From contig NZ_CP084469.1 in NCBI RefSeq assembly GCF_020405205.1, forward strand, positions 1,922,001 through 1,986,000: a stretch of DNA of 64,000 bases, in the 5' to 3' direction. Made by a program: the position numbers and the translations under genes. Shown here piece by piece: positions 1 through 64,000 of this stretch; the stretch's first letter is position 1; every line of letters starts with the position of its first letter. Source of the DNA: Natrinema salinisoli. Lineage in GTDB: Archaea; Halobacteriota; Halobacteria; Halobacteriales; Natrialbaceae. The notes under the pieces are model-generated. The model searched no databases. It worked only from the letters and a program-made list of their open reading frames with translations, and had not been told where the DNA came from.

Positions 1-270
1 CGGAATCAGGTAGAACAGTCGCTCGGCGCGGACCGCCGACGGCACGCAACCGGCCGTCTCCGGACAAAACGTCCACACCTGTCGATAGAAGGCACCGATC
101 GCGACGACGGCGAACAGCGCCGCGGAGAGTCCGATCGCGATCTCGAGTGACAAACCGAGCGCCTGACCGTACAGCGGACCGAACGACAGCAGGACCATGA
201 AGGCGAGCCCGACAACCACGAAGAAGGGCACGGGATCGACGTGAGAGCCCTGACGGTTTCGCAGGTGCAT
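1..270 (-). CDS. Membrane protein, 3' end outside window
   Basis: The 5' part of a minus-strand gene that runs off the left edge; 90 codons are visible from the ATG at 270. The protein starts MHLRNRQGSH and has two hydrophobic segments, about residues 14-32 and 41-61, followed by a loop with two cysteines (C69 and C75). It is probably a small integral membrane protein. I do not recognise the family and the missing C-terminus prevents a functional call. The frame stays open to base 1, so truncation is by the window edge, not by mutation. Confidence 0.6.
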   Translation of the reverse strand, partial: MHLRNRQGSHVDPVPFFVVVGLAFMVLLSFGPLYGQALGLSLEIAIGLSAALFAVVAIGAFYRQVWTFCPETAGCVPSAVRAERLFYLIP

Positions 271-370
271 ACTGGTCGTTGTCCGCCGAAGGACAAAGAG
301 CTATAGCATGTTTTGATCGCCCGAATTCAGCGCCCCGGTTCACGGAACGGACGGGGAGAACAGCGAACAG

Positions 371-376
371 TATAAG
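371..376 (+). promoter_or_regulatory. TATA box for the small membrane protein at 400
   Basis: The element tataag lies 24-29 nt upstream of the ATG at 400. That is the usual haloarchaeal TATA-to-start spacing for a leaderless mRNA, and it favours this ATG over an upstream in-frame GTG at 376. Confidence 0.55.
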
Positions 377-399
377 TGGCGGTGACGACCTCTCCCTGT

Positions 400-630
400 A
401 TGAGCGATGGTGACACCGAGCGAGATGATGACGGGTTCGAGGCCGGCGTGTCGTCTTCGCAGGGTGACCCCCGCGTCCTGATCGCGATGAACGTCGTGCT
501 TTCCACGCTATTCGCGTGGTCGATCGTCTGGGGGCTGTCGTTCATCGGAGCCGTCGAGTTCGGGCTCATCAACGTCGCAACGGCCGCGATACTCCTGTTC
601 GCGATGACGTATCTCGTGACGATGTCGTAG
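400..630 (+). CDS. Small two-helix membrane protein
   Basis: Encodes 76 residues with an acidic, serine-rich N-terminus (about residues 1-24) and two predicted membrane helices, about 26-50 and 53-74. An in-frame GTG at 376 would add 8 residues, but it overlaps the TATA box, so the ATG at 400 is preferred. Function unknown; it looks like one of the many small haloarchaeal membrane proteins without a named role. It stands alone on the plus strand between two minus-strand genes. Confidence 0.6.
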   Translation: MSDGDTERDDDGFEAGVSSSQGDPRVLIAMNVVLSTLFAWSIVWGLSFIGAVEFGLINVATAAILLFAMTYLVTMS

Positions 631-651
631 GCGGTGTCGGCCGGAATCGGA

Positions 652-888
652 CTACCGCCCGTAAATCAGTCGTCGACCGAAGTCGTCGAGTCGCTCGCTG
701 ACGCGCCCGGCCCAGGCACCCGGCGATATCCGTCGAAGCTCGTCGTCCTCCACCTCGATGGCGGACTCGCCGAACGGGTCGCGGGTTCCTTCGCCGTCAC
801 CATCGCCGTCGTCCTCGCCGGACGACGCGACGTCGACGACCGTCGACATCGAACACCGGCCGCAGCTTTCGGTCTTTTTGCCTCCCAT
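652..888 (-). CDS. Small acidic protein with N-terminal CxxC
   Basis: Encodes 78 residues from the ATG at 888. The N-terminus carries a cysteine pair (SCGRCS, C9 and C12) that could bind metal or form a disulfide. It is followed by a very acidic Asp/Gly-rich stretch (about 25-35) and a basic-amphipathic C-terminus ending RLIYGR. The reading frame extends upstream to 1038, but the added residues are arginine-rich and unlike haloarchaeal proteins, so the inner ATG is chosen. Family not recognised. Confidence 0.5.
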   Translation of the reverse strand: MGGKKTESCGRCSMSTVVDVASSGEDDGDGDGEGTRDPFGESAIEVEDDELRRISPGAWAGRVSERLDDFGRRLIYGR

Positions 889-1103
889 GTGAATCCCTTG
901 CACGAGAATACGTCTCCGGCGGCTAAAATCTACCGACCGGTCGACGGGGACGACAAATGGCCGACCGTATCGGGAACGGACCCACCGACGAATATTTGAT
1001 ACCCCGACGGTAACCGGTGGTATGAGAGATTGGGTCATGGTATCGAAGCGAACGGAACGGCTGCTAAGCCCCGAACGAACGCCGTCACGGCCGCAAGCAC
1101 GCG

Positions 1104-1712
1104 ATGAATGACGAGGCGACGCCGGCGGAACTCCCGGCCGAGATCCGCGAGGCGGTCCCCGACTGGGAGGACGAGTATCTCGACCGGGTCTCCGACCGGC
1201 TGATGTACAACTACGACCTCGAGAAGGACCGTCGCGTCGCCGGCGAGCGGTGGGATCTCTACGGAGAGATGCGCGTACTCAGCCAGAAGCAGTTCTTCCA
1301 CCCGTCGCTGAGTTACGGCGATCACGAGGCCGAAGAGTACCTCTTCGCCCGGCGCGAGTCGCGGCCGACGGTCGCGGAACTCGAGCGACTCGTCGAGCTC
1401 GGCCACGACCTCGCCGACGAGCACGTCGTGGCCGACGAGGAACATTTCGGGACGGACTTCACGTTCGTCCTCGTCGCCGACGAGATAGCCGACGACGTCC
1501 GCGAGTTCGTCGCGGACTTCCGCGACCGCACGTTGCTGAAGTTCGGCTACCACGGCCACTACGAGATCAATCTCGTCGTCGTCGCCCCGAAATCCGACGA
1601 CCACGTCGGCAGCGAGGCCGCCGACGTTCTGGAAGCGTTTACCCTCTGGGAGGACGTGAGCACCCCCGACGAAGGGATACTGTCGCGGTTCGCGAAACGG
1701 TTCTGGCAGTAG
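1104..1712 (+). CDS. Conserved haloarchaeal hypothetical protein
   Basis: Encodes 202 residues, acidic and without signal peptide or membrane segments, so probably cytoplasmic. The sequence alternates helix-rich acidic stretches with a core near residues 130-175 (LLKFGYHGHYEINLVVVAPK) that looks like a folded alpha/beta domain. No catalytic motif is apparent. The large reading frames opposite it on the minus strand are mirror images of its codon bias. I cannot assign a family. Confidence 0.7.
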   Translation: MNDEATPAELPAEIREAVPDWEDEYLDRVSDRLMYNYDLEKDRRVAGERWDLYGEMRVLSQKQFFHPSLSYGDHEAEEYLFARRESRPTVAELERLVELGHDLADEHVVADEEHFGTDFTFVLVADEIADDVREFVADFRDRTLLKFGYHGHYEINLVVVAPKSDDHVGSEAADVLEAFTLWEDVSTPDEGILSRFAKRFWQ

Positions 1713-1942
1713 GGCTGCTCCGACCGCCTGCGGAGAGCGACTCACGAGGATGTCGGCGACGAACTCGGCTATGTTCTCCAGATCGCGGGGCCCCTTCCAG
1801 GAACCGAGGCGGAACTCGTCGACGGCATACCGGAAGCGTTCGAACCGGCCATCAGAACGCGGTCGATTTCCCTCCCGTTGCTGTTCGGTACTGCCGTCTG
1901 TCAGCCAGGTGCGCAAAGAAAACGAACGGCGATCGATCGATG

Positions 1943-3781
1943 TTAGTCGTCGCTCGGTTCGGCTGCGGGGGTCTCGGGTCCGCGACGGACTGACTGAATG
2001 TTATTGTATCCGAGTCTGACGAGTGCGAGTGCTAGACCGATGAGAACGAGTCCGAGAACCATCTGCACGACCGCGGAGGCCTGCGCACCGAGGGTCCCCG
2101 CGCCACCCTGAATCAGGTTCAGGTAGAGGTTCTCGTAGAACACCAGGATCGACAGCCCGAGAACGGTGATCGTGACCATGATCGCCATCGGGACGCCGGT
2201 GGAGACGAGCTGTTTGTTGTCGTCCCAGTTGGCGAGCCAGACGGTCGCGGTAAGCAGCGCCAGCGCAGCGAGCAGCTGGTTCGCACCGCCGAACAGCTGC
2301 CAGAGGACGACCCACTGGCCGGAGATGACGAGCAGGTACGCGGGGACGATCTGCACGATCGGGTTCGTGTATCGGCCGCGTGCGATCGACCGCGGATCGA
2401 GGTTCAGTCCCGTATCGGTCCGCCCTGCCGGCGTCCCGACGATCTCTTCCATCATGTAGCGACCGAGACGGACGGCCGTGTCGGTTGACGTCAGCAGGAA
2501 GCTACAGAGGACCAGCGCCATGAACACGGCACCGACGGACTCTGAGACGCCGAGGCTGGTGAGGATGATACCGCCACCCTCTGCGAAGTTCGGAAGCGCG
2601 GCACCGATCCCGCCCGCGGGATCGGCGAAGCCTGCGACTGCGAGCGTCGAAAGCGCGACTGCCGCGAGAAGGCCTTCGCCGAGCATTCCGCCGTACCCGA
2701 TCAGACGGGCGTCGGTCTCGTTATCGAGCTGTTTGGCGGTCGTCCCGGATGAAACGAGCGAGTGGAAGCCGCTGATCGTCCCGCAGGCGATCGTGATGAA
2801 CAGCAGCGGGAACAGCGGCGCGAATCCGGCGGCCTCGACGCCCCAGAAGCCTTCGAACGCACCGATGGAACTGTCGATAACGAGTGGCTGGGCCGACGTT
2901 CCGAGTATCGTCCCGACGATGATCGCGACGATCGCTCCGCCGACGCCGGTGTACAGCAGGAACGACGACAGGTAGTCGCGCGGTTGGAGCAACACCCAGA
3001 CGGGCAGTGCGCTCGCGATCGCCGCGTAGACCATCACGACCGGAATCCAGCCCGCAGTGTTACCGCCGAGTGCGGCCGCACCGGGCACCCAGTTACCGGC
3101 ACCGCCGAGCAGGACGATCGTTCCGGCCGGGTAGTCGCCGGCGAACAGCGCCAGCGGGTACTGAAGCCCCACCCAGACCGCTGCGAAGACCCCGACAACG
3201 AAGACGATCGTACCGGGGATGAACGGCCCGTTGAACTGGTACAGGTAGACGCCGAACGCCAGCGCCAGCCCGATGTAGAGCAGCGAGGCCGTCACCACCT
3301 GCGGATACGCGTTGAAGACGATCCCCACGACCAGCGCGAACACTGCGACCACGAGCATGATCGTCAGGAACGCGAACCACAAGAGCATGTTCTTGCCGCC
3401 CTTTCCGACGTACTCGCCGATCATGTAGCCGATCGACTTCCCTTCGTGACGGAGACTCCCCGACAGCGACACGAAGTCGTGAACGGCACCCATCAGCGGG
3501 TTCCCGAGTGCGATCCACAGCAAGGCGGGCACCCATCCCCAGATAGCACCGGCCGTGATCGGTCCCACGATCGGTGCCCCACCCGCGATGCTCGAGTAGT
3601 GGTGGCCCAACAGAACCGGTTTTTTCGAGGGGACGTACTCCTGTCCGTCCTCGTATTTGTGCGCCGGTGTTTCTGCCTCCTCGTCGAGTTCGACGAACTG
3701 CGTGAGGTATCGAGAGTACCCCACGTAGCCGACGGTGAAGGTCACCAGTACTGCCGCGATGATCCAGATTACCTGTGTCAT
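1943..3781 (-). CDS. cstA: CstA family carbon-starvation transporter
   Basis: Encodes 612 residues with many membrane helices. The N-terminal region contains the CstA signature: a first helix, then YEDGQEYVPSKKPVLLGHHY and SSIAGGAPIVGPI, followed by WGWVPALLWIALGNPLMGAVHDF. CstA proteins move pyruvate or peptides into the cell; the substrate here is inferred only from the family. The ATG at 3781 (MTQVIW) is chosen because the longer frame adds MGPLCLRRRN, which is unlike the family N-terminus. The gene is monocistronic, with a 386-nt AT-rich region upstream that could hold regulation. Confidence 0.93.
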   Translation of the reverse strand: MTQVIWIIAAVLVTFTVGYVGYSRYLTQFVELDEEAETPAHKYEDGQEYVPSKKPVLLGHHYSSIAGGAPIVGPITAGAIWGWVPALLWIALGNPLMGAVHDFVSLSGSLRHEGKSIGYMIGEYVGKGGKNMLLWFAFLTIMLVVAVFALVVGIVFNAYPQVVTASLLYIGLALAFGVYLYQFNGPFIPGTIVFVVGVFAAVWVGLQYPLALFAGDYPAGTIVLLGGAGNWVPGAAALGGNTAGWIPVVMVYAAIASALPVWVLLQPRDYLSSFLLYTGVGGAIVAIIVGTILGTSAQPLVIDSSIGAFEGFWGVEAAGFAPLFPLLFITIACGTISGFHSLVSSGTTAKQLDNETDARLIGYGGMLGEGLLAAVALSTLAVAGFADPAGGIGAALPNFAEGGGIILTSLGVSESVGAVFMALVLCSFLLTSTDTAVRLGRYMMEEIVGTPAGRTDTGLNLDPRSIARGRYTNPIVQIVPAYLLVISGQWVVLWQLFGGANQLLAALALLTATVWLANWDDNKQLVSTGVPMAIMVTITVLGLSILVFYENLYLNLIQGGAGTLGAQASAVVQMVLGLVLIGLALALVRLGYNNIQSVRRGPETPAAEPSDD

Positions 3782-4167
3782 GTTACGTCTACGCAGACAG
3801 AGTGGGCCCAATGACCTTAATTGTTATTTGTCTTTATTGGTGGTTTTGCGTGTATTTTTTAATCCCATCCCGTACACGGATGGTAAATTACGTCATCGAA
3901 ATCGAGGGACAAACCGTTCCGAAGCGGTGTTCAACGCCTGTTTTGACGATTTTCTTTCATACGTAAAAACTGATCAATCGTCCACAGTGATCGGGCCGAC
4001 GGCGGGTTCCGACGGGCGAATGAGTGCACGCTATCACCGACCGCTGGGAGAGGACGGGACGAACAAAATCCGTGTATTCCTGACTAATCGGAATCGAATC
4101 CATATAAGACGTCCACTGTTCCGGTCTGCGTCTCAAATCGTATAACACACTCACGGACGAGTATCGA
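3782..4167. other. Intergenic region upstream of cstA
   Basis: This 386-nt stretch separates the starts of cstA and the 3' end of the aminotransferase gene. The part next to cstA (about 3810-3960) is clearly AT-richer than its surroundings and has several TTAA/TTTA elements that could serve as cstA promoter elements. I see no convincing gene; short plus-strand frames lack haloarchaeal codon bias. Confidence 0.5.
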
Positions 4168-5247
4168 TCAGGGAGAGGACTGGTCGAGAACGGCTTCCAG
4201 CGCGTCCATCGTCCGGTCGACCCGATCGATCCGTGCGTTGTGACCCATGTGACCGACTCGAAGCACGTCGTCCTCGAGGTCACCGAGCCCGGTCGCGAGG
4301 ACGATATCGTGTTCGTCCGCCATCGACTCCTGTAGCCGACCGGCGTCGCCGTCGACCGCGAGCGCGGTCACGGTCGGCGACGACCGCCCGTCGTCCGGAT
4401 AGAGCGACAGCCCGAGATCGGTCGCTCGCTGGCGACACCGCGTCGCGGCCTCCTCGTGGCGTTCGAAGACGTTCTCCAGCCCCTCCTCGAGCAGGAGATC
4501 GACGGCCGTCTCGAGACCGTACAGGTTCGACGACAGGTGCGTGTAGGGGAACCACTCCTCGGCGGCGGCGTCGCGCCACGGCTCGAGGTCCGTGTAGAGG
4601 CCGTCCGTCTCGAAGGACTCGATCTTCGCCCAGGCGCGGTCGCTGACCGAGCAGACGGTCAGTCCCGGCGGTGCGCTGAAACACTTTTGCGAGGCACCCA
4701 GACAGACGTCGATGCGATCGGTCGGCACCGGAACGCCGCCGAGCGAGGAGACGGCATCGACGACGCTGATGACGCCGTGATCCTCGAGTACGTCCAGCAC
4801 TGGTCCGATATCGTTCAGGACGCCCGTCGGCGTCTCGCAGTGAACCATCGTGGCCACGTCGAACGAGCCGTCCTCGAGGTGGGACTCGACCGCCTCGACA
4901 TCGATCGGGTCCTGCCACGACGTCGTACAGACCTCCGCCTCGCCGTCGTACATCTCGACGAAGTCGGCGAAGCCCTCCCCGTAGAGCCCGTTCGCGATGC
5001 ACAGGACCCGATCGCCCGGCTCGACCAGCGACGCGATCGCCGCCTCGAGCCCGAGGATCCCTTCGCCGCCGAGGATCACGATGTCGTCGTCGCCGTAAAT
5101 CGCCTCGAGTTTGTCAGTCAGCGTCCGGTAGAACTCGAAGAACTCGGGCTCGACGTCGGGGTTCGACGTCGGCTCGCTCATCCGTTCGCGGACCGCCGGC
5201 GGTACCTCGGTCGGACCGGGGGTCATGCGGAGTCGATCGTCGGTCAT
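4168..5247 (-). CDS. Class V PLP-dependent aminotransferase (alanine-glyoxylate type)
   Basis: Encodes 359 residues starting MTDDRLRMTPGPTEVPP, the typical N-terminus of serine-pyruvate/alanine-glyoxylate aminotransferases. The internal aldimine lysine is K188 in GASQKCFSAPPGL and the PLP-contacting Asp is D164 in VVDAVSSLGG; VHCETPTG (about 135-142) is another family motif. The enzyme transfers an amino group between a small amino acid and a 2-oxo acid; the substrate is not determined. An upstream in-frame ATG at 5274 overlaps a TATA-like element, so the ATG at 5247 is preferred. It lies downstream of the histidine kinase on the same strand, but a promoter and inverted repeat separate them. 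Confidence 0.88.
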   Translation of the reverse strand: MTDDRLRMTPGPTEVPPAVRERMSEPTSNPDVEPEFFEFYRTLTDKLEAIYGDDDIVILGGEGILGLEAAIASLVEPGDRVLCIANGLYGEGFADFVEMYDGEAEVCTTSWQDPIDVEAVESHLEDGSFDVATMVHCETPTGVLNDIGPVLDVLEDHGVISVVDAVSSLGGVPVPTDRIDVCLGASQKCFSAPPGLTVCSVSDRAWAKIESFETDGLYTDLEPWRDAAAEEWFPYTHLSSNLYGLETAVDLLLEEGLENVFERHEEAATRCRQRATDLGLSLYPDDGRSSPTVTALAVDGDAGRLQESMADEHDIVLATGLGDLEDDVLRVGHMGHNARIDRVDRTMDALEAVLDQSSP

Positions 5248-5271
5248 ACGGAATCCACCGGCGTGTTCGTG

Positions 5272-5277
5272 CATAAA
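5272..5277 (-). promoter_or_regulatory. TATA-like element for the class V aminotransferase
   Basis: On the minus strand tttatg is centred about 28 nt upstream of the ATG at 5247. This fits a leaderless transcript and decides between two possible start codons. Confidence 0.45.
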
Positions 5278-5335
5278 TCGCTCGAGGCGCGAAGGCCGCG
5301 GTATCGTGCTCCTCGGCGATGGAACGCAGCGGGTT

Positions 5336-5411
5336 GTAGCCACTGAAACGATTTCCACACGAATCACAACGCATTCCTGCGATTAGGTAGGCAGTGAGTT
5401 TCAGTGGCTAC
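5336..5411. repeat. Perfect 14-bp inverted repeat at the 3' end of the histidine kinase
   Basis: Arms 5336-5349 (gtagccactgaaac) and 5398-5411 are exact reverse complements separated by 48 nt. The right arm contains the stop codon and last codons of the histidine kinase. On the minus-strand transcript this could form a long-loop hairpin just after the stop codon, possibly a 3'-end structure. No poly-T tract follows, so a terminator role is only a guess. Confidence 0.5.
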
Positions 5412-7521
5412 TATCCTCGTCGGCTGTCGGCAGCGTGAACGAGAACGTCGACCCGTCGCCGGGCTCGGAGTCGACCCAGATCTCCCCGCCGTGTCGTTCG
5501 ACGATCCGCTCACAGAGCGCGAGACCGATTCCCGTCCCGGAGTGTTCCTCGCGACTGTGGAGCCGTTGGAACACCTCGAAGATTCGCTCCTGATCGGACG
5601 GGTCGATGCCGATACCGTCGTCGGCGACGGACACCGTCCATTTCGTTCCGTTCCGTTCCGCCGAGACGCGTATCCGTGGCGGTTCCCGCCCGGTGTACTC
5701 GATCGCGTTGGCGAGCAGATTCTGGAACACCTGCCGCAACTGCCGCTCGTCACCCCTCACGCGCGGGAGCGACTCCGCGGTAATCTCGGCATCGGTACGC
5801 TCGATTTTCACCTCGAGGTTCTTGCTGGCGTCCTCGAGAACGCGCTGCAGCGACACTGGCTCGAACTCGTTCCCCCGGGTCTCGACTCGCGAATACTGGA
5901 GCAGGCCGTCGATCATGTCGCGCATGCGCTCGGCCCCGTCGACGGCGAACGCGAGGAACTCCTCGCCGTCCGCGTCGAGTTCGTCGCCGTACCGGCGCTC
6001 GATCAACTGCAGGTAGCTGGAAACCATTCGCAGCGGTTCTTGCAGGTCGTGGGACGCCGCGTAGGCGAACCCCTCGAGCCGTTCGTTCGATTCCTCGAGG
6101 TCGGCGATCAATTCCTCGAGTTCCGCCTGATACTGCTGGCGTTCGATCGCCTCGGCGAGGACGTTGGCGACGCTCTGGACGAAATTGACGTCCTCGTCGG
6201 TGAACCGTGCGGTGTCAGTATCGTGCGTGCCGAGGATCCCCCACGGGTCGTCGACCGGGCCGATGATGGTACTGATACCGCTGCGGACGTCGTGGCTCGT
6301 CAGCAACGCGGGGCCGCTAAAACGGGTTTCCGTCTCGAGGTCGGCGACCACGATCGGCTGATCGCTTTCGAGCGTGTACGCGGCCTGGGAGTCCGACTCG
6401 TCGGCCGATACCGTTTCCTCACCGACGAGACCGTCGCGCCAGCCGACGCCCTGCCGGAGCAGGAGTTCAACGGCCACCTCGTCGAGGTCGAGTACCTTGC
6501 AGTACTCGTTGTCGAGGACGGTAGCCACCTGCCTGGACGCTTCGTGCATGAGCTCGTCGAGGTCGTCGGTCTCGAGGGCGAGCTGACCGAGATCCGCCAC
6601 GACCTGTTGCTGGTGTGCCCGCCGCTCGAGCTCCCGCTCTCGCTCTTTGCGTTCGGAGAGATCACGACCGATGCCCGCAAGCACGGGCTCGCCGTCGGGG
6701 CTCTCGAGGGCCGTGGCAGCGAATTCGTAGGGAATCCGCTCGCCGTCCCTCGTTCGGAGGTCTGCTTCGAGCTGCACGCTCCCGGTGTCGAATCCCTCCG
6801 CGATCGCGTCCGCGATCCGGTCGTACTCGTCGGGATCGAAGAAATCCGCGGCGCTCATCGACGCGACGTCCGCGTCAGAATACCCCGTCACCTCACAGAG
6901 GCTCTCGTTCCAGCGCTGTATCGTGCCGTCTTCCTCCACGACGTAGAAGACATCGTGGATGGCGTCCAAGACCTGTGCGGTGTACGCGCGGTAGTGCTCG
7001 AGGCGCTCGTTGGATCGCTCGAGTTGCTCGTTTGCCTCCTCCAGTTGGCCGACGATGGTCTCCAGTTCCGACCGCGTGTCCTGGAGTTCTCGGTTGCGTT
7101 GCTCGAGTTCTCGCGTTCGCGTTTTGGCCGCTGCGTTGTGGATGCCGGCAGCGAGGCCCGCAACGCTGGCGAGCGATGTCAGAATGACGACCGCCGAGGG
7201 ATCCTCGATGGTCTCGCCGGGCTGGAGACTGTACAATGCGAGGACGGCGAGCATGACGCCGAGCCCGCTGAGACTCCACGTTGCGATAGCGCCGTAGAAA
7301 CCGTCGTGGATATCGAACGCGGGCAACCGGTACGCGAAGTAGATGAGGACGACGCCGGGACCGGCGATGAGCAGCAGATCGATGAGGACGCTCTCGAGCG
7401 GTGTTCCAGCCGTGATTCGCGCGAGGGACAGGACTGCAGCGAGCACGACGAAGATCATCCCGAGGGCGATGATACTGCGTCGTCCGCCGACGACGGAGAC
7501 GGGACGGCTCCGATCGATCAT
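5401..7521 (-). CDS. Membrane PAS-GAF sensor histidine kinase
   Basis: Encodes 706 residues. Four hydrophobic segments (about 16-36, 44-65, 77-98, 110-128) form a membrane anchor, followed by a coiled coil (about 133-178), a PAS domain (about 180-292), a GAF domain (about 305-460) and a second short coiled coil. The kinase core follows: phospho-acceptor H491 in AASHDLQEPLRMV, N-box QNLLANAIEYT (600-610), G1 box DDGIG (634-638) and G2 box GTGIGL (662-667). All catalytic motifs are intact. No response regulator is adjacent, which is common for haloarchaeal kinases. The signal sensed is unknown; PAS and GAF suggest a small ligand, redox or light. Confidence 0.92.
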   Translation of the reverse strand: MIDRSRPVSVVGGRRSIIALGMIFVVLAAVLSLARITAGTPLESVLIDLLLIAGPGVVLIYFAYRLPAFDIHDGFYGAIATWSLSGLGVMLAVLALYSLQPGETIEDPSAVVILTSLASVAGLAAGIHNAAAKTRTRELEQRNRELQDTRSELETIVGQLEEANEQLERSNERLEHYRAYTAQVLDAIHDVFYVVEEDGTIQRWNESLCEVTGYSDADVASMSAADFFDPDEYDRIADAIAEGFDTGSVQLEADLRTRDGERIPYEFAATALESPDGEPVLAGIGRDLSERKERERELERRAHQQQVVADLGQLALETDDLDELMHEASRQVATVLDNEYCKVLDLDEVAVELLLRQGVGWRDGLVGEETVSADESDSQAAYTLESDQPIVVADLETETRFSGPALLTSHDVRSGISTIIGPVDDPWGILGTHDTDTARFTDEDVNFVQSVANVLAEAIERQQYQAELEELIADLEESNERLEGFAYAASHDLQEPLRMVSSYLQLIERRYGDELDADGEEFLAFAVDGAERMRDMIDGLLQYSRVETRGNEFEPVSLQRVLEDASKNLEVKIERTDAEITAESLPRVRGDERQLRQVFQNLLANAIEYTGREPPRIRVSAERNGTKWTVSVADDGIGIDPSDQERIFEVFQRLHSREEHSGTGIGLALCERIVERHGGEIWVDSEPGDGSTFSFTLPTADEDSSH

Positions 7522-7733
7522 TGTCGTTGTTCAGGTGACTGCCGGTATGAGGGTTGTGTTCGAAACAGTGATCGCAGTCGGATGCCGCAATCGTGGCGGA
7601 CGACGGGAGCCACCGAGCGTCCCTTTCGTCGCTCATCGACGGACCCGACGTCCGTGATCGCCCTCGGAACTGTGCTCCGAGCGACGGGAAAACCGGTATC
7701 ACGCAGTTCGTCGTCGGTTGCACTGGAGAGCGC

Positions 7734-8441
7734 ATGACCGATTGCAAGACTCAGCGTCGTGTGAGCGAGCGGCGAATCGAACATCCAACGTTCGCGGCCC
7801 TGTACGATCGGTGCATGCCGGACCGGTTCCTGATCGGTCGTCACCGCGAGTACCTCGCGGACGGCCTCTCCGGGCGCGTCCTCGACGTCGGTTCGGGGAA
7901 CGGCGCGATGATTCCCTACGCGGCCGACCTCGGCGCCGACGGCCTCGAGTACCACGCGATCGAACCGGATCCGCACATGCGACGCCGTGCGGCCAGCACG
8001 GCCGAACGCTCCGACCTGCGGGTTCACCTCCGTGGCGACCGCGCGGAGTCGCTGCCGTACGTCGACGATGCGTTCGATACCGTGCTCTCGGGGCTGGTCT
8101 TCTGTACCATCGACGATCCCGACGCGGCACTCGAGGAGGTCGCACGGGTAGTCAAGCCGGGCGGCGAACTGCGATTTCTCGAGCACGTTCGCGCGGACGG
8201 CTGGCGGGCCCGGGCACAGGATCGTCTGGATCCGTTGTGGGAGCGCGCCGCCGGCGGGTGCCAGTTGAACCGGGAGACGGTCGAGCGGTTCGTCGGACAC
8301 GACGCGTTCGACGCGCTCGAGATCGAACGCATCGAGTTCGGCGTGTTTCCCGCGACGCCGATCGTTCGCGGGCGGCTCAGACGGCGGACCGAAGGCGCTT
8401 CGCTCGGCCAGCGCGCGGCCGCTCTCTTCGGGACCGGGTGA
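7734..8441 (+). CDS. SAM-dependent methyltransferase, class I
   Basis: Encodes 235 residues. Motif I is VLDVGSGNGAMIPYA (about residues 47-61), followed by the acidic motif II region HAIEPDPHM and a post-I motif SLPYVDDAFDTVLSGLVFC, then VKPGGELRFLEHVR. This is the UbiE/Methyltransf_11 pattern. The acceptor is unknown; relatives methylate quinones, small molecules or arsenicals. The ATG at 7734 is used because the longer frame overlaps the kinase promoter and adds low-complexity residues. The gene is divergent from the kinase and stands alone. Confidence 0.85.
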   Translation: MTDCKTQRRVSERRIEHPTFAALYDRCMPDRFLIGRHREYLADGLSGRVLDVGSGNGAMIPYAADLGADGLEYHAIEPDPHMRRRAASTAERSDLRVHLRGDRAESLPYVDDAFDTVLSGLVFCTIDDPDAALEEVARVVKPGGELRFLEHVRADGWRARAQDRLDPLWERAAGGCQLNRETVERFVGHDAFDALEIERIEFGVFPATPIVRGRLRRRTEGASLGQRAAALFGTG

Positions 8442-8639
8442 CCTGCCGTTCTGCAGGGGGCTGGGCGACGGTAGAAACGGTTCTCTCGCGTACTGGTTCG
8501 AGAGCCGGGTTCGTGGGGGTACTGGCCGACTACCGATCGTCGGTACTCGACTGGACCGAACCAGTCGCCGTCAATTTTCAACTGCTGAGTACAGTCAGTA
8601 TTTCTTATACATCCGCTGTCGGTTGTCGAGATACTGTCC

Positions 8640-9548
8640 ATGCATCGCAAAGGGACTCGGCGCTGGCAACGGACCGATCGGCGGTCGTACCTCGCGCTCG
8701 CTGCCACGACTGTTGCAGGGACGATCGGTGCACCCGAACCAGCCGTCGCGGCATCGACCGAGGAGTACGAGACGGTCACCGTTCCCGCGGGCGAGCGCGA
8801 GATCGTCCGGGTGAACGACGGCGAGACGTTTGAACGCGTTCTGTTCGACGTCACGGCCGACGGTGCCGCGGTGACGATCGTCGCCTACGGTACGGACTGG
8901 ACCATCCGAAACGTCGCGGTTCGGGGCCAGGTCGACATGGGGGACGAAACGGTGATCGGGGCGGCCGACACCGGCGGCGGCACCTCCCGCATCGAAAACG
9001 TCTGGCTCGGCGACGGGGCGGTCTACGAAGAGAAGGGCGGCACCGGAATCTGGGTCAGGCCGGACCACGACGGCCACCTCGAGATCGATCGCGTGAACGT
9101 CCAGAACATGGGCGACAACGCCTTCTACTGTTCGGCGCCGGGTGCCGGCGGCGGGGGGACGGTCGCCCTGCGGAACTGCTACGCGGCGAACTGCTGGATC
9201 TCCCACTGTCGGCTCGCCTGGGGGATCGTCGACAACTGCGTCGCGGCAGTAACCGACGACCGCCAATACCGGCAGGGACGGGGCGTCTGGGCGTGGCCGC
9301 CCGGTCCGGTCCTGGTTCGGGACTGTCAGTTCGCGATGAACGGGGAACACTACTCCTTCGTCCCCGGTGCGAACGACACTGGGAGCGACATTTACGTCGA
9401 CGACACGCAGTGGGACGACGATTTCCACGGCGGCTGGACCGACCACCACGGCGGGACGGTGAGTTTCGGGAAGAACACCGGTACTGATCCGCAAGACGTC
9501 GTTCCCGATGGCTGTCCGACGTCGGTTGCGGCGGCGCTCGAGCCGTAG
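8640..9548 (+). CDS. Tat-exported right-handed beta-helix protein
   Basis: Encodes 302 residues. The N-terminus has a twin-arginine signal (TDRRSYLALAA, about residues 12-22) followed by a hydrophobic stretch and AVAAST, so it is likely secreted by the Tat route. The rest shows repeated short hydrophobic strands with Asn turns (for example NVWLGDGAV, RVNVQNMGDNAFYC, LRNCYAANCWISHC), typical of parallel beta-helix proteins related to pectate-lyase folds. Several cysteines are unusual for a haloarchaeal secreted protein. Substrate unknown; polysaccharide binding or cleavage is the usual guess for this fold. A TATA-like cttatac lies about 30 nt upstream. Confidence 0.7.
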   Translation: MHRKGTRRWQRTDRRSYLALAATTVAGTIGAPEPAVAASTEEYETVTVPAGEREIVRVNDGETFERVLFDVTADGAAVTIVAYGTDWTIRNVAVRGQVDMGDETVIGAADTGGGTSRIENVWLGDGAVYEEKGGTGIWVRPDHDGHLEIDRVNVQNMGDNAFYCSAPGAGGGGTVALRNCYAANCWISHCRLAWGIVDNCVAAVTDDRQYRQGRGVWAWPPGPVLVRDCQFAMNGEHYSFVPGANDTGSDIYVDDTQWDDDFHGGWTDHHGGTVSFGKNTGTDPQDVVPDGCPTSVAAALEP

Positions 9549-9566
9549 CTCGCCCCGTGGGTTCCG

Positions 9567-10343
9567 TCATCGAATCGTGTTCGGAATCCGTTCGATGACG
9601 TCTGTCGCGACGACGCCGGGTCCGTACTCGGCCGTGGCGAGTTCGCCGGTCTTGCCGAGGATCCACGCCCCGAGTTCGGCGGCTTCGCGGCGATCCATTC
9701 CCTGCCCGAGCAGGGACGCCACGATACCGGCCATCGTATCTCCGGTTCCGGCGACGGTCAGCGCCGACGTTCCGGTCTCGTTTTCGATCCGTTCGCCCGC
9801 GGCGACGATCTCGTCGACGTCCCCGGTCAGAGTGATGACTCCCCCCGTCTCCTCGGAGAACGTCTCGAGCGAGCCGTAGGCCTCGTATATCGGGTCGTCC
9901 TCGGAGCCGCTGGGCGTCAGGATGGCGTTCGAGAGGTCCGCCTCGAGGCCGGGTTCTATCGCCAGCGCGTCGATGACGACGGGAATCTCGATGCGGTCGA
10001 CCGCCTCGCGGACCGCGTCCGGATCGGCGTCGACGAGGCCGGGACCGATGACGAACGCGTCGGCCCAGTCGGCCACCTCGAGTGTGGGTTCGATCGCGCC
10101 GCCGTCGAACTCCTCGTCTCCGTGGTGGTCGACGAGCAGGTCCGGCGAATGGCTCGCGACGATCTCGTAGATCGGTTCGGGGACGAACACTCGGACGTGA
10201 TCGGAGCCGGTCCGAAGCGCCGCTCGGCCGACGAGCGCCGGCTGGTTCGGATACGCGACGCTCCCGCCGACGATCCCGACGCGGCCGTTCTCGTTCCCGC
10301 TCTCCTCCGAGACGTTGGAGAGCGTCTGCTGGAGCCGTGCCAT
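9567..10343 (-). CDS. ADP-dependent NAD(P)H-hydrate dehydratase-like (YjeF C-terminal / carbohydrate kinase fold)
   Basis: Encodes 258 residues related to the kinase-like domain of YjeF/NnrD, which repairs hydrated NAD(P)H using ADP. Visible motifs are NENGRVGIVGGS (about 16-27), FVIGPGL, VVIDALAI and the anion-hole signature VAGTGDTMAGI near residue 205. The epimerase (NnrE) domain is absent, so this is a stand-alone dehydratase-type protein. The ATG at 10343 (MARLQQTL) is chosen; longer frames run into arginine-rich sequence across the divergent promoter. It is divergent from the phosphoribosyltransferase. Confidence 0.75.
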   Translation of the reverse strand: MARLQQTLSNVSEESGNENGRVGIVGGSVAYPNQPALVGRAALRTGSDHVRVFVPEPIYEIVASHSPDLLVDHHGDEEFDGGAIEPTLEVADWADAFVIGPGLVDADPDAVREAVDRIEIPVVIDALAIEPGLEADLSNAILTPSGSEDDPIYEAYGSLETFSEETGGVITLTGDVDEIVAAGERIENETGTSALTVAGTGDTMAGIVASLLGQGMDRREAAELGAWILGKTGELATAEYGPGVVATDVIERIPNTIR

Positions 10344-10485
10344 ACACACCGTCCCGAGCGGCGTCGGGTAGGCGTTCGGCAGGCGAGTTCCGGTCCGATT
10401 CCCACTCCCGGTGTGGACGACGCGGCCGCCCCGTCGCGTGCGACGTAAACGCATAGTACGCGGCCGTCGTACTCCCGCATAGACC

Positions 10486-11115
10486 ATGTTCGACGACCGA
10501 ACCGACGCCGGCGAACGGCTCGCGGCGGCCCTCGAGGACCGCGACCTCGATGTCGACGTCGTCCTCGGAATCCCTCGTGGGGCGCTACCCGTCGCGCGGC
10601 CGGTTGCCGACGCCCTCGATGCCCACCTCGACGTCGTCGTCGCGCGCAAGCTGGGCGCGCCGCAGAACCCCGAAGTGGCCCTGGGCGCGGTCGCCAGCGA
10701 CGGCAGCGTCTGGTACAACGACGACCTGATCGACCGGCTGAACGTCTCCGACGACTACCTCGCGGACGTCCGGGCCGAGGAGGCCGACAACGCACGCGAG
10801 AAGGCGGATCGATACCGCGAGGGGGACGGACTGCCCGACCTGCAGGGAAAGCGGGTCCTCGTCGTCGACGACGGCGTCGCCACCGGTGCGACGGCGACCG
10901 CCTGTCTCCGGCAGGTACGGGACACCGGGGCCGAGTGGGTCGGCCTGGCCGTGCCCGTCGGCTCGCCGCGAGCCGTCGAGGACCTCGAGCGCGAGGCCGA
11001 CGAGGTGATCGCCCTTCGGACGCCCGCCGAATTCCGCGCCGTGGGGCAGTTCTACCACCAGTTCGGACAGGTGAGCGACGAGGAAGCGCTCGAGTACCTC
11101 GCTCGAGAGTCGTGA
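10486..11115 (+). CDS. Phosphoribosyltransferase family protein
   Basis: Encodes 209 residues. The PRPP-binding loop is VLVVDDGVATGAT (about residues 125-137), and the N-terminal VVLGIPRGALPVARPVA with VVVARKLGAPQNPE is typical of the predicted phosphoribosyltransferases grouped near ComF and erythromycin-esterase-associated proteins. The nucleobase substrate cannot be read from sequence. It is cytoplasmic, monocistronic, and its 3' end faces the dispersed repeat at 11174. Confidence 0.85.
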   Translation: MFDDRTDAGERLAAALEDRDLDVDVVLGIPRGALPVARPVADALDAHLDVVVARKLGAPQNPEVALGAVASDGSVWYNDDLIDRLNVSDDYLADVRAEEADNAREKADRYREGDGLPDLQGKRVLVVDDGVATGATATACLRQVRDTGAEWVGLAVPVGSPRAVEDLEREADEVIALRTPAEFRAVGQFYHQFGQVSDEEALEYLARES

Positions 11116-11271
11116 AGCGGGATCAGTAGTCGAACCGGACGAACGAGGGAATCCACGCTAACCGGAACCCCCAACGTGCGGTGGCACGCGCTGTCGGCCA
11201 GCCGAGCGAGAGCGAGGGTGGCCGTCGATCATGCGCGAGGGATGAGCGAGGGAAGAATGACTGAGCGTTAG

Positions 11272-11292
11272 CGCGGAACCTTCGGTTCCGCG
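11272..11292. repeat. Perfect hairpin, 9-bp stem
   Basis: Arm cgcggaacc (11272-11280), loop ttc, arm ggttccgcg (11284-11292). It lies in the variable part of dispersed repeat copy A. Confidence 0.75.
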
Positions 11293-11302
11293 AACCATCC
11301 GA

Positions 11303-11321
11303 ACGGGCGCGCAGCGCCCGT
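11303..11321. repeat. Perfect hairpin, 8-bp stem
   Basis: Arm acgggcgc (11303-11310), loop gca, arm gcgcccgt (11314-11321). It lies 10 nt after the first hairpin within dispersed repeat copy A; the pair could act as a bidirectional 3'-end structure between convergent genes. Confidence 0.75.
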
Positions 11322-11461
11322 GAGGAGAACTCGGCTGGGGAGGGCGTGGCCGTTCCCCGTTGCCACGGTAGCAGGACACATCGTGTCCGGGTGCCCTCAT
11401 CGGGCCGGGGTAACCGTGAGACGGGAACAGTGCTCCATCACGGTTCGACGCATCTACTCGC

Positions 11462-12787
11462 TTACGGCCAGAGCCCGCGCATCTCGTGTGCTTCAGCGAT
11501 TCGATCGAGCGCGACCGCGTACGCGGCGTCGCGCCACGTCACGTCCCGCCGCTCGACCTCGTCTCTCAGCGCGGTCCAGGCCGTCACCATTTCGGACTCG
11601 AGTTCCTCGTTGACCCGCTCGAGGGACCACGCGCGGCGGTTGATGTCCTGGAGCCACTCGAAGTAGCTGACCGTGACGCCGCCGGCGTTCGCGAGGATGT
11701 CCGGGATCACGTGGATGCCGCGCTCCTCGAGGATGGTGTCGGCGGCGAAGGTCGTCGGCCCGTTCGCGCCTTCGACGACGATGTCGGCCCGCACGGTGTC
11801 GGCGTTGTCCGCGGTGATGACGTTGCCGACGGCGGCCGGAACGAGGACGTCGACGTCGAGCTCGAGAAGTTCCTCGTTCGAGATCCGGCGCGGTCCGTCG
11901 GGTCCCCCATCGAGGGTGGCCGCGAACTGCGTGACGGCTTCCGGCTCCTCGTCGTGGGAAGGGATCGCCCCGACGTCGATTCCGTTCGGGTCGTAGACGG
12001 CCCCGTTGACGTCGCTGACAGCGACGATCGTCGCGCCCCACGCCTCGAGCAAGCGGGCGGCGTTCGCGCCGACGCTACCGAAGCCCTGGACTGCGACGGT
12101 CGTCTCGGACAGCGGGTACTCGTAGTACTCGCAGGTCTCCCGGGTGACGATGGCGACGCTCCGGCCGGGCGCTTCTTCGCGGCCGTAGCTGCCGCCGACG
12201 ACCGGCGGCTTGCCGGTGACGACGCCGGGGATGGTCTCGCCTTCCTGCATGCTGTAGGCGTCCATCAGCCAGGCCATCGTTTGCGGGTCGGTGCCCATGT
12301 CGGGCGCCGGAATGTCCGTGTTCGGGCCGATTACGTCGCGGATCTCCTGCGTGAACCGACGCGTGAGTCGTTCTTTCTCGTCGTCGCTCAGCGACTTGGG
12401 GTCGACGACGATGCCGCCTTTCGCGCCGCCGAAGGGGAGATCCATCACCGCACACTTCCAGGTCATCCACATCGACAGGCCGACGCACTCGTCGCGGGTC
12501 ACGTCGGGGTGGTAGCGCAGTCCGCCCTTGTAGGGCCCGCGGACGCTGTCGTGGTGGGCCCGGTAGCCGGTGAAGACCTCGACCGACCCGTCGTCGCGCT
12601 CGAGCGGAACCGTCACTTCGTGGACCGCCGTGGGATGCTGGAGGCGCTCGAGGGCGGCGTCGTCGACGTCCAACTGCGCGGCGACGCGCTCGAGCTGTCG
12701 GCGCGCGGTCTCGAGGGCGGTTTCGGGGTCGGTCGATCCGGCCGTCGCTTCTCGGGTCGGTGGTGAAGAACGGTCCTGAGAGGACAT
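11462..12787 (-). CDS. gdhB: Glutamate dehydrogenase (Glu/Leu/Phe/Val family)
   Basis: Encodes 441 residues, normal length for hexameric GDH. It interconverts glutamate with 2-oxoglutarate plus ammonium using NAD(P). Motifs: substrate-binding [13 protein letters not shown] (about 83-95), catalytic-lysine region [16 protein letters not shown], and a Rossmann motif [14 protein letters not shown] (about 223-236). The first ~30 residues are Ser/Thr/Asp-rich and vary in this family. It lies 2 nt downstream of a zinc-ribbon mini-gene and is probably co-transcribed with it. Cofactor preference cannot be decided by eye. With glnA at 45 kb it gives the cell both ammonium-assimilation routes. Confidence 0.95.
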
Positions 12788-12789
12788 AC

Positions 12790-12936
12790 TTACTCGATCG
12801 GTGTCCGTCGATTACGCATCTCGGCACCGCACTCGGGACAGGTGTTCGACTCGGACGTCCGGACGACGGTTCCGCAATCGAAGCACTCGTAGGTCGATTC
12901 CGCCTCGGGGTCGAGTTCGGCGTCTTTGTAAGTCAT
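12790..12936 (-). CDS. Rubrerythrin-like zinc-ribbon mini-protein
   Basis: Encodes 48 residues with two CxxC knuckles, CFDCG and CPECG, spaced as in a rubredoxin/zinc-ribbon fold, and the ending [11 protein letters not shown]. Such proteins are often annotated as rubrerythrin-like domain proteins in haloarchaea. The ATG at 12936 (MTYKDAEL) is chosen because an upstream extension is not conserved in style. Its stop codon is 2 nt before the gdhB start, so it is likely the first gene of a two-gene operon; a link to glutamate dehydrogenase is only suggested by position. Confidence 0.75.
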
Positions 12937-13049
12937 GATAGCAACGACGAGCGTGTCCGATTCGGACGATCGTCGCATTCAGGAATACAAGGTATATTAG
13001 GATCAGTATAGCCGTCAGATAGCTAGCGTCGGCGGACAAATGGGGTTCA

Positions 13050-16046
13050 CTATTCAACTCCGTGCGTACTGTTTGCCGGCAGTCCGATCTCGTCGAAGAC
13101 GACGTCGAAGAGTTTCCGCTGGGCGGTCCGGATGTGCCGGTAGAACGCCGCCGGCGAAATGTCGAGCGCATCGGCGACGTCTTCCCCCGAATTTTCGCGG
13201 GGCGATTCGAAGTACCCGCCGTAGTACGCGAGCTGGACGACCTCGAGCTGTCGATCCGTGAGCCGGTCGCGCAGTTTCGCGTCGAGGTCGCGGAGCGTCG
13301 CTCGCTCGACGGTCCGCTTCGATCGGAGTTCGACGTCCGAGAACGCCGCCGAGACGACGTCGGCGCTCTCCCTCGCGTCGACGGATCGGGGGACGTCGAC
13401 CACGACGCGAGCGGTCGAGGGGGTCGCCTCGATGCCCCGTAACACCACCCCGTGATCCGCAAGTCGGAGGGCCAGCGCCGGTCGCGAGAGGTGCAGGAGG
13501 ACTGCACCGCCGGCATCGGCGTCGGCGTCGGTGTCGCCAGTGGTCGCCTCAGTCCCGGCCTCTCCGCTTCCCTGTCCGGTACTACCGATCACCTGTGCGC
13601 GCTCGACGCTCACGAGCTCCTCGGCCGCGGTCGCGACCGCCTCCGGCGTCGCCCCGTCGACGGTCGCGAACACCGACGCCCCGTCCTCGTCCTGGCGAAC
13701 GCCCCCGTCGAACGAGAGCACGGCGTCGGTCCGCCGGGCGAGACGACCGAAAATGAACGAGTCGTCGCCCACCTCGAACTCGAGTCGCGTACTCGCGCCG
13801 GAGACCAGCGCGCGCTTTCGCTCGACCGCGGCGATCGCGGACGCGATCGTCTCGCCGAGTTCCGCGAGGACGGCACGGATCATATCGTCGACCGCCTCGG
13901 GCTGGTCCGCGTAGACGGTCAAGACGCCGTACGTGAACTCGTCGTAGGACAGCGGGACGCTCACGACGGACTGGAACTCGCAGGCGAGCGCCGTCGACCG
14001 CCACGGTTCGTCGCGCAGTCCGTCGGCGACGTTGGACACGACGGTGACGTCGCGATCGGCCGCCGTTTTGACTGCGGGCTCGCTCGCGTCCGCCAGCGAG
14101 AGCGACACGCTATCGAGATACTCCCGGCCGGTCGTCGCACCGCCGTGAGCGCGCGACTCGAGGCGCTCGCGAGCGGCGTCGGCGATACCGATCCAGGCGA
14201 ACGAGAACCGGTCGGCGGCGGTGAGCCGGTCACAGACGGCGCGTTCGATCTCCTCACGGGTTTCCGCCCTGACCAGCGCCTGATCGAGCTCCCTGATGAT
14301 CTCGTTGACTCCGTTGAGGCGAGTGAGCTGTCGGTTCCGGGCCTCGAGTTCGCGGTCCCGTTCGCGCAGCGTCCGCTCCCGCTCGACCCGGTCGAGCGCG
14401 GCTTCCGCGGTCGCCGCGAGGAGGTCGGTCAGCTCGCGGGAGACGTCGTCGAACGCGTCCGACTCCGTCGATCCGACGACGAAGACGCCGTGATCCCCCA
14501 GCGGGACGTACGCGGCGCTTCGCAGGTCGGTCCCGGGGCTCGAGAGTGACGGGGAGTCGTGAACGTCCGCGAAGAATCGGCTCTCGCCGTCGACGAAGAC
14601 GCGACCGGGAATGCTGTCGTCCGTCGCCCGGTGATCGCGGACCGGACCGTGTAACCGCTCCGTCCCCGGTGCGGACGCGGCCGCCCGCAACACGTTCTCG
14701 TCGGTATCGAACAGGTACGCGGCGCTCGCCTCGAGGTCGAGGACGTCCGTCGCGTCCGAGACGACGATGTCCGCGATCTCGCGGTCGGTTTCGGCGTACA
14801 GGAGTTCCCGGGCGGTCCGGTGCAGCGCCGTCAGCGCCTCCTCGCGGCGCTTTCGCTTCGTCACGTCCCGGCAGCTGTAGAGGGTCGTCCCGCCCTGGAT
14901 CGAGACCTCGCGGACGTTGACCAGCAACGTGTGTTCGCGCCCTGCCCGGTCGGTCGCCGTACACTCGATGTTGGTCAACACGCCCGCCGCCTCGAGTTCG
15001 TCGCGATCGAAGAGGCCGGCCCCGAGCAGTTCGTCGATCGTCCCCATCTCGTGGATCTCCTCGTCCGAATAGCCGAAGATGAAGTGGACGTTCGGACAGA
15101 CGTAGGTGAACGCGCCGTCGTCGTCCGTGATGAGGACGGTGTCGGTCATGTTGTTGAGCGTCACCCGGTGGAGCTCCTCGGACTCGCGGAGTTCCCGCTC
15201 GAGTCGGGCGCGTTCGGTGACGTCGGTCGCCCGCGCGAGCAGCGAGACGACGGTACCGGAGTCGTCGCGGACCGGCCGGACCGTCACTTCGAAGGTGTCT
15301 GCATCGGTCGGATCGGCGGGTTCGCTCGCGGAATTGTCGTCCCTTTCGGTCTTACCGGCACCGCCAGCGCGGACTCGAGTCAGTTCCCGGTGTGTGATCT
15401 CGCCGCTCGCCGCCCGTTCGACCGCGTCACGGAGCGCAGTCCGACCGTCAGCGGTATCCCGCCACCAGGGGAGGTCCTGAAACGGCCGGCCCCGAACGTC
15501 GCTCGCGGCCGCGCCGATCGCCTCGAGCGCCGGCTCGTTGGCCCGCCGAACGGTGCCGTCCGGCTCGAGCACCCACGAATAGGTCTCCGGGTCCTCGAAT
15601 ATCGCGTCGAACCGGCGCGCACGCGTTCGCTTTCGACGTTGTTCACGGCCCGTCGAGAGCGCTCGTTCGATCGCCGCCCGATACTCCTCGGTCGGGTCGC
15701 CGGTACCGCCGGATGAAACGTACGCGGTGACGCCCGCGGCGATCGCCTCGCTGGCCAGCGACTCGCTCCCGTGGTCCGGGGCGAGCACGACCGGGAGATC
15801 GGGATCGCGCTCGCGAACCGTCTCGAGGAGGTCCAGTCCGGTCGAGTCTACGTCCGGAAGGGACTGTGCGGTCAGGAGACAGTCGACGGGATTCGTCTCG
15901 ATGTGGTCGAGCGCGGCGGCTGCCGTCGACACCGTGGTGACGTCCAGCGGCTGGTCCTCGAGCGTGCTATCGAGCGCATCGAGTCCCCGCTCGGGGAGCG
16001 CGACGACGAGGAGTCGGGCCTCATCGCGCGGTCGTACGGTAGGCAT
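13050..16046 (-). CDS. Bat-family regulator: receiver-like, PAS, GAF, bacterio-opsin activator and HTH_10 domains
   Basis: Encodes 998 residues. Approximate order: receiver-like N-terminus (ARLLVVALPERG onward, 5-125), PAS (about 145-270), PAS (about 290-400, ending in YSCRDVTKRKRREEAL), GAF (about 415-560), GAF (about 590-740), bacterio-opsin-activator domain (about 745-900) and C-terminal HTH_10 (LTDRQLEVVQLAYYGGYFE ... SPAAFYRHIRTAQRKL, about 925-985). It is likely a sensor that binds DNA directly without a separate kinase. The N-terminal domain keeps LLTAQSLPDVDSTGLDLL but the phospho-acceptor pocket is not a canonical DxxMP. The ATG at 16046 is preferred to an arginine-rich extension. 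Target genes unknown. Confidence 0.88.
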   Translation of the reverse strand: MPTVRPRDEARLLVVALPERGLDALDSTLEDQPLDVTTVSTAAAALDHIETNPVDCLLTAQSLPDVDSTGLDLLETVRERDPDLPVVLAPDHGSESLASEAIAAGVTAYVSSGGTGDPTEEYRAAIERALSTGREQRRKRTRARRFDAIFEDPETYSWVLEPDGTVRRANEPALEAIGAAASDVRGRPFQDLPWWRDTADGRTALRDAVERAASGEITHRELTRVRAGGAGKTERDDNSASEPADPTDADTFEVTVRPVRDDSGTVVSLLARATDVTERARLERELRESEELHRVTLNNMTDTVLITDDDGAFTYVCPNVHFIFGYSDEEIHEMGTIDELLGAGLFDRDELEAAGVLTNIECTATDRAGREHTLLVNVREVSIQGGTTLYSCRDVTKRKRREEALTALHRTARELLYAETDREIADIVVSDATDVLDLEASAAYLFDTDENVLRAAASAPGTERLHGPVRDHRATDDSIPGRVFVDGESRFFADVHDSPSLSSPGTDLRSAAYVPLGDHGVFVVGSTESDAFDDVSRELTDLLAATAEAALDRVERERTLRERDRELEARNRQLTRLNGVNEIIRELDQALVRAETREEIERAVCDRLTAADRFSFAWIGIADAARERLESRAHGGATTGREYLDSVSLSLADASEPAVKTAADRDVTVVSNVADGLRDEPWRSTALACEFQSVVSVPLSYDEFTYGVLTVYADQPEAVDDMIRAVLAELGETIASAIAAVERKRALVSGASTRLEFEVGDDSFIFGRLARRTDAVLSFDGGVRQDEDGASVFATVDGATPEAVATAAEELVSVERAQVIGSTGQGSGEAGTEATTGDTDADADAGGAVLLHLSRPALALRLADHGVVLRGIEATPSTARVVVDVPRSVDARESADVVSAAFSDVELRSKRTVERATLRDLDAKLRDRLTDRQLEVVQLAYYGGYFESPRENSGEDVADALDISPAAFYRHIRTAQRKLFDVVFDEIGLPANSTHGVE

Positions 16047-16319
16047 TCGTCTCCCGTACGGGCCCCTTCGGATAGAAAGCATCGTTCCGTCCGCGCTCGC
16101 CGGGACCGATACCCGTTCACCGCTCGAGTCCGTACGAACGATCGGTCGACTTCGCGATCCGACTCGGTCGAAAACACGTCGAAGATCCGACGGCGGTGCG
16201 GCTCCCGAGCTCGCGGCGACGTTGTACGACCGGTATCCGACCGTCGAATCCCTGCTCGAGGCGAGCCGCGACTAACCTAGTCCGTCGCACCGCGGCTGGA
16301 AAAAACCGTCCGAAGCGCC

Positions 16320-16493
16320 CTATCGGATCTCGTCCACCGAGACGGCCTCGTGCTCGGATACGGCGATCCAGGCGTCGTCTCGAGCGATGTCGGCGATGAC
16401 GAGGTGCGATCGACCGTCGATCTCGTCGATCGCCGCGACGACGTCGCTCGACCCGTCCGCCTCTCGTCCGACCGATGTCGCTTCGGGTGCCAT
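16320..16493 (-). CDS. Small acidic haloarchaeal protein
   Basis: Encodes 57 residues, MAPEATSVG..., with a compact predicted beta-rich core VVAAIDEIDGRSHLVIADIA followed by RDDAWIAVSE. It has no cysteines or membrane segment. It resembles a widespread family of tiny haloarchaeal proteins of unknown function (possibly the DUF7556 type, from memory only). The ATG at 16493 is chosen over an upstream ATG at 16520 because the family-like start is MAPE. Confidence 0.6.
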   Translation of the reverse strand: MAPEATSVGREADGSSDVVAAIDEIDGRSHLVIADIARDDAWIAVSEHEAVSVDEIR

Positions 16494-16637
16494 GTTCAGG
16501 TATTCACACACGACCACCATGAATGTTCCGAAATAACCCGAGATAACAGTTGGATATAGATCTAACTTCGGCTATTTAGTTTACATTCAGAACTTATATT
16601 CGAAATTCTCGAACGGCGGCTTCGCAACGGGAAATCG

Positions 16638-16844
16638 TCACTCGTCGGGGACGACCGACCGGACGTGGCCGACGACACCGCTTTTCAATTTCACGTGCGC
16701 ACCGTCCGGCTCGTCGCCGTGGATCGTTCCGATCTCGCCGATGATCGGCTCCGTATCCTCGGACTGCGGATCCGCGTCGTCCTGCACGATCTCCACGGTC
16801 ATCCCCTGTCGCAACTCGTCGGCGGTCGGACGGTCGGTAGACAT
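16638..16844 (-). CDS. YwbE-like (DUF2196) small protein
   Basis: Encodes 68 residues: MSTDRPTADELRQGMTVEIV, then IIGEIGTIHGDEPDGAHVKL and KSGVVGHVRSVV. This matches the YwbE/DUF2196 pattern, a small beta-barrel-like protein with a hypermodified-looking G-x-V core; function is not established. The long frame upstream (to 17042) overlaps msrB in antisense register and is discarded. It follows msrB on the same strand after an 89-nt gap. Confidence 0.75.
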   Translation of the reverse strand: MSTDRPTADELRQGMTVEIVQDDADPQSEDTEPIIGEIGTIHGDEPDGAHVKLKSGVVGHVRSVVPDE

Positions 16845-16933
16845 GGGGGGAGGTGAGCCGGGTATTTCGAAAAGCGTGGTGCCTGCATTCGCTTCCCCTC
16901 CCGAAGCGTCCGATCCGGGTCGAACGACTCGCG

Positions 16934-17335
16934 TTACTCGTCGTCGAACTCGAGCGCGACGGAATTGATGCAGTAGCGCTTGCCCGTCGGATCCGGGCCG
17001 TCCTCGAAGACGTGGCCGAGGTGGCCTCCGCAGTCGGCACACAGGACCTCGGTGCGGCGCATGCCGTGGCTCGTGTCGGTTCGGGTTTCGACCCGGTCGT
17101 CGTCGACGTCGTAGAAGCTCGGCCAGCCGCAGCCGGAGTCGAACTTCGTCTCCGAATCGAACAGTTCGGCACCACAGCCGGCACAGGCGTACGACCCGTC
17201 CTCCTTGTGATCGACGTACTCTCCACTGAACGGGGTTTCGGTGCCTGCCTCACGGAGGATTCGATACTCTTCCTCGCTCAGTCGGTCGCGCCACTCGTCG
17301 TCCGTCGTCGGACCGTGATCGGCCTCGTTGCTCAT
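16934..17335 (-). CDS. msrB: Peptide-methionine (R)-S-oxide reductase
   Basis: Encodes 133 residues. MsrB repairs oxidised methionine (R-sulfoxide) in proteins. Visible are the two zinc CxxC pairs (C51/C54 in CAGC and C99/C102 in CADC), the [10 protein letters not shown] motif with C69, [10 protein letters not shown], and the catalytic cysteine C122 in RYCINSVAL. All key residues are present. It is cytoplasmic; an MsrA partner is not in the window. Confidence 0.95.
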
Positions 17336-17445
17336 GGTCGCTCTTGGGGCGAGACGTTCAAGAGTCTGTCTGCGTCCTCGGTCCGAGCGCGATCACTGGC
17401 CGAGCGAAGAGGATCGACCGCATCGAATCGCTCGTTCGAGCGACG

Positions 17446-17604
17446 TCACCGACTCGTGATGACGTCCGTGCTCTCACAGTCGGGACACTGGGTCATCCGG
17501 CCGAGTTTCGGAACCTCGATCCGCCGCCACTCGTCGTCACCGCCCGGCGCTTCGAACCCGCAGTTCCGACACCGTGACAGTTCGTGCGTGACCTGGCTTC
17601 CCAT
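17446..17604 (-). CDS. Small zinc-ribbon protein
   Basis: Encodes 52 residues from the ATG at 17604. Two CxxC knuckles, CRNCG (C12, C15) and CPDCE (C40, C43), are separated by 24 residues, a zinc-ribbon layout. It starts MGSQVTHELSRCRNCGF and ends in TDVITSR. Such ribbons usually mediate nucleic-acid or protein contacts; no specific role is known. It is too short to appear in long-ORF lists but has high GC at third codon positions and a clean start and stop. Confidence 0.65.
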   Translation of the reverse strand: MGSQVTHELSRCRNCGFEAPGGDDEWRRIEVPKLGRMTQCPDCESTDVITSR

Positions 17605-17952
17605 ATCTCGGACTATGCTGTAGACTCACATAGGCGTTTGTTCGCCCGGACGAGACCGTCACGGGTTCCAACGGGTCCCGCGACCGATCGCCGGGAGACG
17701 ACCGGTCGCCGGAACGCCACAGGACAGGGTGTGCGTGGACACTGCGATTCGTTCGAGCCGGACACGGCCACGCGAGTCGTCCGTGACCGACCCATTCGGT
17801 TCCGCTGGTTTCGATCGGAGATCGTCTCGTCGGAAGCGCCACCGCCGTCGAGCGCCGCGTGGACCGCCCGTAGTTGCCTGCGTATCGATCCCATCGGTGC
17901 TCGAGTCGTCGTCGAACTGATGATCGTCCGGCAGGCCTGATCTCCATGCGAG
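17605..17952. other. Intergenic region without a clear gene
   Basis: Several frames are open here on both strands, but none has an acidic haloarchaeal composition along its length. One minus-strand frame (about 17660-17935) reads like coding sequence in part (an Asp-rich LPDDHQFDDDSSTDG piece) yet lacks an in-frame start, so a decayed gene is possible. No RNA gene was seen. Confidence 0.4.
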
Positions 17953-18111
17953 TTATCCACAAACGATCATAAAAGCGTTGCCCGGGCGTATTGTCGGAAG
18001 AACCGGTACGACAGACGGTCGGGATAGCCATACGCCGTGTCGAACGAGCAGACCGCCGACGAGCCCGGCGAGCGAAGTCACGACGGCGCGCGCTCCGAAT
18101 CCGACACGCAT
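17953..18111 (-). CDS. Possible small membrane protein
   Basis: A 52-codon frame starting ATG at 18111, with one hydrophobic segment (about residues 8-24, RAVVTSLAGLVGGLLV). A TATA-like cttaatatg lies about 27 nt upstream on the minus strand, the spacing expected for a leaderless mRNA, and the same AT-rich element could serve the Bat-type gene on the other strand. No family is recognised and the composition is not strongly acidic, so this is tentative. Confidence 0.3.
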   Translation of the reverse strand: MRVGFGARAVVTSLAGLVGGLLVRHGVWLSRPSVVPVLPTIRPGNAFMIVCG

Positions 18112-18130
18112 CGTGATCACGCGTGCCAAT

Positions 18131-18140
18131 CATATTAAGC
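18131..18140. promoter_or_regulatory. Shared TATA element, possible bidirectional promoter
   Basis: The sequence catattaagc holds a TATA-like core 27-34 nt upstream of the plus-strand ATG at 18165 and, read on the minus strand, about 27 nt upstream of the ATG at 18111. Confidence 0.4.
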
Positions 18141-18164
18141 CGGATCAGATCGTACCCCGGGGTG

Positions 18165-19760
18165 ATGGGCTCTCGGAACGAACTCACTGCAGCGACGCTT
18201 GACACGCTCCCGATCACCGTCGCCGTCCTCGACGACGAGGGCGAAATCCTGCTGACCAACCGATCGTGGCGCGAGTTCGGCTCCGGGACTGACGACCACG
18301 TCGGCGCCGACTACATCGCGACTACGGCGACTGCGGACGACGAACACGCTCGCCGAGCGGTGACGGGAATTGAAGCCGTCCTCTCCGGCGATCGAGAGTC
18401 GTTCACGATGGAGTATCCGTGTCACTCGCCCGATCAAAAACGGTGGTTCATGATGCGCGCCAGTCCGTTTCACGAGGACGGGGACCGGTTGGTCTCGCTC
18501 GTCCACCTCGATATCACCGAGCGGAAACTGGCGGAACTGGCGGCCGAGGAAAACGCCAGGCAGGTCCGCGAGGAACGGGAGGCACTCGAACACGTCCTCG
18601 AGCGGGTCGACGGCCTCGTTCGGAACGTCACTGACGCCGCCGTCGGTGCGGAGACGCGGGAGGAGATCGAGCGCGAGGTCTGTACGTGTCTCGCGGAGAC
18701 CGATCCGTACGTCCTCGCGTGGATCGGCCGAGCCGACGTGACGAATCAGCGGCTCTCACCGCGAGAGTGGGCCAGTCAGGAGACGGTCCCGCTGGAAGAC
18801 GACGAACTCGTCATCGGGACCGACGAGACACATCCGGCCGTTCGAGCGTTCGCGGACGGCGAAGCGCAGGTGGTTCGGGACCTCGACGCGTTCGAGGACG
18901 CCGACCGATGGTGGCCGACGGGAGCGAGCGAGCACTTCCACTCCGTCGCTGCGCTCCCCCTTACGTACGGCGACCTCATGTACGGCGTGCTGATCGTCTT
19001 CGCGGACGAAACCGACGCGTTCGACGAGCGGGAATTGCTCGTCCTCGAGTCGCTGAGCGAAACGATCGCGACCGCGATGAACGCACTCGAGGTCAGGCGG
19101 ATGCTCACGACCGAAACCGTCGTCTCGATCGAGGTCGCGATCGAGGACCCGTCGCTGTTCGTCACGGCGCTGTCCGAGACGCTCGACGCCGCGATCAGCT
19201 ATCGGGGACTGACCTACGACGCGGACGGTACCCCACTCCTGTTCCTCCACGCCGATCGCGAGATCGATTCCGACAGCGTCGAAGACTCCTCTCTGGACGG
19301 CTCCGACGTGACGATCCTCTCCGAGACCGAGGACGGGGCCGTCCTCGAGGTCGCTGCCGAGGACGGACTGGTGACGGCACTGAGCGAACACGGTGGCGTG
19401 ATTCGGGAGCTGACGGTCACTGATACCGTCGCGGACCTCTCCGTCGAACTGCCGGATGGCCGGTCCGCGCGATCGGCGTACGACCTCCTCGAAGACCGAT
19501 ACGGCCGCGTCGAACTCGTCAGCTACCACGAAACCGAGGAACCGGCCCAGACGCGACAGGACGTCACGTCGCGACTCGAATCCTCGTTGACGGACCGACA
19601 GCTCATGGCGGTACGCAAGGCCTACTACGCGAACTACTTCGAGTGGCCCCGCGACGTGTCAGGCGAGGAATTAGCCGAATCGATGGACATCTCCCGATCG
19701 ACGTTCCACCAGCATCTACGGACCGCCCAGCGAAAACTTCTCGACGAAGTCCTCGAGTGA
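18165..19760 (+). CDS. Bat-family regulator next to crtB: PAS, GAF, bacterio-opsin activator, HTH_10
   Basis: Encodes 531 residues: PAS (about 5-110, DTLPITVAVLDDEGEILLTN), coiled coil (about 112-145), GAF (about 150-300), bacterio-opsin-activator domain (about 305-445) and HTH_10 (LTDRQLMAVRKAYYANYFEW ... SRSTFHQHLRTAQRKLLDEV, about 470-528). In Halobacterium salinarum, Bat activates bop and crtB1 under low oxygen and light. This homologue ends 106 nt upstream of crtB on the same strand, so control of carotenoid synthesis is a reasonable inference. The ATG at 18165 fits a TATA box; a longer frame starting at 18123 would cover that box. It shares the last four domains with the 998-residue regulator at 13-16 kb. 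Confidence 0.88.
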   Translation: MGSRNELTAATLDTLPITVAVLDDEGEILLTNRSWREFGSGTDDHVGADYIATTATADDEHARRAVTGIEAVLSGDRESFTMEYPCHSPDQKRWFMMRASPFHEDGDRLVSLVHLDITERKLAELAAEENARQVREEREALEHVLERVDGLVRNVTDAAVGAETREEIEREVCTCLAETDPYVLAWIGRADVTNQRLSPREWASQETVPLEDDELVIGTDETHPAVRAFADGEAQVVRDLDAFEDADRWWPTGASEHFHSVAALPLTYGDLMYGVLIVFADETDAFDERELLVLESLSETIATAMNALEVRRMLTTETVVSIEVAIEDPSLFVTALSETLDAAISYRGLTYDADGTPLLFLHADREIDSDSVEDSSLDGSDVTILSETEDGAVLEVAAEDGLVTALSEHGGVIRELTVTDTVADLSVELPDGRSARSAYDLLEDRYGRVELVSYHETEEPAQTRQDVTSRLESSLTDRQLMAVRKAYYANYFEWPRDVSGEELAESMDISRSTFHQHLRTAQRKLLDEVLE

Positions 19761-19866
19761 GACCACCGGCGGGGGTCGATTAAACATAGTGAGGGGCTGG
19801 TACTTTATACGTATCTCTCGTATTGTATATATCCGTTCACCCCCGGTGAGGTCAACGAGACAGAGA
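19761..19866 (+). promoter_or_regulatory. crtB promoter region
   Basis: The 106 nt between the Bat-type gene and crtB hold three TATA-like elements in a row: attaaac (about 19780), tttatac (about 19804) and tatata (about 19826). The last is about 40 nt before the crtB ATG. This suggests crtB has its own promoter or promoters in addition to read-through. Confidence 0.4.
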
Positions 19867-20820
19867 ATGCAACAGGAACACATCGACGCAGGCAAGGCGA
19901 TACAGAAACGGACCGGGAAGACGTTCTATCTCGCGACGCGGTTTCTTCCCGAGCGAGTGCGTCACGCCACGCACGTTCTCTACGCGTTCTTCCGAATCGC
20001 AGACGAGGTCGTCGACGACGCCGACGACGTGGATCCGGACGTCCAGCGGGCTCAACTCGAGGACATTCGGGCCCAGGCACTCGGCGATCAACCTCCTGAC
20101 GACCCGGTCCTCGAGGCGTTCGTCGAACTCAAAGCGGAATACGGGATCGCGGACGCGGAGGTCGAGACGTTCATCGACGCGATGGCCACCGACATCGAAA
20201 CCAGCCGGTATGAGACCTACGGCGACCTCGAATCCTACATGCGAGGGTCGGCCGCGTCGGTCGGGGTGATGATGACCGCGATCATGGAATCCGACGCCGA
20301 GGAGGCCGCGATTCCCCATGCCGTCAAGCTCGGCGAGGCGTTCCAGATGACGAACTTCCTCCGTGACGTCCGCGAGGACATCGTCGAGCGGGATCGGATC
20401 TACGTGCCACAGGAGACGCTTCGAGACCACGGCGTCGACCCCGCTCAGATCGAACGCCTCGAGCACTCCGAGTCGTTCGGGGCGGCGATGGCCGCCGAAC
20501 TCCAGCGCACGGAGGACCTCTATCGGGAAGGGGTCGCCGGCATCCGGTACCTGCCGAAGGATTGCCAGCTCCCGGTCTTGCTGGCTGCGGTCCTCTACGC
20601 GGAACACCACACCATTATTCGCGCGCAGGATTACGACGTGCTCTCGAGGGAGCCGTCGCTGTCGACGGCCCGGAAACTGTGGTGTCTCGCGAAGACGCGC
20701 TGGCACTGGCACTGGAACCGGGATCCCGAAGCGGTGTTCCAGCGGGTCTCGGCGGTGCCGACGACCGAACACGAGCGCCGGAGTTCCGAACACGGGGACG
20801 GCGTTCCCACCCGGTCGTGA
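19867..20820 (+). CDS. crtB: Phytoene synthase
   Basis: Encodes 317 residues. Joins two geranylgeranyl diphosphates into phytoene, the first committed step to C40 and C50 carotenoids. Both Asp-rich substrate/Mg sites are visible: DEVVDDADD (about 50-58) and NFLRDVREDIVERDRIYVP (about 164-182); the N-terminal FYLATRFLPERVR is also typical. The ATG at 19867 (MQQEHIDAGKAI) is chosen; an upstream extension contains promoter sequence. It converges on the crtD-lyeJ-cruF operon, which supplies the later steps. Confidence 0.95.
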   Translation: MQQEHIDAGKAIQKRTGKTFYLATRFLPERVRHATHVLYAFFRIADEVVDDADDVDPDVQRAQLEDIRAQALGDQPPDDPVLEAFVELKAEYGIADAEVETFIDAMATDIETSRYETYGDLESYMRGSAASVGVMMTAIMESDAEEAAIPHAVKLGEAFQMTNFLRDVREDIVERDRIYVPQETLRDHGVDPAQIERLEHSESFGAAMAAELQRTEDLYREGVAGIRYLPKDCQLPVLLAAVLYAEHHTIIRAQDYDVLSREPSLSTARKLWCLAKTRWHWHWNRDPEAVFQRVSAVPTTEHERRSSEHGDGVPTRS

Positions 20821-20889
20821 TCCTCGGCATATCAAACCCCATAATATAGTGGCTCTTCTTTCGTAGGTCCCGCGGTCGAATACGGGAGT

Positions 20890-21042
20890 ATGTCCACGAA
20901 AGCGAACTCGGATATCGTCAACGAGGAACGACAGATGGCCCGAACGACGGCGATCGGTCTCGGCGTGTGGCTCGCCCTGACGATCGCCGCCGTGGTCCTG
21001 TTGCTCGTGTTCGGGGACGCCATCTCGAGCCTGTTCGTCTGA
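20890..21042 (+). CDS. Small single-helix membrane protein
   Basis: Encodes 50 residues from the ATG at 20890: a charged N-terminus (MSTKANSDIVNEERQ) and one clear membrane helix (about 19-42, TTAIGLGVWLALTIAAVVL), ending SSLFV. It lies 69 nt after crtB on the same strand and could be co-transcribed. No family recognised. Coding is supported by codon bias and by a normal start and stop, not by homology. Confidence 0.5.
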   Translation: MSTKANSDIVNEERQMARTTAIGLGVWLALTIAAVVLLLVFGDAISSLFV

Positions 21043-21070
21043 GCGAGCGACGGCGGTCGCTACGTCCGAC

Positions 21071-21232
21071 TCATTCGGAGAAATCGTCGGTAGTCAGGGC
21101 CGTCGTTTCCGCCACGATGAACTTCGCCAGCTTCCGTTTGGGGTGTTCGGCCACGAGGTGATCCTCGAGCTGCTGGCCGGGGGCCGGCGACTCGCGACAG
21201 ACCGGACACTCGATCGGCTCACGGGTTGCCAT
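21071..21232 (-). CDS. C2H2-type zinc-finger mini-protein
   Basis: Encodes 53 residues starting MATREPIECPVC. The arrangement C9-x2-C12-x12-H25-x4-H30 is a C2H2-like zinc finger; the rest (KRKLAKFIVAETTALTTDDFSE) is a short helix. Probably binds nucleic acid or protein. It is 78 nt downstream of cruF on the same strand, so it may be the last gene of the carotenoid operon, although no functional link is known. Confidence 0.55.
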   Translation of the reverse strand: MATREPIECPVCRESPAPGQQLEDHLVAEHPKRKLAKFIVAETTALTTDDFSE

Positions 21233-21310
21233 ACCGGTGACTGGGTACTCGCGACCAAAAGCCGTCTGCCGGCACGCTCGTCTCGTCGTCCGAAAGAGTG
21301 TCGGGGGTCG

Positions 21311-22327
21311 CTATCGTCCCCGAAGCCGATCGGGGAGCGCCCCGGTCACCATCTCCGGGCCGTAGCGATCCGTCCGGAGGAGACCGAGACAGAACAGACC
21401 GGCGACTCCGGCAGCCAACCAGTTACCGTAGAGTGCGTTGATCGACCCCCAGAGCAGGACGAAGCTCACCAGATCATCCAGTGCGAACTCGCAGGTCCGA
21501 ACGCGCTCGAGCAAGACGTCCCGATCGAACGCGAGGTCCACGAGAACGACGGCGACGGTCCCCGAGAGGAGCCATCCCCAGTAGTTCGACGCGGGGACGC
21601 CGTAGTACCCTCCGGGCGGAACGTACGCCCAGAACCCGATGGCGACGGCCGCGGGGTCGAGTACCAGATCGACCGCGACGACGGCGGCGATCGCGCCGAG
21701 GAGACGGGGGAGGACCCGCACCGCCCGCTCGCGGAGCACCAGGAGCGTGAGCAGGTAGGCGTTCAGCACGAGCGGCACGAAAAACAGCGGTAGGGCGAGG
21801 GGCACCTCGCCGCCCAGCATCGGCCCGAGCTGGATCCCGTACTCGAACGCGCCGTAGGGCCAGTCCGTTCTGACGCCGATGAATTCGATCGCGTAGGTGT
21901 AGGCCGTTAGAACCCCCAGAAACCCGACCGCCCGTCGGTCGAGCGTCGGCAGCAGGGCGACGACCAGCGGCGAGCGCATCACCAGCGTGCCGAACAGGAT
22001 CAGCAGGGGATTGTACGCCAGCGGTTCCGGGAGAACCTCCATAGCGCTGCCGACCAGCGTTATCGCCCCGATAACCGGAAAGACCACCGCGATGGTAAAC
22101 CGGTTCTCGCGGACGAGGGCCTCGAGGCGACGCTGGATGACCGCTCGCGTCGTGTCAGCACCGGAGACGCGATGGCCGTCGCTCCCGTCACAGCCATGCT
22201 CCCGAGAGGACGGACCCGACTCGACGTCCGTCTCCGGACTCGAGGCGACCCCCTCCGGCGAACTTGACCGGTCGTCCGCTCCCGAACCGGGACGCGAAGG
22301 CGGGTGGTCCGACCCCCCGTTATCCAT
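21311..22327 (-). CDS. cruF: Bisanhydrobacterioruberin hydratase
   Basis: Encodes 338 residues with about eight membrane helices after an acidic, Ser/Gly-rich N-terminal ~70 residues. CruF adds water to the C50 carotenoid bisanhydrobacterioruberin, giving the terminal hydroxyls of bacterioruberin. Family features are AYTYAIEFIGVRTDWPYGAFEYG (about 140-162, here split by positions), WAYVPPGGYYGVPASNYWGW and the conserved Asp/Glu in membrane segments. The start overlaps the lyeJ stop by 8 nt, so it is translationally linked to it. The order crtD-lyeJ-cruF agrees with what is described for Haloarcula japonica, apart from arrangement details. Confidence 0.9.
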   Translation of the reverse strand: MDNGGSDHPPSRPGSGADDRSSSPEGVASSPETDVESGPSSREHGCDGSDGHRVSGADTTRAVIQRRLEALVRENRFTIAVVFPVIGAITLVGSAMEVLPEPLAYNPLLILFGTLVMRSPLVVALLPTLDRRAVGFLGVLTAYTYAIEFIGVRTDWPYGAFEYGIQLGPMLGGEVPLALPLFFVPLVLNAYLLTLLVLRERAVRVLPRLLGAIAAVVAVDLVLDPAAVAIGFWAYVPPGGYYGVPASNYWGWLLSGTVAVVLVDLAFDRDVLLERVRTCEFALDDLVSFVLLWGSINALYGNWLAAGVAGLFCLGLLRTDRYGPEMVTGALPDRLRGR

Positions 22328-23192
22328 AGAGTACCCTCCAGAGTCCCCCCATCGTCAGGATCGCGCCGACGACCGTGTTGATTGCGGGGAACCACCAGTA
22401 GGCGCGATCGACGGCGACGCTCGCGGTGGCGATCGCGGCCACGAGCGCCGGGTAGACCAGCATGAGTGCGCCCAGCCGAACGTCGAGCGCGCCGAAGGCA
22501 GCGGCGCTCGCGAGCCAGCACGCGCCGCAGTAGGCGTAGGTCCGGCGTTCACCGAGAACCGTCGCGGTGGTTCGAATGCCGGTTTCGCGATCGGGTTCGA
22601 TGTCGGGAATCGCCGAAAACGTGTGCATTCCCATCGCCCATAGCCAGCCGCCCGCGATCGCGAGCAGCGGTGGCTGACCCCCGGCGACGGCGGCGTACGC
22701 GGCCGCGCCCGGCGCGATGTAGAGTCCGTTCGAGAGCGAATCGAAGAACGGCGTCGTCTTGAACCTGGCCGGCGGGGCGCTGTAGGCCGCGCCGAGGACG
22801 AGAAAGGCGACGAGCCACGGCACCGCGGCCGTCCCGACCAGCGGGACGAAGAGAATCGGGAGGGCCGCACAGACCCCGACGGCCGCGGGAACGTATTGCT
22901 GTCCCCGATAGCGCGCCTCTTTCGTCTCCTTCTTCGGGTTCGCCGCGTCGATCTCCCGGTCGTAGATGTCGTTGATTCCGTAGAGGAAGACGTTCGCCGG
23001 CAGGAGGAAGTACGCGAACAGCGCGATCGTCGTCGGGGTAAACAGGTCGTCGACGGACGCGGCGGCGTAGGCGACGCCGACGACGACCGGGCCGGCCAGA
23101 TACAGCCAGAATCGGGGCCGCGAGAGGGTCAGCAGGTACGACAGCTGTTCGCCGACGCTGGCCTCGCTCGGGGTCGCGGATTCCGGATTCAT
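22320..23192 (-). CDS. lyeJ: Lycopene elongase / hydratase, UbiA prenyltransferase family
   Basis: Encodes 290 residues with about eight helices. It adds C5 isoprenyl units to both ends of lycopene on the way to C50 bacterioruberin. The two Asp-rich prenyl-diphosphate sites are NDIYDREIDAANPKKE (about 73-88) and IPDIEPDRETGIRTTAT (about 194-210). The ATG at 23192 is used; the longer frame crosses into the gap after crtD. The gap to crtD is 127 nt; the overlap with cruF is 8 nt. Confidence 0.92.
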   Translation of the reverse strand: MNPESATPSEASVGEQLSYLLTLSRPRFWLYLAGPVVVGVAYAAASVDDLFTPTTIALFAYFLLPANVFLYGINDIYDREIDAANPKKETKEARYRGQQYVPAAVGVCAALPILFVPLVGTAAVPWLVAFLVLGAAYSAPPARFKTTPFFDSLSNGLYIAPGAAAYAAVAGGQPPLLAIAGGWLWAMGMHTFSAIPDIEPDRETGIRTTATVLGERRTYAYCGACWLASAAAFGALDVRLGALMLVYPALVAAIATASVAVDRAYWWFPAINTVVGAILTMGGLWRVLYG

Positions 23193-23319
23193 GGGTGGTG
23201 TCTCGAGCGCGCAGTCTCGGCCGTCCCGGAGCGGGCTGTTCCGACCGCCTCCGAGCACCGTCCAGGACGGATCGCCGTCGGAGGCAGTCGGACGATCTGA
23301 TACGTTCGTCGCGAGTCGA

Positions 23320-24816
23320 TCACGGCTGGGTCTCGATGCCGTGGTCCTCGAGCACCGCCTCGGCCGTCAGGTCGCCGCTGATGAGACACATCGGGACGCC
23401 GATGCCGGGTGTGGTATCGCCACCCACGAAGTAGAGTCCATCGACTTCGCTCGACCGGTGGGGCGGTCGGAAGAGGGCCGTCTGCCGGAGAGTGTGGGCC
23501 AGTCCCAGTGCCGTTCCCTCGCGGCTGTTGTACCGACTCGCGAAGTCGTCGACCGAGAACCGCTCCTCGAGGACGATCCGATCCCGCAGCTCCGTCCCGG
23601 TGTTCGCGGCGATATCGTCGAGGACGACGTCGCGATACTGGTCGCGAATCTCGGGGGCGTCCTCGAGCCCGGGCGCGATCGGGACGAGGACGAACAGGGC
23701 GCTGTGGCCGTCGGGCGCGACGTCGTCGTCGGTTCTGGATGGCACGCACAGGTAGTAGGCGGGATCGTCCGGCCACTGGGGATCCTCGAAGATCTGGTCG
23801 AAGTGGTCCTCCCACTCCGTCGGCAAGACGAGCGTGTGGTGGGCGAGTTCGTCGACGTCGCCCTCGATGCCCAGATAGAGCAGGAACGCGGAGGGTGCGT
23901 AGGTCCGCTCGTCCCAGTAGTCGTCGTCGTGGCCGCGCCGTTCGGGCGTGAGTAACTCCTGCTCGGTGTGGGCGTAATCGGCGTTGCTGATGACCAGATC
24001 CGCACGCACCGGCCCCGTCGGCGTTTCGACCTCGAACCCGCCCGTGCGGCCCTTGATCTCAGTCGCCGGACGATCGGTGTCGTACTCGACCCCGAGTTCC
24101 GCGCCCATGTCGACGATCCCGTTGATGACCGCGCCGATCCCGCCGTCGGGATACCAGACGCCGAGGTTGAAATCGACGTGACTCATCAGGTTGTACAGCG
24201 CCGGCGTGTTCGTCGGCGAGCCACCGAGAAACACCAGCGTGTACTGCATGATCTGCTGGAGCTTTGGGTGGTCGAAGTAGCCCTCGACGTGGCCCTGCAT
24301 CGAGCCCAGCAGCGAGAGGCCCCGAGCCTGCCGGGCAACGTCGAGGTCGAGGTAGTCCCGCAGCTTGGTCCGATCCTCGTAGACGAAGTGCTCCATCCCG
24401 ACCTCGTAGTTCTCCTTCGATTTCTCGAGGTACCGCTCGAGCGCGTCGCCAGCGCCCGGTTCGTACTCTTCGAAGACGTCCTTCGTCCGCTCTAGGTCCG
24501 GCGTGATGTCCACCTGATCGCCGTCTTTGAAGAAAATTCGGTAGTGGGGATCGAGATGCGAGAGCTCGTAGTAGTCGCTCGGCGTCCGATCGAAATCGGC
24601 GAAGAACCGCTCGAAGACGTCGGGCATCAGATACCACGAGGGACCCATGTCGAATGTGAAGCCGTCCTTCTCGAGGCGGCTCGCTCGGCCACCCAGCTGT
24701 TCGTTCTTCTCGATGACGCGGACGTCGGCACCCGCATCGGCGAGGTAACAGGCCGTCGAGAGCCCACCGATCCCGCTCCCGATCACGACCACCGACTCGT
24801 CCGCCAGCGATTGCAT
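23320..24816 (-). CDS. crtD: Phytoene-desaturase-family oxidoreductase, likely carotenoid 3,4-desaturase
   Basis: Encodes 498 residues. N-terminal FAD-binding motif VVIGSGIGGLSTA (about 10-22) with GGRASR, and the C-terminal family motif GLYFVGGDTTPGIGVPM (about 457-473). This is the CrtI/CrtD superfamily. Position first in a crtD-lyeJ-cruF operon argues for the 3,4-desaturase of bacterioruberin synthesis, not for phytoene desaturase, but sequence alone does not separate them; a dedicated crtI may lie elsewhere. The ATG at 24816 is supported by a TATA element 29 nt upstream. The frame continues upstream antisense to the SDR gene and is spurious there. Confidence 0.85.
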   Translation of the reverse strand: MQSLADESVVVIGSGIGGLSTACYLADAGADVRVIEKNEQLGGRASRLEKDGFTFDMGPSWYLMPDVFERFFADFDRTPSDYYELSHLDPHYRIFFKDGDQVDITPDLERTKDVFEEYEPGAGDALERYLEKSKENYEVGMEHFVYEDRTKLRDYLDLDVARQARGLSLLGSMQGHVEGYFDHPKLQQIMQYTLVFLGGSPTNTPALYNLMSHVDFNLGVWYPDGGIGAVINGIVDMGAELGVEYDTDRPATEIKGRTGGFEVETPTGPVRADLVISNADYAHTEQELLTPERRGHDDDYWDERTYAPSAFLLYLGIEGDVDELAHHTLVLPTEWEDHFDQIFEDPQWPDDPAYYLCVPSRTDDDVAPDGHSALFVLVPIAPGLEDAPEIRDQYRDVVLDDIAANTGTELRDRIVLEERFSVDDFASRYNSREGTALGLAHTLRQTALFRPPHRSSEVDGLYFVGGDTTPGIGVPMCLISGDLTAEAVLEDHGIETQP

Positions 24817-24842
24817 ACCCGAACGTGACTCACGGATCGAAG

Positions 24843-24847
24843 TTAAA
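24843..24847 (-). promoter_or_regulatory. TATA box of the crtD-lyeJ-cruF operon
   Basis: On the minus strand tttaa is centred 29 nt before the crtD ATG, suitable for a nearly leaderless transcript. The promoter lies in the 147-nt gap shared with the divergent SDR gene. Confidence 0.5.
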
Positions 24848-24963
24848 CGTGCGTCATACATAAGTAGGGATTCGAACGGGTACGGAGACGGGGACGAACC
24901 GGCTGACGGCGTCCGCCCCGACCCGTCCGGTGGGTTCCTGTGGGTTGCGCCCGTAGAGTGAGT

Positions 24964-25662
24964 ATGGACGGAACGACAGCCGTCGTCACTGGCGGCACTC
25001 GTGGCATCGGACGGGCCGTCGCCGAGGCGTTCGCGGCCGAGGGAGCCACCGTCGTCGTGGGCGCCCGAGACGGCGACGACGTCGAGACGACCGTCGACGC
25101 GCTCGAAGCCGCCGGTGCGACCGCAGCGGGCCTCAGGACCGACGTTCGAGACGAGTACGACGTGGAGTGGCTTACCGAGACTGCCTCGCGAACGGGTGCG
25201 GCGTCCGGTATCGACGTCGTCGTCCCTGCAGCGGGCGTCTACCACGGCGAGGCCGGACACACGCCGACGGACGGCGAGTCGTATTCGACGTTCGACGATC
25301 ACTGGCGGACGAACGGGCGCGGCGTCTACGCGACGATCCGCGAGTCGCTCCCGCACCTGAACGACGGCGCGCGGGTGCTCGTGCCGACTGGGTCCGTCGC
25401 TCGAGACGGGAATTCGGGATACGGCTCCTACGCGATCTCCAAGGCGACCGCGGAGGCGGTGGCTCGCGGGTTCGCGGCCGACACCGAGTACGTCGTCGGG
25501 TGTCTGGACCCCGGCATCGTCGCGACGGATCTTTCGGGAGCGAACGGCCGCGATCCCGACGCCGTCGCGCCGATGTTCGTCTGGGGGGCGCTCGAGGCGG
25601 AGCCGGACGAGATAGACGGGGAAATCGTCGGATTGCGCGAGTGGAAACAAGCGACCCGATAA
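24964..25662 (+). CDS. Short-chain dehydrogenase/reductase
   Basis: Encodes 232 residues. Classical SDR features: cofactor motif TGGTRGIG (about 9-16), catalytic Tyr and Lys in YGSYAISK (about 154-161), and a C-terminal substrate loop. It lacks a marked NADP/NAD selectivity signal beyond VVGARDGDD. Substrate unknown. It is divergent from crtD, so a carotenoid or isoprenoid role is conceivable but not supported by sequence. The ATG at 24964 is chosen over an upstream GTG. Confidence 0.85.
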   Translation: MDGTTAVVTGGTRGIGRAVAEAFAAEGATVVVGARDGDDVETTVDALEAAGATAAGLRTDVRDEYDVEWLTETASRTGAASGIDVVVPAAGVYHGEAGHTPTDGESYSTFDDHWRTNGRGVYATIRESLPHLNDGARVLVPTGSVARDGNSGYGSYAISKATAEAVARGFAADTEYVVGCLDPGIVATDLSGANGRDPDAVAPMFVWGALEAEPDEIDGEIVGLREWKQATR

Positions 25663-25785
25663 CCGGGTGCTGACCTCGAGCCTGCACTCTGGGCTTCGCT
25701 GGCGGCGGAATACGAGCGAGCGCAACCGCTACGAACGAACTATCGTGCGGAGAAGTCTAGTAGTGAGCGGAACCGAAACCGAGGT

Positions 25786-26070
25786 TCAATCGATGTGGCC
25801 TTCGCGACGCAGTTGATCTGCGTCCTGACCAGTGTAGCGCCATTCGATGGTGGCCTTCTCGTCTTGCCAGTCCCAGGGCTCGGCGACGACGATGTCGTCT
25901 TGCTCGATCCAGGTCCGGTATTTCATCCGGCCCGGAATGCGGCCGAGTCGCTCCTCGCCGTCCTCACAGCGGAGGCGAACGTGGTTGCCACCGAGGTGTT
26001 CGGTTACGACGGCGAATACTTCATCGCTGTTGGGCATACGGAGGTTCCGTCGCCCGGAGTCTTCTGTCAC
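25786..26070 (-). CDS. eif1A: Translation initiation factor eIF1A
   Basis: Encodes 94 residues. An OB-fold protein that binds the ribosomal A site and promotes scanning and start selection in archaea. The sequence [19 protein letters not shown], then [19 protein letters not shown] and [15 protein letters not shown] is diagnostic. The start is a GTG at 26070 (residues [13 protein letters not shown]); a later ATG would remove the conserved GRRNLR segment. The GTG sits 29 nt after a perfect TTTAAA box, so the mRNA is probably leaderless. Confidence 0.95.
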
Positions 26071-26093
26071 AGTTTAACTACGTGCGGTAGACG

Positions 26094-26099
26094 TTTAAA
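26094..26099 (-). promoter_or_regulatory. TATA box of eIF1A
   Basis: The palindromic tttaaa starts 29 nt upstream of the GTG start of eIF1A, the spacing expected for leaderless transcription. Confidence 0.6.
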
Positions 26100-26238
26100 T
26101 GGTTGGGGAGTCGTGCTATCGTACGCCAGCATAGTGTCAATACGTTCACCGTAACCCGCGAACGACTCCACGAACGTGACCGTTCGTCGAAGGAATCACT
26201 GCATCAGTACGTCGAACGAACCGCTGTCACACCAGTCA

Positions 26239-26748
26239 CTACAATTCCCGATCGGAGTCCGGATTCTCGAGTTCCCACAGGAGTTCCGGCAGGAAGGCCT
26301 CGAGGTTGTCGATAACGCTGCGCTCGCTGACGTTCAGTCCCTCGCAGTGTTCGTGGGCCGACTCCCGAATGTCGACGTGGAGGTCGCCGTCCTCGAGCCA
26401 GACGCCGAGCGGAAAGACCGAACACCGGGTCGGTTTCCAGTCCTCCTCGAGGTGGAGCGAACACAGTCCGTCCTCCCGAAGGAACGCACAGGCCGAACCG
26501 TCCTCGCCGACGTGGTCGTCGCGGTCTTTCGCCTCGCGGGTGACGAACTTCTCGCCGCGAAACTCCGTCGTCGTCTCGGCGAGGTTCGCCCGCTGGGCCA
26601 ACTCGAGGAGGTCCCTGTCGTAGAGGAGCACGCCGTGGTGACAGCACCACGTGCAGTCGTCGACGCACTCGAAGGTGAGGTCGGGATCGAACTCGACGAC
26701 GACCTCGCGGTCGGGATACACCTCGACGCGTCGGTGGTCAGCGCTCAC
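26239..26748 (-). CDS. YkgJ-family cysteine-cluster protein
   Basis: Encodes about 169 residues. The N-terminal cluster CVDDCTWCCHHG (about 29-40) is the CxxxCxxCC signature of the YkgJ/Fe-S-or-zinc chelating family; further cysteines occur at CAFLREDGLC and RCSVFP. The family is thought to bind zinc or iron-sulfur but the role is unknown. No ATG is available in frame, so a GTG at 26748 (V-S-A-D-H-R-R) is the most likely start; this is uncertain by a few codons. Confidence 0.72.
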   Translation of the reverse strand: MSADHRRVEVYPDREVVVEFDPDLTFECVDDCTWCCHHGVLLYDRDLLELAQRANLAETTTEFRGEKFVTREAKDRDDHVGEDGSACAFLREDGLCSLHLEEDWKPTRCSVFPLGVWLEDGDLHVDIRESAHEHCEGLNVSERSVIDNLEAFLPELLWELENPDSDREL

Positions 26749-26831
26749 GACCGTGGAGAGGTGGGTCGGACCCAAGTGCCTTTCTACCCGTCCATTCCAC
26801 GGCCGCGTCGCGATCGATCTCGAGGACGGAC

Positions 26832-27593
26832 CTACGAGCGAACTCCCTCGGACTCGAGCGGCAGTTTCTCCCGTTCGCTCGAGTCGACGACCGTGTTGCG
26901 GAGCGTGCCGACGCCCTCGTAGGTGATCTCGACGGTGTCGCCGGGTTCGACGAGGCCGGGGTTGGCGGGACTCCCGAAAGAGATCACGTCGCCGGGGCGG
27001 AAGGTGAACCGGCGGGAGAGGTACGAGACGATCTCGTCGGGGTCGAAGAGCATCAGTTCGGTATTCGCTTCCTGACGGCGCTCGCCGGCCACGTCGGTGT
27101 GCATGTCGATCCCACCGGGGTCGACGGCCGTCTCGATCCACGGCCCGAGCGGGCCCGAGGCGTCGAAGGCCTTCCGGGCCGTTCGGCCGCCCTGATCGAG
27201 CGCGTCCATATCGTTCAAAATCGTGTAGCCGCGGACGACGTCGGACACCTCGTCTTCCGGGACGTTTCGACAGGGTTCGTCGATGACGGCCGCGAGTTCG
27301 CCGGCGTAGGTCACCTCGTCGCTGAAGTCGGGGTAGGGAATCGCGTCCCCGTGACCGACGAGCGACGCCGGCGGTTTGATGAAGAAGTCGGGTTCGTCGG
27401 GCCGCTCGTACTCCATCTGATCGAGCGTCGCCGCGAAGTTCCGGCCGACGCAGTACAGCGCCGAAGGTTCACAGGGCGGCAGGAAGTCGCCGTCCGTCCC
27501 CACCTCGTAGACGCCGTCGTCCGCGTGAACGACGCCGTCCTCGTATCGTCCGGCTACCGGTCCATCGTCCGTCGCGATCCGCGCGAGTTTCAT
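26832..27593 (-). CDS. Fumarylacetoacetate hydrolase (FAH) family protein
   Basis: Encodes 253 residues. The FAH fold is shown by YCVGRNFAATLDQM (about 47-60), FFIKPPASLVGHGDAIPYP (about 69-87), TYAGELAAVI with a metal-binding Glu, GYTILNDMDALD and the C-terminal RPGDVISFGSPA. The family hydrolyses or decarboxylates 2-oxo acids such as fumarylpyruvate, acylpyruvates or oxaloacetate. The specific substrate is not determined and neighbours do not suggest a catabolic operon. Confidence 0.85.
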   Translation of the reverse strand: MKLARIATDDGPVAGRYEDGVVHADDGVYEVGTDGDFLPPCEPSALYCVGRNFAATLDQMEYERPDEPDFFIKPPASLVGHGDAIPYPDFSDEVTYAGELAAVIDEPCRNVPEDEVSDVVRGYTILNDMDALDQGGRTARKAFDASGPLGPWIETAVDPGGIDMHTDVAGERRQEANTELMLFDPDEIVSYLSRRFTFRPGDVISFGSPANPGLVEPGDTVEITYEGVGTLRNTVVDSSEREKLPLESEGVRS

Positions 27594-27733
27594 TATCGGC
27601 GGTCTCTGGGCCGGCGGATTAGTGGTACCGGTTTGACTGCGAGTCGATCCGATCAGTAACTCAGTTCGCGGTGCGGTCTCGGGGCAGATGCAGGGACGGT
27701 CTATACCCGATCACCCGACGGAACGGGAACTGC

Positions 27734-27973
27734 ATGTGCGCTAGCTTCACCGACGACGACGAGGGGAAACGCGTCGTCAACGCGAACGGAGAGGAAATCG
27801 GCATGGTAAAAAACGTCAGCGGCGGAACCGCCCACATCGATCCCGATCCCGGCATGACCGATACGGTCAAATCCAAACTCGGCTGGGGAGACCACGACGA
27901 GGAGACTTACCCGCTCGACGACGACAACGTCGAGTCGATAACCGACGACGAAATCCGACTCCAGCGTCTCTGA
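27734..27973 (+). CDS. PRC-barrel domain protein
   Basis: Encodes 79 residues, MCASFTDDDEGKRVVNANGE followed by a predicted small beta-barrel (GMVKNVSGGTAHIDPD) and a C-terminal WGDHDEETYPLDDDNVESITDDEIRL. This layout is the short haloarchaeal PRC-barrel type, often involved in RNA or photosystem-type scaffolds elsewhere; here the role is unknown. A TATA-like tctatac lies about 30 nt upstream of the ATG. Confidence 0.75.
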   Translation: MCASFTDDDEGKRVVNANGEEIGMVKNVSGGTAHIDPDPGMTDTVKSKLGWGDHDEETYPLDDDNVESITDDEIRLQRL

Positions 27974-28138
27974 GCGACGACCGAGCTTTTTATCGAGACG
28001 TGAGAGCGTCCGCTGTCAGTCGGCAGGGAGGACCCCACAGTACCGATTACCGAAGGACGCCCAGTGACTCACCAAAAAATTCCTCTCGAGGGTCTGCAAG
28101 CGGACGTTCGCCCACATCCCGGTCTCGAGATCGGTGCC

Positions 28139-28375
28139 TCACTCCTCGACCAGCAGGTACGTTCGGCCGCCCCGGTGCTCGAGCGAAACGGCGTCCGTCT
28201 CGACGTTCGAGCGGACGTATTCCCGGATCTCTGTCGTATGAACGTCGGAGACGTCGATCCGTCGTCGCTGGTCGGCCGACCGGGCGTCCCGGTCGTCGGT
28301 CGACTGGTGTTCGCGTCGAGTACCGCCCTCGGTGTGTTCGGTTCGGGTATCAGTCTCCTCGACGATCAGTGGCAT
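28139..28375 (-). CDS. Small charged haloarchaeal protein
   Basis: Encodes 78 residues. The first ~40 are charged and low-complexity (MPLIVEETDTRTEHTEGG...), and the last ~35 look folded (IDVSDVHTTEIREYVRSNV then VSLEHRGGRTYLLVEE). No known motif, cysteine or membrane segment. The ATG at 28375 is preferred to one 9 nt upstream. Function unknown. Confidence 0.5.
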   Translation of the reverse strand: MPLIVEETDTRTEHTEGGTRREHQSTDDRDARSADQRRRIDVSDVHTTEIREYVRSNVETDAVSLEHRGGRTYLLVEE

Positions 28376-28463
28376 ACATCTCAATTGGAGAGATAGTACG
28401 TCAAACCGACCCGTCCGGAGTGAAAGTGAAAGTGCGAGACGGCGTCCCGGTCCCGGTCACTCG

Positions 28464-28880
28464 TTATCCGAGCGGTTTGAGCTCGATCCGATGGGATCCG
28501 TCGTCGGTTTCGAGCGTAACAGAATCGGCAATCGCCTCGCGAGCCCGTTCCCGCCAGTCGTCGACGGTCTCGGCGTGTCGCTCCCGGATATGGTCGGCGT
28601 CGTCGGCGGCCGCGTTCTCGAGTGCGGACTCGAGATCGGGGTAGTCGGTGACGACGTCGTCCGCGATGACGTCGGCGGGCGAAAGGTGAATCGCGCCGGT
28701 CAGTTCGGTGTCGTCGACGCGGTAGACGTGGATGCGGGCCCGCATCCGGCCGTGAAACGGCGGTGTCACCCGGAGGACGGCGTCCCCCGGGTTCTCCCGG
28801 CTGTAAACGTAGGCGTCGACGGCGTCCTCCGGCGACAGTGCGATCGAACGGATCGCTGACGGGTCGTCGTCCTCGACCAT
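28464..28880 (-). CDS. Conserved haloarchaeal hypothetical protein
   Basis: Encodes 138 residues, acidic. Two recognisable blocks are AVLRVTPPFHGRMRARIHVY (about 39-58) and a helical C-terminal half with DLESALENAAADDADHIRERH. The sequence around RVTPPFHGRMRARIH resembles a widespread haloarchaeal family (possibly DUF8009, from memory). No catalytic motif; probably cytoplasmic. It is separate from the cobalamin operon by 143 nt on one side. Confidence 0.65.
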   Translation of the reverse strand: MVEDDDPSAIRSIALSPEDAVDAYVYSRENPGDAVLRVTPPFHGRMRARIHVYRVDDTELTGAIHLSPADVIADDVVTDYPDLESALENAAADDADHIRERHAETVDDWRERAREAIADSVTLETDDGSHRIELKPLG

Positions 28881-29023
28881 CGGCCGACGATTGGAGTCGC
28901 GACGGGTTAACTGTCAGGTCCGGAGCCGCCGACGGAGCCCGGGAGACGACTCTCCGGCCGCTCGAGACGTGAGAAACCGCTGTCATCGCTTCGCGTGCGG
29001 GGATCCCGGGCACGTGACACCAA

Positions 29024-29821
29024 TCACTCGTTCGTCGTCCGGCTCTCGGATGTCTCGAGTGCGGGGTGAAACACGGTGGCCTGCCCGTCCGTCGAGACGC
29101 CGTATGCCGCAGCCTCGACCGATTCTGGGCAGCTCAAGTCGGCGGCTTCGTAGTGGGCACGAAGCGATGCCCGAACGGCGTCCCGAACGCAGGCGCGCGC
29201 CGCCGCGCCGACGATAGTTCCGCTTCCCGAAAACTCGGCCGGCGACCCCGTCGGATCGTGGCCGACGACGATCGCGTCCGTCGTCGTCCCGGGGAAGCCG
29301 GTTTCGGCGAGCAACGTCGCCGCCTTCGCCTCCGCGGCGACCGCAACGAGGTTTGCCAGCGCGCCCGGCGCGAGCGCCCGCGTGGTCCCGACGATGACGT
29401 TGACGGTACCCCGGCCCTGCTCGAGCGCTGACTCCTCGGACCCTTCCCCCACAGCGTCGACCTCCTCTGCGGGAGTCGGGCGCATCGGTAACGCGGCGGG
29501 GTTCGAGATCCCCGCGGTCGCATAGGCCGTGACCGGACCGCGGCGAGCACCGCGAGCGTCCGCGATGTCGACGCCCGTCAACAGAACCGGCCCGGCAGAA
29601 GCTCCGTCGGGCGTCCCGAACCCCGCCCGCTCGAGTCGCTCGTCGACGTAGCGCTCGAGATCCGTCCGGTCCCAGCCGTCGGGAACGGAGACGTTGTACG
29701 CACGGTCCGCCGTACAGCGGCCGCCGTTCCAGCCGGTCGAGAGCCATTCAGTGTTCGATCGAGAGACCTGAAGCACGCCGTCCCGCCGAAGCGAATCGTA
29801 GTCGAGGTCCGGCTCGGTCAT
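29024..29821 (-). CDS. cbiZ: Adenosylcobinamide amidohydrolase
   Basis: Encodes 265 residues. CbiZ cleaves the aminopropanol-phosphate or nucleotide loop from incomplete corrinoids, giving adenosylcobyric acid for salvage. Family features are WLSTGWNGG near residue 28, VLLTGVD, VTAYATAGISNPAALP (about 107-122), GTVNVIVGT, TGTTTDAIVVG-like FPGTTTDAIVVG, and the C-terminal YGVSTDG. It is the last gene of a seven-gene operon and overlaps the upstream gene by 4 nt (ATGA). Having both CbiZ and de novo loop genes is typical of haloarchaeal corrinoid scavenging. Confidence 0.9.
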   Translation of the reverse strand: MTEPDLDYDSLRRDGVLQVSRSNTEWLSTGWNGGRCTADRAYNVSVPDGWDRTDLERYVDERLERAGFGTPDGASAGPVLLTGVDIADARGARRGPVTAYATAGISNPAALPMRPTPAEEVDAVGEGSEESALEQGRGTVNVIVGTTRALAPGALANLVAVAAEAKAATLLAETGFPGTTTDAIVVGHDPTGSPAEFSGSGTIVGAAARACVRDAVRASLRAHYEAADLSCPESVEAAAYGVSTDGQATVFHPALETSESRTTNE

Positions 29822-30876
29822 GACTCCGTTTCGGGGTCGACGTCGTCGTGACTGCGAACGCCCAGCGCGGCGAGCAGCCGATCGTTTGCCCTTCGGCCCT
29901 TGACCGCGACCCGGACGTGCGAATCGAGGGTGCGGAACGTCGTCGCGTCGCGAACGGCGACGCCGGCGGCTCGCGCATCGTCGATCACCGTCGAGACGTC
30001 GCGGTCGCCGACGCCGATGAGGAGGAACGGCGCGTCCGAGTCGTAAACGTCGAAATCGTCCTCGAGCGCCTCCCGCATCCGCTCGCGCTCGCCGGCGACG
30101 CGAGCGCGCGTGTCGCGAACGAACTCGTCCCGTCGCAGGCAGTGTGCGCCGACGCTGGCGGCCGGCGTCCCGAGCGACCACGCGCGGCGAGCCGTCGCGA
30201 GCGCGTCGCGTCGCTCGCCAGCTGCGACGGCGAAGCCGGCGCGGAGTCCGGGCAGGCCGAACAGTTTGGTGAGCGAGCGAGCGACGACGACGTTCTCCCG
30301 CTCGAGTTCGGCCGCCGACGACCGATCGGTAAACCCGAGGAACGCCTCGTCGACGAGGAGCGTCGTACCGGCGTCCGCACACCGGGCGGCGAACGACTCG
30401 AGCGCGTCCGGATCGACCGCGTCTCCGGTCGGATTGTTCGGCGTACAGAGCACCGCGAGGGCACACGGATCGAGCACGGTCGATCCGATCTCGAACAGGT
30501 CGTCGTACCGGACGAACCTCGGTGTCGCCCCCTGTAGCTGGACTTCGCGGGCGTACTCCCCGAAGCTGGGGTAGGGAACGAGTGCCTCGTCACCCGGCTC
30601 GAGGACGCACTCCATCGCGAGCCGGATCGCCGCCAGCCCGCCGGCCGTGGGAATCACTCGCTCCGGCTCGCAGCCGACGAACTCGCCGGCCGCGGCCCGG
30701 AACGCCGGGTAGTCGTCGTCCGGATAACGGCGAGACTCCTCGAGTGCAGCGGTGTAGACGTCGCCGACGCCCTCAGGCGTTCGGGGGTTGGTGTTGGCCG
30801 AGAAATCCAGCAGGTCGCGGTCGGGCTCCCCGCCGTGGGGGACTCGGTCCCCGACTCGGATCGAGTCAGGGTCCAC
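29818..30876 (-). CDS. cobD: L-threonine-O-3-phosphate decarboxylase-like aminotransferase
   Basis: Encodes about 352 residues in the fold-type I aminotransferase family. Makes (R)-1-aminopropan-2-ol phosphate for the cobalamin loop. Motifs: LLDFSANTNPRTPEGV (about 21-36), CTPNNPTGD, and the PLP lysine in VARSLTKLFGLPGLRAGFA. The GTG at 30876 is chosen (MDPDSIRVG); it overlaps the cobT stop by 11 nt. An ATG at 30942 in the cobT region would add 22 residues. Histidinol-phosphate aminotransferase is the main alternative, but operon context argues for the cobalamin role. Confidence 0.82.
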   Translation of the reverse strand: MDPDSIRVGDRVPHGGEPDRDLLDFSANTNPRTPEGVGDVYTAALEESRRYPDDDYPAFRAAAGEFVGCEPERVIPTAGGLAAIRLAMECVLEPGDEALVPYPSFGEYAREVQLQGATPRFVRYDDLFEIGSTVLDPCALAVLCTPNNPTGDAVDPDALESFAARCADAGTTLLVDEAFLGFTDRSSAAELERENVVVARSLTKLFGLPGLRAGFAVAAGERRDALATARRAWSLGTPAASVGAHCLRRDEFVRDTRARVAGERERMREALEDDFDVYDSDAPFLLIGVGDRDVSTVIDDARAAGVAVRDATTFRTLDSHVRVAVKGRRANDRLLAALGVRSHDDVDPETES

Positions 30877-31921
30877 GAGTTCCCTCCGCGGTGGCGTCGG
30901 GTTCGGTGCTCGGTGCGGTCTCGGCAGCACCCTCCTCGTCATCGATTCCGAGCCGAGCGCAGACCGTCTCGAGTCGATCCCTGACGGCCGCCATCTCGCC
31001 GTCGGGGACGAGCGAGAGCGCGCCGCCCATGCCGACGCCCTCCTTGGCCTCGCCGGCGCAGTAGCGTCGCATCGCGACGTGGTCGCGTCCGTCGAAGCCG
31101 GGGTCGGTGACAGCGAGTTCACAATCGAACCGGTCGCAGGCTTCGCGAAGCCGGTCGCCCTGCTCGTCGGCCACGAACGACGTGGTCGCGGTCGACAGCG
31201 GCGCGTCGATTCCCGCGTGGCGCACCGCAGCGGCGACGGCGACCATCTGGGTCCCGCCCGCCAGCGTCACCTCGGTGCCGGACTCTAGCGCGCCGGCGGC
31301 GATCCCTGCCACCACCGGTTGGACGGGATCACCGACCGCTTCGATCGCCTCGAGCGGCGCACCCTCGCAGTCACTCGGCTCGAGGCCGCTCGCGGCCAGC
31401 GCCTCCTCGACGACCCCTCGCTTGCGTTCGATCGGGTTCGTCGGCAGGGACGAGGAGACGCCCGTCGGCTCCCCGAGCGCGGTCAGGACGCCGAGTGCGG
31501 TCGTCGTCCCGCCGGGGACCGTCTCGCCGATCATGAGCCGCTCGTCCGGGAGACTCGCGCCGTAATCGTACGCGCGATCGAAGGCGGCGCGGGCGTCCGG
31601 CACGGCGATGTCGTTTCGAATGTCGGATCCGGGCTCGCTGCCGAGATCGACCGTCGATGCGGCCGTCGGTTGGCTAAGCCCTGCATCGATCACCGACACG
31701 TCGAAGCCGACGACCTCCCGAACGGCCCGGGTCACGGCGGCGGGCGTCGGACAGCCGTTCGGGCTCACCGGCGTCACCGGCGACGCGACCGGCTCGCCGT
31801 ACTCGAGGATCTCGACGTCGGCCGAGGGCGTGTGCGCCATCAGTTCCGGGGCCGCCCCGGCGGCGCTGATACCGTCGATCAGTGCCGTCTCGGTCGTTCC
31901 GGCGGGGAGGAGCAGTCGCAT
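30866..31921 (-). CDS. cobT: Nicotinate-nucleotide:dimethylbenzimidazole phosphoribosyltransferase-type protein
   Basis: Encodes 351 residues. The archaeal CobT homologue activates the lower base of cobalamin as an alpha-riboside phosphate. Visible family motifs are GETVPGGTTTALGVL (about 132-146), the Gly-rich VTLAGGTQMVAV (about 222-233), TTSFVADEQGD, and GMGGALSL. The C-terminal ~35 residues form an acidic tail. It starts directly after the cobY stop with no gap. Confidence 0.88.
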   Translation of the reverse strand: MRLLLPAGTTETALIDGISAAGAAPELMAHTPSADVEILEYGEPVASPVTPVSPNGCPTPAAVTRAVREVVGFDVSVIDAGLSQPTAASTVDLGSEPGSDIRNDIAVPDARAAFDRAYDYGASLPDERLMIGETVPGGTTTALGVLTALGEPTGVSSSLPTNPIERKRGVVEEALAASGLEPSDCEGAPLEAIEAVGDPVQPVVAGIAAGALESGTEVTLAGGTQMVAVAAAVRHAGIDAPLSTATTSFVADEQGDRLREACDRFDCELAVTDPGFDGRDHVAMRRYCAGEAKEGVGMGGALSLVPDGEMAAVRDRLETVCARLGIDDEEGAAETAPSTEPDATAEGTRGP

Positions 31922-32524
31922 CTACCGGCCCTCCGCGGACCGGCGCTGCAGCCGGTCCGCCGCGATGGCGGCGTCTTCGAGTCGGTTCACGTTCACTGCG
32001 AGTCGCGGATCGTAGTATACGTCTGTCATAGTCGTCGATTCGTCGGTACTGCCGACCACGTTGACCCCGGTCGGCGCAAGGTGGTCGTCGGCCTCGAGTC
32101 GCGAGTCGATACTGACCCCGAGGCGTCGCTTGAGCGCAACGGGAACGCAGACGGTCCGCGAGGCGTCGCCCTCGCCGTGGGCCGCGAGTATTCCGTCGAT
32201 GACGGGGGCCTCGAGCAGCGGCAGATCCGCCGCGACGGTCAGAAGCGGCGGCGACGGGTCGGGCCGCTCGAGCAGAGTCATCAGATCGGCGACGTAGCCG
32301 TCGCCGGCCGTTTCGATCGTCGCAATACCCTCGGCCGACTCGAGATGGGCGCGGGTGTCCGGCGCGTTCGGCGAGACGGCGGCGTAGATCGCCTCGATCT
32401 CGCTCTCTCGAAGGGCCGCCAGTACGCGATCGACCATCGCCGTCCCCTCGATCGGGTGGAGCGGCTTCTCGTGGCGGCTCTCGAGGCGGGTTCCCTTTCC
32501 GCCGCACATCACAACAGCGTCCAC
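31922..32524 (-). CDS. cobY: GTP:adenosylcobinamide-phosphate guanylyltransferase
   Basis: Encodes 200 residues. The N-terminal nucleotide-binding signature is MDAVVMCGGKGTRLES with EKPLHPIEGTAMVDRVLAAL, followed by LLTVAADLPLLEAPVI. CobY is the archaeal non-orthologous replacement of bacterial CobU; it makes adenosylcobinamide-GDP. The start overlaps the end of cobS by 16 nt. Confidence 0.9.
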   Translation of the reverse strand: MDAVVMCGGKGTRLESRHEKPLHPIEGTAMVDRVLAALRESEIEAIYAAVSPNAPDTRAHLESAEGIATIETAGDGYVADLMTLLERPDPSPPLLTVAADLPLLEAPVIDGILAAHGEGDASRTVCVPVALKRRLGVSIDSRLEADDHLAPTGVNVVGSTDESTTMTDVYYDPRLAVNVNRLEDAAIAADRLQRRSAEGR

Positions 32525-33273
32525 GCGATCACCCCCAGATGGACGCCGGCGACGCGGCCGACTTCGTTGGCGGCACCGAAGATATCGCCGTTGATGCCGC
32601 CGAGATTCCGGTTCGCCCAGTGCCAGGGAAGCCCCCCGCCGGCGAGGGCTCCACAGAGGGCGACTGCACCCGGGTGTGGCCAGGCGAACGTGGCTGCGGA
32701 GAGCGCGACGACCAGCGGGAAAAAGAAGGATCCCGGGGTCGATCCGTCGATGAACTGCTCGCCCATCCCGTCGGACGCGGCGGTCCCGTAGGCGGCCATC
32801 CCGGCCATTCCGAGCTTCGTTCCGACTTCGGCCCCGATTGCGACGCCGACCGCCGCAAAGAGGGGAAGTTCGGCCAGTCCGAGGCCCCCCAGCGCCAGCG
32901 CGGCGACGGTGATCGATACCGCCAGCAGCGCACCGACGCCGGTCGTCGTGTCCTTCAGTACCTCACGACGGCGCTCCGCGTCGCCGTGAACCACCAGCGC
33001 GTCGCCCAGGTCGCCGATCCCGTCGAGGTGGTGAATACCGGTCACGGCGTACACCGAAAGCAGATACCCTACTGCGACGGTCGGCGCTCCGAGTCGGTCG
33101 ATCGCGAGCAGCGGTATCGCCGCCAACATGCCCGCGACGAGGCCGACGAGGGGAAACACCGCCGGCGTCGAGCGGAACGCGTCCCAATCGCCCTCGCGGT
33201 GTCGAACCGGGAGTCGCGTCAGGAATCCGAGGCCGCCGCGGACGGCACCGACCCAGCGGCCGATTACAGTCAT
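32509..33273 (-). CDS. cobS: Cobalamin (5'-phosphate) synthase
   Basis: Encodes 254 residues with about six membrane helices. Joins adenosylcobinamide-GDP to alpha-ribazole (phosphate) at the membrane. Key features are FLTRLPV near residue 17, the Asp-rich HHLDGIGDLGDALVVHGD (about 89-106) and a C-terminal GGINGDIFGAANEVGR. The frame extends far upstream but that part is antisense-like to cbiB; the ATG at 33273 overlaps the cbiB stop by 4 nt. Confidence 0.93.
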   Translation of the reverse strand: MTVIGRWVGAVRGGLGFLTRLPVRHREGDWDAFRSTPAVFPLVGLVAGMLAAIPLLAIDRLGAPTVAVGYLLSVYAVTGIHHLDGIGDLGDALVVHGDAERRREVLKDTTTGVGALLAVSITVAALALGGLGLAELPLFAAVGVAIGAEVGTKLGMAGMAAYGTAASDGMGEQFIDGSTPGSFFFPLVVALSAATFAWPHPGAVALCGALAGGGLPWHWANRNLGGINGDIFGAANEVGRVAGVHLGVIAWTLL

Positions 33274-34241
33274 CCGTGGCCCACCTCCGCGATTCGTCGA
33301 CCGACCGACTCGAGGGCCGGCGAGCCGGAAACGATCACCGCCAAAACGATAGCGGCGGCGATCGAGACGACGGCCGCCCGTCCCACGAGGGTGACGGCCC
33401 GCTCCCCGTCCGCAACGGTCGGGAGCGCGGAATCGGGATTGAGGACGTAGACACCCGCCTTCTCGAGGCGGACCGGGAGCGCGCAGGCGAGCGTCGCCAT
33501 CGGCCAGCCGGAGTTGGGGGACGGCGGTGCCCGCGCCCACTGTCGGGCGCGAGCGAGTGCGAACGGATCGGCCGCAGCGACGGCGATCGATGCGGCTGCG
33601 AGTCTGGCCGGCAGGTGCATGACGAAGTCGTCCAAGTGCGCGCTCGCGGTACCGACCGGCTTCGAGGGGTACCCCAGCATCGAATCCAGCGTGTTGACGC
33701 CTTTTATCCACGCGGCGACCGCCGCGGCGGCCGGCAGCGAGATCGGCGCGAGAACCGCGAACGGAACCAGGGTCGCGACGAATCCGTCCGCGAGGTTCTC
33801 GCCCGCACTCTCGACCGCTGCACTGCGAAGCTCGTCGGCCGAGAGCGTCGCCGTGTCTCGGCCGACGAGCCCACGGACCCGTTCGCGAGCCCGGTCGAGA
33901 TCGCCGTCGGTCGCCGCGACGACGTCCTCGGTGAGCTCGAGCAGCGAGCGCAGGCTGGTCGTCAAGAAGAGAACGAGTGCGGCGGCCACGCCGCCGCCCA
34001 TCGGATGCAGCGTGGCCGCCGCGAGAACGGCACCAGCCGCGACGACAGCCGGAACGAGCGGGGTCAGGGCGGCGATTCCGACGCCGACCAGCCGCTGGCG
34101 GCGTTCGTCGGCGCTCCACTGCCGATCGACCGCTCCGACGAGCCGGCCGAACCAGGCGACCGGATGGGCCGCGGTCGGCGGTTCGCCGATCAGTAGATCG
34201 AGGCTGAACGCCAGGCCGATGACCGCGAGCGTCGTCAACAC
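33270..34241 (-). CDS. cbiB: Adenosylcobinamide-phosphate synthase
   Basis: Encodes about 323 residues with multiple helices. Attaches aminopropanol phosphate to adenosylcobyric acid. Motifs: DLLIGEPPTAAHPVAWFGRL (about 15-34), VESAGENLADGFVATL (about 141-156) and VNTLDSMLGYPS. The start is taken as the GTG at 34241 (V-L-T-T-L-A-V-I-G); no in-frame ATG exists upstream, and a TTG at 34271 would add 10 hydrophilic residues. It is coupled to cobS by a 4-nt overlap. Confidence 0.88.
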   Translation of the reverse strand: MLTTLAVIGLAFSLDLLIGEPPTAAHPVAWFGRLVGAVDRQWSADERRQRLVGVGIAALTPLVPAVVAAGAVLAAATLHPMGGGVAAALVLFLTTSLRSLLELTEDVVAATDGDLDRARERVRGLVGRDTATLSADELRSAAVESAGENLADGFVATLVPFAVLAPISLPAAAAVAAWIKGVNTLDSMLGYPSKPVGTASAHLDDFVMHLPARLAAASIAVAAADPFALARARQWARAPPSPNSGWPMATLACALPVRLEKAGVYVLNPDSALPTVADGERAVTLVGRAAVVSIAAAIVLAVIVSGSPALESVGRRIAEVGHG

Positions 34242-34280
34242 TCCGTCCTCGCCTCCATGCTGTCGACACAACGGCGGCGC

Positions 34281-34928
34281 TCAGTCATGACTGCTGTGTT
34301 CGTCGGCCGTCAGCGCTGCCAGCCGTTCCGGAACCCCCTCGAGCGATCGATCCTCGAGCAACATCGCCGTCCCGCCGACGGCTTCGATACCGCCGTCGGT
34401 TCGCGGATCGTCACCGACGTGGACGAGGTCGGACGCGGCGACGCCGAGTTCGTCGGCGGTCAGTTCGAAGATCTCGGTCGCGGGCTTGCGCCAGCCACAG
34501 CCGACGCTCGTGACGATCGCGTCGAAGTCGTCGCGCTCGAAGTCGCTCCTGACGAGCGTCCGGCCGACCAGCTCGGGCACGCTGCAGTTCGAACAGATCG
34601 CGACCGGGCCTCGCTCTCGAGCGGCGTCGACGGCCTCGAGCGCTCCCGGTCTGGTCTCGACGGCCGGATCGAACGCCGCGACGACGGCCCGCCTGGGGGC
34701 GTTCCGGTCGTAGTCGACGTCGCGGCTCGCCAGCGCGCGCGAGACGTGGGCCGGCAGCGGGACCTCCGCGCCGTCGGGTGCATCGACGTGCACCTCGGTA
34801 TAGGCCTCTGCCCAGTCGTCGGGGACGACGACGTCCCGTTTCGCTAACTCGGTTGCGACGGCCGCAGCCGGGTCGTCGGGCCGATCGGCGGTCACAAGCG
34901 TTCCAAAGAGGTCGAACGATACTCCCAC
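34281..34928 (-). CDS. HAD-superfamily hydrolase, first gene of the cobalamin operon
   Basis: Encodes 215 residues starting from a GTG. HAD motifs: I FDLFGTLV (nucleophile D6), II ICSNCS (about 110-115), III WRKPATEIF, IV VHVGDDPRTDGG. Motif I has Phe at the +2 position where phosphatases usually keep Asp, as in haloacid-dehalogenase-like members. It is a cytoplasmic hydrolase of unknown substrate. Its position as first gene 39 nt before cbiB suggests a corrinoid-related job. A TATA element 28 nt upstream supports the GTG start. Confidence 0.8.
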   Translation of the reverse strand: MGVSFDLFGTLVTADRPDDPAAAVATELAKRDVVVPDDWAEAYTEVHVDAPDGAEVPLPAHVSRALASRDVDYDRNAPRRAVVAAFDPAVETRPGALEAVDAARERGPVAICSNCSVPELVGRTLVRSDFERDDFDAIVTSVGCGWRKPATEIFELTADELGVAASDLVHVGDDPRTDGGIEAVGGTAMLLEDRSLEGVPERLAALTADEHSSHD

Positions 34929-34953
34929 AGGAGTGTGACTAGGACAAGCTCAC

Positions 34954-34958
34954 TTTAA
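34954..34958 (-). promoter_or_regulatory. TATA box of the cobalamin operon
   Basis: On the minus strand ttaaa is centred 28 nt before the GTG of the HAD gene, the apparent promoter of the seven-gene operon. I saw no cobalamin riboswitch in the short upstream region; a leaderless transcript would leave no room for one. Confidence 0.5.
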
Positions 34959-35008
34959 CTTCGCGGTCCGGTGGCGGGCGGTTGTTTGGACGGTTTTGTG
35001 CATACGCC

Positions 35009-35016
35009 TTTTATTA
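35009..35016 (+). promoter_or_regulatory. TATA box for the HTH protein
   Basis: The AT-rich ttttatta is centred 27 nt before the ATG at 35040 and so favours that start over an upstream TTG at 35022. Confidence 0.5.
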
Positions 35017-35039
35017 CGTAGTTGTCATCTGAAACTACG

Positions 35040-35537
35040 ATGAACCGACGACACTCACCGTTCCCCATCGAACTCGGAACCGCCGTCGAACGGACAATCC
35101 GCACCTGTATCGGCGTCGTAGACGCGATCAGCGCCGATTCGCATGCCGATGAAGCGAGCGGCGGCTCTCGAAGCGACTCGGGACCGACGGGAGCGGCTCA
35201 CCGATCGAGAAGCGAAAGCGCCGGGACGGAGCTGATTTCCGGATCGGACGACGACCGGCCGATTACGATCGGAATCGTCGACCCCGACGACGGCCCCACG
35301 AACAGGCGTGCCATTCTCGAAAACGGCATCACGCCCGAGGAGTACGTCCGCGCGGTCCTGCTCGAACACGGCGGCCGGATCAAACAGCAACGGTTCGCCG
35401 ACCGCTACGGCTGGTCGGACGCCACTCTCAGTCGGCTCCTGTCGGAACTCGAGGACGGCGACGCGATCAAACGCTACCGTGTCGGCCGCGAGAAGGTCGT
35501 CTGTCTCCCGGCTGCCCTCCCCGAATCGGTGCGGTGA
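35040..35537 (+). CDS. Winged-helix DNA-binding protein
   Basis: Encodes 165 residues. A variable, Ser/Asp-rich N-terminal half is followed by a C-terminal winged-helix domain: TPEEYVRAVLLEHGGRIKQQ then FADRYGWSDATLSRLLSELE and a wing DAIKRYRVGREKVVCL (about 100-160). This is a MarR/TrmB-like arrangement found in small haloarchaeal regulators. Ligand and target are unknown. It is divergent from the cobalamin operon, so it could regulate it; that is inference from position only. Confidence 0.75.
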   Translation: MNRRHSPFPIELGTAVERTIRTCIGVVDAISADSHADEASGGSRSDSGPTGAAHRSRSESAGTELISGSDDDRPITIGIVDPDDGPTNRRAILENGITPEEYVRAVLLEHGGRIKQQRFADRYGWSDATLSRLLSELEDGDAIKRYRVGREKVVCLPAALPESVR

Positions 35538-35603
35538 GGGGACGGGATCCCGTCGGTCACGGAGACGCGGTGCCGGAGAAACCGAACGAATCGAACCGCC
35601 TTC

Positions 35604-36215
35604 TCAGTCGAGCCGGGCGAACGCCAGGTTGCCCGAGATGTTCTTGATATAGATGTCCACGACGTCGCCCTCCTCCGCGCCGGGGACGAAGATGGTGTAG
35701 CTGCCCTTCTCCGCGACACCGTCGCCCTTGCGACCGGTCCCGGTGATCTCGACCGTGTAGGTGTTGCCCTCCTCGACGGCGTCTTGCTGTTGTTGCTGCT
35801 GGCTGCTGGTCGAGCGCTTGGTGACGGGCCGGAAGGCACCGCAGGCGTCACAGCGCAGCATCGGCGTCCGGTCCTCGCGGACGAGTCGCGTGTCGGGCAG
35901 GCCACACTCCGAACAGAGGACGTACTCGTCGACGTAGGCGTCGATCGCCGCGTCGAGATCCGTCTGGGAGAAGGTCCCGTTGTACCGGCCGCGGCCGTCC
36001 TCGAGTTTGCCGCTGGTCCCCAGCTCGCGCTGGATGAACCGGTGGAGATGTTCGGTGTCCCGGGAGAGGACGTCGGCGATCTCGTCGAGGTTCGTCACTC
36101 GCGTGAACGCGCCGTCCTTCTGGGGTTGCGGATCGGGGATCTGCAGTCGCTGTTCGTCGCCCCCGATGTCGGGGACGTCCTCCATCGCTCGGTCGAGACT
36201 CGATTCGTAATCCAT
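35604..36215 (-). CDS. Translation initiation factor aIF2 subunit beta with TRAM domain
   Basis: Encodes 203 residues. aIF2 delivers initiator tRNA to the ribosome. The core eIF2-beta/eIF5 domain (about 1-130) has the zinc ribbon C101/C104 (CSEC) and C122/C125 (CDAC). A linker with six consecutive Gln (SSQQQQQQDA, about 137-146) joins a C-terminal TRAM RNA-binding domain (about 147-203, YTVEITGTGRKGDGVAEKG). Core plus TRAM is a known haloarchaeal layout. A TATA-like attta lies about 28 nt upstream. Confidence 0.93.
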   Translation of the reverse strand: MDYESSLDRAMEDVPDIGGDEQRLQIPDPQPQKDGAFTRVTNLDEIADVLSRDTEHLHRFIQRELGTSGKLEDGRGRYNGTFSQTDLDAAIDAYVDEYVLCSECGLPDTRLVREDRTPMLRCDACGAFRPVTKRSTSSQQQQQQDAVEEGNTYTVEITGTGRKGDGVAEKGSYTIFVPGAEEGDVVDIYIKNISGNLAFARLD

Positions 36216-36316
36216 ACGCGAAAACAGGGGGCGGGAACGTAAATCCGTTCTGCTATCACGTTCTCCCCGAGGGCGTTGCGATCGGCCGATCCGCCGGCAG
36301 TCGACGATCTCCCGGC

Positions 36317-36703
36317 TCAGTCCGTCCCGCTCCCGCTCTCGCCGAGCGACCCCTGCCTCTCGTCGTCCAGTTCGTCGAGATCGCGCTCGGCGTTGGCCTC
36401 GTTAGGGCTGCCGGCCTCCCCCGTAATCTCACCGTACGCGGCCTCCCGGACCTCCTCGGGCGAATCGTACTCTTCGTCGACCAGCCGGTCGAAGACGCTC
36501 CCCAGCGATTCCGTCTCGTTGGGCATATCGATCGGTTCATTGGCGTACTCCGTCGCCAACTCCTCGCTGGTGACCGGATACTCCAGCTCGCCGAGGTCGC
36601 GTTCGACGTCCTCGAGGATCGATTCGGTGTGGTCCGCGACCGCGGATTTCCGTTGCTCGGCACGATCCTGGACGCGATCGTGGCTCCGTTCGTCGTCGCT
36701 CAT
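36317..36703 (-). CDS. DUF5789-like acidic protein
   Basis: Encodes 128 residues, strongly acidic. The middle region LEDVERDLGELEYPVTSEEL ATEYANEPIDMPNETE (about 35-70) has the LG-L-YP-TS-EL pattern typical of the haloarchaeal DUF5789 family; the C-terminus is low-complexity. Function unknown, cytoplasmic. The ATG at 36703 is chosen over an upstream in-frame ATG. It lies downstream of no co-directional operon partner except aIF2-beta (101 nt away). Confidence 0.65.
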   Translation of the reverse strand: MSDDERSHDRVQDRAEQRKSAVADHTESILEDVERDLGELEYPVTSEELATEYANEPIDMPNETESLGSVFDRLVDEEYDSPEEVREAAYGEITGEAGSPNEANAERDLDELDDERQGSLGESGSGTD

Positions 36704-37105
36704 GAGCGGACGTACCACCAGCTATCGGAAAAGGGGCCGGCCGGCGTCCGCGCGGGTCGTGCGAGCGGGTCTTCGACGCCGTACTCGAGTGCATCGCCCG
36801 GACTGGTCACTGGATTGGGAGTCGGCGTCGGTGTGCGGCTTCGATGCCCCCGAAACGACCGCTGGGGCGGGACCGGTAGAGGAAACCTGAGCGTCGGTTT
36901 CGGTCGGCCTTCGAGCGGATGGGGCTACCCAAACGACGGCCTACCGCGAACAGCATCCCGCTACTCCTCGAGTACGCTGCTCATATATAGAACGGTAACT
37001 CCGATACCTTGGTTCGATGATCAGTCCCACCACACGACTGTCGTCGTCACGAAAGAGTCGTCCGATCGAGTCGGTTGCCGTCGATACCGGTTTCGGTGAG
37101 TGATC
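36704..37105. other. Intergenic region between divergent genes
   Basis: This 402-nt stretch separates the DUF5789-like gene and the PGF-CTERM protein. It holds one strong TATA-like run (tcatatataga, about 36980-36990), which is about 115 nt before the PGF-CTERM start and so implies a leader or an unseen small transcript. No reading frame with haloarchaeal composition and no tRNA was found. Confidence 0.45.
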
Positions 37106-38074
37106 ATGGCCGGGAGACGAAATTCCGCCTCGAGTACGCGCCGGACACTTCTCGCGCTCGGGGTCGGGCTGGCCGTGATCGCGAGTCTCGTCGCGACGGG
37201 TGCTGCGGGTGCGTCCGCGGCTCCCGTCGATCCCGAGTCGAACGGAACCGTTTCGGAGGAAGCGTACCTCGAGCCGGCCCCGGAACCGGGCGATCCCTAC
37301 TTCGAGGCGGCGGCCGACGACGGAAGCTGGGTCAGTTACGAGAATCCGCGTGACGAGTACCGGACACCCTATCTCGGAGACGGTTCCGGGAAAATCTGCG
37401 TGACGCTGGTCAACGAAAACGGAGAGCCCGTCATCGGTGAATCCGTGCCGAACACGTCCGTGACGATCCCGACGAACGACGCCACGAGCTGGCACCCGGA
37501 CGCGGACCCGATGACCGTCGAGTTCCCGATGAACGAACACTACCAGTTCCCGCTCGACGGCGATCAGTTCGGGACCGACCCGGACGTCGCACAGGGCGAC
37601 GGCTACATGGACTCCCACTGCATCGAGTTCCACGGCTTCTCCGAAGACGCGACCGTCGAGTACGGCCAAGCGCAGCTCAGCGGCGAGCACGCCGACCGGA
37701 TCGACGTCGCCGGCTACATCCAACAGATCCCCGAGGGAGAGGGCTGGGACACGGACATCGATCCGGTCGCGGCTGCGGAACCGTACGAAGAAGCCGGTGG
37801 CGGCTGGACCTACGACGCGGCCGAGAACGCGACCCACGCCCAGGTGACGGTCGTCCTCCAGCTCGATGCGCCGGCCGACGAGCGGGTGGCTTCCGACGGT
37901 ACGAACGCCTCGGATTCCGAGCAGAACGGGAGTAGTTCGGCGACCGCGACTGACCGGCAAACTGACGAGAGCGATCCCGACGAAACCGACGAAACCGACG
38001 AAATGCCCGGCTTCGGCGTCGTCGTCGCCCTCCTCGCGCTGTCGGTCGCCACACTCGCTCGCTACCGGGACTGA
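37106..38074 (+). CDS. PGF-CTERM-anchored secreted protein
   Basis: Encodes 322 residues. A Sec-type signal (TLLALGVGLAVIASLVATGA, about 14-33) leads to an acidic extracellular domain, then a Ser/Thr/Asp/Glu-rich spacer (about 265-297) and a C-terminal PGF-CTERM signal: MPGFGVVVALLALSVATLAR plus basic end. Archaeosortase A would process this end and attach a lipid. Two cysteines occur (ICVTLV and SHCIEF). The domain between is not recognised. It is likely a surface protein. Confidence 0.8.
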   Translation: MAGRRNSASSTRRTLLALGVGLAVIASLVATGAAGASAAPVDPESNGTVSEEAYLEPAPEPGDPYFEAAADDGSWVSYENPRDEYRTPYLGDGSGKICVTLVNENGEPVIGESVPNTSVTIPTNDATSWHPDADPMTVEFPMNEHYQFPLDGDQFGTDPDVAQGDGYMDSHCIEFHGFSEDATVEYGQAQLSGEHADRIDVAGYIQQIPEGEGWDTDIDPVAAAEPYEEAGGGWTYDAAENATHAQVTVVLQLDAPADERVASDGTNASDSEQNGSSSATATDRQTDESDPDETDETDEMPGFGVVVALLALSVATLARYRD

Positions 38075-38515
38075 GTGATCCCCAGGACGATTTCCCAGTC
38101 CGCGCTCTACGCGTCTAGTCCGGCCGAGCGAGTTTCCGAAAGCGTCGTCACTCCGGTCGATGTACGGGTCGGATCGAAAGACAGGGAACGGCTACGGATG
38201 TAGCCGGGAACCATGGAGTTCCTCGCACGTCGTGACGGGGCGGACGGATCGAGTGGGGTCACCCACCAGCAGACTGTCGTACCCCCGTCTACCGGGTTAT
38301 CCGACCGGATCATGATAATACTACCGGCTGACTACTGAATTCCGTGGCGAAAACGGGCGGGAGAATCCCGTGAGCAGGTGATATGCGTTAACGTTACACA
38401 TCCTAGCTGCGATTTCGATCGCTCCGCCTCGTCGCGACAGTCAGCCGATACCGACCGGACCCGGCCGCCGTCGGAACCAATTAGGTTTTGACGGTCGCCA
38501 CGAGATACGCGACAA
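38075..38515. other. Intergenic region with a small hairpin
   Basis: No gene was supported in these 441 nt. A perfect 7-bp stem with a 4-nt loop (cggctac ggat gtagccg) lies at 38189-38206. A minus-strand frame at 38107-38313 is open but arginine-rich and not acidic. The last ~40 nt hold an AT-rich element (aattagg) that may be the promoter of the gene at 38516. Confidence 0.4.
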
Positions 38516-38743
38516 ATGACGAACACAAGCGAGCCGGACGAGGGTACGCCCCGCGTCCCCGTCGTCTGTCCGGACTGCGAGACGACCTCCCGCGTTCCGC
38601 TCTCGGACGTCGCCGACGCCATCGAGCGACACAACGACCAGCTCCACGACGGCGACGACGTCGCCGAGGTCGATCCGGATATCGCCGATCGGATCGCGGA
38701 TCTCGTCGCCACCGAACTCGGGCTCCTCGAGGACACCGACTGA
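38516..38743 (+). CDS. Small acidic protein with a single CxxC
   Basis: Encodes 75 residues: MTNTSEPDEGTPRVPVVCPDC (C18, C21), then a predominantly helical acidic part (VADAIERHNDQLHDGDDVAEV and ADRIADLVATELGLLED). One CxxC with nearby histidines (ERHNDQLH) could bind zinc. The family is common in haloarchaea but unnamed to me. The start is supported by codon bias and a promoter-like element about 30 nt upstream. Confidence 0.65.
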   Translation: MTNTSEPDEGTPRVPVVCPDCETTSRVPLSDVADAIERHNDQLHDGDDVAEVDPDIADRIADLVATELGLLEDTD

Positions 38744-39044
38744 CCGACCGAGTCCCCTCGAAACCCCAGTTCGGGCTCGCGGCAATCGACGAGCGAGCGG
38801 ACGGTCGGGTCCACCAATCCGGTCCGGTGTCGACAGCGCCCTCCGTCGGGTTCCGCTCCACCCGGTTCGCTCGCTCCTCGAGGTCGGCGACCCTCTCTTG
38901 AAACTGGCAGAGCGATGATCGAGTAGTCCCGAGCGACCGGCATCGAGTCCGATCCTGGCTGTTCAAGATTACGGCCGTATATCGCTCGAGAAGATGTATT
39001 TCGGTTTTTCCGACCGTTATATCAGTGAGAAAGTTTATGCTGCC
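38744..39044. other. Intergenic region with a possible decayed gene
   Basis: No intact gene was seen. On the minus strand around 38800-38930 the frame reads FQERVADLEERANRVERN, a coiled-coil-like stretch with G/C at most third codon positions, but it has no start codon and no clean continuation. It may be a remnant of a coding sequence. A ttatatc element near 39017-39023 belongs to the next gene. Confidence 0.35.
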
Positions 39045-39503
39045 ATGCCCGGCTCTGTCCAGTATATGGCACCCGAGAAAGCGACAGTTGACGACGATAC
39101 CAGTCGATATGTGGCCGATAGTGAGATCGAGGACGCGTCTCCGATCGGCACCGAAACGACCGCGACGGCGACGATCGCAGCGATCGGGACGGGATCCGCT
39201 ACCGATCGCACGGACGCCGATCTCCCGAACACGCTGACGATCATCGGTCAGGGGACCCCCTCGAGTTTCGAACTGACGGTCGACGGCGAGATCGAGCTGG
39301 CCGACGAGACGTGGGCGGCCGACGTGACCGTCCTCTCGGGAACGACGGTCGAAGGGACGGTCGAGAACGGGACGGTAACGTTCCGGTTCCGCGGGGATCT
39401 GACCGACGTGACGTTCGTCGACCGTTCGATCACGGGCCTGGATCCCGCGAGCACCCCGAACGTCCACGTCGATTACGACGCGCCCGAACAGCCCGAGCCG
39501 TAA
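39045..39503 (+). CDS. Beta-rich domain protein, start uncertain
   Basis: Encodes 152 residues from the ATG at 39045. The core is beta-rich: LPNTLTIIGQGTPSSFELTV, IELADETWAADVTVLSGTTV, and TVTFRFRGDLTDVTFVD. This resembles C-terminal modules of larger secreted haloarchaeal proteins (TLTIRGTG...YEFTVSGDL pattern, from memory), yet no signal peptide or membrane segment is present. It could be a cytoplasmic stand-alone module or the remnant of a longer secreted gene. Other starts at 38994 and 39066 are possible; a ttatatc box 22-28 nt upstream favours 39045. Confidence 0.5.
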   Translation: MPGSVQYMAPEKATVDDDTSRYVADSEIEDASPIGTETTATATIAAIGTGSATDRTDADLPNTLTIIGQGTPSSFELTVDGEIELADETWAADVTVLSGTTVEGTVENGTVTFRFRGDLTDVTFVDRSITGLDPASTPNVHVDYDAPEQPEP

Positions 39504-39604
39504 CCCGACGCCGTTCTCCAGTCACACCGCGACCCGTCGACCTCGGTCAGCGGATCCCGATCGAGAAGTAAACATACTCTTTGGCGGGGCCCGAACTGCC
39601 ACGC

Positions 39605-40039
39605 ATGGACGACCCTACTTCCGATCCCGACAGCGATACCGGTGGCGAGGGTGACGCCGAGACGCCGGTCCACCCCGCCGTCGAGGTCGATACAGAAGTC
39701 GGAGCCGGCGACGATGGAGTGACCGGAACCGTCATCGACACCGTGGCCGGGACGCCGGTCTACACCGCCGCCGATGACGAGGCGGAAACCGATGCCGACT
39801 GGATGGAGCCCGTCGACAGGCGACTCCTCGAGTTCATGCACTCGGAGGACGTCTTCGAACCGACGGGGATCGAAGAGGAAGGGATCTGTCCGGCGAAGTA
39901 CGCAGCCTACCGGTGTCGCGAGCTGACCAAGTACGGCCTTCTGGATCGACTCATGCCCGGCGTCTACGAGGTCACCGATGCGGGAGAGCGATACCTCGCG
40001 GACGACCTCGACCCGAGCGAACTCGAGCCCGACGAGTAG
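39605..40039 (+). CDS. PhiH1-repressor-like winged-helix protein
   Basis: Encodes 144 residues. A long acidic N-terminus (about 1-62) precedes a winged-helix domain: DWMEPVDRRLLEFMHSED, then CPAKYAAYRCRELTKYGLLD and a wing PGVYEVTDAGERYLADDLD (about 65-138). This is the pattern of the haloarchaeal PhiH1 repressor-like family. Likely a DNA-binding regulator; target unknown. No other phage genes lie nearby, so it is probably a chromosomal regulator. Confidence 0.75.
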   Translation: MDDPTSDPDSDTGGEGDAETPVHPAVEVDTEVGAGDDGVTGTVIDTVAGTPVYTAADDEAETDADWMEPVDRRLLEFMHSEDVFEPTGIEEEGICPAKYAAYRCRELTKYGLLDRLMPGVYEVTDAGERYLADDLDPSELEPDE

Positions 40040-40044
40040 GATCG

Positions 40045-42585
40045 TCACGAGATCGACGCTGGCGGTCGGCGTTCGTCTCGTTCGTCGTCGTCCGTCTCGA
40101 GGGCCGTCGTTCGGTCCGTGATACTGCCAGTGCCGAGCAGCGCATCGATCGCGTCCGTCGCTGCGGGTGCGTACAGCGGCCGGTTGTCGTTACCACAGCG
40201 ATCGCTCATGAGGCAGGCCGGACACCCTTCGTCGCGCCCGCAGGCGCAGTCCGCCATGAGATCGCGAGCCCTGCGGGCGACCGCCTCGTACTCCTCGTAA
40301 ATCCGCCGCGAAAAGCCCAGTCCGCCCTCGACGCCGTCGTAGATGAACCAGCCGCTCTTCTCGGGGGTGTCGGGCAGTCGATTGGTCGCGAGGCCTCCGA
40401 GGTCCGCCGCGTCGACCGTCAGTTCGAGCGGTGCGACGGCGATCATCGCGTGCTCGACGGCGTGAATCCCGCCGAGGTAGCCGTGGAGCCGCGGCGGCAG
40501 GTCCTCGCAGTCGTCGTTGTGATAGTCGCTGTGTGCGGTCGTCACGGCGCGTTCGACGTCGTTCGGTACTTCGGCCCAGCACAGCTGGGTGCGCATCTCC
40601 AGCGGCGGAACGCCGGTCTCGAGGCCGACGGCGCGAACGTCGCCCGAGCCGATCTCCCGTTTCATGAACGTACCGTGGTGGACCGTGACGGTTCCGTACC
40701 CCCAGTTGAGGCGGAACGGGCCGACATCGCGGGACTCCTCGACCTCGGTATCGTAAATCGTCGTCTGGCGCTGGGATTGCGTGTAGTAGTCGACGTCGCA
40801 CCGCTCGAGCGACACGTACGGCTGCGGGCGATCCTCGCGGAGTTCGACCACCTCGTACTGGTCGCCTCGATACAGCACCGTCGCTCCCTCGTGGTAGTCT
40901 CTGTACGCGCGCGCCGTCCCGATCGGCTCGTGATCGAACGACTCGTCGCTGGCCAGCCGGACCTCGAACGAATTCCCGCCGGAGGCGTAGAGGTCGATCC
41001 CGTCCTGGGGTCGATCTCGATGGGCGTAGGTCACCCCGCCCTCGAGCGACCCCTCGAAGTCGCCCGTCCGCCGGCCGTACTCGACGGCCCGCTCGAGGCG
41101 GTCCATTCCACCGAATCGGTCCGCGTCGTCGCGGCGCAGCGGCAGTTCCTGTGCCGCACAGCGCAGGTGCTGCAGATAGACCGGATTGTTCTCGAGGTCG
41201 ACGACCGCGCTCTCGGGCTCCTCTTCGAGGACGTACTCGGGATGGCGGAGGATGTACTGATCGAGCGTCGAGTAGCTCGGAACGAACACGGAGAGGGCCG
41301 CGCGCTCGTCGCGCCCCGAGCGGCCGATCCGTTGCCAGAACGACTGTCTCGAGCCCGGATAGCCCAACAGGACGGTGCCGTCGATCCCGCCGACGTCGAT
41401 CCCGACCTCGAGCGCGCTCGTCGTCGCGACGCCGTCGAGCGCGCCGCTCTTGAGTCGGTTCTCCGTTCCGCGTCGGGATTTCTTCCCGTGGCCCGCGTTG
41501 TAGGCGGCGAGTTCGGTCGCGTCGCGGTAGGGAAGGCTCGAGCTTTCGAGGTGCTCTCGCGCCCGCCCGACTACCAGTTCGGTCTGCTTTCGCGAGTCGC
41601 AGAACAGCAGCGACGGGACGCCGTGATAACAGCAGTGGGCCCAGACCTCGGGTGCCTCGACGGTCGCGGGGCGTTTGCTCGGCGACCAGCCGGTGTCGGA
41701 GTCGTCCGAATCGGCTCCATTCGACCCGTCGCCGTATCCGCTATCGTCCGCCGGCGGGTCCCAGAACAGGAGGTGCCGACGGCCGCTGGGCGAGCCGTCC
41801 TCGTCGATCACCGTTGCCGGCTCGCCGGTCAGCGCCTGCGCGTGTTCGGCCGGGTTGCCGATCGTCGCGGTCGTCAGCACGTACTGGGGGTCGCCGCCGT
41901 ACCAGTCGATCAGCCGTCGAATCCGCCGGAGGATCCAGGCGGCGTGCATCCCGCTGATCCCGGTCCACGCGTGGGCCTCGTCGATCACCACCAGTTCGCA
42001 GTTCGAATGGAACGCGGCCCAGCGGTGGTGTCCGTTGAGGTACTGATTCAACCCTGCAAAATTCGTGATGACGACGTTCGCCTCCTCGCGGATGCGCGAC
42101 TTCTCCTGTCGCTTCGTGTCGCCGTCGTAGACGCCGACAGTTACGTCCAGCCCCAGCGCCTCGTAGAGATCGTTGAGTTCGCGCTCCTGATCGCGGCTGA
42201 GCGCCTTCGTCGGATAGACGAGGAGCGCGCGCACGTCGGGGTTTTCCTGGAACCGTCGCGCGATGTCCAGCCCGTAGACGTAGGTCTTGCCCGACGACGT
42301 CGAGGTCGCGACGCAGACGTTCTCCCCGCCATCGAGGGCCTCGAGGGCCTCGGCCTGGTGACTCCACGGATCGACGTCGAGTTTCGCCGCGAGGTCCGCC
42401 GGCAGCACCTCCCGAGCGGAGACGTGGCTGGCCGACTCCGCGGGCAGGGTGAACCGCTCGTGGGCCTGTCCGTGGTAGCGCTTCGACGGATACGTTTCGA
42501 CCAGTTCGTCCCCGGTCAGCGCGAGGTCGTTCGATCCGGCGTCGTCCCACCCGTCGGTCACGGTATCGGTGTCGTCAGTTGGCAT
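40045..42585 (-). CDS. MrfA/YprA-like DEAD/DEAH-box helicase with C-terminal zinc (MZB) domain
   Basis: Encodes 846 residues. SF2 helicase motifs: Walker A TSTSSGKT (about 94-101), Ia VYPTKALSRDQ, DEAH box VVIDEAHAW, III TTATIGNP, and VI QRIGRSGRD. The C-terminal DUF1998/MZB domain has four cysteines near residues 780-791 (CACGRDEGCPAC). In Bacillus subtilis, MrfA (YprA) of this type repairs mitomycin C lesions with the exonuclease MrfB (YprB). The next gene upstream encodes an MrfB-like protein 2 nt away, so both are surely co-transcribed. An Asp/Ser-rich insert (about 282-300) is a haloarchaeal addition. Confidence 0.88.
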   Translation of the reverse strand: MPTDDTDTVTDGWDDAGSNDLALTGDELVETYPSKRYHGQAHERFTLPAESASHVSAREVLPADLAAKLDVDPWSHQAEALEALDGGENVCVATSTSSGKTYVYGLDIARRFQENPDVRALLVYPTKALSRDQERELNDLYEALGLDVTVGVYDGDTKRQEKSRIREEANVVITNFAGLNQYLNGHHRWAAFHSNCELVVIDEAHAWTGISGMHAAWILRRIRRLIDWYGGDPQYVLTTATIGNPAEHAQALTGEPATVIDEDGSPSGRRHLLFWDPPADDSGYGDGSNGADSDDSDTGWSPSKRPATVEAPEVWAHCCYHGVPSLLFCDSRKQTELVVGRAREHLESSSLPYRDATELAAYNAGHGKKSRRGTENRLKSGALDGVATTSALEVGIDVGGIDGTVLLGYPGSRQSFWQRIGRSGRDERAALSVFVPSYSTLDQYILRHPEYVLEEEPESAVVDLENNPVYLQHLRCAAQELPLRRDDADRFGGMDRLERAVEYGRRTGDFEGSLEGGVTYAHRDRPQDGIDLYASGGNSFEVRLASDESFDHEPIGTARAYRDYHEGATVLYRGDQYEVVELREDRPQPYVSLERCDVDYYTQSQRQTTIYDTEVEESRDVGPFRLNWGYGTVTVHHGTFMKREIGSGDVRAVGLETGVPPLEMRTQLCWAEVPNDVERAVTTAHSDYHNDDCEDLPPRLHGYLGGIHAVEHAMIAVAPLELTVDAADLGGLATNRLPDTPEKSGWFIYDGVEGGLGFSRRIYEEYEAVARRARDLMADCACGRDEGCPACLMSDRCGNDNRPLYAPAATDAIDALLGTGSITDRTTALETDDDERDERRPPASIS

Positions 42586-42587
42586 GA

Positions 42588-44087
42588 TCAAAAGTCTGCG
42601 AGACCGGTCTGCGTCGTCGAATCGGTCGTCGATCCATCCCCGTTCTCCGCTGCCGTCTCCGCTCTTTCGGGCGGGGCCGCCCTGATCGCGTCGTAGACTG
42701 CGGCCAGTTCGCGAACGTCGGCTTCGCAGTAGCGTCGAGCGGCCTCCCAGTCGATTTCCGAGGAGGGTTCGGTACTATCGTCCGTGTCGGATCGACGCGA
42801 ACTCGAGCTCTCGAGCAACCGCCGAATTCGCTCCGCCAGCGTCTTCCCGTCGAGCGCTGCCGCGGCTCCCGTTCGGTCACAGCCCAGCGCCTCGGCTACG
42901 TCCTCGAGTCGGTTGGTTCGGCCCGGCAGGACGGCGTTCTCCCGTCGGACGGCCCAGTCGTAGGGGTCGTACGTCGAGACGTGCTCGCGCCAGAAGTCGT
43001 GGTACTCGGGGACGTGACTGGCGACGAACCGCTCGAGGTGTTCGTAATCGAACGAGTGGCCGTTCCACGCGACCAGCGACGGCGCATCGTACTCGGCGGC
43101 CAGCCACGAGACGAACTCGCGGGTCGCAGCGCCCGGCTCGTCGCGGCTCGGATCGGTGTCGACGAAGTCGACGTACTCGTCGCGAGCGGGATCGTAGACG
43201 CCGACCAGCCAGATGATCGTCGGCTGGAGCCCGTCGGTTTCGATGTCGACGAACAGCGGCGTCGCCGTCTCGGACGCCGGCGGAACGGGCTCGTCCGTCC
43301 GGCGGATCACCTCGGAGCCGGCGAGCGCACCCGCGCTTTGGATCAGTTCTCGAGCCGTCGCCGTACCGATTCCGGGGAGCGAACGCAGGTCCGCCTCGGC
43401 GGCCTCGGCGACGGCCGCGCGCGTGTTATATCCGTTCTCCCGGAGCCGCGCTGCCGTCGTCGGTCCGACGCCGGCGAGCGCCCGCAGTCCGAACCGGTCC
43501 GCTGGCACGGACGAGACCGCGACCGAGCCGTGCCGGTCGCAGGTGAGGCAAGCGAGTTCCGCCGCTCCGGAGCGCCGCAACGGGGCAACGCCGCGTACCG
43601 GCAGCCGAACCGGCCGGCCGTCGACGGTCACGTCCCAGACGTGATCGTAGCTCGCCTCGAGCGCACCGGTGAGGACGGTCGGTGAGCCGCTCGCTCGAGC
43701 GTAGTAGCTGGCGATGGACTCGCTACCGGCGAGGGTCGCCTCCAGCGCGACGGCGTCGGTCGTCGGCTCGATATCGTCGCAGACGACGAAGTCGGCGGGC
43801 GGCGCGTCGTCCCGAGCGTCCGCGAGCAGCGCCGCCGAACCCGCGAAGACGAACGAGACGCCCGCCACCGTCTCCGTCCGAACGTCGGCAGGGCCGCTGG
43901 CGGCGACGACCGGCCCGTCGAACGACCGACGGAGTCGGCTCAGGACGCGGACGTCCGACGATTCGCGAACGACGTAGACGAGGTCCGGGTCGAAGTACTC
44001 CAGTAGGTCTCGTAGCGCCGTCTCTCCCAGATCGGACACGGCGTCACACCGGAGTGCCAACAGCTCGGCACCGTCCTCGTCGGCCAT
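42588..44087 (-). CDS. MrfB/YprB-like exonuclease with HhH and RNase H-like domains
   Basis: Encodes 499 residues. After an unassigned N-terminal ~180 residues, a CxxC (LTCDRHG region) and a double helix-hairpin-helix (about 200-252: LAGVGPTTAARL and LPGIGTATAREL) lead into an RNase_H_2/DnaQ-type exonuclease domain (about 278-470). Acidic catalytic residues are visible: D281 and E283 (FVDIETDG), D347 (WNGHSFDYEHL) and Y453-x3-D457 (YCEADV). The set is complete, so an active 3'-5' nuclease is expected. It is 2 nt upstream of the helicase, in the same order as a nuclease-helicase repair pair. Confidence 0.85.
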   Translation of the reverse strand: MADEDGAELLALRCDAVSDLGETALRDLLEYFDPDLVYVVRESSDVRVLSRLRRSFDGPVVAASGPADVRTETVAGVSFVFAGSAALLADARDDAPPADFVVCDDIEPTTDAVALEATLAGSESIASYYARASGSPTVLTGALEASYDHVWDVTVDGRPVRLPVRGVAPLRRSGAAELACLTCDRHGSVAVSSVPADRFGLRALAGVGPTTAARLRENGYNTRAAVAEAAEADLRSLPGIGTATARELIQSAGALAGSEVIRRTDEPVPPASETATPLFVDIETDGLQPTIIWLVGVYDPARDEYVDFVDTDPSRDEPGAATREFVSWLAAEYDAPSLVAWNGHSFDYEHLERFVASHVPEYHDFWREHVSTYDPYDWAVRRENAVLPGRTNRLEDVAEALGCDRTGAAAALDGKTLAERIRRLLESSSSRRSDTDDSTEPSSEIDWEAARRYCEADVRELAAVYDAIRAAPPERAETAAENGDGSTTDSTTQTGLADF

Positions 44088-44212
44088 TGGTGGGGTGTAC
44101 GAGCGAGCAGTGATAAGGGTTCGTGGCCGCTCGAGCGACGCGTCGCCTCACCGTGACCGATCGCGGTCGGTTCGGCGTCGGCGGTGGCTCGACGTCGACG
44201 AAGATACCTGCG

Positions 44213-44572
44213 TTAGCTCGTCGGTTCGGCATCGACCGCCGTCGGAACGCGCTCCTCGAGGAAGTCGGTCACGGCGTCGCCGCCCTGGAACCCTTCCGCG
44301 AGCCGCGCGGTCTCGGTCCCGTCCTCGAACAGGATCAGGGTCGGAACCGACCGAATGTCGAACCGATCGACGAGTTCGATATCGTCGCCGGGATTGACCA
44401 TGCCGATCGCGACGGCCGTCGCTCGAGCGACGTTCCCCAGTACCGGTTCCATCGCCTGGCACAGCGCACACCCGCTGGTGTAGAACTCCACGAGCGCCAC
44501 GTCGTGGCTCGTCACGAAGTCGTCGAGATCGTCGCCCGTCTCGAGTCGGGTCGGCTTGCTGGTCGTGGCCAT
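44213..44572 (-). CDS. Thioredoxin family protein
   Basis: Encodes 119 residues with a thioredoxin fold: FYTSGCALCQAMEPVL carries the redox pair C35/C38 (CALC, unlike the classical CGPC), the cis-Pro is in VPTLILFEDG, and GMVNPGDD precedes it. Cytoplasmic disulfide reductase or peroxiredoxin partner. The altered dipeptide between the cysteines will change redox potential relative to classical thioredoxins. The ATG at 44572 is chosen over an extension without family similarity. Confidence 0.88.
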   Translation of the reverse strand: MATTSKPTRLETGDDLDDFVTSHDVALVEFYTSGCALCQAMEPVLGNVARATAVAIGMVNPGDDIELVDRFDIRSVPTLILFEDGTETARLAEGFQGGDAVTDFLEERVPTAVDAEPTS

Positions 44573-44752
44573 ACTCACGAGTTGGTGTTCGCGGCGGAAA
44601 CCTGTGACGCCGCAATGGTCGGGTTCGGTGTTCGGTCGCATACTCGACCGACCGGATCACGGTACGATCTCCCAATACTCGGACCGGCTGACGTTGTCGG
44701 AGAGACGATTCACCAGCGTGAGGTATTGTGCGAACGGTTTTCGGAGTGCGAT

Positions 44753-44758
44753 TTTATA
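44753..44758 (+). promoter_or_regulatory. TATA box for the gene at 44782
   Basis: The element tttata lies 24-29 nt upstream of the ATG at 44782, fitting a leaderless mRNA and fixing the start over an upstream GTG. Confidence 0.55.
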
Positions 44759-44781
44759 GCTGGGGCCTGTACCACGGCTCG

Positions 44782-45114
44782 ATGACCCTGCCCAGATTCG
44801 ACCGCGACGACGGTTCGCCGACGCAGCGGAAAGCGACGCTGTTCTGCTGGGAGTGCGACCACTCGAGTGCGATCGACGGTGACTGGGCGGTGCAGCGGGC
44901 GGAGCGATACGTCGCGTATAACTGCCCAATCTGCGAGACCACGCTCGCGAAACGGCCGAGGAACGAGCCGTCGCCCGCTCGAGTGACGGGCAAGCCGCTG
45001 GCGGCGTGGCCGCGAGCGCTGCGTCGATCGGCGACGATCTGGCGAGCCAGCGTGGCGCTCGGCCTCTCGAGTCTCGCTCTCCTGACCGGCACTCGACCGA
45101 CGACCGAGAGATAG
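44782..45114 (+). CDS. Small protein with two CxxC knuckles
   Basis: Encodes 110 residues. Two pairs, CWECDHSS (C22, C25) and CPICET (about C48, C51), make a zinc-ribbon-like N-terminal half; the C-terminal half is basic with a weak hydrophobic stretch (SVALGLSSLALLTG, about 91-104) that could touch the membrane. This N-terminal pattern is common among haloarchaeal proteins of unknown function. It is monocistronic. Confidence 0.65.
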   Translation: MTLPRFDRDDGSPTQRKATLFCWECDHSSAIDGDWAVQRAERYVAYNCPICETTLAKRPRNEPSPARVTGKPLAAWPRALRRSATIWRASVALGLSSLALLTGTRPTTER

Positions 45115-45339
45115 CTCACTGGAACTGGAGATCGGCGATCCGCGGAGCCGGATTCGGTGTGTGGAACGTACGGTAACGAGTGTCAACCCTACCGGCGATC
45201 CGAGCTACCACTACACGATTATGCAGTTCGACTAGCACTTTTTCGGTCGATGTAATCCACAGTTCGAATATGCCATATTATAAACCACGTTCGTTTGTTT
45301 TCTGAGCGATTTGCGTATATTCGCCCACAACAGTAGAGC

Positions 45340-45346
45340 TTTAATA
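45340..45346 (+). promoter_or_regulatory. Probable TATA box of glnA
   Basis: The element tttaata is centred about 34 nt upstream of the glnA ATG, giving an expected leader of a few nucleotides. Confidence 0.5.
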
Positions 45347-45376
45347 GTAGAATCCATTGTCGTAGTCGAGTAGAAG

Positions 45377-46729
45377 ATGACGAACGGAAATCTGACCGCT
45401 GCGGAAGAGGAGGTACTGGACGAAATCGAGGCCGAGGACATCGACTTCCTCCGGCTGCAGTTCACCGACATCCTGGGAACCGTCAAGAACGTCTCCGTGC
45501 CGGCACGACAGGCCGAGAAGGCGTTCACCGAGGGAATCTACTTCGACGGCTCCTCGATCGAAGGCTTCGTGCGCATTCAGGAATCGGACATGCGGCTCAA
45601 GCCCGATCCCGACACGTTCGCGGTTCTCCCGTGGCAAAAGCGCGAGGACGGCGCGTCGGCCCGCATGATCTGTGACGTCATCGATACCTCGACGGGCGAA
45701 CCCTTCGAGGGCGATCCACGCCGCGTCCTCAAGAACGCCCTCGAGCGCGCCGACGACCTGGGATACACGGTCAACGCCGCACCCGAACCGGAGTTCTTCC
45801 TCTTCGAGGAGGACGAGGACGGCCGCGCGACGACCGAGACGGGCGACCACGGCGGCTACTTCGACCTCGCGCCGAAAGACCTCGCCAGCGACGTCCGCCG
45901 CGACATCATCTACGGCCTTGAGGACATGGGCTTCGAGATCGAAGCGAGCCACCACGAGGTCGCGCAGGGCCAACACGAGATCAACTTCGAGTACGACGAC
46001 GCGCTCGCGACGGCCGACAACGTCGGCACGTTCCGTACCGTCGTGCGCGCGATCGCCGCCCAGCACGATCAGCACGCGACGTTCATGCCCAAACCGATCC
46101 CGCGCATCAACGGCTCCGGGATGCACACCCACCTCTCGCTGTTCGAAGACGGCGAGAACGCGTTCCACGACGCGGACGACGAGTTCGATCTCTCGGAAAC
46201 CGCCCACTCCTTCATCGCCGGCATCCTCGAGCACGCGCCGGCGATCACGGCGATCGCGAACCCGACGGTCAACAGCTACAAGCGGCTGGTGCCCGGCTAC
46301 GAGGCGCCGGTGTACGTCGCCTGGTCCGACCGCAACCGCTCGGCCCTGATCCGCAAGCCGGCCGCCCGCGTCCCCGCTGCCTCGCGCGTCGAACTGCGCT
46401 CGCCGGACCCGTCCTGTAATCCCTACCTCGCCCTCGCCGTCATGATCCACGCGGGTCTCGACGGCATCGAGAAGGACCTCGAGTGCCCCGACCCGGTCCG
46501 GGAGAACATCTACGAGTTCGACGAACAGAAGCGCGAGGAGTACGGCATCGATACGCTCCCGACGAACCTCGGCGAAGCCGTCGACGCCCTCGAGGAGGAC
46601 GAGGTCATCTACAACGCGCTCGGCGACCACGTCGGCCCGAAGTTCGTCGAAGCCAAGCGCCAGGAGTTCCAGGACTACCTCGTCGACGTCTCCGACTGGG
46701 AACTCGACCGCTACCTCGAGACGTTCTGA
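45377..46729 (+). CDS. glnA: Glutamine synthetase, type I
   Basis: Encodes 450 residues, usual length. Makes glutamine from glutamate, ammonium and ATP. Active-site and metal motifs are intact: [10 protein letters not shown] (about 55-64), PEPEFFLFE (about 136-144), [30 protein letters not shown] and the C-terminal [20 protein letters not shown]. The adenylylation site region of GSI-beta is not evident, in line with archaeal GSI-alpha, which is regulated by metabolites and PII proteins. Monocistronic, with an AT-rich 262-nt upstream region and its own TATA box. Confidence 0.97.
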
Positions 46730-46773
46730 CGGGCTGACTACCGCGGCAACTGCCCCGACGGTCCCCCCGTCAG
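46726..46773. terminator. Possible 3'-end hairpin of glnA
   Basis: Arms ctgacggg (46726-46733, overlapping the glnA stop codon) and cccgtcag (46766-46773) are exact reverse complements across 32 nt. No poly-T follows directly; a tttt occurs about 40 nt later. A weak terminator candidate. Confidence 0.25.
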
Positions 46774-46860
46774 CACCCGCGGCGACACGGCTGGCTGTGC
46801 TCACCGTTCGTTTTCCACGGCTACGATCGAAGGATCAGCGGCGATTCTCCCGTCTCGAGA

Positions 46861-47094
46861 TCAGTTCGTGACGACGTACTCCGACTCCGCCTGTTCGACG
46901 TAGCCGGCGCTCGAAAGCGAGTTCAGCACGCTCAGGATATCGATCTTCTTCATCGCCAGTATCTCGCCCAGTTCGTCGACCGTCGCGCCCTCGGCCACGT
47001 CGAGATAGAAATAAACGAGTTTCGCCTGCGCCGACTCGAGGTCGTCTGGAACCGGATCGATCCGTGATGCTGAGCGGTGTTTCTGTGAAGCCAT
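46861..47094 (-). CDS. Small winged-helix protein (TrmB/MarR-like)
   Basis: Encodes 77 residues: VPDDLESAQAKLVYFYLDVA, GATVDELGEILAMKKIDILS and VLNSLSSAGYVEQAESEYVV. This is a compact HTH with a short wing, similar to the DNA-binding part of TrmB-type regulators, with no ligand domain. It is convergent with glnA (131 nt between ends). A TTTATATA box about 31 nt upstream supports the ATG at 47094. Target unknown; adjacency to glnA in convergent orientation does not imply control of it. Confidence 0.7.
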   Translation of the reverse strand: MASQKHRSASRIDPVPDDLESAQAKLVYFYLDVAEGATVDELGEILAMKKIDILSVLNSLSSAGYVEQAESEYVVTN

Positions 47095-47262
47095 TGTCAG
47101 CAATAGCCACCTCGTTTCCGTATATAAATCCATACGTCGGACGATATTAATGGATATTAGGGCTCAATACGGTGGACGTCAACGCCTCTCAGGCCGTCGC
47201 GAACGAGACGATATCGACCCAAAAGACGACGTTTTACGGTCGCCCCGCTCCCAGCGGGAGAC

Positions 47263-47577
47263 ATGACTGCGGACGAGCGACCGACCGTGCCGCCGGAGCT
47301 GGACCCCGCGAGCCGCGAAGCAGTCCGCGAACTCGCCGACCGAGAGCCGGCGACGCTCCGGTCGGCGAGCGACTATCTCGAGGCGCTGGCGGCGTGGAAA
47401 GCACAGCGAGACGAGGGTGTGGAGGACACGGAAGCTGACGATTCGGACCCGGACGCGTATCCCGACGGCGTGCCCGAGCACGCGACCGTCTCGGTAACGG
47501 AGATCGGCGGCGTCGAGTACTACTACTACCAGTGGCGTGAGGGGGACGAAATCAGGTCCGAAACGGTAGAGCGGTAG
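47263..47577 (+). CDS. Acidic haloarchaeal protein with C-terminal YYYYQWREGDEI motif
   Basis: Encodes 104 residues: an N-terminal helical part (DPASREAVRELADREPATLR and ASDYLEALAAWKAQRDE), an acidic linker, and a C-terminal beta segment VSVTEIGGVEYYYYQWREGD followed by EIRSETVER. The ending resembles DUF6788-like modules, but I am unsure. A ttttac box about 29 nt upstream suggests a leaderless mRNA. Function unknown. Confidence 0.65.
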   Translation: MTADERPTVPPELDPASREAVRELADREPATLRSASDYLEALAAWKAQRDEGVEDTEADDSDPDAYPDGVPEHATVSVTEIGGVEYYYYQWREGDEIRSETVER

Positions 47578-47698
47578 TCGTCCAGCGAGATCAGTCGAGA
47601 TCCCACTCCCCGTCGTCAGCCCGTCTCGACCGCCCGGTAGGCGGAAATAGAACAGGGAAAGACGATTCGGGGTCCATCTGTTGGCCAGCAGCTACAAA

Positions 47699-48535
47699 TC
47701 AGCTCTGCCACGTTACCGCCTGGTTCGACTCGAGTAGCTGTTCGAACGCGTCCGTAACCTGTCGAGGCCGCAGTATCGTCGCCGTGGCACACCGAATCGG
47801 AAGCGGCCACGGAAATTCGCGACGGATCGTGAGCCGGTCGTCCGCGAGGTCGACCGATCGTAGCTGCGTTCGGGGCACGAACCGGTAATTGAACGTCTTC
47901 GATTGCTGTATGCACAGTCCGCTTTCGAACAGCGTGTACGTGCGATATCGACCGATGGTAAGCGCCTGTGCGATCAACACGCCACCGAACACGGGAAACG
48001 GATTGAGAGTCAGATCGACGAAGAGAGCGAAAACAAATCCACCGACGAAACAGCTACAGCCGACACCGAATCCGCCGAGCCGAACGAGCCATCGGTACCG
48101 GGAATCCGGGCGTGCCCGCCACTCGGCCAGCACCGATTCCCGTTCGTGGAGGACGACGACGTGGCGGTTTACCGTGACCATGGAGAAGATGGCCCCTGCG
48201 AGCGCGACGGCGAGCAGTTCGTAGATCCAGACTGTGACCACCGTTTCGTAGCCGTGACGACCGAGGAGAGCGAACAGTGGGCCAGCGAAAAACGGACTGA
48301 GCGGCACTGCAAGGGGGAGCAAATACAGGCGGCTGCGAACGATTTTTGACGCGAGTGCGCTCCGAGTATAGCACTGGACTGCGATGGCGAAACCAACACC
48401 GACACCGATCACGACGGGCCACGATGTGAGGTATCCCACCCCGATTACGGGGCCAGTCACGACCGTGGCCAGGAGACCGACATACCCGCCAGCGACGACG
48501 GCGAAGAACAGCGCAGAAGGTTGCCGAAGTGACAT
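47699..48535 (-). CDS. Membrane protein with C-terminal PH-like region
   Basis: Encodes 278 residues. Six hydrophobic segments are visible: about 8-28, 36-55, 70-90, 100-118, 152-172 and 178-190. The C-terminal ~85 residues (TYTLFESGLCIQQSKTFNYR, VPRTQLRSVDLADDRLTIRR) look like a bacterial PH-like soluble domain. Six hydrophobic segments plus such a domain is seen in haloarchaeal proteins without known function. It has an AT-rich promoter region (taaatag, atattt) upstream. Confidence 0.65.
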   Translation of the reverse strand: MSLRQPSALFFAVVAGGYVGLLATVVTGPVIGVGYLTSWPVVIGVGVGFAIAVQCYTRSALASKIVRSRLYLLPLAVPLSPFFAGPLFALLGRHGYETVVTVWIYELLAVALAGAIFSMVTVNRHVVVLHERESVLAEWRARPDSRYRWLVRLGGFGVGCSCFVGGFVFALFVDLTLNPFPVFGGVLIAQALTIGRYRTYTLFESGLCIQQSKTFNYRFVPRTQLRSVDLADDRLTIRREFPWPLPIRCATATILRPRQVTDAFEQLLESNQAVTWQS

Positions 48536-48679
48536 ACAATCATATCGCCAAAGACGCCTGAAATATTCTACTATTTAAGTGTGAAAATATATGGTTCCCT
48601 CTTGAACAAGTGGCGTTCCTCCGGTCGCTGAACCGACAGTCATCGACCTCTCACTGCTGAGAGACGAGTCCGACCCTCA

Positions 48680-49513
48680 TCACACCGACTCGTACGAGCC
48701 GAGTCGCGTCCCGTCTAGCAGATAGGCCTCACCTTCGGCCAGCCCCGCCGGAAGAAACGGCGAGAGAAACGACTGGCCGGTCACGTTGATCCACGTCCCG
48801 CCGACGAGGTCGTTGAACGCCGGAAAGACGACCACGCGCGGCGACTCGGCGTCCCCTTCGAGCCACGACACTCCGTCGTATTCGGGCCGATCACCGAACG
48901 GGGCGGGATCGAGCCGCCCGCGGAGCCACGCCCGTTCGACGCGGCTGCCGCCGACTTCGTCCTCGAGTCGGACGCAGGGATGTTCGTGACCGAGACAGAG
49001 CACGTCACTTTCGAGGGCGGCCGCGGAGGGCCACGTGTGCCCGTGACAGACACCGACGTCACCGAGAGCGATGCCGTCGCCGGGGACAACGTCGACGACC
49101 GCCTCGATGTCATCACCGTCCGCGAGCCAGGTTTCGATTCGGCCGTCGTGGTTCCCCTTGACGACGGTGACCGCGAGGTCGGCCGCGAACGATTCGAACA
49201 ACACTTCGAGCTCGCCGCGTTCGGCCCCGCCCGGGTCGCCGATCGAGTGCATGAGGTCGCCGAGGACGACCAGTCTGTCGGGACGGGTCCGCTCGAGCAG
49301 CGACAATAATCGGTCTCGGCGATCGGGCGCCCGGCTGGGAACGTCGACGCCGCGCTCGTATCGCAGCCCGGCCTCGTAACCGGCGTGGTAGTCGGCGACG
49401 AACAGGGCGCGTTCGCTCCCGATGGTTGCAGTTGCGGCCGGTTCTCCTGGAACGGGTTCGACGCGAGCGGGCGTCGATTCGGAAGTGGAAACAGGGCGGG
49501 ACTCGTCTCGCAT
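48680..49513 (-). CDS. Metallophosphoesterase of the RPA operon
   Basis: Encodes 277 residues. Calcineurin-like motifs: FVADYHAGYEAG (about 38-49, D-x-H), GDLMHSIGDPGG (about 85-96), KGNHDG (about 121-126), HGHTW and LGHEHP. All metal ligands are present. In Haloferax volcanii a phosphoesterase gene (rpe) is reported in an rpa operon; gene order here (rpa, rpa-associated, phosphoesterase) matches. The gap to the upstream gene is only 10 nt. Substrate unknown, perhaps DNA ends or nucleotides. Confidence 0.85.
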   Translation of the reverse strand: MRDESRPVSTSESTPARVEPVPGEPAATATIGSERALFVADYHAGYEAGLRYERGVDVPSRAPDRRDRLLSLLERTRPDRLVVLGDLMHSIGDPGGAERGELEVLFESFAADLAVTVVKGNHDGRIETWLADGDDIEAVVDVVPGDGIALGDVGVCHGHTWPSAAALESDVLCLGHEHPCVRLEDEVGGSRVERAWLRGRLDPAPFGDRPEYDGVSWLEGDAESPRVVVFPAFNDLVGGTWINVTGQSFLSPFLPAGLAEGEAYLLDGTRLGSYESV

Positions 49514-49523
49514 CGTCGCTCGA

Positions 49524-51299
49524 TCAGATCGCTTTCAGCGTTTCGTCGTCGGGCTCGTAACACTGGCCGCCCATCAGGGCGTCCTGGATCGCGTCTTCCA
49601 CCTCGTCGGTGGCTGCACCAGTGTCCGCGGCGACCGTCTCGATCAGGTCGGTCCGGGCGGCACCGTCGCCGTCGTCGAGTTCCTCCATCGTCTCGACGAC
49701 GTAGTCCGCCAGATCGACGTCGTCGGCCGGCTCGTCGTCACTTTCGGAGTCGTCCCCTTCGGGTTCGTCCGCAGTCGATGATTCGTCAGCGTCCGGCTCT
49801 GATTCCGGTTCGTCCGCCGCCGTGGATTCCGCCTCGGGTGAGTCGTCCGACTCGTCTGCATCCGCACTCTCGAGTCCGGATTCGGGTGGGGCGCCGAGAT
49901 CGTCGTCCGGCTCCGCGGGGGCGGATTCGGCCGCCTCGTCCTCGCCCGCTCCCGGATCGGCCTCCAGATCGTCGGCCTCGGGGACGTCGATGTCGGCCTC
50001 GCCGGGGTCGTCGACCTCGCTCCCGGTGGTGAACTCCGCGCCGAACTCCTCCTCGAGCTCTTCGCGTTCCTCCTCGTCCATCTCGTACATGCTGTCGTCG
50101 ACGTCGCCGGCATCGAAGTCGCCGGGGTCGTCACCCTCGTCGTCCTCACCGGACTCGTCGGCCTCATCACCGGCCGAAACGTCGGCGGTTTCGTCGTCGA
50201 CCCCAGCCGTCGCGTCGTCGTTCTCGGCTGTGACCGCGGTAGCGGAGTCAGTATCGGTACCCTCGGGCTCGGACTCGTCGTCGCTCGAGCCCGCGTCGAG
50301 GTCGGCTTCGGCTGTGTCGGTCTCGGGGTCGGCCGCAGCCGTCTCCGCCTCGGGTCCGCCGTCGATCTCGGTCGCCGCGACCGACTCCGAGCCGTCACTC
50401 GTCGCCGTTCCGGCCGCGGAGCCGGAATGCGCGTCCTCGGGATCGACCGCTGCGTCGCTTCCGCCGGCCGTCGCCGCGACCGGGTCCACCTGCTGTGCGT
50501 CCGCCTCGGGTTCGGCACCGGCCTCGAGCGCCTCGATATCGACGCCGTCGAGGTCGGCAAGCGAGTCGAAGGTCGCGTCGAACTCGGGGCTCGTCCCGTC
50601 GGGAGCGACGTCGAGCCCGCTCACCTGATCGCGATCGCCTGCGACGACTTCGCACGCCTCGAGCGCGCAGTGTCGCAGGGCCGCCAGATACGACGGGGTG
50701 GTCCCGTAGTGGTCCTGCGCGAGCGGGATCCCCGCTGCCAGTCCCGACTCGATTCCGGCCTCGAGCAGCGCGTCGGTCAGCGCCTCGCCGCTCGCGTCGA
50801 GTTCGGCGGCACCGGCGTAGGTGCCGATGCGGTCGATCGTCTGTTCGGCCGCGCTGACGACCCAGCGGTCTCGAGTGTCGGCGTCGACCGTCGCGATGCT
50901 CTCCGGGCGAATCGAGGTGTAGACCTGGTCCGAATCGTCGGGCTGGAACGTTCGGGCCTTGCCCGTCACCGCGACGAACGCGGGTGGTTCGGTTTGCTCG
51001 AGGAACGCCAGTTCGTCGGGCTGGTACTGGCCGGCGTAGACCACGAATGCGCCGGTCGGATCGACGACGCGGGCGCGGACCATCTCGTCGTTGACCGACG
51101 TGACCTCGGTCAGCGTGCCGACGGCGAAGACGCGGTTGAGGCGTGCGCCGGTCGGCGTTATCACGTAGTTCGGCGCGCGTTCCTCGTCGCTTTCGGCGTA
51201 GGAGAGCGTCGCGTCGTCGTACTCCGCGGCGAAGAGCCGATAGGCGATCTCTCGTCCCGGCACCTCCTCGTCGCCGTCGCCGGTACCGTTCGCGCTCAT
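49524..51299 (-). CDS. RPA-associated protein (COG3390 type) with long acidic linker
   Basis: Encodes 591 residues. The N-terminal OB-fold-like part (about 15-150: IAYRLFAAEYDDATL, NYVITPTGARLNRVFAVG, VVYAGQYQPDELAFLE) is the RPA-associated core, a partner of haloarchaeal RPA. Residues about 245-525 form an extremely Asp/Glu/Ser-rich low-complexity linker. The last ~65 residues (DLADYVVETMEELDDGDGAA ... DTGAATDEVEDAIQDALMGG) look like a winged-helix domain, as in human RPA32. It overlaps the rpa stop by 4 nt (ATGA). Confidence 0.85.
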   Translation of the reverse strand: MSANGTGDGDEEVPGREIAYRLFAAEYDDATLSYAESDEERAPNYVITPTGARLNRVFAVGTLTEVTSVNDEMVRARVVDPTGAFVVYAGQYQPDELAFLEQTEPPAFVAVTGKARTFQPDDSDQVYTSIRPESIATVDADTRDRWVVSAAEQTIDRIGTYAGAAELDASGEALTDALLEAGIESGLAAGIPLAQDHYGTTPSYLAALRHCALEACEVVAGDRDQVSGLDVAPDGTSPEFDATFDSLADLDGVDIEALEAGAEPEADAQQVDPVAATAGGSDAAVDPEDAHSGSAAGTATSDGSESVAATEIDGGPEAETAAADPETDTAEADLDAGSSDDESEPEGTDTDSATAVTAENDDATAGVDDETADVSAGDEADESGEDDEGDDPGDFDAGDVDDSMYEMDEEEREELEEEFGAEFTTGSEVDDPGEADIDVPEADDLEADPGAGEDEAAESAPAEPDDDLGAPPESGLESADADESDDSPEAESTAADEPESEPDADESSTADEPEGDDSESDDEPADDVDLADYVVETMEELDDGDGAARTDLIETVAADTGAATDEVEDAIQDALMGGQCYEPDDETLKAI

Positions 51300-52573
51300 G
51301 CGTCCACCTCCTCGAGGAAGGCCGACGCACGGGCGGCCGGATCGTCGTCGCTCTCTTCGAAGGTCTCGGCGTCGAGGTTCGCGCCGTACTCGTCGACCGA
51401 GAGGTGACCGCGGATGCGGTATTCACGACCGACGATTCGCTCGCGGATCCGGTCCGCGACGACCTCCTGGTCCATGGCCTCGCGGGCCTGCTCCAGGGCA
51501 TCGTCCAGGGTACCGCCGTAGACCCGTTCGGTGAGTTCGTCGTCGAGGACGACGGTGACGGTGCCGGTCCCGTCGTCGAGGATCGCCTTGACGCGCAGGT
51601 CGTCGATCCCGTCGACGTCGCCGTGGGTCCGGCACTGTCCCTTCTGAATGACCCGGTAACACTCGGGACAGCGCTGGATGAGCCCGGAGCCGTCACGGAC
51701 CGCGAGCAGGTTCCCCACGACCTCGACGTCGTAGATCCCGCCGGTGCCGACGGCTTCGCCGACGTTCATCGTCGAGGTGTCGCTCCCGACGTCGATCTCC
51801 CGATCGAGTGCGGTGACCGTCGAGAACTCGGAGACGTTGACTTCGGGGACGCCGCGGAACTCCTGGACGTAGGCGTTCTCTATGCGAACCGTGCCGCCAT
51901 CCTCGATCTCCGGCGCGGGGTCCCAGTTCGTGAACGGGAGACGCCCGCTCTCGTCGCCGAACACGCCGCTCAGGATGTCCGTCTCGCCGTCGCGACCGTC
52001 GATCGTCTTGCGCTCGCACTCGAGGATGGTGACCTCGATGGTGACCGCGCGATCGCCGGTCCGGAGGTCGGCCAGTTGCGCCTCGCCACCGATTTCGTAG
52101 GGTACCTCGAGCGAGTCGTCCTGAAAGGAAAGCGAGGTGCTCTCGCCGAGGTTGAGCTCGGGTTCGCCGTCCCACTCGCGGACGCCAGCGTTGCCCGCGG
52201 TGATCGCGTCGCCGGGCTCGAGGCCGAAGTCCTCCCACGCGGTGTAGTCGATGACGCCGGTTTCGTCGGCCAGTCGGCCTTCGACGATGACGTGATCGGA
52301 GCCCTGATACCGGATCGAGCGCTCGCCCGCCGTCAGGACGACGCCCGTCACGGTGACGTTGCCGTCGTCGGGCGTGATCTCGGCGATGTCCTTCGCGGAC
52401 GGCGTGCCGCCACCGCCCCCGGAGTCGTCGCCGTACTTCCGTCGGAGGCTCTGCTTGGCCTCGTCGACCGGAACGCTGTACTCCACCAGATTCTGCAGGT
52501 CGGATTTGACCTCCTCTTTGTCAACACCGAGGTCGGAGGCGAGATCCTCGGCATGATCGTCGAGTTCCATCAT
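51296..52573 (-). CDS. rpa: Replication protein A, single-stranded DNA-binding
   Basis: Encodes 425 residues. Binds ssDNA in replication, repair and recombination. OB-folds at about 62-165, 170-270 and 275-400 are suggested by repeated strands (VTVTGVVLTAGERS, TIEVTILECERKTI, GGIYDVEVVGNLLAV). A zinc finger sits in the third fold: C302-x2-C305-x8-C314-x2-H317 (CPECYRVIQKGQCRTH). The start is the first of two adjacent ATGs (52573 or 52570); the longer frame runs through the tandem and dispersed repeats and is spurious. First gene of a three-gene operon. Confidence 0.92.
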   Translation of the reverse strand: MMELDDHAEDLASDLGVDKEEVKSDLQNLVEYSVPVDEAKQSLRRKYGDDSGGGGGTPSAKDIAEITPDDGNVTVTGVVLTAGERSIRYQGSDHVIVEGRLADETGVIDYTAWEDFGLEPGDAITAGNAGVREWDGEPELNLGESTSLSFQDDSLEVPYEIGGEAQLADLRTGDRAVTIEVTILECERKTIDGRDGETDILSGVFGDESGRLPFTNWDPAPEIEDGGTVRIENAYVQEFRGVPEVNVSEFSTVTALDREIDVGSDTSTMNVGEAVGTGGIYDVEVVGNLLAVRDGSGLIQRCPECYRVIQKGQCRTHGDVDGIDDLRVKAILDDGTGTVTVVLDDELTERVYGGTLDDALEQAREAMDQEVVADRIRERIVGREYRIRGHLSVDEYGANLDAETFEESDDDPAARASAFLEEVDA

Positions 52574-52592
52574 CGGCCTTTCGAGGTGGGGC

Positions 52593-52600
52593 TTAAAAAA
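52593..52600 (-). promoter_or_regulatory. Promoter AT element of the rpa operon
   Basis: On the minus strand ttttttaa is centred about 24 nt upstream of the first rpa ATG, consistent with a leaderless or near-leaderless transcript. Confidence 0.45.
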
Positions 52601-52782
52601 CGTTCCCGGAGGAAGGTGGAAGTGAACAGGTCGAACGAATCGAGGGAGTCGTCGTCGAGAGCCGACACCCTCCCGCTCGACGAAGGACCAACAGTCGACG
52701 ATTCCGCGATTTTTCGTGTCAAACACTCTTGAGACACAATTCAGGAAGCAGAGCCCCCGTATTACTCCCGACCGATCAAGCG

Positions 52783-52929
52783 ACGTGCGGTGGCGCGCGC
52801 TGACGGCTGGCCGAACGAGAGTGAGGCCAGCCGACGATACTGCGCGAGGGATGAGCGAGGGAGCGGAGCGACCGAGCGAATCGGCTGGGGAGGGTGTGGA
52901 AATTCCCTGTTGCCATGATAGCAGGATAC
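52783..52929. repeat. Dispersed non-coding repeat, copy B
   Basis: This 147-nt block matches copy A at 11174-11379 in order and direction: opening acgtgcggtggc, core gcgagggatgagcgaggga (52844-52862), tail tcggctggggaggg (52881-52894) and end tagcagga. The middle is only 18 nt here, so the hairpin insert of copy A is absent. It ends 4 nt before the tandem repeat and sits between the rpa promoter and the end of the AbrB-PhoU gene. Confidence 0.75.
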
Positions 52930-52933
52930 TCCG

Positions 52934-53042
52934 CCCCACACAGTCCCAGTAGAACCAGCCCCACACAGTCCCAGTAGAACCAGCCCCACACAGTCCCAGT
53001 AGAACCAGCCCCACACAGTCCCAGTAGAACCAGCCTCACACA
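52934..53042. repeat. 25-bp tandem repeat, four perfect copies plus a partial
   Basis: Units at 52934-52958, 52959-52983, 52984-53008 and 53009-53033 are identical; 53034-53042 is a partial fifth unit with one change. Each unit begins ccccacacag and ends agaaccag. There are no spacers, so it is a minisatellite, not a CRISPR. The unit length is not a multiple of three, so open frames through it are accidental. It follows directly on dispersed repeat copy B. Confidence 0.9.
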
Positions 53043-53071
53043 ACAAGACGAATAGGCAGTACTATCGGTAG

Positions 53072-54067
53072 TCAGGGCCGCGGTGCGGCCTTCTGCAGCG
53101 CCGTCTCCGCGATGTTGCCGCCGTAGTCCGCGCTCCGCGACAGCGAGTCGACGATCAGCCCCAGCGACTGGGCCTGCACCGGCTCGAGGTCCCGAAGCAT
53201 ATCGTCGATCTGGCGCGTGTGCTCGTCGATCTCGAGGACGGCTTCGTGGGCGTCGTGCCCGAGCCGGTTCGCTTTATCCGGTTCCTCGGCGAACAACGCG
53301 TCCATCGACTTCTCGAGGACGGTGGCGGCATCGGCCTGGAGTTCCTCGAGCGCCTCGGCGACGGGCTCGGGAATTTTCTCGAGTTTCAGCGCGATGTTGC
53401 TGATCTTGGTCGCGTGGTCGGCGACGCGCTCGAGTTGCCGGGCGCTCGAGTGGAAATCGAAACAGTCCTCCCGAGGGACGCCGAGCTCTTCGGCGGCGCG
53501 GGGCGATCGGAGCGTCGCCCGGAAGATCCGGGAGACGACCAGCCAGAGCCGGTCGACGTCGTCGTCCCGCTCGATCACGTCGCGAGCGATGTCGTCGTCG
53601 TCCTCGATCAGCGCCCGGACGGCGTCCTCGAGCATCGACTGGGCGATCAACCGCATACGCGTGACGGCGTTGACGATCGACAGCTCCGAGGAATCGAGGA
53701 GATCCTGAATGACGACGCTGTCGGTCGTCTCCTCGAGCACCTCGACGCCGACCAGTCCCTGCGTCGCGTCGCGGATCGCCCGGCGCTGGTCGGTCGTGAT
53801 CCGGCCCGCCTCGAGTCGGATGATGTCGAAGCCGCTGACGTACATCGTCATCACCGCTCGCGTCAGCCGTTCGTCCTCGAGGTTCGAGATGTCGAGGGTG
53901 CCCTCCTGTCGTTTCGTCTCGCTCTGGGGCGTCAGGAGGAGGGTGTCGTCCTCGGGATAGAATTCGACGGTCGTACCGGCGCTGACGTCGTTTTCGGTCG
54001 CCCACGTCTTCGGCAGCGAGACGGTGTACGTCGACCCACCCGTCACCTGCACCTTGCGCGTCTCCAT
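53072..54067 (-). CDS. AbrB-PhoU phosphate regulator
   Basis: Encodes 331 residues. The N-terminal SpoVT/AbrB-type DNA-binding domain (METRKVQVTGGSTYTVSLPK, TWATENDVSAGTTVEFYPED, about 1-50) is fused to a PhoU-like part of two helical bundles (about 100-325; ARQLERVADHATKISNIAL with the metal-binding E-x2-D pattern). Such fusions are the usual haloarchaeal regulators of phosphate uptake. It is divergent from pstS (275 nt between starts) and has a TATA box 28 nt upstream inside a perfect inverted repeat, so autoregulation is likely. Confidence 0.88.
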   Translation of the reverse strand: METRKVQVTGGSTYTVSLPKTWATENDVSAGTTVEFYPEDDTLLLTPQSETKRQEGTLDISNLEDERLTRAVMTMYVSGFDIIRLEAGRITTDQRRAIRDATQGLVGVEVLEETTDSVVIQDLLDSSELSIVNAVTRMRLIAQSMLEDAVRALIEDDDDIARDVIERDDDVDRLWLVVSRIFRATLRSPRAAEELGVPREDCFDFHSSARQLERVADHATKISNIALKLEKIPEPVAEALEELQADAATVLEKSMDALFAEEPDKANRLGHDAHEAVLEIDEHTRQIDDMLRDLEPVQAQSLGLIVDSLSRSADYGGNIAETALQKAAPRP

Positions 54068-54081
54068 GTGATCCGGTTTCG

Positions 54082-54120
54082 ACTACTCGAATATAAATAT
54101 GGATGCGTCTATAGAGTAGT
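54082..54120 (-). promoter_or_regulatory. Inverted repeat flanking the TATA box of the AbrB-PhoU gene
   Basis: Arms actactc (54082-54088) and gagtagt (54114-54120) are exact reverse complements. Between them lies atataaatat (54091-54100), a TATA box centred about 28 nt from the ATG at 54067, and a tctatag motif (54108-54114). A protein bound here would block the promoter. Confidence 0.5.
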
Positions 54121-54220
54121 GCGAATAATTCCGAATGGGCTCCAGATTGATGCGATTTGAGTCGGTTTTCGGACCCACATTCACGGTACAGACGTGTCGA
54201 TATGGGTTGTATAGTATAGA

Positions 54221-54230
54221 ACTATATAGT
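54221..54230. promoter_or_regulatory. Palindrome ACTATATAGT in the phosphate divergent promoter
   Basis: A perfect 10-bp palindrome within an AT-rich run (54206-54236, also containing atagtataga), located 113 nt before the pstS ATG and 154 nt before the AbrB-PhoU ATG. Related CTATATAG and CTATAG palindromes occur before the second pst operon. Confidence 0.45.
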
Positions 54231-54342
54231 TATATCACCGTATCAATACGACCATTTACTGATCCGTGCAGTACGGATGCAACATACTCGATTGTACCCC
54301 TATTATAAACCGCTTTAGTATGCGATCGTGGGTATTCAGGTG

Positions 54343-55434
54343 ATGGCACACGACTCAGAGCGTCTGTCCGGGCTGGTATCACGGCGGAAATTCATGATGG
54401 CTTCGGGTGCGAGCGGTGCAGCGGCGCTCGCTGGCTGTTCGAGTCAAGGGTCGGAAGACACGAATACGAGCTCGAGCGGCAATAGTGGGGGCTCGGAGCC
54501 GTCTTCGCTGACTGCCGACGGCTCCTCGACGGTGTACCCGATTACGAACCGTGCTTCGTCACTGTGGAACGGGAACCCGCCGGCGGACGACGAAGAGTAC
54601 TGGGGCCCCGGTCAGTACGATATCGACACGGACCGGAACCTCGCCGACTACTGGGCCGGCCTCTACGGATTCGAACCCACCGAGGAGCGCAGCGTCCCGC
54701 CGTTTCAGACGCAGATCGCGCTCAGCCACTCCGGTACGGGCGTCGAAGGGGTCATCAACGAGCGCGTCGATATCGGCGACGCCAGCTCCACTGCGGAGTC
54801 CATCCTCGGTGAGGACGCCGAGGAACTCGAGAACATCGTCGACCACGTCGTCGGCGTCGACGGGCAGCCTATCGTCGTGAGCCGCGAGATCTACGATGCG
54901 GGCGTCGAGGAGGTCACTGGTGAGGAACTCCGCGATATCTACATGAAAGAGATCACCAACTGGAGCGAGCTCGGCGGCCCGGACAAGGAGATCTACGCCG
55001 TTGGCCGTGCGGAGGACTCCGGGACGGACACCGCGTTCCGCGCCAACCTCTTCGGCGACCCCGATGCACCGATCGAACCCGACACCCGCAAGGGACAGAA
55101 CCAGCAGGTGGCGACCATCGTCGAACAGAACGACAACGCCATCGCGTACATCGCCCTGGCATTCGTCGAGCCTGACGGTGCTACGCCGCCCATCCGCCTG
55201 AATATGGACGGGACGGTCTACGAGTACGGGAAGAACCTCGGCGCGAAGGAGTACCCGCTCAACCGTGACCTCCACTGTTACACCTGGGAGGACACCGACG
55301 AGCGCGAGAGTGCCTTCCTCAACATGATCCTCTCTGATTTCGGCCAGGAGAAGTTCGTCGCGCCGAACAACTACTTCAAACTCCCCCAAGAGCGCCTCGA
55401 GGAGGAGCGAGCGAAGCTCGCCGACCAGGCCTAA
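54343..55434 (+). CDS. pstS: Phosphate ABC transporter substrate-binding lipoprotein
   Basis: Encodes 363 residues. Tat signal SRRKFMMAS (R14, R15) with lipobox ending at C32 (ALAGCSS), so it is exported folded and lipid-anchored. A Ser/Gly/Asn linker follows, then the binding domain with GSSTVYP, SGTGVEGVINERVDIGDAS and GRAEDSGTD typical of PstS. It captures phosphate for PstCAB. A TATA box (ttataaa, 54303-54309) implies a leader of about 10 nt to the ATG at 54343; in-frame GTGs at 54328 and 54340 are alternatives. Confidence 0.93.
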   Translation: MAHDSERLSGLVSRRKFMMASGASGAAALAGCSSQGSEDTNTSSSGNSGGSEPSSLTADGSSTVYPITNRASSLWNGNPPADDEEYWGPGQYDIDTDRNLADYWAGLYGFEPTEERSVPPFQTQIALSHSGTGVEGVINERVDIGDASSTAESILGEDAEELENIVDHVVGVDGQPIVVSREIYDAGVEEVTGEELRDIYMKEITNWSELGGPDKEIYAVGRAEDSGTDTAFRANLFGDPDAPIEPDTRKGQNQQVATIVEQNDNAIAYIALAFVEPDGATPPIRLNMDGTVYEYGKNLGAKEYPLNRDLHCYTWEDTDERESAFLNMILSDFGQEKFVAPNNYFKLPQERLEEERAKLADQA

Positions 55435-55508
55435 TTTCGAACCTGTTGTCCTCAGCATCCGATTGCCTTGCGGGCTAATCGGGTGCTCGAGAGGATTCTA
55501 CACCCATC

Positions 55509-56618
55509 ATGTTCAATATTCACACAAGAATCCAGCAAGCAATCCCGTCGTTGCGGCGCCGGACGACCGCGATGGTCCGAACAGTGGCTGACTTGGATCG
55601 GCCGAGTCTCCTCATCGTGACGGCGCAGATACTGTTAATCACTGGGGCGTTTGCCGGCTTCCTGCTGCAGTCGGACTGGACTGTAACACTCCTCTACGGT
55701 TTCCTGCTGGTCGTGGGCATCGGCTGGGTCGCCCGCCAGGCGCTGACAGCGAAGGTGGTGACGTTCCTGATGACGGCGACGACACTGTTGACGCTCGGTC
55801 TCATCGCCGTGTTTCTGATCCTGGAGTCGATACCGGTATTTCGTCACGCTGGTTTCGGGCTCGTCTGGCCGTTCGGTTCGACCGAATGGAGCACCTCTCA
55901 GGGTCAGTTCTCACTCGTCCCGATGATCTGGGGCACCGCCCTCACGACGGCGGTTGCGATCCTCGTGGCGGCGCCGTTCGGTGTCGCGGGCGCGCTCTTC
56001 ATCAGCGACATCGCTCCCGATTGGGTCCGAGAAATCGTCAAGCCGGCAGTCGAACTCTTGGCCGGTATCCCCTCGATCGTGTACGGATTCATCGGCTTCA
56101 CGGTCATCAATCCCTACATCAACGACGTCTTCTCGGTCAGCCCCGGTGCGTTGGCCGCAATCGGACTGGTCATCGGGTTCATGGCGCTGCCGACGGTCGT
56201 TTCCGTGGCCGAGGACGCCCTCTCAGCCGTTCCCGAGTCGATGAAGGACGGCTCGGTGGCGATGGGCGTGACGGACTGGCAGACGATGAAAAGCGTCTCC
56301 ATTCCGACGGCGTTTTCGAGCATCTCGGCGGCCGTCCTCCTCGGAGTCGGTCGAGCAATCGGCGAAACCATGGCCGCGACCGTCATGATCTCGCACAGCC
56401 GTCGATTACCCGAACCAAAACTGTACAACGTGGGTGATAGCACGGAGACGTTGACGACCCTTATCGCTGCCAGTTACGGGCACGTGACGCCCGGACAGCT
56501 GTTCTGGAGTGCGCTGTTCGCCGCCGGCGTCTTCCTGCTGGTAACCGTCACGGGCCTGGGCATCGTCTCACAGCTCATCGAGCAGCGGATGCACCGCAAG
56601 CTACGGGAGGGACAATGA
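55509..56618 (+). CDS. pstC: Phosphate ABC transporter permease
   Basis: Encodes 369 residues with about eight helices. The BPD_transp_1 domain has WGTALTTAVAILVAAPFGVA, GIPSIVYGFIGFTVI and the EAA-loop region EDALSAVPESMKDGSVAMGV, followed by GRAIGETMAATVMI. Two N-terminal helices (about 33-80) precede the usual permease core. It pairs with PstA to form the membrane channel. It ends in a 4-nt overlap with pstA. Confidence 0.93.
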   Translation: MFNIHTRIQQAIPSLRRRTTAMVRTVADLDRPSLLIVTAQILLITGAFAGFLLQSDWTVTLLYGFLLVVGIGWVARQALTAKVVTFLMTATTLLTLGLIAVFLILESIPVFRHAGFGLVWPFGSTEWSTSQGQFSLVPMIWGTALTTAVAILVAAPFGVAGALFISDIAPDWVREIVKPAVELLAGIPSIVYGFIGFTVINPYINDVFSVSPGALAAIGLVIGFMALPTVVSVAEDALSAVPESMKDGSVAMGVTDWQTMKSVSIPTAFSSISAAVLLGVGRAIGETMAATVMISHSRRLPEPKLYNVGDSTETLTTLIAASYGHVTPGQLFWSALFAAGVFLLVTVTGLGIVSQLIEQRMHRKLREGQ

Positions 56619-58804
56619 GCGGCGCCTATCACTCACAGCTCGTCAGCGACGGGGGTACCACCTACGAGCGGTTCGCGATGACCGTCGTCGCCGGTGCGTT
56701 CGCGGCCTTCGTTCTCGCGGCGGGAACGCTGTTCGGCTGGATTTCGGTCAGCGGTCACGTCGGAAACGTACCGGTAGCGAACGCCATTGCCGGCGGCGTG
56801 CTCGCGCTGGGCGCTGGGACCGGAACGCTGGGCGTTCTCTCCCGATGGGGCGGCGTGCGGACGACGCCCGACCGCTCGCCGGGACTCGCGGTCGGCGTCG
56901 TCCAGACGGGACTCTGGCTGGTCACCGCTGGGTTACTCGCCAGTCACACGCTCGGGCTCGGTGAGATTGGCTGGCTCGTCGCCGTTCCCGTCGGGGCATT
57001 TATCGGCTACCTCACGATCAGCGCTCGAGAAGACGTCGGTGCGACACTCCCCGCCGCCGCGTTCATCTGTCTCGTCGGTGCCGTGCTCTCGGTCGGACTG
57101 ATTACGCCGGCATGGACCTGGGAACCCGAGGCGTTCGACGCCAGCGTTCCCGGGACGATCGTGATCCCGTTGCTGACGATGCTCAGCAGCCTCCTCGCCG
57201 GGTGGGCCGGCGCGTCGGCCTCCGAGAGGTTCGGCACGCGCGGCAGGCAGAACGGTGCGTTCCTCTTGATCTCGCTGATCGTGTTGCTCGTCCTCTCAGT
57301 TCTCGTGTTCCTCCTCGTGTTCGTGTTCGAGCGGGGCATCACCGTCGTCCTCGAGAACCTCACCATCGACGCCGGGACGGCACTAGTGCTCCTCGGAACG
57401 GCGCTCGTCCTGCTCGTCAGGTTCGGTACCGTCCGGCCGGCTACGTCGGATGGTACCGACAAGATCGTCGCGTTCGTCCATCTGGCCGGAGCGATCGTCA
57501 TCGCTCTCGTCGGCAGCGCCCTCGCCTACGTGATCGGCGTGAATCGGCCCATCTCGGGCTATGCGGTCACGATCGAGCCGACCACCTCCATCGGTGCGAT
57601 CCCGGGCCTAGTCGTCGGTATCGTCCTTGTCGGTGTTCTCCGACAGTCGGACGCGACGTGGGCTCCCGACACCGAAGCGGGTCGACGAGTGAATCGGGGC
57701 CTCCGGTTCGGCACTGGACTGCTGGCTGGAACCCTGTTCCTCGAGGTAGCGATGTGGTCCGAGCTCGCCGTCGCGGGCGTTGCGATCGTCCCGACACTCG
57801 CCATCTCGATGGGCGTAATCGCGGTGGGAGTACTCCTGATGAGTCGGGTCGCTTCCCTGTCCGACACGCTCACCGTTCCGACGTGGCTGCCACCGCTGTC
57901 ACGGACTGTGACCGTCGCACTGTTGGCGTTCCTCGGTATCTGTCTCCACGTCACGATCACGGGGTATTCCGTCGTCCTCGGACCAGTCGACATTCTCGCC
58001 AGCGGGTCGATCGACTGGCCGTTCGTGATGAACCCGTCCCAGGGCCTCGGCATCCAGAAGGGCGTGATGCCGGCGATGCTCGGGACGATCTGGATCGTTC
58101 TCGGTGCCGTCGCGTTCGCCGTCCCCCTGGCCGTCGGTGCTGCCGTCTATCTCACCGAATACGCCGACGACAGCGCGTTCACTCGGGCAGTCGACGTCGC
58201 TACCAACGGACTCTGGAGCACGCCGAGCATCGTCTTCGGACTCTTCGGGCTCGCCTTCCTGGTTCCGCGGTTCGGTGGCAGCCCCTCGATATTCGCGGCC
58301 CAGTTGGTTCTGGGGTTCATGTTGCTCCCGCTCGTCCTCATCACGAGTCGGGAGGCGATGAAGAGCGTCCCCGACGACTACCGAGACGCGAGCGCAGCGC
58401 TCGGCGTTTCGAAGTGGGATACGATCCGCAGCGTCGTCATCCCCGCGGCGATGCCCGGCGTTATTACCGGGGTTATCCTCGGTGTCGGTCGAATCGCGGG
58501 CGAAACGGCCCCCCTCCTGCTCGTTCTCAACGGACCGAACTTCCCGAATTCGGGACCCGGCGTTCTCTCGAGCTTCACGGTCGATTTCGGGCTGCGACCA
58601 CCGTTCGTTCAGGTCTCGAACCCCGCACTGCTCGAGCGGGCGAGCGCCCTTCCCTATCAGCTGTACGCGATCATTACCGCCGGTGTCGGCGCTGAGGAAT
58701 CCTTCGGCTGGGGCACGACGCTCGTCCTGCTGGGGGTCGTCCTCGCGTTCTTCGCGATGGGGATCGCCAGCCGGCGGTACTTCAGGAGGAAATTACACCA
58801 ATGA
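56615..58804 (+). CDS. pstA: Phosphate ABC transporter permease with large N-terminal membrane extension
   Basis: Encodes 729 residues, more than double the usual length of about 300. The conserved permease part is about residues 485-725: [38 protein letters not shown], the EAA loop [19 protein letters not shown] (about 578-596) and [13 protein letters not shown]. Residues 1-480 add roughly ten or more further hydrophobic segments with no recognised domain. A Shine-Dalgarno gggagg (56605-56610) precedes the ATG. Both ends overlap neighbours by 4 nt. The right-edge pstA starts with a similar membrane extension, so the extension is not a chance fusion. Confidence 0.92.
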
Positions 58805-59727
58805 CGGAATCCAGTATGAACACCACGACAGCGGACCGAACCGATTCAGACGGAGCGATGTCGAGTACTGAAACGACTACCGGAGAGAGCCACGAACGGA
58901 CGAACGCAGCGTGGCGAGACTACTCGTTCGCCGGCGATCCTGTACTCTCGGTCGATGACCTGAACGTCTGGTACGACGACGATCACGCGTTGAAAGACAT
59001 CTCGATCGACATTCCCGAACAGAGCGTCACGGCGCTTATCGGGCCTTCGGGGTGTGGCAAATCCACGTTCCTCCGGTGTCTCAATCGGATGAACGACCGA
59101 ATCAAGAGCTGCCGTATCGAGGGCTCCGTCGCGTTCAACGGACAGGATATCTACGCCGACGGGACGAACCTCGTCGAACTTCGAAAACGGATCGGCATGG
59201 TATTCCAGCATCCGAATCCGTTCCCGAAATCGATACGCGACAACGTCGCCTACGCCCCGCGGAAGCACGGTGATCTCGACCGTGGCCTCGTCCCGAGACT
59301 ACTCGGTCGGGAAGAGACGGAAAAGGAGAACGAACTGGTAGAGCGGTGCTTGCGCGATGCGGCCCTCTGGAGTGAGGTCGAGGGCCGTCTCGAGGACAAT
59401 GCGCTCGGGCTCTCGGGCGGCCAGCAACAGCGGCTCTGTATCGCGCGCTGTCTCGCCGTCGACCCCGAGGTCATTCTGATGGACGAACCGGCCTCGGCGC
59501 TCGACCCGATCGCCACCGCGAAGATCGAGGACCTCATCGAGGAGCTCGCCGAGGAGTACACGGTGGTCATCGTCACGCACAATATGCAACAGGCCGCCCG
59601 TATCTCCGACCAGACTGCCGTCTTCCTCACCGGCGGCGAACTCGTCGAGTACGGCGACACCGATCAGGTGTTCGAGAACCCGCGGAGCCAGCGGGTCGAG
59701 GACTACATTACCGGCAAGTTCGGGTAA
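58801..59727 (+). CDS. pstB: Phosphate ABC transporter ATPase
   Basis: Encodes 308 residues. Walker [10 protein letters not shown] (81-89), Q-loop [13 protein letters not shown], signature LSGGQQQRL, Walker [10 protein letters not shown] and H-loop [10 protein letters not shown] are intact. A Thr/Ser/Asp-rich N-terminal ~45 residues are additional to the usual ~250-residue PstB. A Shine-Dalgarno ggagg (58785-58789) precedes the ATG, which overlaps the pstA stop by 4 nt. Powers phosphate uptake. Confidence 0.96.
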
Positions 59728-60443
59728 TGCCTCACGAGGACTACCGGAAACGCCTCGAGCGGCTTCGTGACACGGTCGTCGCGATGGGCGATCGCATCTG
59801 TGGGCAACTCGACGATGCCGTTACTGCCCTCTTTACCGACGATCGCACGCTCGCACGCGACGTCGTCGAGACCGACGTCACGGTCAACGACCGCTGTCTC
59901 GAGATCGAACGCGAGTGTCTCGACCTGATCGCGTTACACCAGCCGGTCGCCGCCGACCTCCGGTTCGTCGTGGCCGCGTTCAAGATCGTCACCGACCTCG
60001 AGCGGATCGGAGATCTCGCGACGAACCTGGCCGAGTACACGCTGGATTCGACCGGCTCCGCCTCGCCGCTCCCCGACGTCGATTTCGAGCGGATCGCCGC
60101 GCTCGCGCTCGAACAGATCGAGCGCGCGCTCGAGGCGTTCGTCACGGACGACGCCGAGGCCTGTTTCGCGGTGGCCGACCGCGACGGCGAGCTCGACGCC
60201 CGCTGTGCCGAGGTCGCGGAACGTGTCGTCCGGACCCTTATCGAGTTGCACGTCGGGGGCGGGAGGCCCGGAGAACAGCGAGTCCGGCGCAAAACTGAGG
60301 AGCCGCCGGTCGCGGACCTAATCGCGGACGTCTCCCGAACGTTCGTGATCGCGCGCGACCTCGAGCGGGTCGGCGACCACGCGGTGAACGTGGCCGCCCG
60401 GACGCTGTACGCTCTCGAGAGCAGCGAGGAGTTGCTCCGTTGA
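59727..60443 (+). CDS. phoU: Phosphate uptake regulator PhoU
   Basis: Encodes 238 residues of the classical two-bundle PhoU. Both metal/PstB-contact motifs occur: FKIVTDLERIGDLATNLAEY (about 90-109) and RDLERVGDHAVNVAARTLY (about 211-229). Represses or tunes the Pst transporter when phosphate is sufficient. Starts one base within the pstB stop (TAATG). A charged loop (GGGRPGEQRVRRKTEEPPV) joins helices in the second bundle. This PhoU lacks the AbrB domain of the divergent regulator. Confidence 0.94.
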   Translation: MPHEDYRKRLERLRDTVVAMGDRICGQLDDAVTALFTDDRTLARDVVETDVTVNDRCLEIERECLDLIALHQPVAADLRFVVAAFKIVTDLERIGDLATNLAEYTLDSTGSASPLPDVDFERIAALALEQIERALEAFVTDDAEACFAVADRDGELDARCAEVAERVVRTLIELHVGGGRPGEQRVRRKTEEPPVADLIADVSRTFVIARDLERVGDHAVNVAARTLYALESSEELLR

Positions 60444-60554
60444 CTTTAGTGGGACGACTGGACGGTGACGAAACCGATTACGCCGGCGCGCCCGCCCGCG
60501 AACCGAACGCGAACGACTAATCCACACACGACCTATCGATCAATACACGAACCC

Positions 60555-61004
60555 ATGTCCACCACAGACACCGATTCCACCGACCCGATTCGCATCGCCT
60601 TCATGTGCGTCCAGAACGCGGGGCGCTCCCAGATGTCTACGGCGTTCGCAGAGCGCGAACGCGAACGCCGGGGACTCGCCGACGAGGTCGAACTCCTGAC
60701 CGGCGGAACGCATCCGGCCGACAGCGTCCACGAGGAAGTGATCGACGCCATGGCCGACGCCGGATTCGATCTCTCCGATCGAACGCCGCGAGAGATCACG
60801 CTCGAGGACCTCCGGTCGTGCGACTACGTCGCGACGATGGGCTGTTCGACGCTCGAGGTCGGCGAGGTCGGGAGCGACGTCGACGTTCGCGACTGGGGGC
60901 TCGACGACCCCGACGGTCGCGACCCCGAGCGCGTCCGCGAGATCCGCGACGAGATCGAACGGCGAGTGGTCGCGCTGTTCGACGAGTTCGGTAGCGGCGA
61001 GTGA
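60555..61004 (+). CDS. Arsenate-reductase / low-molecular-weight phosphatase-like protein
   Basis: Encodes 149 residues. The P-loop CVQNAGRS (C18-x5-R24) is that of ArsC (thioredoxin-type) and LMW protein-tyrosine phosphatases; the late acidic motif VRDWGLDDPDGRD (about 115-127) supplies the general-acid Asp, as in ArsC (WxxxDP). It either reduces arsenate or removes phosphate from proteins. Its place 111 nt after phoU is meaningful because arsenate enters through Pst. The ATG at 60555 is chosen over an upstream frame without family sequence. Confidence 0.82.
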   Translation: MSTTDTDSTDPIRIAFMCVQNAGRSQMSTAFAERERERRGLADEVELLTGGTHPADSVHEEVIDAMADAGFDLSDRTPREITLEDLRSCDYVATMGCSTLEVGEVGSDVDVRDWGLDDPDGRDPERVREIRDEIERRVVALFDEFGSGE

Positions 61005-61287
61005 TCGTCTCGCTCGAGTACGGATTCGGTCGTTCCCCGTTACCGTCCGGGAGACGATCCGTCTATCGCTGGTTCCGGAGCGTTACGAGTCGTCTCCGGA
61101 CCGAGCGAGATCGAGCGCGCTCTCGAGCCCAACGAACTCTGGACGGTGGTGCACGCTCGAAGCTGCACGAATTGCCGCGGGTTCGGAACGTATCGGCACC
61201 GACCTGACTGCGTGTGGCGGGTCCGTCGCACCCATGTCGGAACGTCTTTGTACTGCCGGCGTCGACTTTCGAATTCGAGAGTAGACC

Positions 61288-61312
61288 ACTATAGTTCTGG
61301 GAAATCTATAGT
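61288..61312. promoter_or_regulatory. Perfect inverted repeat ACTATAG-n11-CTATAGT
   Basis: Arms 61288-61294 and 61306-61312 are exact reverse complements with 11 nt between. They lie 197-221 nt before the pstS2 ATG. The arm sequence is part of the palindrome ACTATATAGT found before the first pst operon, suggesting one shared regulator. Confidence 0.45.
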
Positions 61313-61456
61313 CCCATTCGACTACAGTCACCCATGCGCCGAGTGGACGATTCTGTTCGTTTCGTACAAATCCGCTTTTCAGTGCCTATAGGACCTAATA
61401 CACCTCATTTGAGAATTGTTGAATGAGAATACATCCACAACCACGAGTATGTAGAT

Positions 61457-61464
61457 CTATATAG
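61457..61464. promoter_or_regulatory. Palindrome CTATATAG before pstS2
   Basis: An 8-bp palindrome about 50 nt before the pstS2 start and just upstream of the TATA candidates; identical to the centre of the palindrome at 54221-54230. Confidence 0.4.
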
Positions 61465-61508
61465 CTAACATAGCATCGTATTTCTATATACGGACGAACT
61501 TTCACGTG

Positions 61509-62480
61509 ATGACTGATACCCAGATGGACCGCTCGGCTCGCTCAGTTTCTCGACGGAAGTTCCTGGCAGCGACGGGGACAGTGAGCGCTCTCTCGCTGGC
61601 CGGTTGTACCGAAAACACTGGTGGCAACGGCGGTGGCAACGAGCGCGTCATCGTCACGGGGAGCAGCACTGTGTTCCCGGTTTCCGACACGCTCGCCGAG
61701 GCGTTCATGGACGAGAACGACGGCGTGAACGTCACCACCGACTCGACCGGAACCGGTGGCGGATTCAGTAACAACTTCTGTCCCGGCGATTCGGACATCA
61801 ACGGTGCATCGCGACCGATCCAGGACGAAGAAGTTGATACCTGTAACGAAAACGGCGTCGAACCGATCGAGTTCCAGATCGGTGCCGACGCAGTCACCAT
61901 GGCCGTCCACAACGATTCGCCGGTCGATTGCGTCACCTACGACGAACTCGCTCAGATCTGGTCCGAAGACGGCGCGGAAACGTGGTCCGATGTCAACTCC
62001 GACTGGCCCGACGAGGAGATCGAACGCTACGGCCCACCCTCGACGTCCGGCACGTTCGACTGGTTCAGGAACAACGTGATCGGCGACAGCGGGAGCCACG
62101 TCACCCAGTACGAAAAGACCGAAAACGACAACGAACTCGTCCAGGGAATATCCTCGAGCGAGAACGCGATCGGCTACTTCGGCTACGCGTACTACCGAGA
62201 GAACGAGGACGAACTGAAGGCGCTCGAGATCAAGGAAAGCGAAGACGACGAGTGTACCGAGCCGAGTCTGGACGCGGCCAGCGATGGCACGTATCCGATG
62301 GCACGGCCGCTGTACATATACGTCAGTGAGGAGTCCCTCGACCGGGAGCCGGTCTACGACTTCGTCGAGTTCTACATCGAGCAGTCGTCGACCGATACCA
62401 TCACCGACGTTGGGTACGTCCCGGCGAACGACGAGCAAGTCGAGGAGAATCTCGAGAAGCTAGAGAACGCGGCGAACTGA
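61509..62480 (+). CDS. pstS: Second phosphate-binding lipoprotein
   Basis: Encodes 323 residues. Tat signal SRRKFLAATG (R15, R16) with lipobox cysteine C33 (SLAGC). The binding domain has GSSTVFPVSDTLAEAF, STGTGGGFSNNFCPGDSDI and ASRPI, and a GPPSTSGTFDWF segment, typical of PstS. It differs from the first PstS in lacking the insert after the SST motif, so the two may have different affinities. The ATG at 61524 is an alternative start and fits the tatata box at 61485-61490 better. Confidence 0.92.
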   Translation: MTDTQMDRSARSVSRRKFLAATGTVSALSLAGCTENTGGNGGGNERVIVTGSSTVFPVSDTLAEAFMDENDGVNVTTDSTGTGGGFSNNFCPGDSDINGASRPIQDEEVDTCNENGVEPIEFQIGADAVTMAVHNDSPVDCVTYDELAQIWSEDGAETWSDVNSDWPDEEIERYGPPSTSGTFDWFRNNVIGDSGSHVTQYEKTENDNELVQGISSSENAIGYFGYAYYRENEDELKALEIKESEDDECTEPSLDAASDGTYPMARPLYIYVSEESLDREPVYDFVEFYIEQSSTDTITDVGYVPANDEQVEENLEKLENAAN

Positions 62481-62529
62481 TCAGGTCGAACCGAACCATT
62501 CACGATGGTCACCCAACTACCCCCCGTCA

Positions 62530-63471
62530 ATGAGTGAGCGATCGATAGATATCGACCTGACGCGGTCATCGTCGGGTCAAGTCGTCAAAGAGCGCATTTA
62601 CAAGTGGCTACTGTTCGCCTGTGCCGCGCTGACGGTCTTCGTGACTGTCGCGATCATTTACACGCTCGCGAGGGACGCGCTCACGTTCTTCAGTATGGTC
62701 CCGCCTGCGGAGTTCTTCACCGAAACTGAGTGGTTCGTCCGCGGGGACGGGGGGAACTTCGGCGTCTGGCCGCTCGTGACTGCAACGCTGATAATCACCG
62801 TCGTCTCGGCGATGGTGGCCGTTCCGACCGGCGTCGCAGCGGCCGTCTACCTCAGCGAGTACGCGAGCGACCGCATGCGATCGGTTCTGAAGCCGTCTCT
62901 CGAAATTCTCGCGGGCATTCCGACGGTCGTCTACGGTTACCTCGCGCTTGTCTATCTGACCCCTGCACTGCAGGCGATCGGGATCCCAGTCGGTACGTTC
63001 AACCTGTTGAGCGCGTCGATTATGGTCGGGATCATGATAATCCCGATGGTGTCGTCGCTGTCCGAGGACGCGATGACATCCGTCCCCGATTCGCTCCGAC
63101 AGGCCGGCTACGGCATGGGTGCGACGAAATACGAGGTGTCGACCGGGATCGTGATTCCGGCGGCTGTCTCAGGGATCTTCTCGTCGTTCATCCTCGCGCT
63201 CTCGCGGGCGATCGGCGAGACTATGATCGTCGTCATGGCGGCCGGGCTACGGCCGCGGATGTTCGACTTCTCGAACCCGCTGAACAACCTGCTCAGTTCG
63301 GGACAGCCGATGACGGCGGGAATGGTAAACGCCGTGACGAGCGACGCGACCGGCGGCTCAGCGACGTATCTGAGCATGTTCGCACTCGGTCTGACGCTGT
63401 TCGTGATCACGTTCGCCATGAACCTCGCGAGCGACTTCGTCGCAGCACGATATCAGGAGGAGTACCAATGA
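62530..63471 (+). CDS. pstC: Second phosphate ABC transporter permease
   Basis: Encodes 313 residues, standard PstC length and lacking the two additional N-terminal helices of the first copy. Motifs: VWPLVTATLIITVVSAMVAV, GIPTVVYGYLALVYL, EDAMTSVPDSLRQAGYGMGA (EAA loop) and SRAIGETMIVVMAA. It ends with an overlap into a 12-codon mini-ORF. Confidence 0.93.
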   Translation: MSERSIDIDLTRSSSGQVVKERIYKWLLFACAALTVFVTVAIIYTLARDALTFFSMVPPAEFFTETEWFVRGDGGNFGVWPLVTATLIITVVSAMVAVPTGVAAAVYLSEYASDRMRSVLKPSLEILAGIPTVVYGYLALVYLTPALQAIGIPVGTFNLLSASIMVGIMIIPMVSSLSEDAMTSVPDSLRQAGYGMGATKYEVSTGIVIPAAVSGIFSSFILALSRAIGETMIVVMAAGLRPRMFDFSNPLNNLLSSGQPMTAGMVNAVTSDATGGSATYLSMFALGLTLFVITFAMNLASDFVAARYQEEYQ

Positions 63472-63506
63472 CCGCCACTGACGAACCGACGGAGGTGTAC
63501 CGATAA
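63468..63506 (+). CDS. 12-codon mini-ORF linking pstC and pstA
   Basis: Reads MTATDEPTEVYR then TAA. Its ATG overlaps the pstC stop (ATGA) and its TAA overlaps the next ATG (TAATG). A Shine-Dalgarno ggagg (63456-63460) stands 7 nt before its ATG, and its own codons contain ggaggtg (63491-63497), 8 nt before the pstA ATG. It is out of frame with pstA. It may pass ribosomes from pstC to pstA; whether the peptide has a role is unknown. Confidence 0.4.
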   Translation: MTATDEPTEVYR

Positions 63507-64000
63507 TGGCGACCGACCAGCGCACCAGCGAATGGTACGGAACGGGCGAAGCGGTTAGCCGCCTTCGCGGTCAGGCGTTCAAGTCCCTCTGTCTGGGGGC
63601 GACCCTGCTTGCCTTGCTTTCCGTCTTCGTTCTCCTCCTGTACGTCGCGAACGACGCTTTCAGACCGCTCTCAGCCGACACCGGCTGGCTGCTCACCTTC
63701 GCCGCGACGCTCCTGCTTCCGATCCTCGGCGCAACGAGCTACTACTATACTCGCGATACGCGTGCCGGTGAGACCGCGGCTATCGCACTCGGACTACCCG
63801 TCGTCTCGCTTCTGCTCACCGGCGGCGTATTCATCACGTTCGAACACATCGTCAGCGTCTATCAGTGGCTTTCGATCATCGTCGCGCTCACCGTCGCCGG
63901 CGCGGTCGTATACGCTCACAGCCGCGTTCGAACGGAGGCGAGCCTCGAGCGACTCGTCGTTCTGGTCGCGGTTCCGGCCGTCGCGCTCTATCTGATTCCC
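63506..64000 (+). CDS. pstA: Second phosphate permease PstA, N-terminal part
   Basis: The first 165 codons before the right edge. Starts MATDQRTSEWYGTGEAVSRL and has hydrophobic segments at about 28-49, 61-77, 90-110 and 115-137, ending VAVPAVALYLIP. No EAA loop is reached yet; the call rests on position after pstS and pstC and on likeness in style to the extended PstA of the first operon. The rest of the gene and pstB are expected beyond the window. Confidence 0.75.
   Translation, partial: MATDQRTSEWYGTGEAVSRLRGQAFKSLCLGATLLALLSVFVLLLYVANDAFRPLSADTGWLLTFAATLLLPILGATSYYYTRDTRAGETAAIALGLPVVSLLLTGGVFITFEHIVSVYQWLSIIVALTVAGAVVYAHSRVRTEASLERLVVLVAVPAVALYLIP

Follow-up and report, generated by a model that had tools for sequence, protein, structure and literature searches.

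The 64,000-nt window analysed here (positions 1922001-1986000 of a 4.19-Mb chromosome, in a 4.70-Mb genome of three contigs) carries two copies of a repeat that is dispersed between genes in this genome and in many other haloarchaea. We consider it probably a dispersed, non-autonomous structured intergenic repeat of the ERIC/BOX/REP kind, in which the folded strand would be the recognised unit. The family is apparently undescribed so far; Rfam matched nothing in the window at the gathering threshold and nothing at the repeat when six loci were run with a relaxed one, and we found no description in the open literature searched. If this explanation is right, a whole archaeal order carries an unnamed structured repeat family that is absent from Rfam and fills up to about 100 places per genome in one genus, and it would serve as an archaeal, Y1/RAYT-independent model for asking why ERIC/BOX-type repeats spread and persist. 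The repeat would also matter for genome annotation and strain typing.

The two window copies and their predicted fold

An earlier sequence-only reading had described two blocks with the same succession of pieces in the same direction and with middles of 77 and 18 nt, all of which we confirm, positions included; their first 80 nt are 85% identical (listed as family D15). The identical core that it put at 19 nt is present but measures 22 nt (TGCGCGAGGGATGAGCGAGGGA, 11232-11253 and 52841-52862), the identical 14-nt tail start TCGGCTGGGGAGGG is as described (11331-11344 and 52881-52894), and the block ends were roughly right, lying about 3 nt off the units delimited by our covariance model. The similarity between the blocks is far beyond chance because a blastn search with either of them retrieves dozens of other copies from this genome, at E values down to 1e-45 and 1e-52 (about 40 other places for copy 1). 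The pair is thus neither all there is of the repeat nor a short GC-rich word, and blastn and the covariance model bear out the dispersed repeat at about 50 places.

Copy 1 (11177-11378, + strand; covariance model match G000:C1:1933177-1933378, 76.6 bits) is a long form with a module in its middle, located between a phosphoribosyltransferase-like gene (+, ending at 11115) and a glutamate dehydrogenase-like gene (-, ending at 11462). Copy 2 (52786-52928, + strand; G000:C1:1974786-1974928, 148.8 bits, E 9e-35) is a short form between an RPA-like gene (-, starting at about 52572) and a PhoU-like gene (-, 53072-54067); all four gene names are read from translations. Directly 3' of copy 2, at 52936-53035, a 25-nt unit, CCCCACACAGTCCCAGTAGAACCAG, is repeated head to tail about four times. 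This array seems to have arisen by tandem amplification from the 3' extension of the repeat and is apparently lacking in the closest relative, G248.

The conserved unit of about 142 nt, with weakly conserved flanks, is predicted to fold on one strand. Its core starts sharply at TGCGGTGGC, ends near GCAGGAC and comprises, from 5' to 3', helix P1 enclosing P2, an AGG, helix P3, the tail motif TCGGYTGGGGAGGRYGTGG and hairpin P4. P1 pairs CGCGCG with TGCGCG, and P2 inside it is 9-11 bp long and often shows a tandem G·A step and a loop of GNRA type. P3 combines GAT/ATC with 2-bp steps that alternate with invariant tandem G·A pairs, and both tandem steps are kept in 18 of 18 copies. P4 is GTGGC/GCCAC, although its 3' arm could instead pair with a 5' GTGG and so close the whole element. 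The motif GGGGAGG is invariant and predicted to be unpaired. An H-type pseudoknot in the tail (GGGGA/TTCCC) was considered and set aside because TTCCC is missing in several copies.

In copy 1, fold and column covariation place P2 at 11193-11226, with a tandem G·A step and the GNRA-type loop sequence GAGA, and the 22-nt core supplies the 3' arm of P1 and the 5' arm of P3. The variable middle holds a plug-in module of two predicted hairpins (11262-11329, boundaries drawn by eye; arms 11272-11280/11284-11292 and 11303-11310/11314-11321), which is also present in other copies, for example at 3604288 (+), 1761505 (-) and 3045121 (+). The near-invariant tail motif follows at 11331-11349 and the predicted P4 at 11346-11366, the alternative partner of its 3' arm being the 5' end at 11181-11184. 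In copy 2, P1 (52794-52799/52841-52846) encloses P2 (52804-52812/52825-52833), both drawn from fold and covariation; P3 spans 52850-52882, with GAT/ATC, 2-bp steps and, between them, tandem G·A / A·G pairs joining 52853-52854 to 52878-52879 and 52857-52858 to 52874-52875, and the tail motif lies at 52881-52899.

Across the family, hairpin modules are inserted in P3, in P2 or in the stretch that links P1 to P3, which is why the middle varies. Where relatives carry many copies, weaker conservation extends about 50 nt both upstream and downstream, so that the complete unit would be nearer 250 nt, with fuzzy outer ends. The 5' extension is weak in copy 1 (11140-11176, limits approximate; family consensus ACGTnTCaCTCCagACCgAtCAACCGgCG) and weakly conserved in copy 2 (GTATTACTCCCGACCGATCAAGCGACG, 52755-52785). 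Words that mark the repeat ends are TGCGGTGG or TGCGGTGGCGC at the start and CACGATAGCAGGAC or CACGATAGCAGGACRCTC at the end.

Compensatory changes strongly support this single-strand fold. In A2, an alignment of 18 short full copies made by sequence, two-sided changes occur in 19 of 31 predicted pairs. Under the structure given above the 18 copies have 95% of cells paired and 17 pairs with two-sided changes; none of 500 shuffled controls was as good, and slid controls fell to 18-46%. Among 90 copies from many genera (Natrinema, Haloterrigena, Natronococcus, Natronorubrum, Halopiger, Haladaptatus, Halogranum, Halorussus, Halococcus and others), two-sided changes are found in 24 of 28 pairs with 93% of cells paired, in an alignment that was fitted to the model and hence leans towards it. 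G·T outnumbers A·C by about 6:1 in the 90 copies (200 against 33 cells) and by 23 to 4 in the unfitted A2, which indicates that the + strand is the folding strand, as expected for RNA or for one exposed DNA strand. Variation in the tail hairpin consists almost wholly of wobble pairs.

Copy number, distribution and site differences

The covariance model R1, built from A2, gives 57 matches at E below 0.01. Some long copies match twice, so that these matches amount to about 50 distinct places, all of them on the 4.19-Mb main chromosome. The same search of the remaining 0.5 Mb, on the other contigs, found no repeat, and by our own arithmetic the chance of finding none of 50 copies there (11% of the genome) is roughly 0.003. 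By home-made gene calling, none of the 44 copies with callable neighbours is contained in a predicted gene, and the neighbouring genes are convergent at 14, divergent at 9 and co-directional at 21. Orientations are thus mixed, with no fixed gene class, position or orientation of the kind seen for a riboswitch or cis-regulatory RNA. A protein-coding reading is rejected, as no predicted gene covers any copy and neither the module inserts nor the abundant compensatory changes look like coding sequence. A minority of copies stand in inverted neighbour pairs, five being observed against 0.15-0.23 expected, all of them tail-to-tail. Read from coordinates, the inverted pairs seen in loci of Haladaptatus (L183, L186, L241, L258) and Halobium (L209) are head-to-head; those in Natrinema, this genome included, are tail-to-tail.

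Of 242 haloarchaeal genomes sampled, 139 gave R1 matches, and these cover 45 of 74 genera; the near-invariant tail motif also served as a class-wide search pattern. When 295 genomes were drawn from across the phylum, all 19 positives belonged to the haloarchaeal order and none fell outside it. Among plasmids, six of 72,556 records matched, and phage records gave no match. Strict filters and few candidates per genome make these large-sample counts lower bounds. Two IMG/VR viral matches to the tail word (15.5 bits) are not the repeat. Two distant single copies in another family, L370 (G016 C17:458190) and L371 (G051 C69:444907), keep the core and the TCGGYTGGGGAGG motif and continue with GGGTGGGACTGAAA...GACGCAAG in place of the GTTGCCACGATAGCAGGAC tail; they may belong to a sister repeat family. 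In Haladaptatus and Halolamina, too, the word GTGGGACTGAAAG stands at the end of copies or after them. A related long form at L125, L127 and L300 has the same head followed by GCGAACTGCGAGGCCTGAACGAAGTGACGGCCTCG, and L125 and L127 lack the normal core after it.

Within the genus, single genomes have between 0 and 103 matches (29 genomes, E below 1e-6), with 0 in G242, G246, G096 and G118, 6 in G247, 51 in G248, 98 in G249 and 103 in G252. Occupancy of single sites varies as well. At the site of window copy 1 the repeat is present with one extra module in G248, short in G255 and reduced to a head fragment in G247 and G192. Apart from these, several genomes have an empty short intergenic gap there, and G004, G092, G107, G091 and G025 lack the repeat. 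When the flanks of 12 sites were compared, G248 was filled wherever the site could be judged, G247 lacked the repeat at four sites filled here (3817144, 3109169, 4024738 and 4174104) and G143 at three (4024738, 4174104 and 1890172). Over 400 kb of G249 and G252, which are about 92% identical, six sites are shared and four are occupied in one genome alone. Most of the shared sites differ between the two genomes in the variant of P2, of P3 or of the entire core, pointing to the exchange of whole helices or modules among copies. At the unoccupied sites the missing stretch also takes 60-150 bp of flank, so that insertion and deletion look alike and the differences could be deletions. No clean target-site duplication was obtained from the 12 sites in four congeners or from 16 copies in the 400 kb of G249/G252, because the intergenic flanks are too diverged.

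At seven orthologous sites shared with G248 the repeat is 91% identical, compared with 80% and 77% for the adjacent 60 nt; more distant, largely coding flanks are 88-95% identical. In this small sample, the higher identity of the repeat than of the adjacent DNA suggests either that the repeat is under selection or that copies undergo conversion with one another.

Explanations for the dispersed repeat

In the explanation that we consider probable, one strand folds into a fixed scaffold of the P1/P2 hairpin, the tandem-G·A helix P3 and the tail hairpin P4, and extra hairpin modules enter it at a few allowed points, which produces constant ends and a variable centre. The results above show the fold, its strand, the dispersal, the variation in number and site, and the exchange of variants. 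The folded single strand, the presumed substrate, may be read-through RNA from a neighbour or DNA exposed in replication. A trans-acting factor would handle it, so that copies spread in trans and are lost over time, and copies would also trade pieces by recombination. The five tail-to-tail pairs recall BIMEs. Several points count against this explanation: no exact insertion junction, target duplication, terminal inverted repeat or autonomous partner was found among the sites and loci compared; the repeat is better conserved than the adjacent DNA, which a purely selfish relic would not need; and rarity on plasmids and absence from phage records are unusual for an actively moving element.

The main rival, possible but tentative, is that the repeat is a multi-copy functional RNA, either its own transcript or part of an mRNA, serving as a protein-binding scaffold, a stability or processing element, or a regulatory small RNA. 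The compensatory changes in 24 of 28 pairs, the excess of G·U over A·C, the invariant tandem G·A pairs, the GNRA-type loops, the invariant unpaired GGGGAGG and the greater conservation at the seven shared sites would all suit such a role, but a range of 0-103 matches per genome, with zero in four congeneric genomes, and the lack of a constant gene neighbour or orientation do not. Single copies of different species also lie mostly at unrelated loci, and no TATA-like promoter at a fixed upstream distance was obvious by eye. The same scatter of single copies (in G243, G244, G245, G250 and genus g30) led us to reject an ancestral single-copy RNA gene; by eye, the flank of the G244 copy resembles the sequence upstream of the RPA-like gene next to window copy 2. 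A more specific proposal, rather unlikely in our judgement, is a new kind of modular transcribed haloarchaeal RNA at as many as about 100 loci, with plug-in hairpins and stacked tandem G·A helices on a constant scaffold, that would have spread via its folded RNA rather than via DNA ends recognised by an ordinary transposase.

A PATE or MITE would have arisen by deletion from an insertion sequence, of the IS200/IS605 type or another, and would be moved by that element's transposase. PATEs are a haloarchaeal precedent: they are transposase-free repeats that have palindromes close to their ends and lack target duplications (PMC3119063). The present repeat resembles them in its terminal hairpins, and no target duplication is evident, yet it carries several internal helices under covariation, beyond terminal palindromes. 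The core ends TGCGGTGGC... and ...CGATAGCAGGAC show no terminal inverted repeat relation, and the loci scanned contained no autonomous version with a transposase gene between repeat head and tail; in L314, the one long interrupted copy, the insertion seems to be unrelated. Repeat copy number and Y1 transposase genes do not go together: in present gene content PF01797 (Y1) is absent from G252, G255, G248, G107 and G028 (43-103 matches), including genomes with 103, 86 and 51 matches, and five Y1 matches occur in G096, which has zero repeats. Absence from several of the richest genomes and presence in a copy-free one disfavour an IS200/IS605 or RAYT route, and dependence on a Y1/RAYT transposase is not supported; a PATE or MITE origin as a whole appears doubtful.

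A 3'-end or transcription-termination element is very improbable: the repeat usually starts 20-120 nt past the stop codon where the upstream gene points towards it, and tail-to-tail pairs lie between genes, but only 23 of 44 copies have a same-direction gene upstream, 9 lie between divergent genes, and many orthologous gene ends in congeners carry no repeat.

The interpretation offered by the sequence-only reading is therefore partly supported. Its suggestion of a small or structured RNA gains a conserved fold, for which compensatory changes speak strongly, with one strand favoured. Of its MITE-like option, mobility is supported by the dispersal, the 0-103 copies among congeneric species and the presence or absence at single sites, while core terminal inverted repeats, a demonstrated target duplication and Y1 genes that follow copy number are lacking. 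Its 3'-end option is not supported, given intergenic copies in every orientation.

Relation to known repeat families

ERIC is an intergenic repeat of about 130 nt that folds as a long single strand, takes up insertions at preferred points and has no known partner transposase. Its copy number varies between related species (PMC10969869). The haloarchaeal repeat is like ERIC in size class, intergenic position, single-strand fold, preferred insertion points, variable copy number and the failure to find a partner transposase; it differs in its archaeal host, its strong covariation and its several separate helices, where ERIC is one imperfect palindrome. We know of no sequence relation between the two. 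BOX of Streptococcus pneumoniae has constant end modules, a variable number of centre modules and a stem-loop fold, and occurs in many intergenic copies. All of these are shared by the haloarchaeal repeat, but sequence and host are different, and its modules are diverse hairpins at several points instead of one repeated boxB.

With REP/BIME/REPIN repeats it has in common the many intergenic copies, the single-strand hairpins and the inverted neighbour pairs (five tail-to-tail here). Its unit of 142-250 nt is multi-helical, compared with 20-40 nt for REP, and its copy number, unlike the REPIN/RAYT case, is not seen to go with the presence of a Y1/RAYT-type transposase. Closer in host are the PATEs and SMRs of Haloquadratum walsbyi, transposase-free dispersed repeats with hundreds of copies per genome and no target duplications; PATEs have near-terminal palindromes and derive from IS605-type ends, and SMRs have inverted terminal repeats (PMC3119063). 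The present repeat is likewise a transposase-free dispersed haloarchaeal repeat with no evident target duplication, although neither PATEs nor SMRs are described in PMC3119063 as a covarying multi-helix structure. With its many intergenic copies, conserved single-strand fold, and copy number and sites that vary between relatives, the family resembles ERIC, BOX, REP/BIME, PATEs and SMRs in kind, and is larger, multi-helical and strongly covarying.
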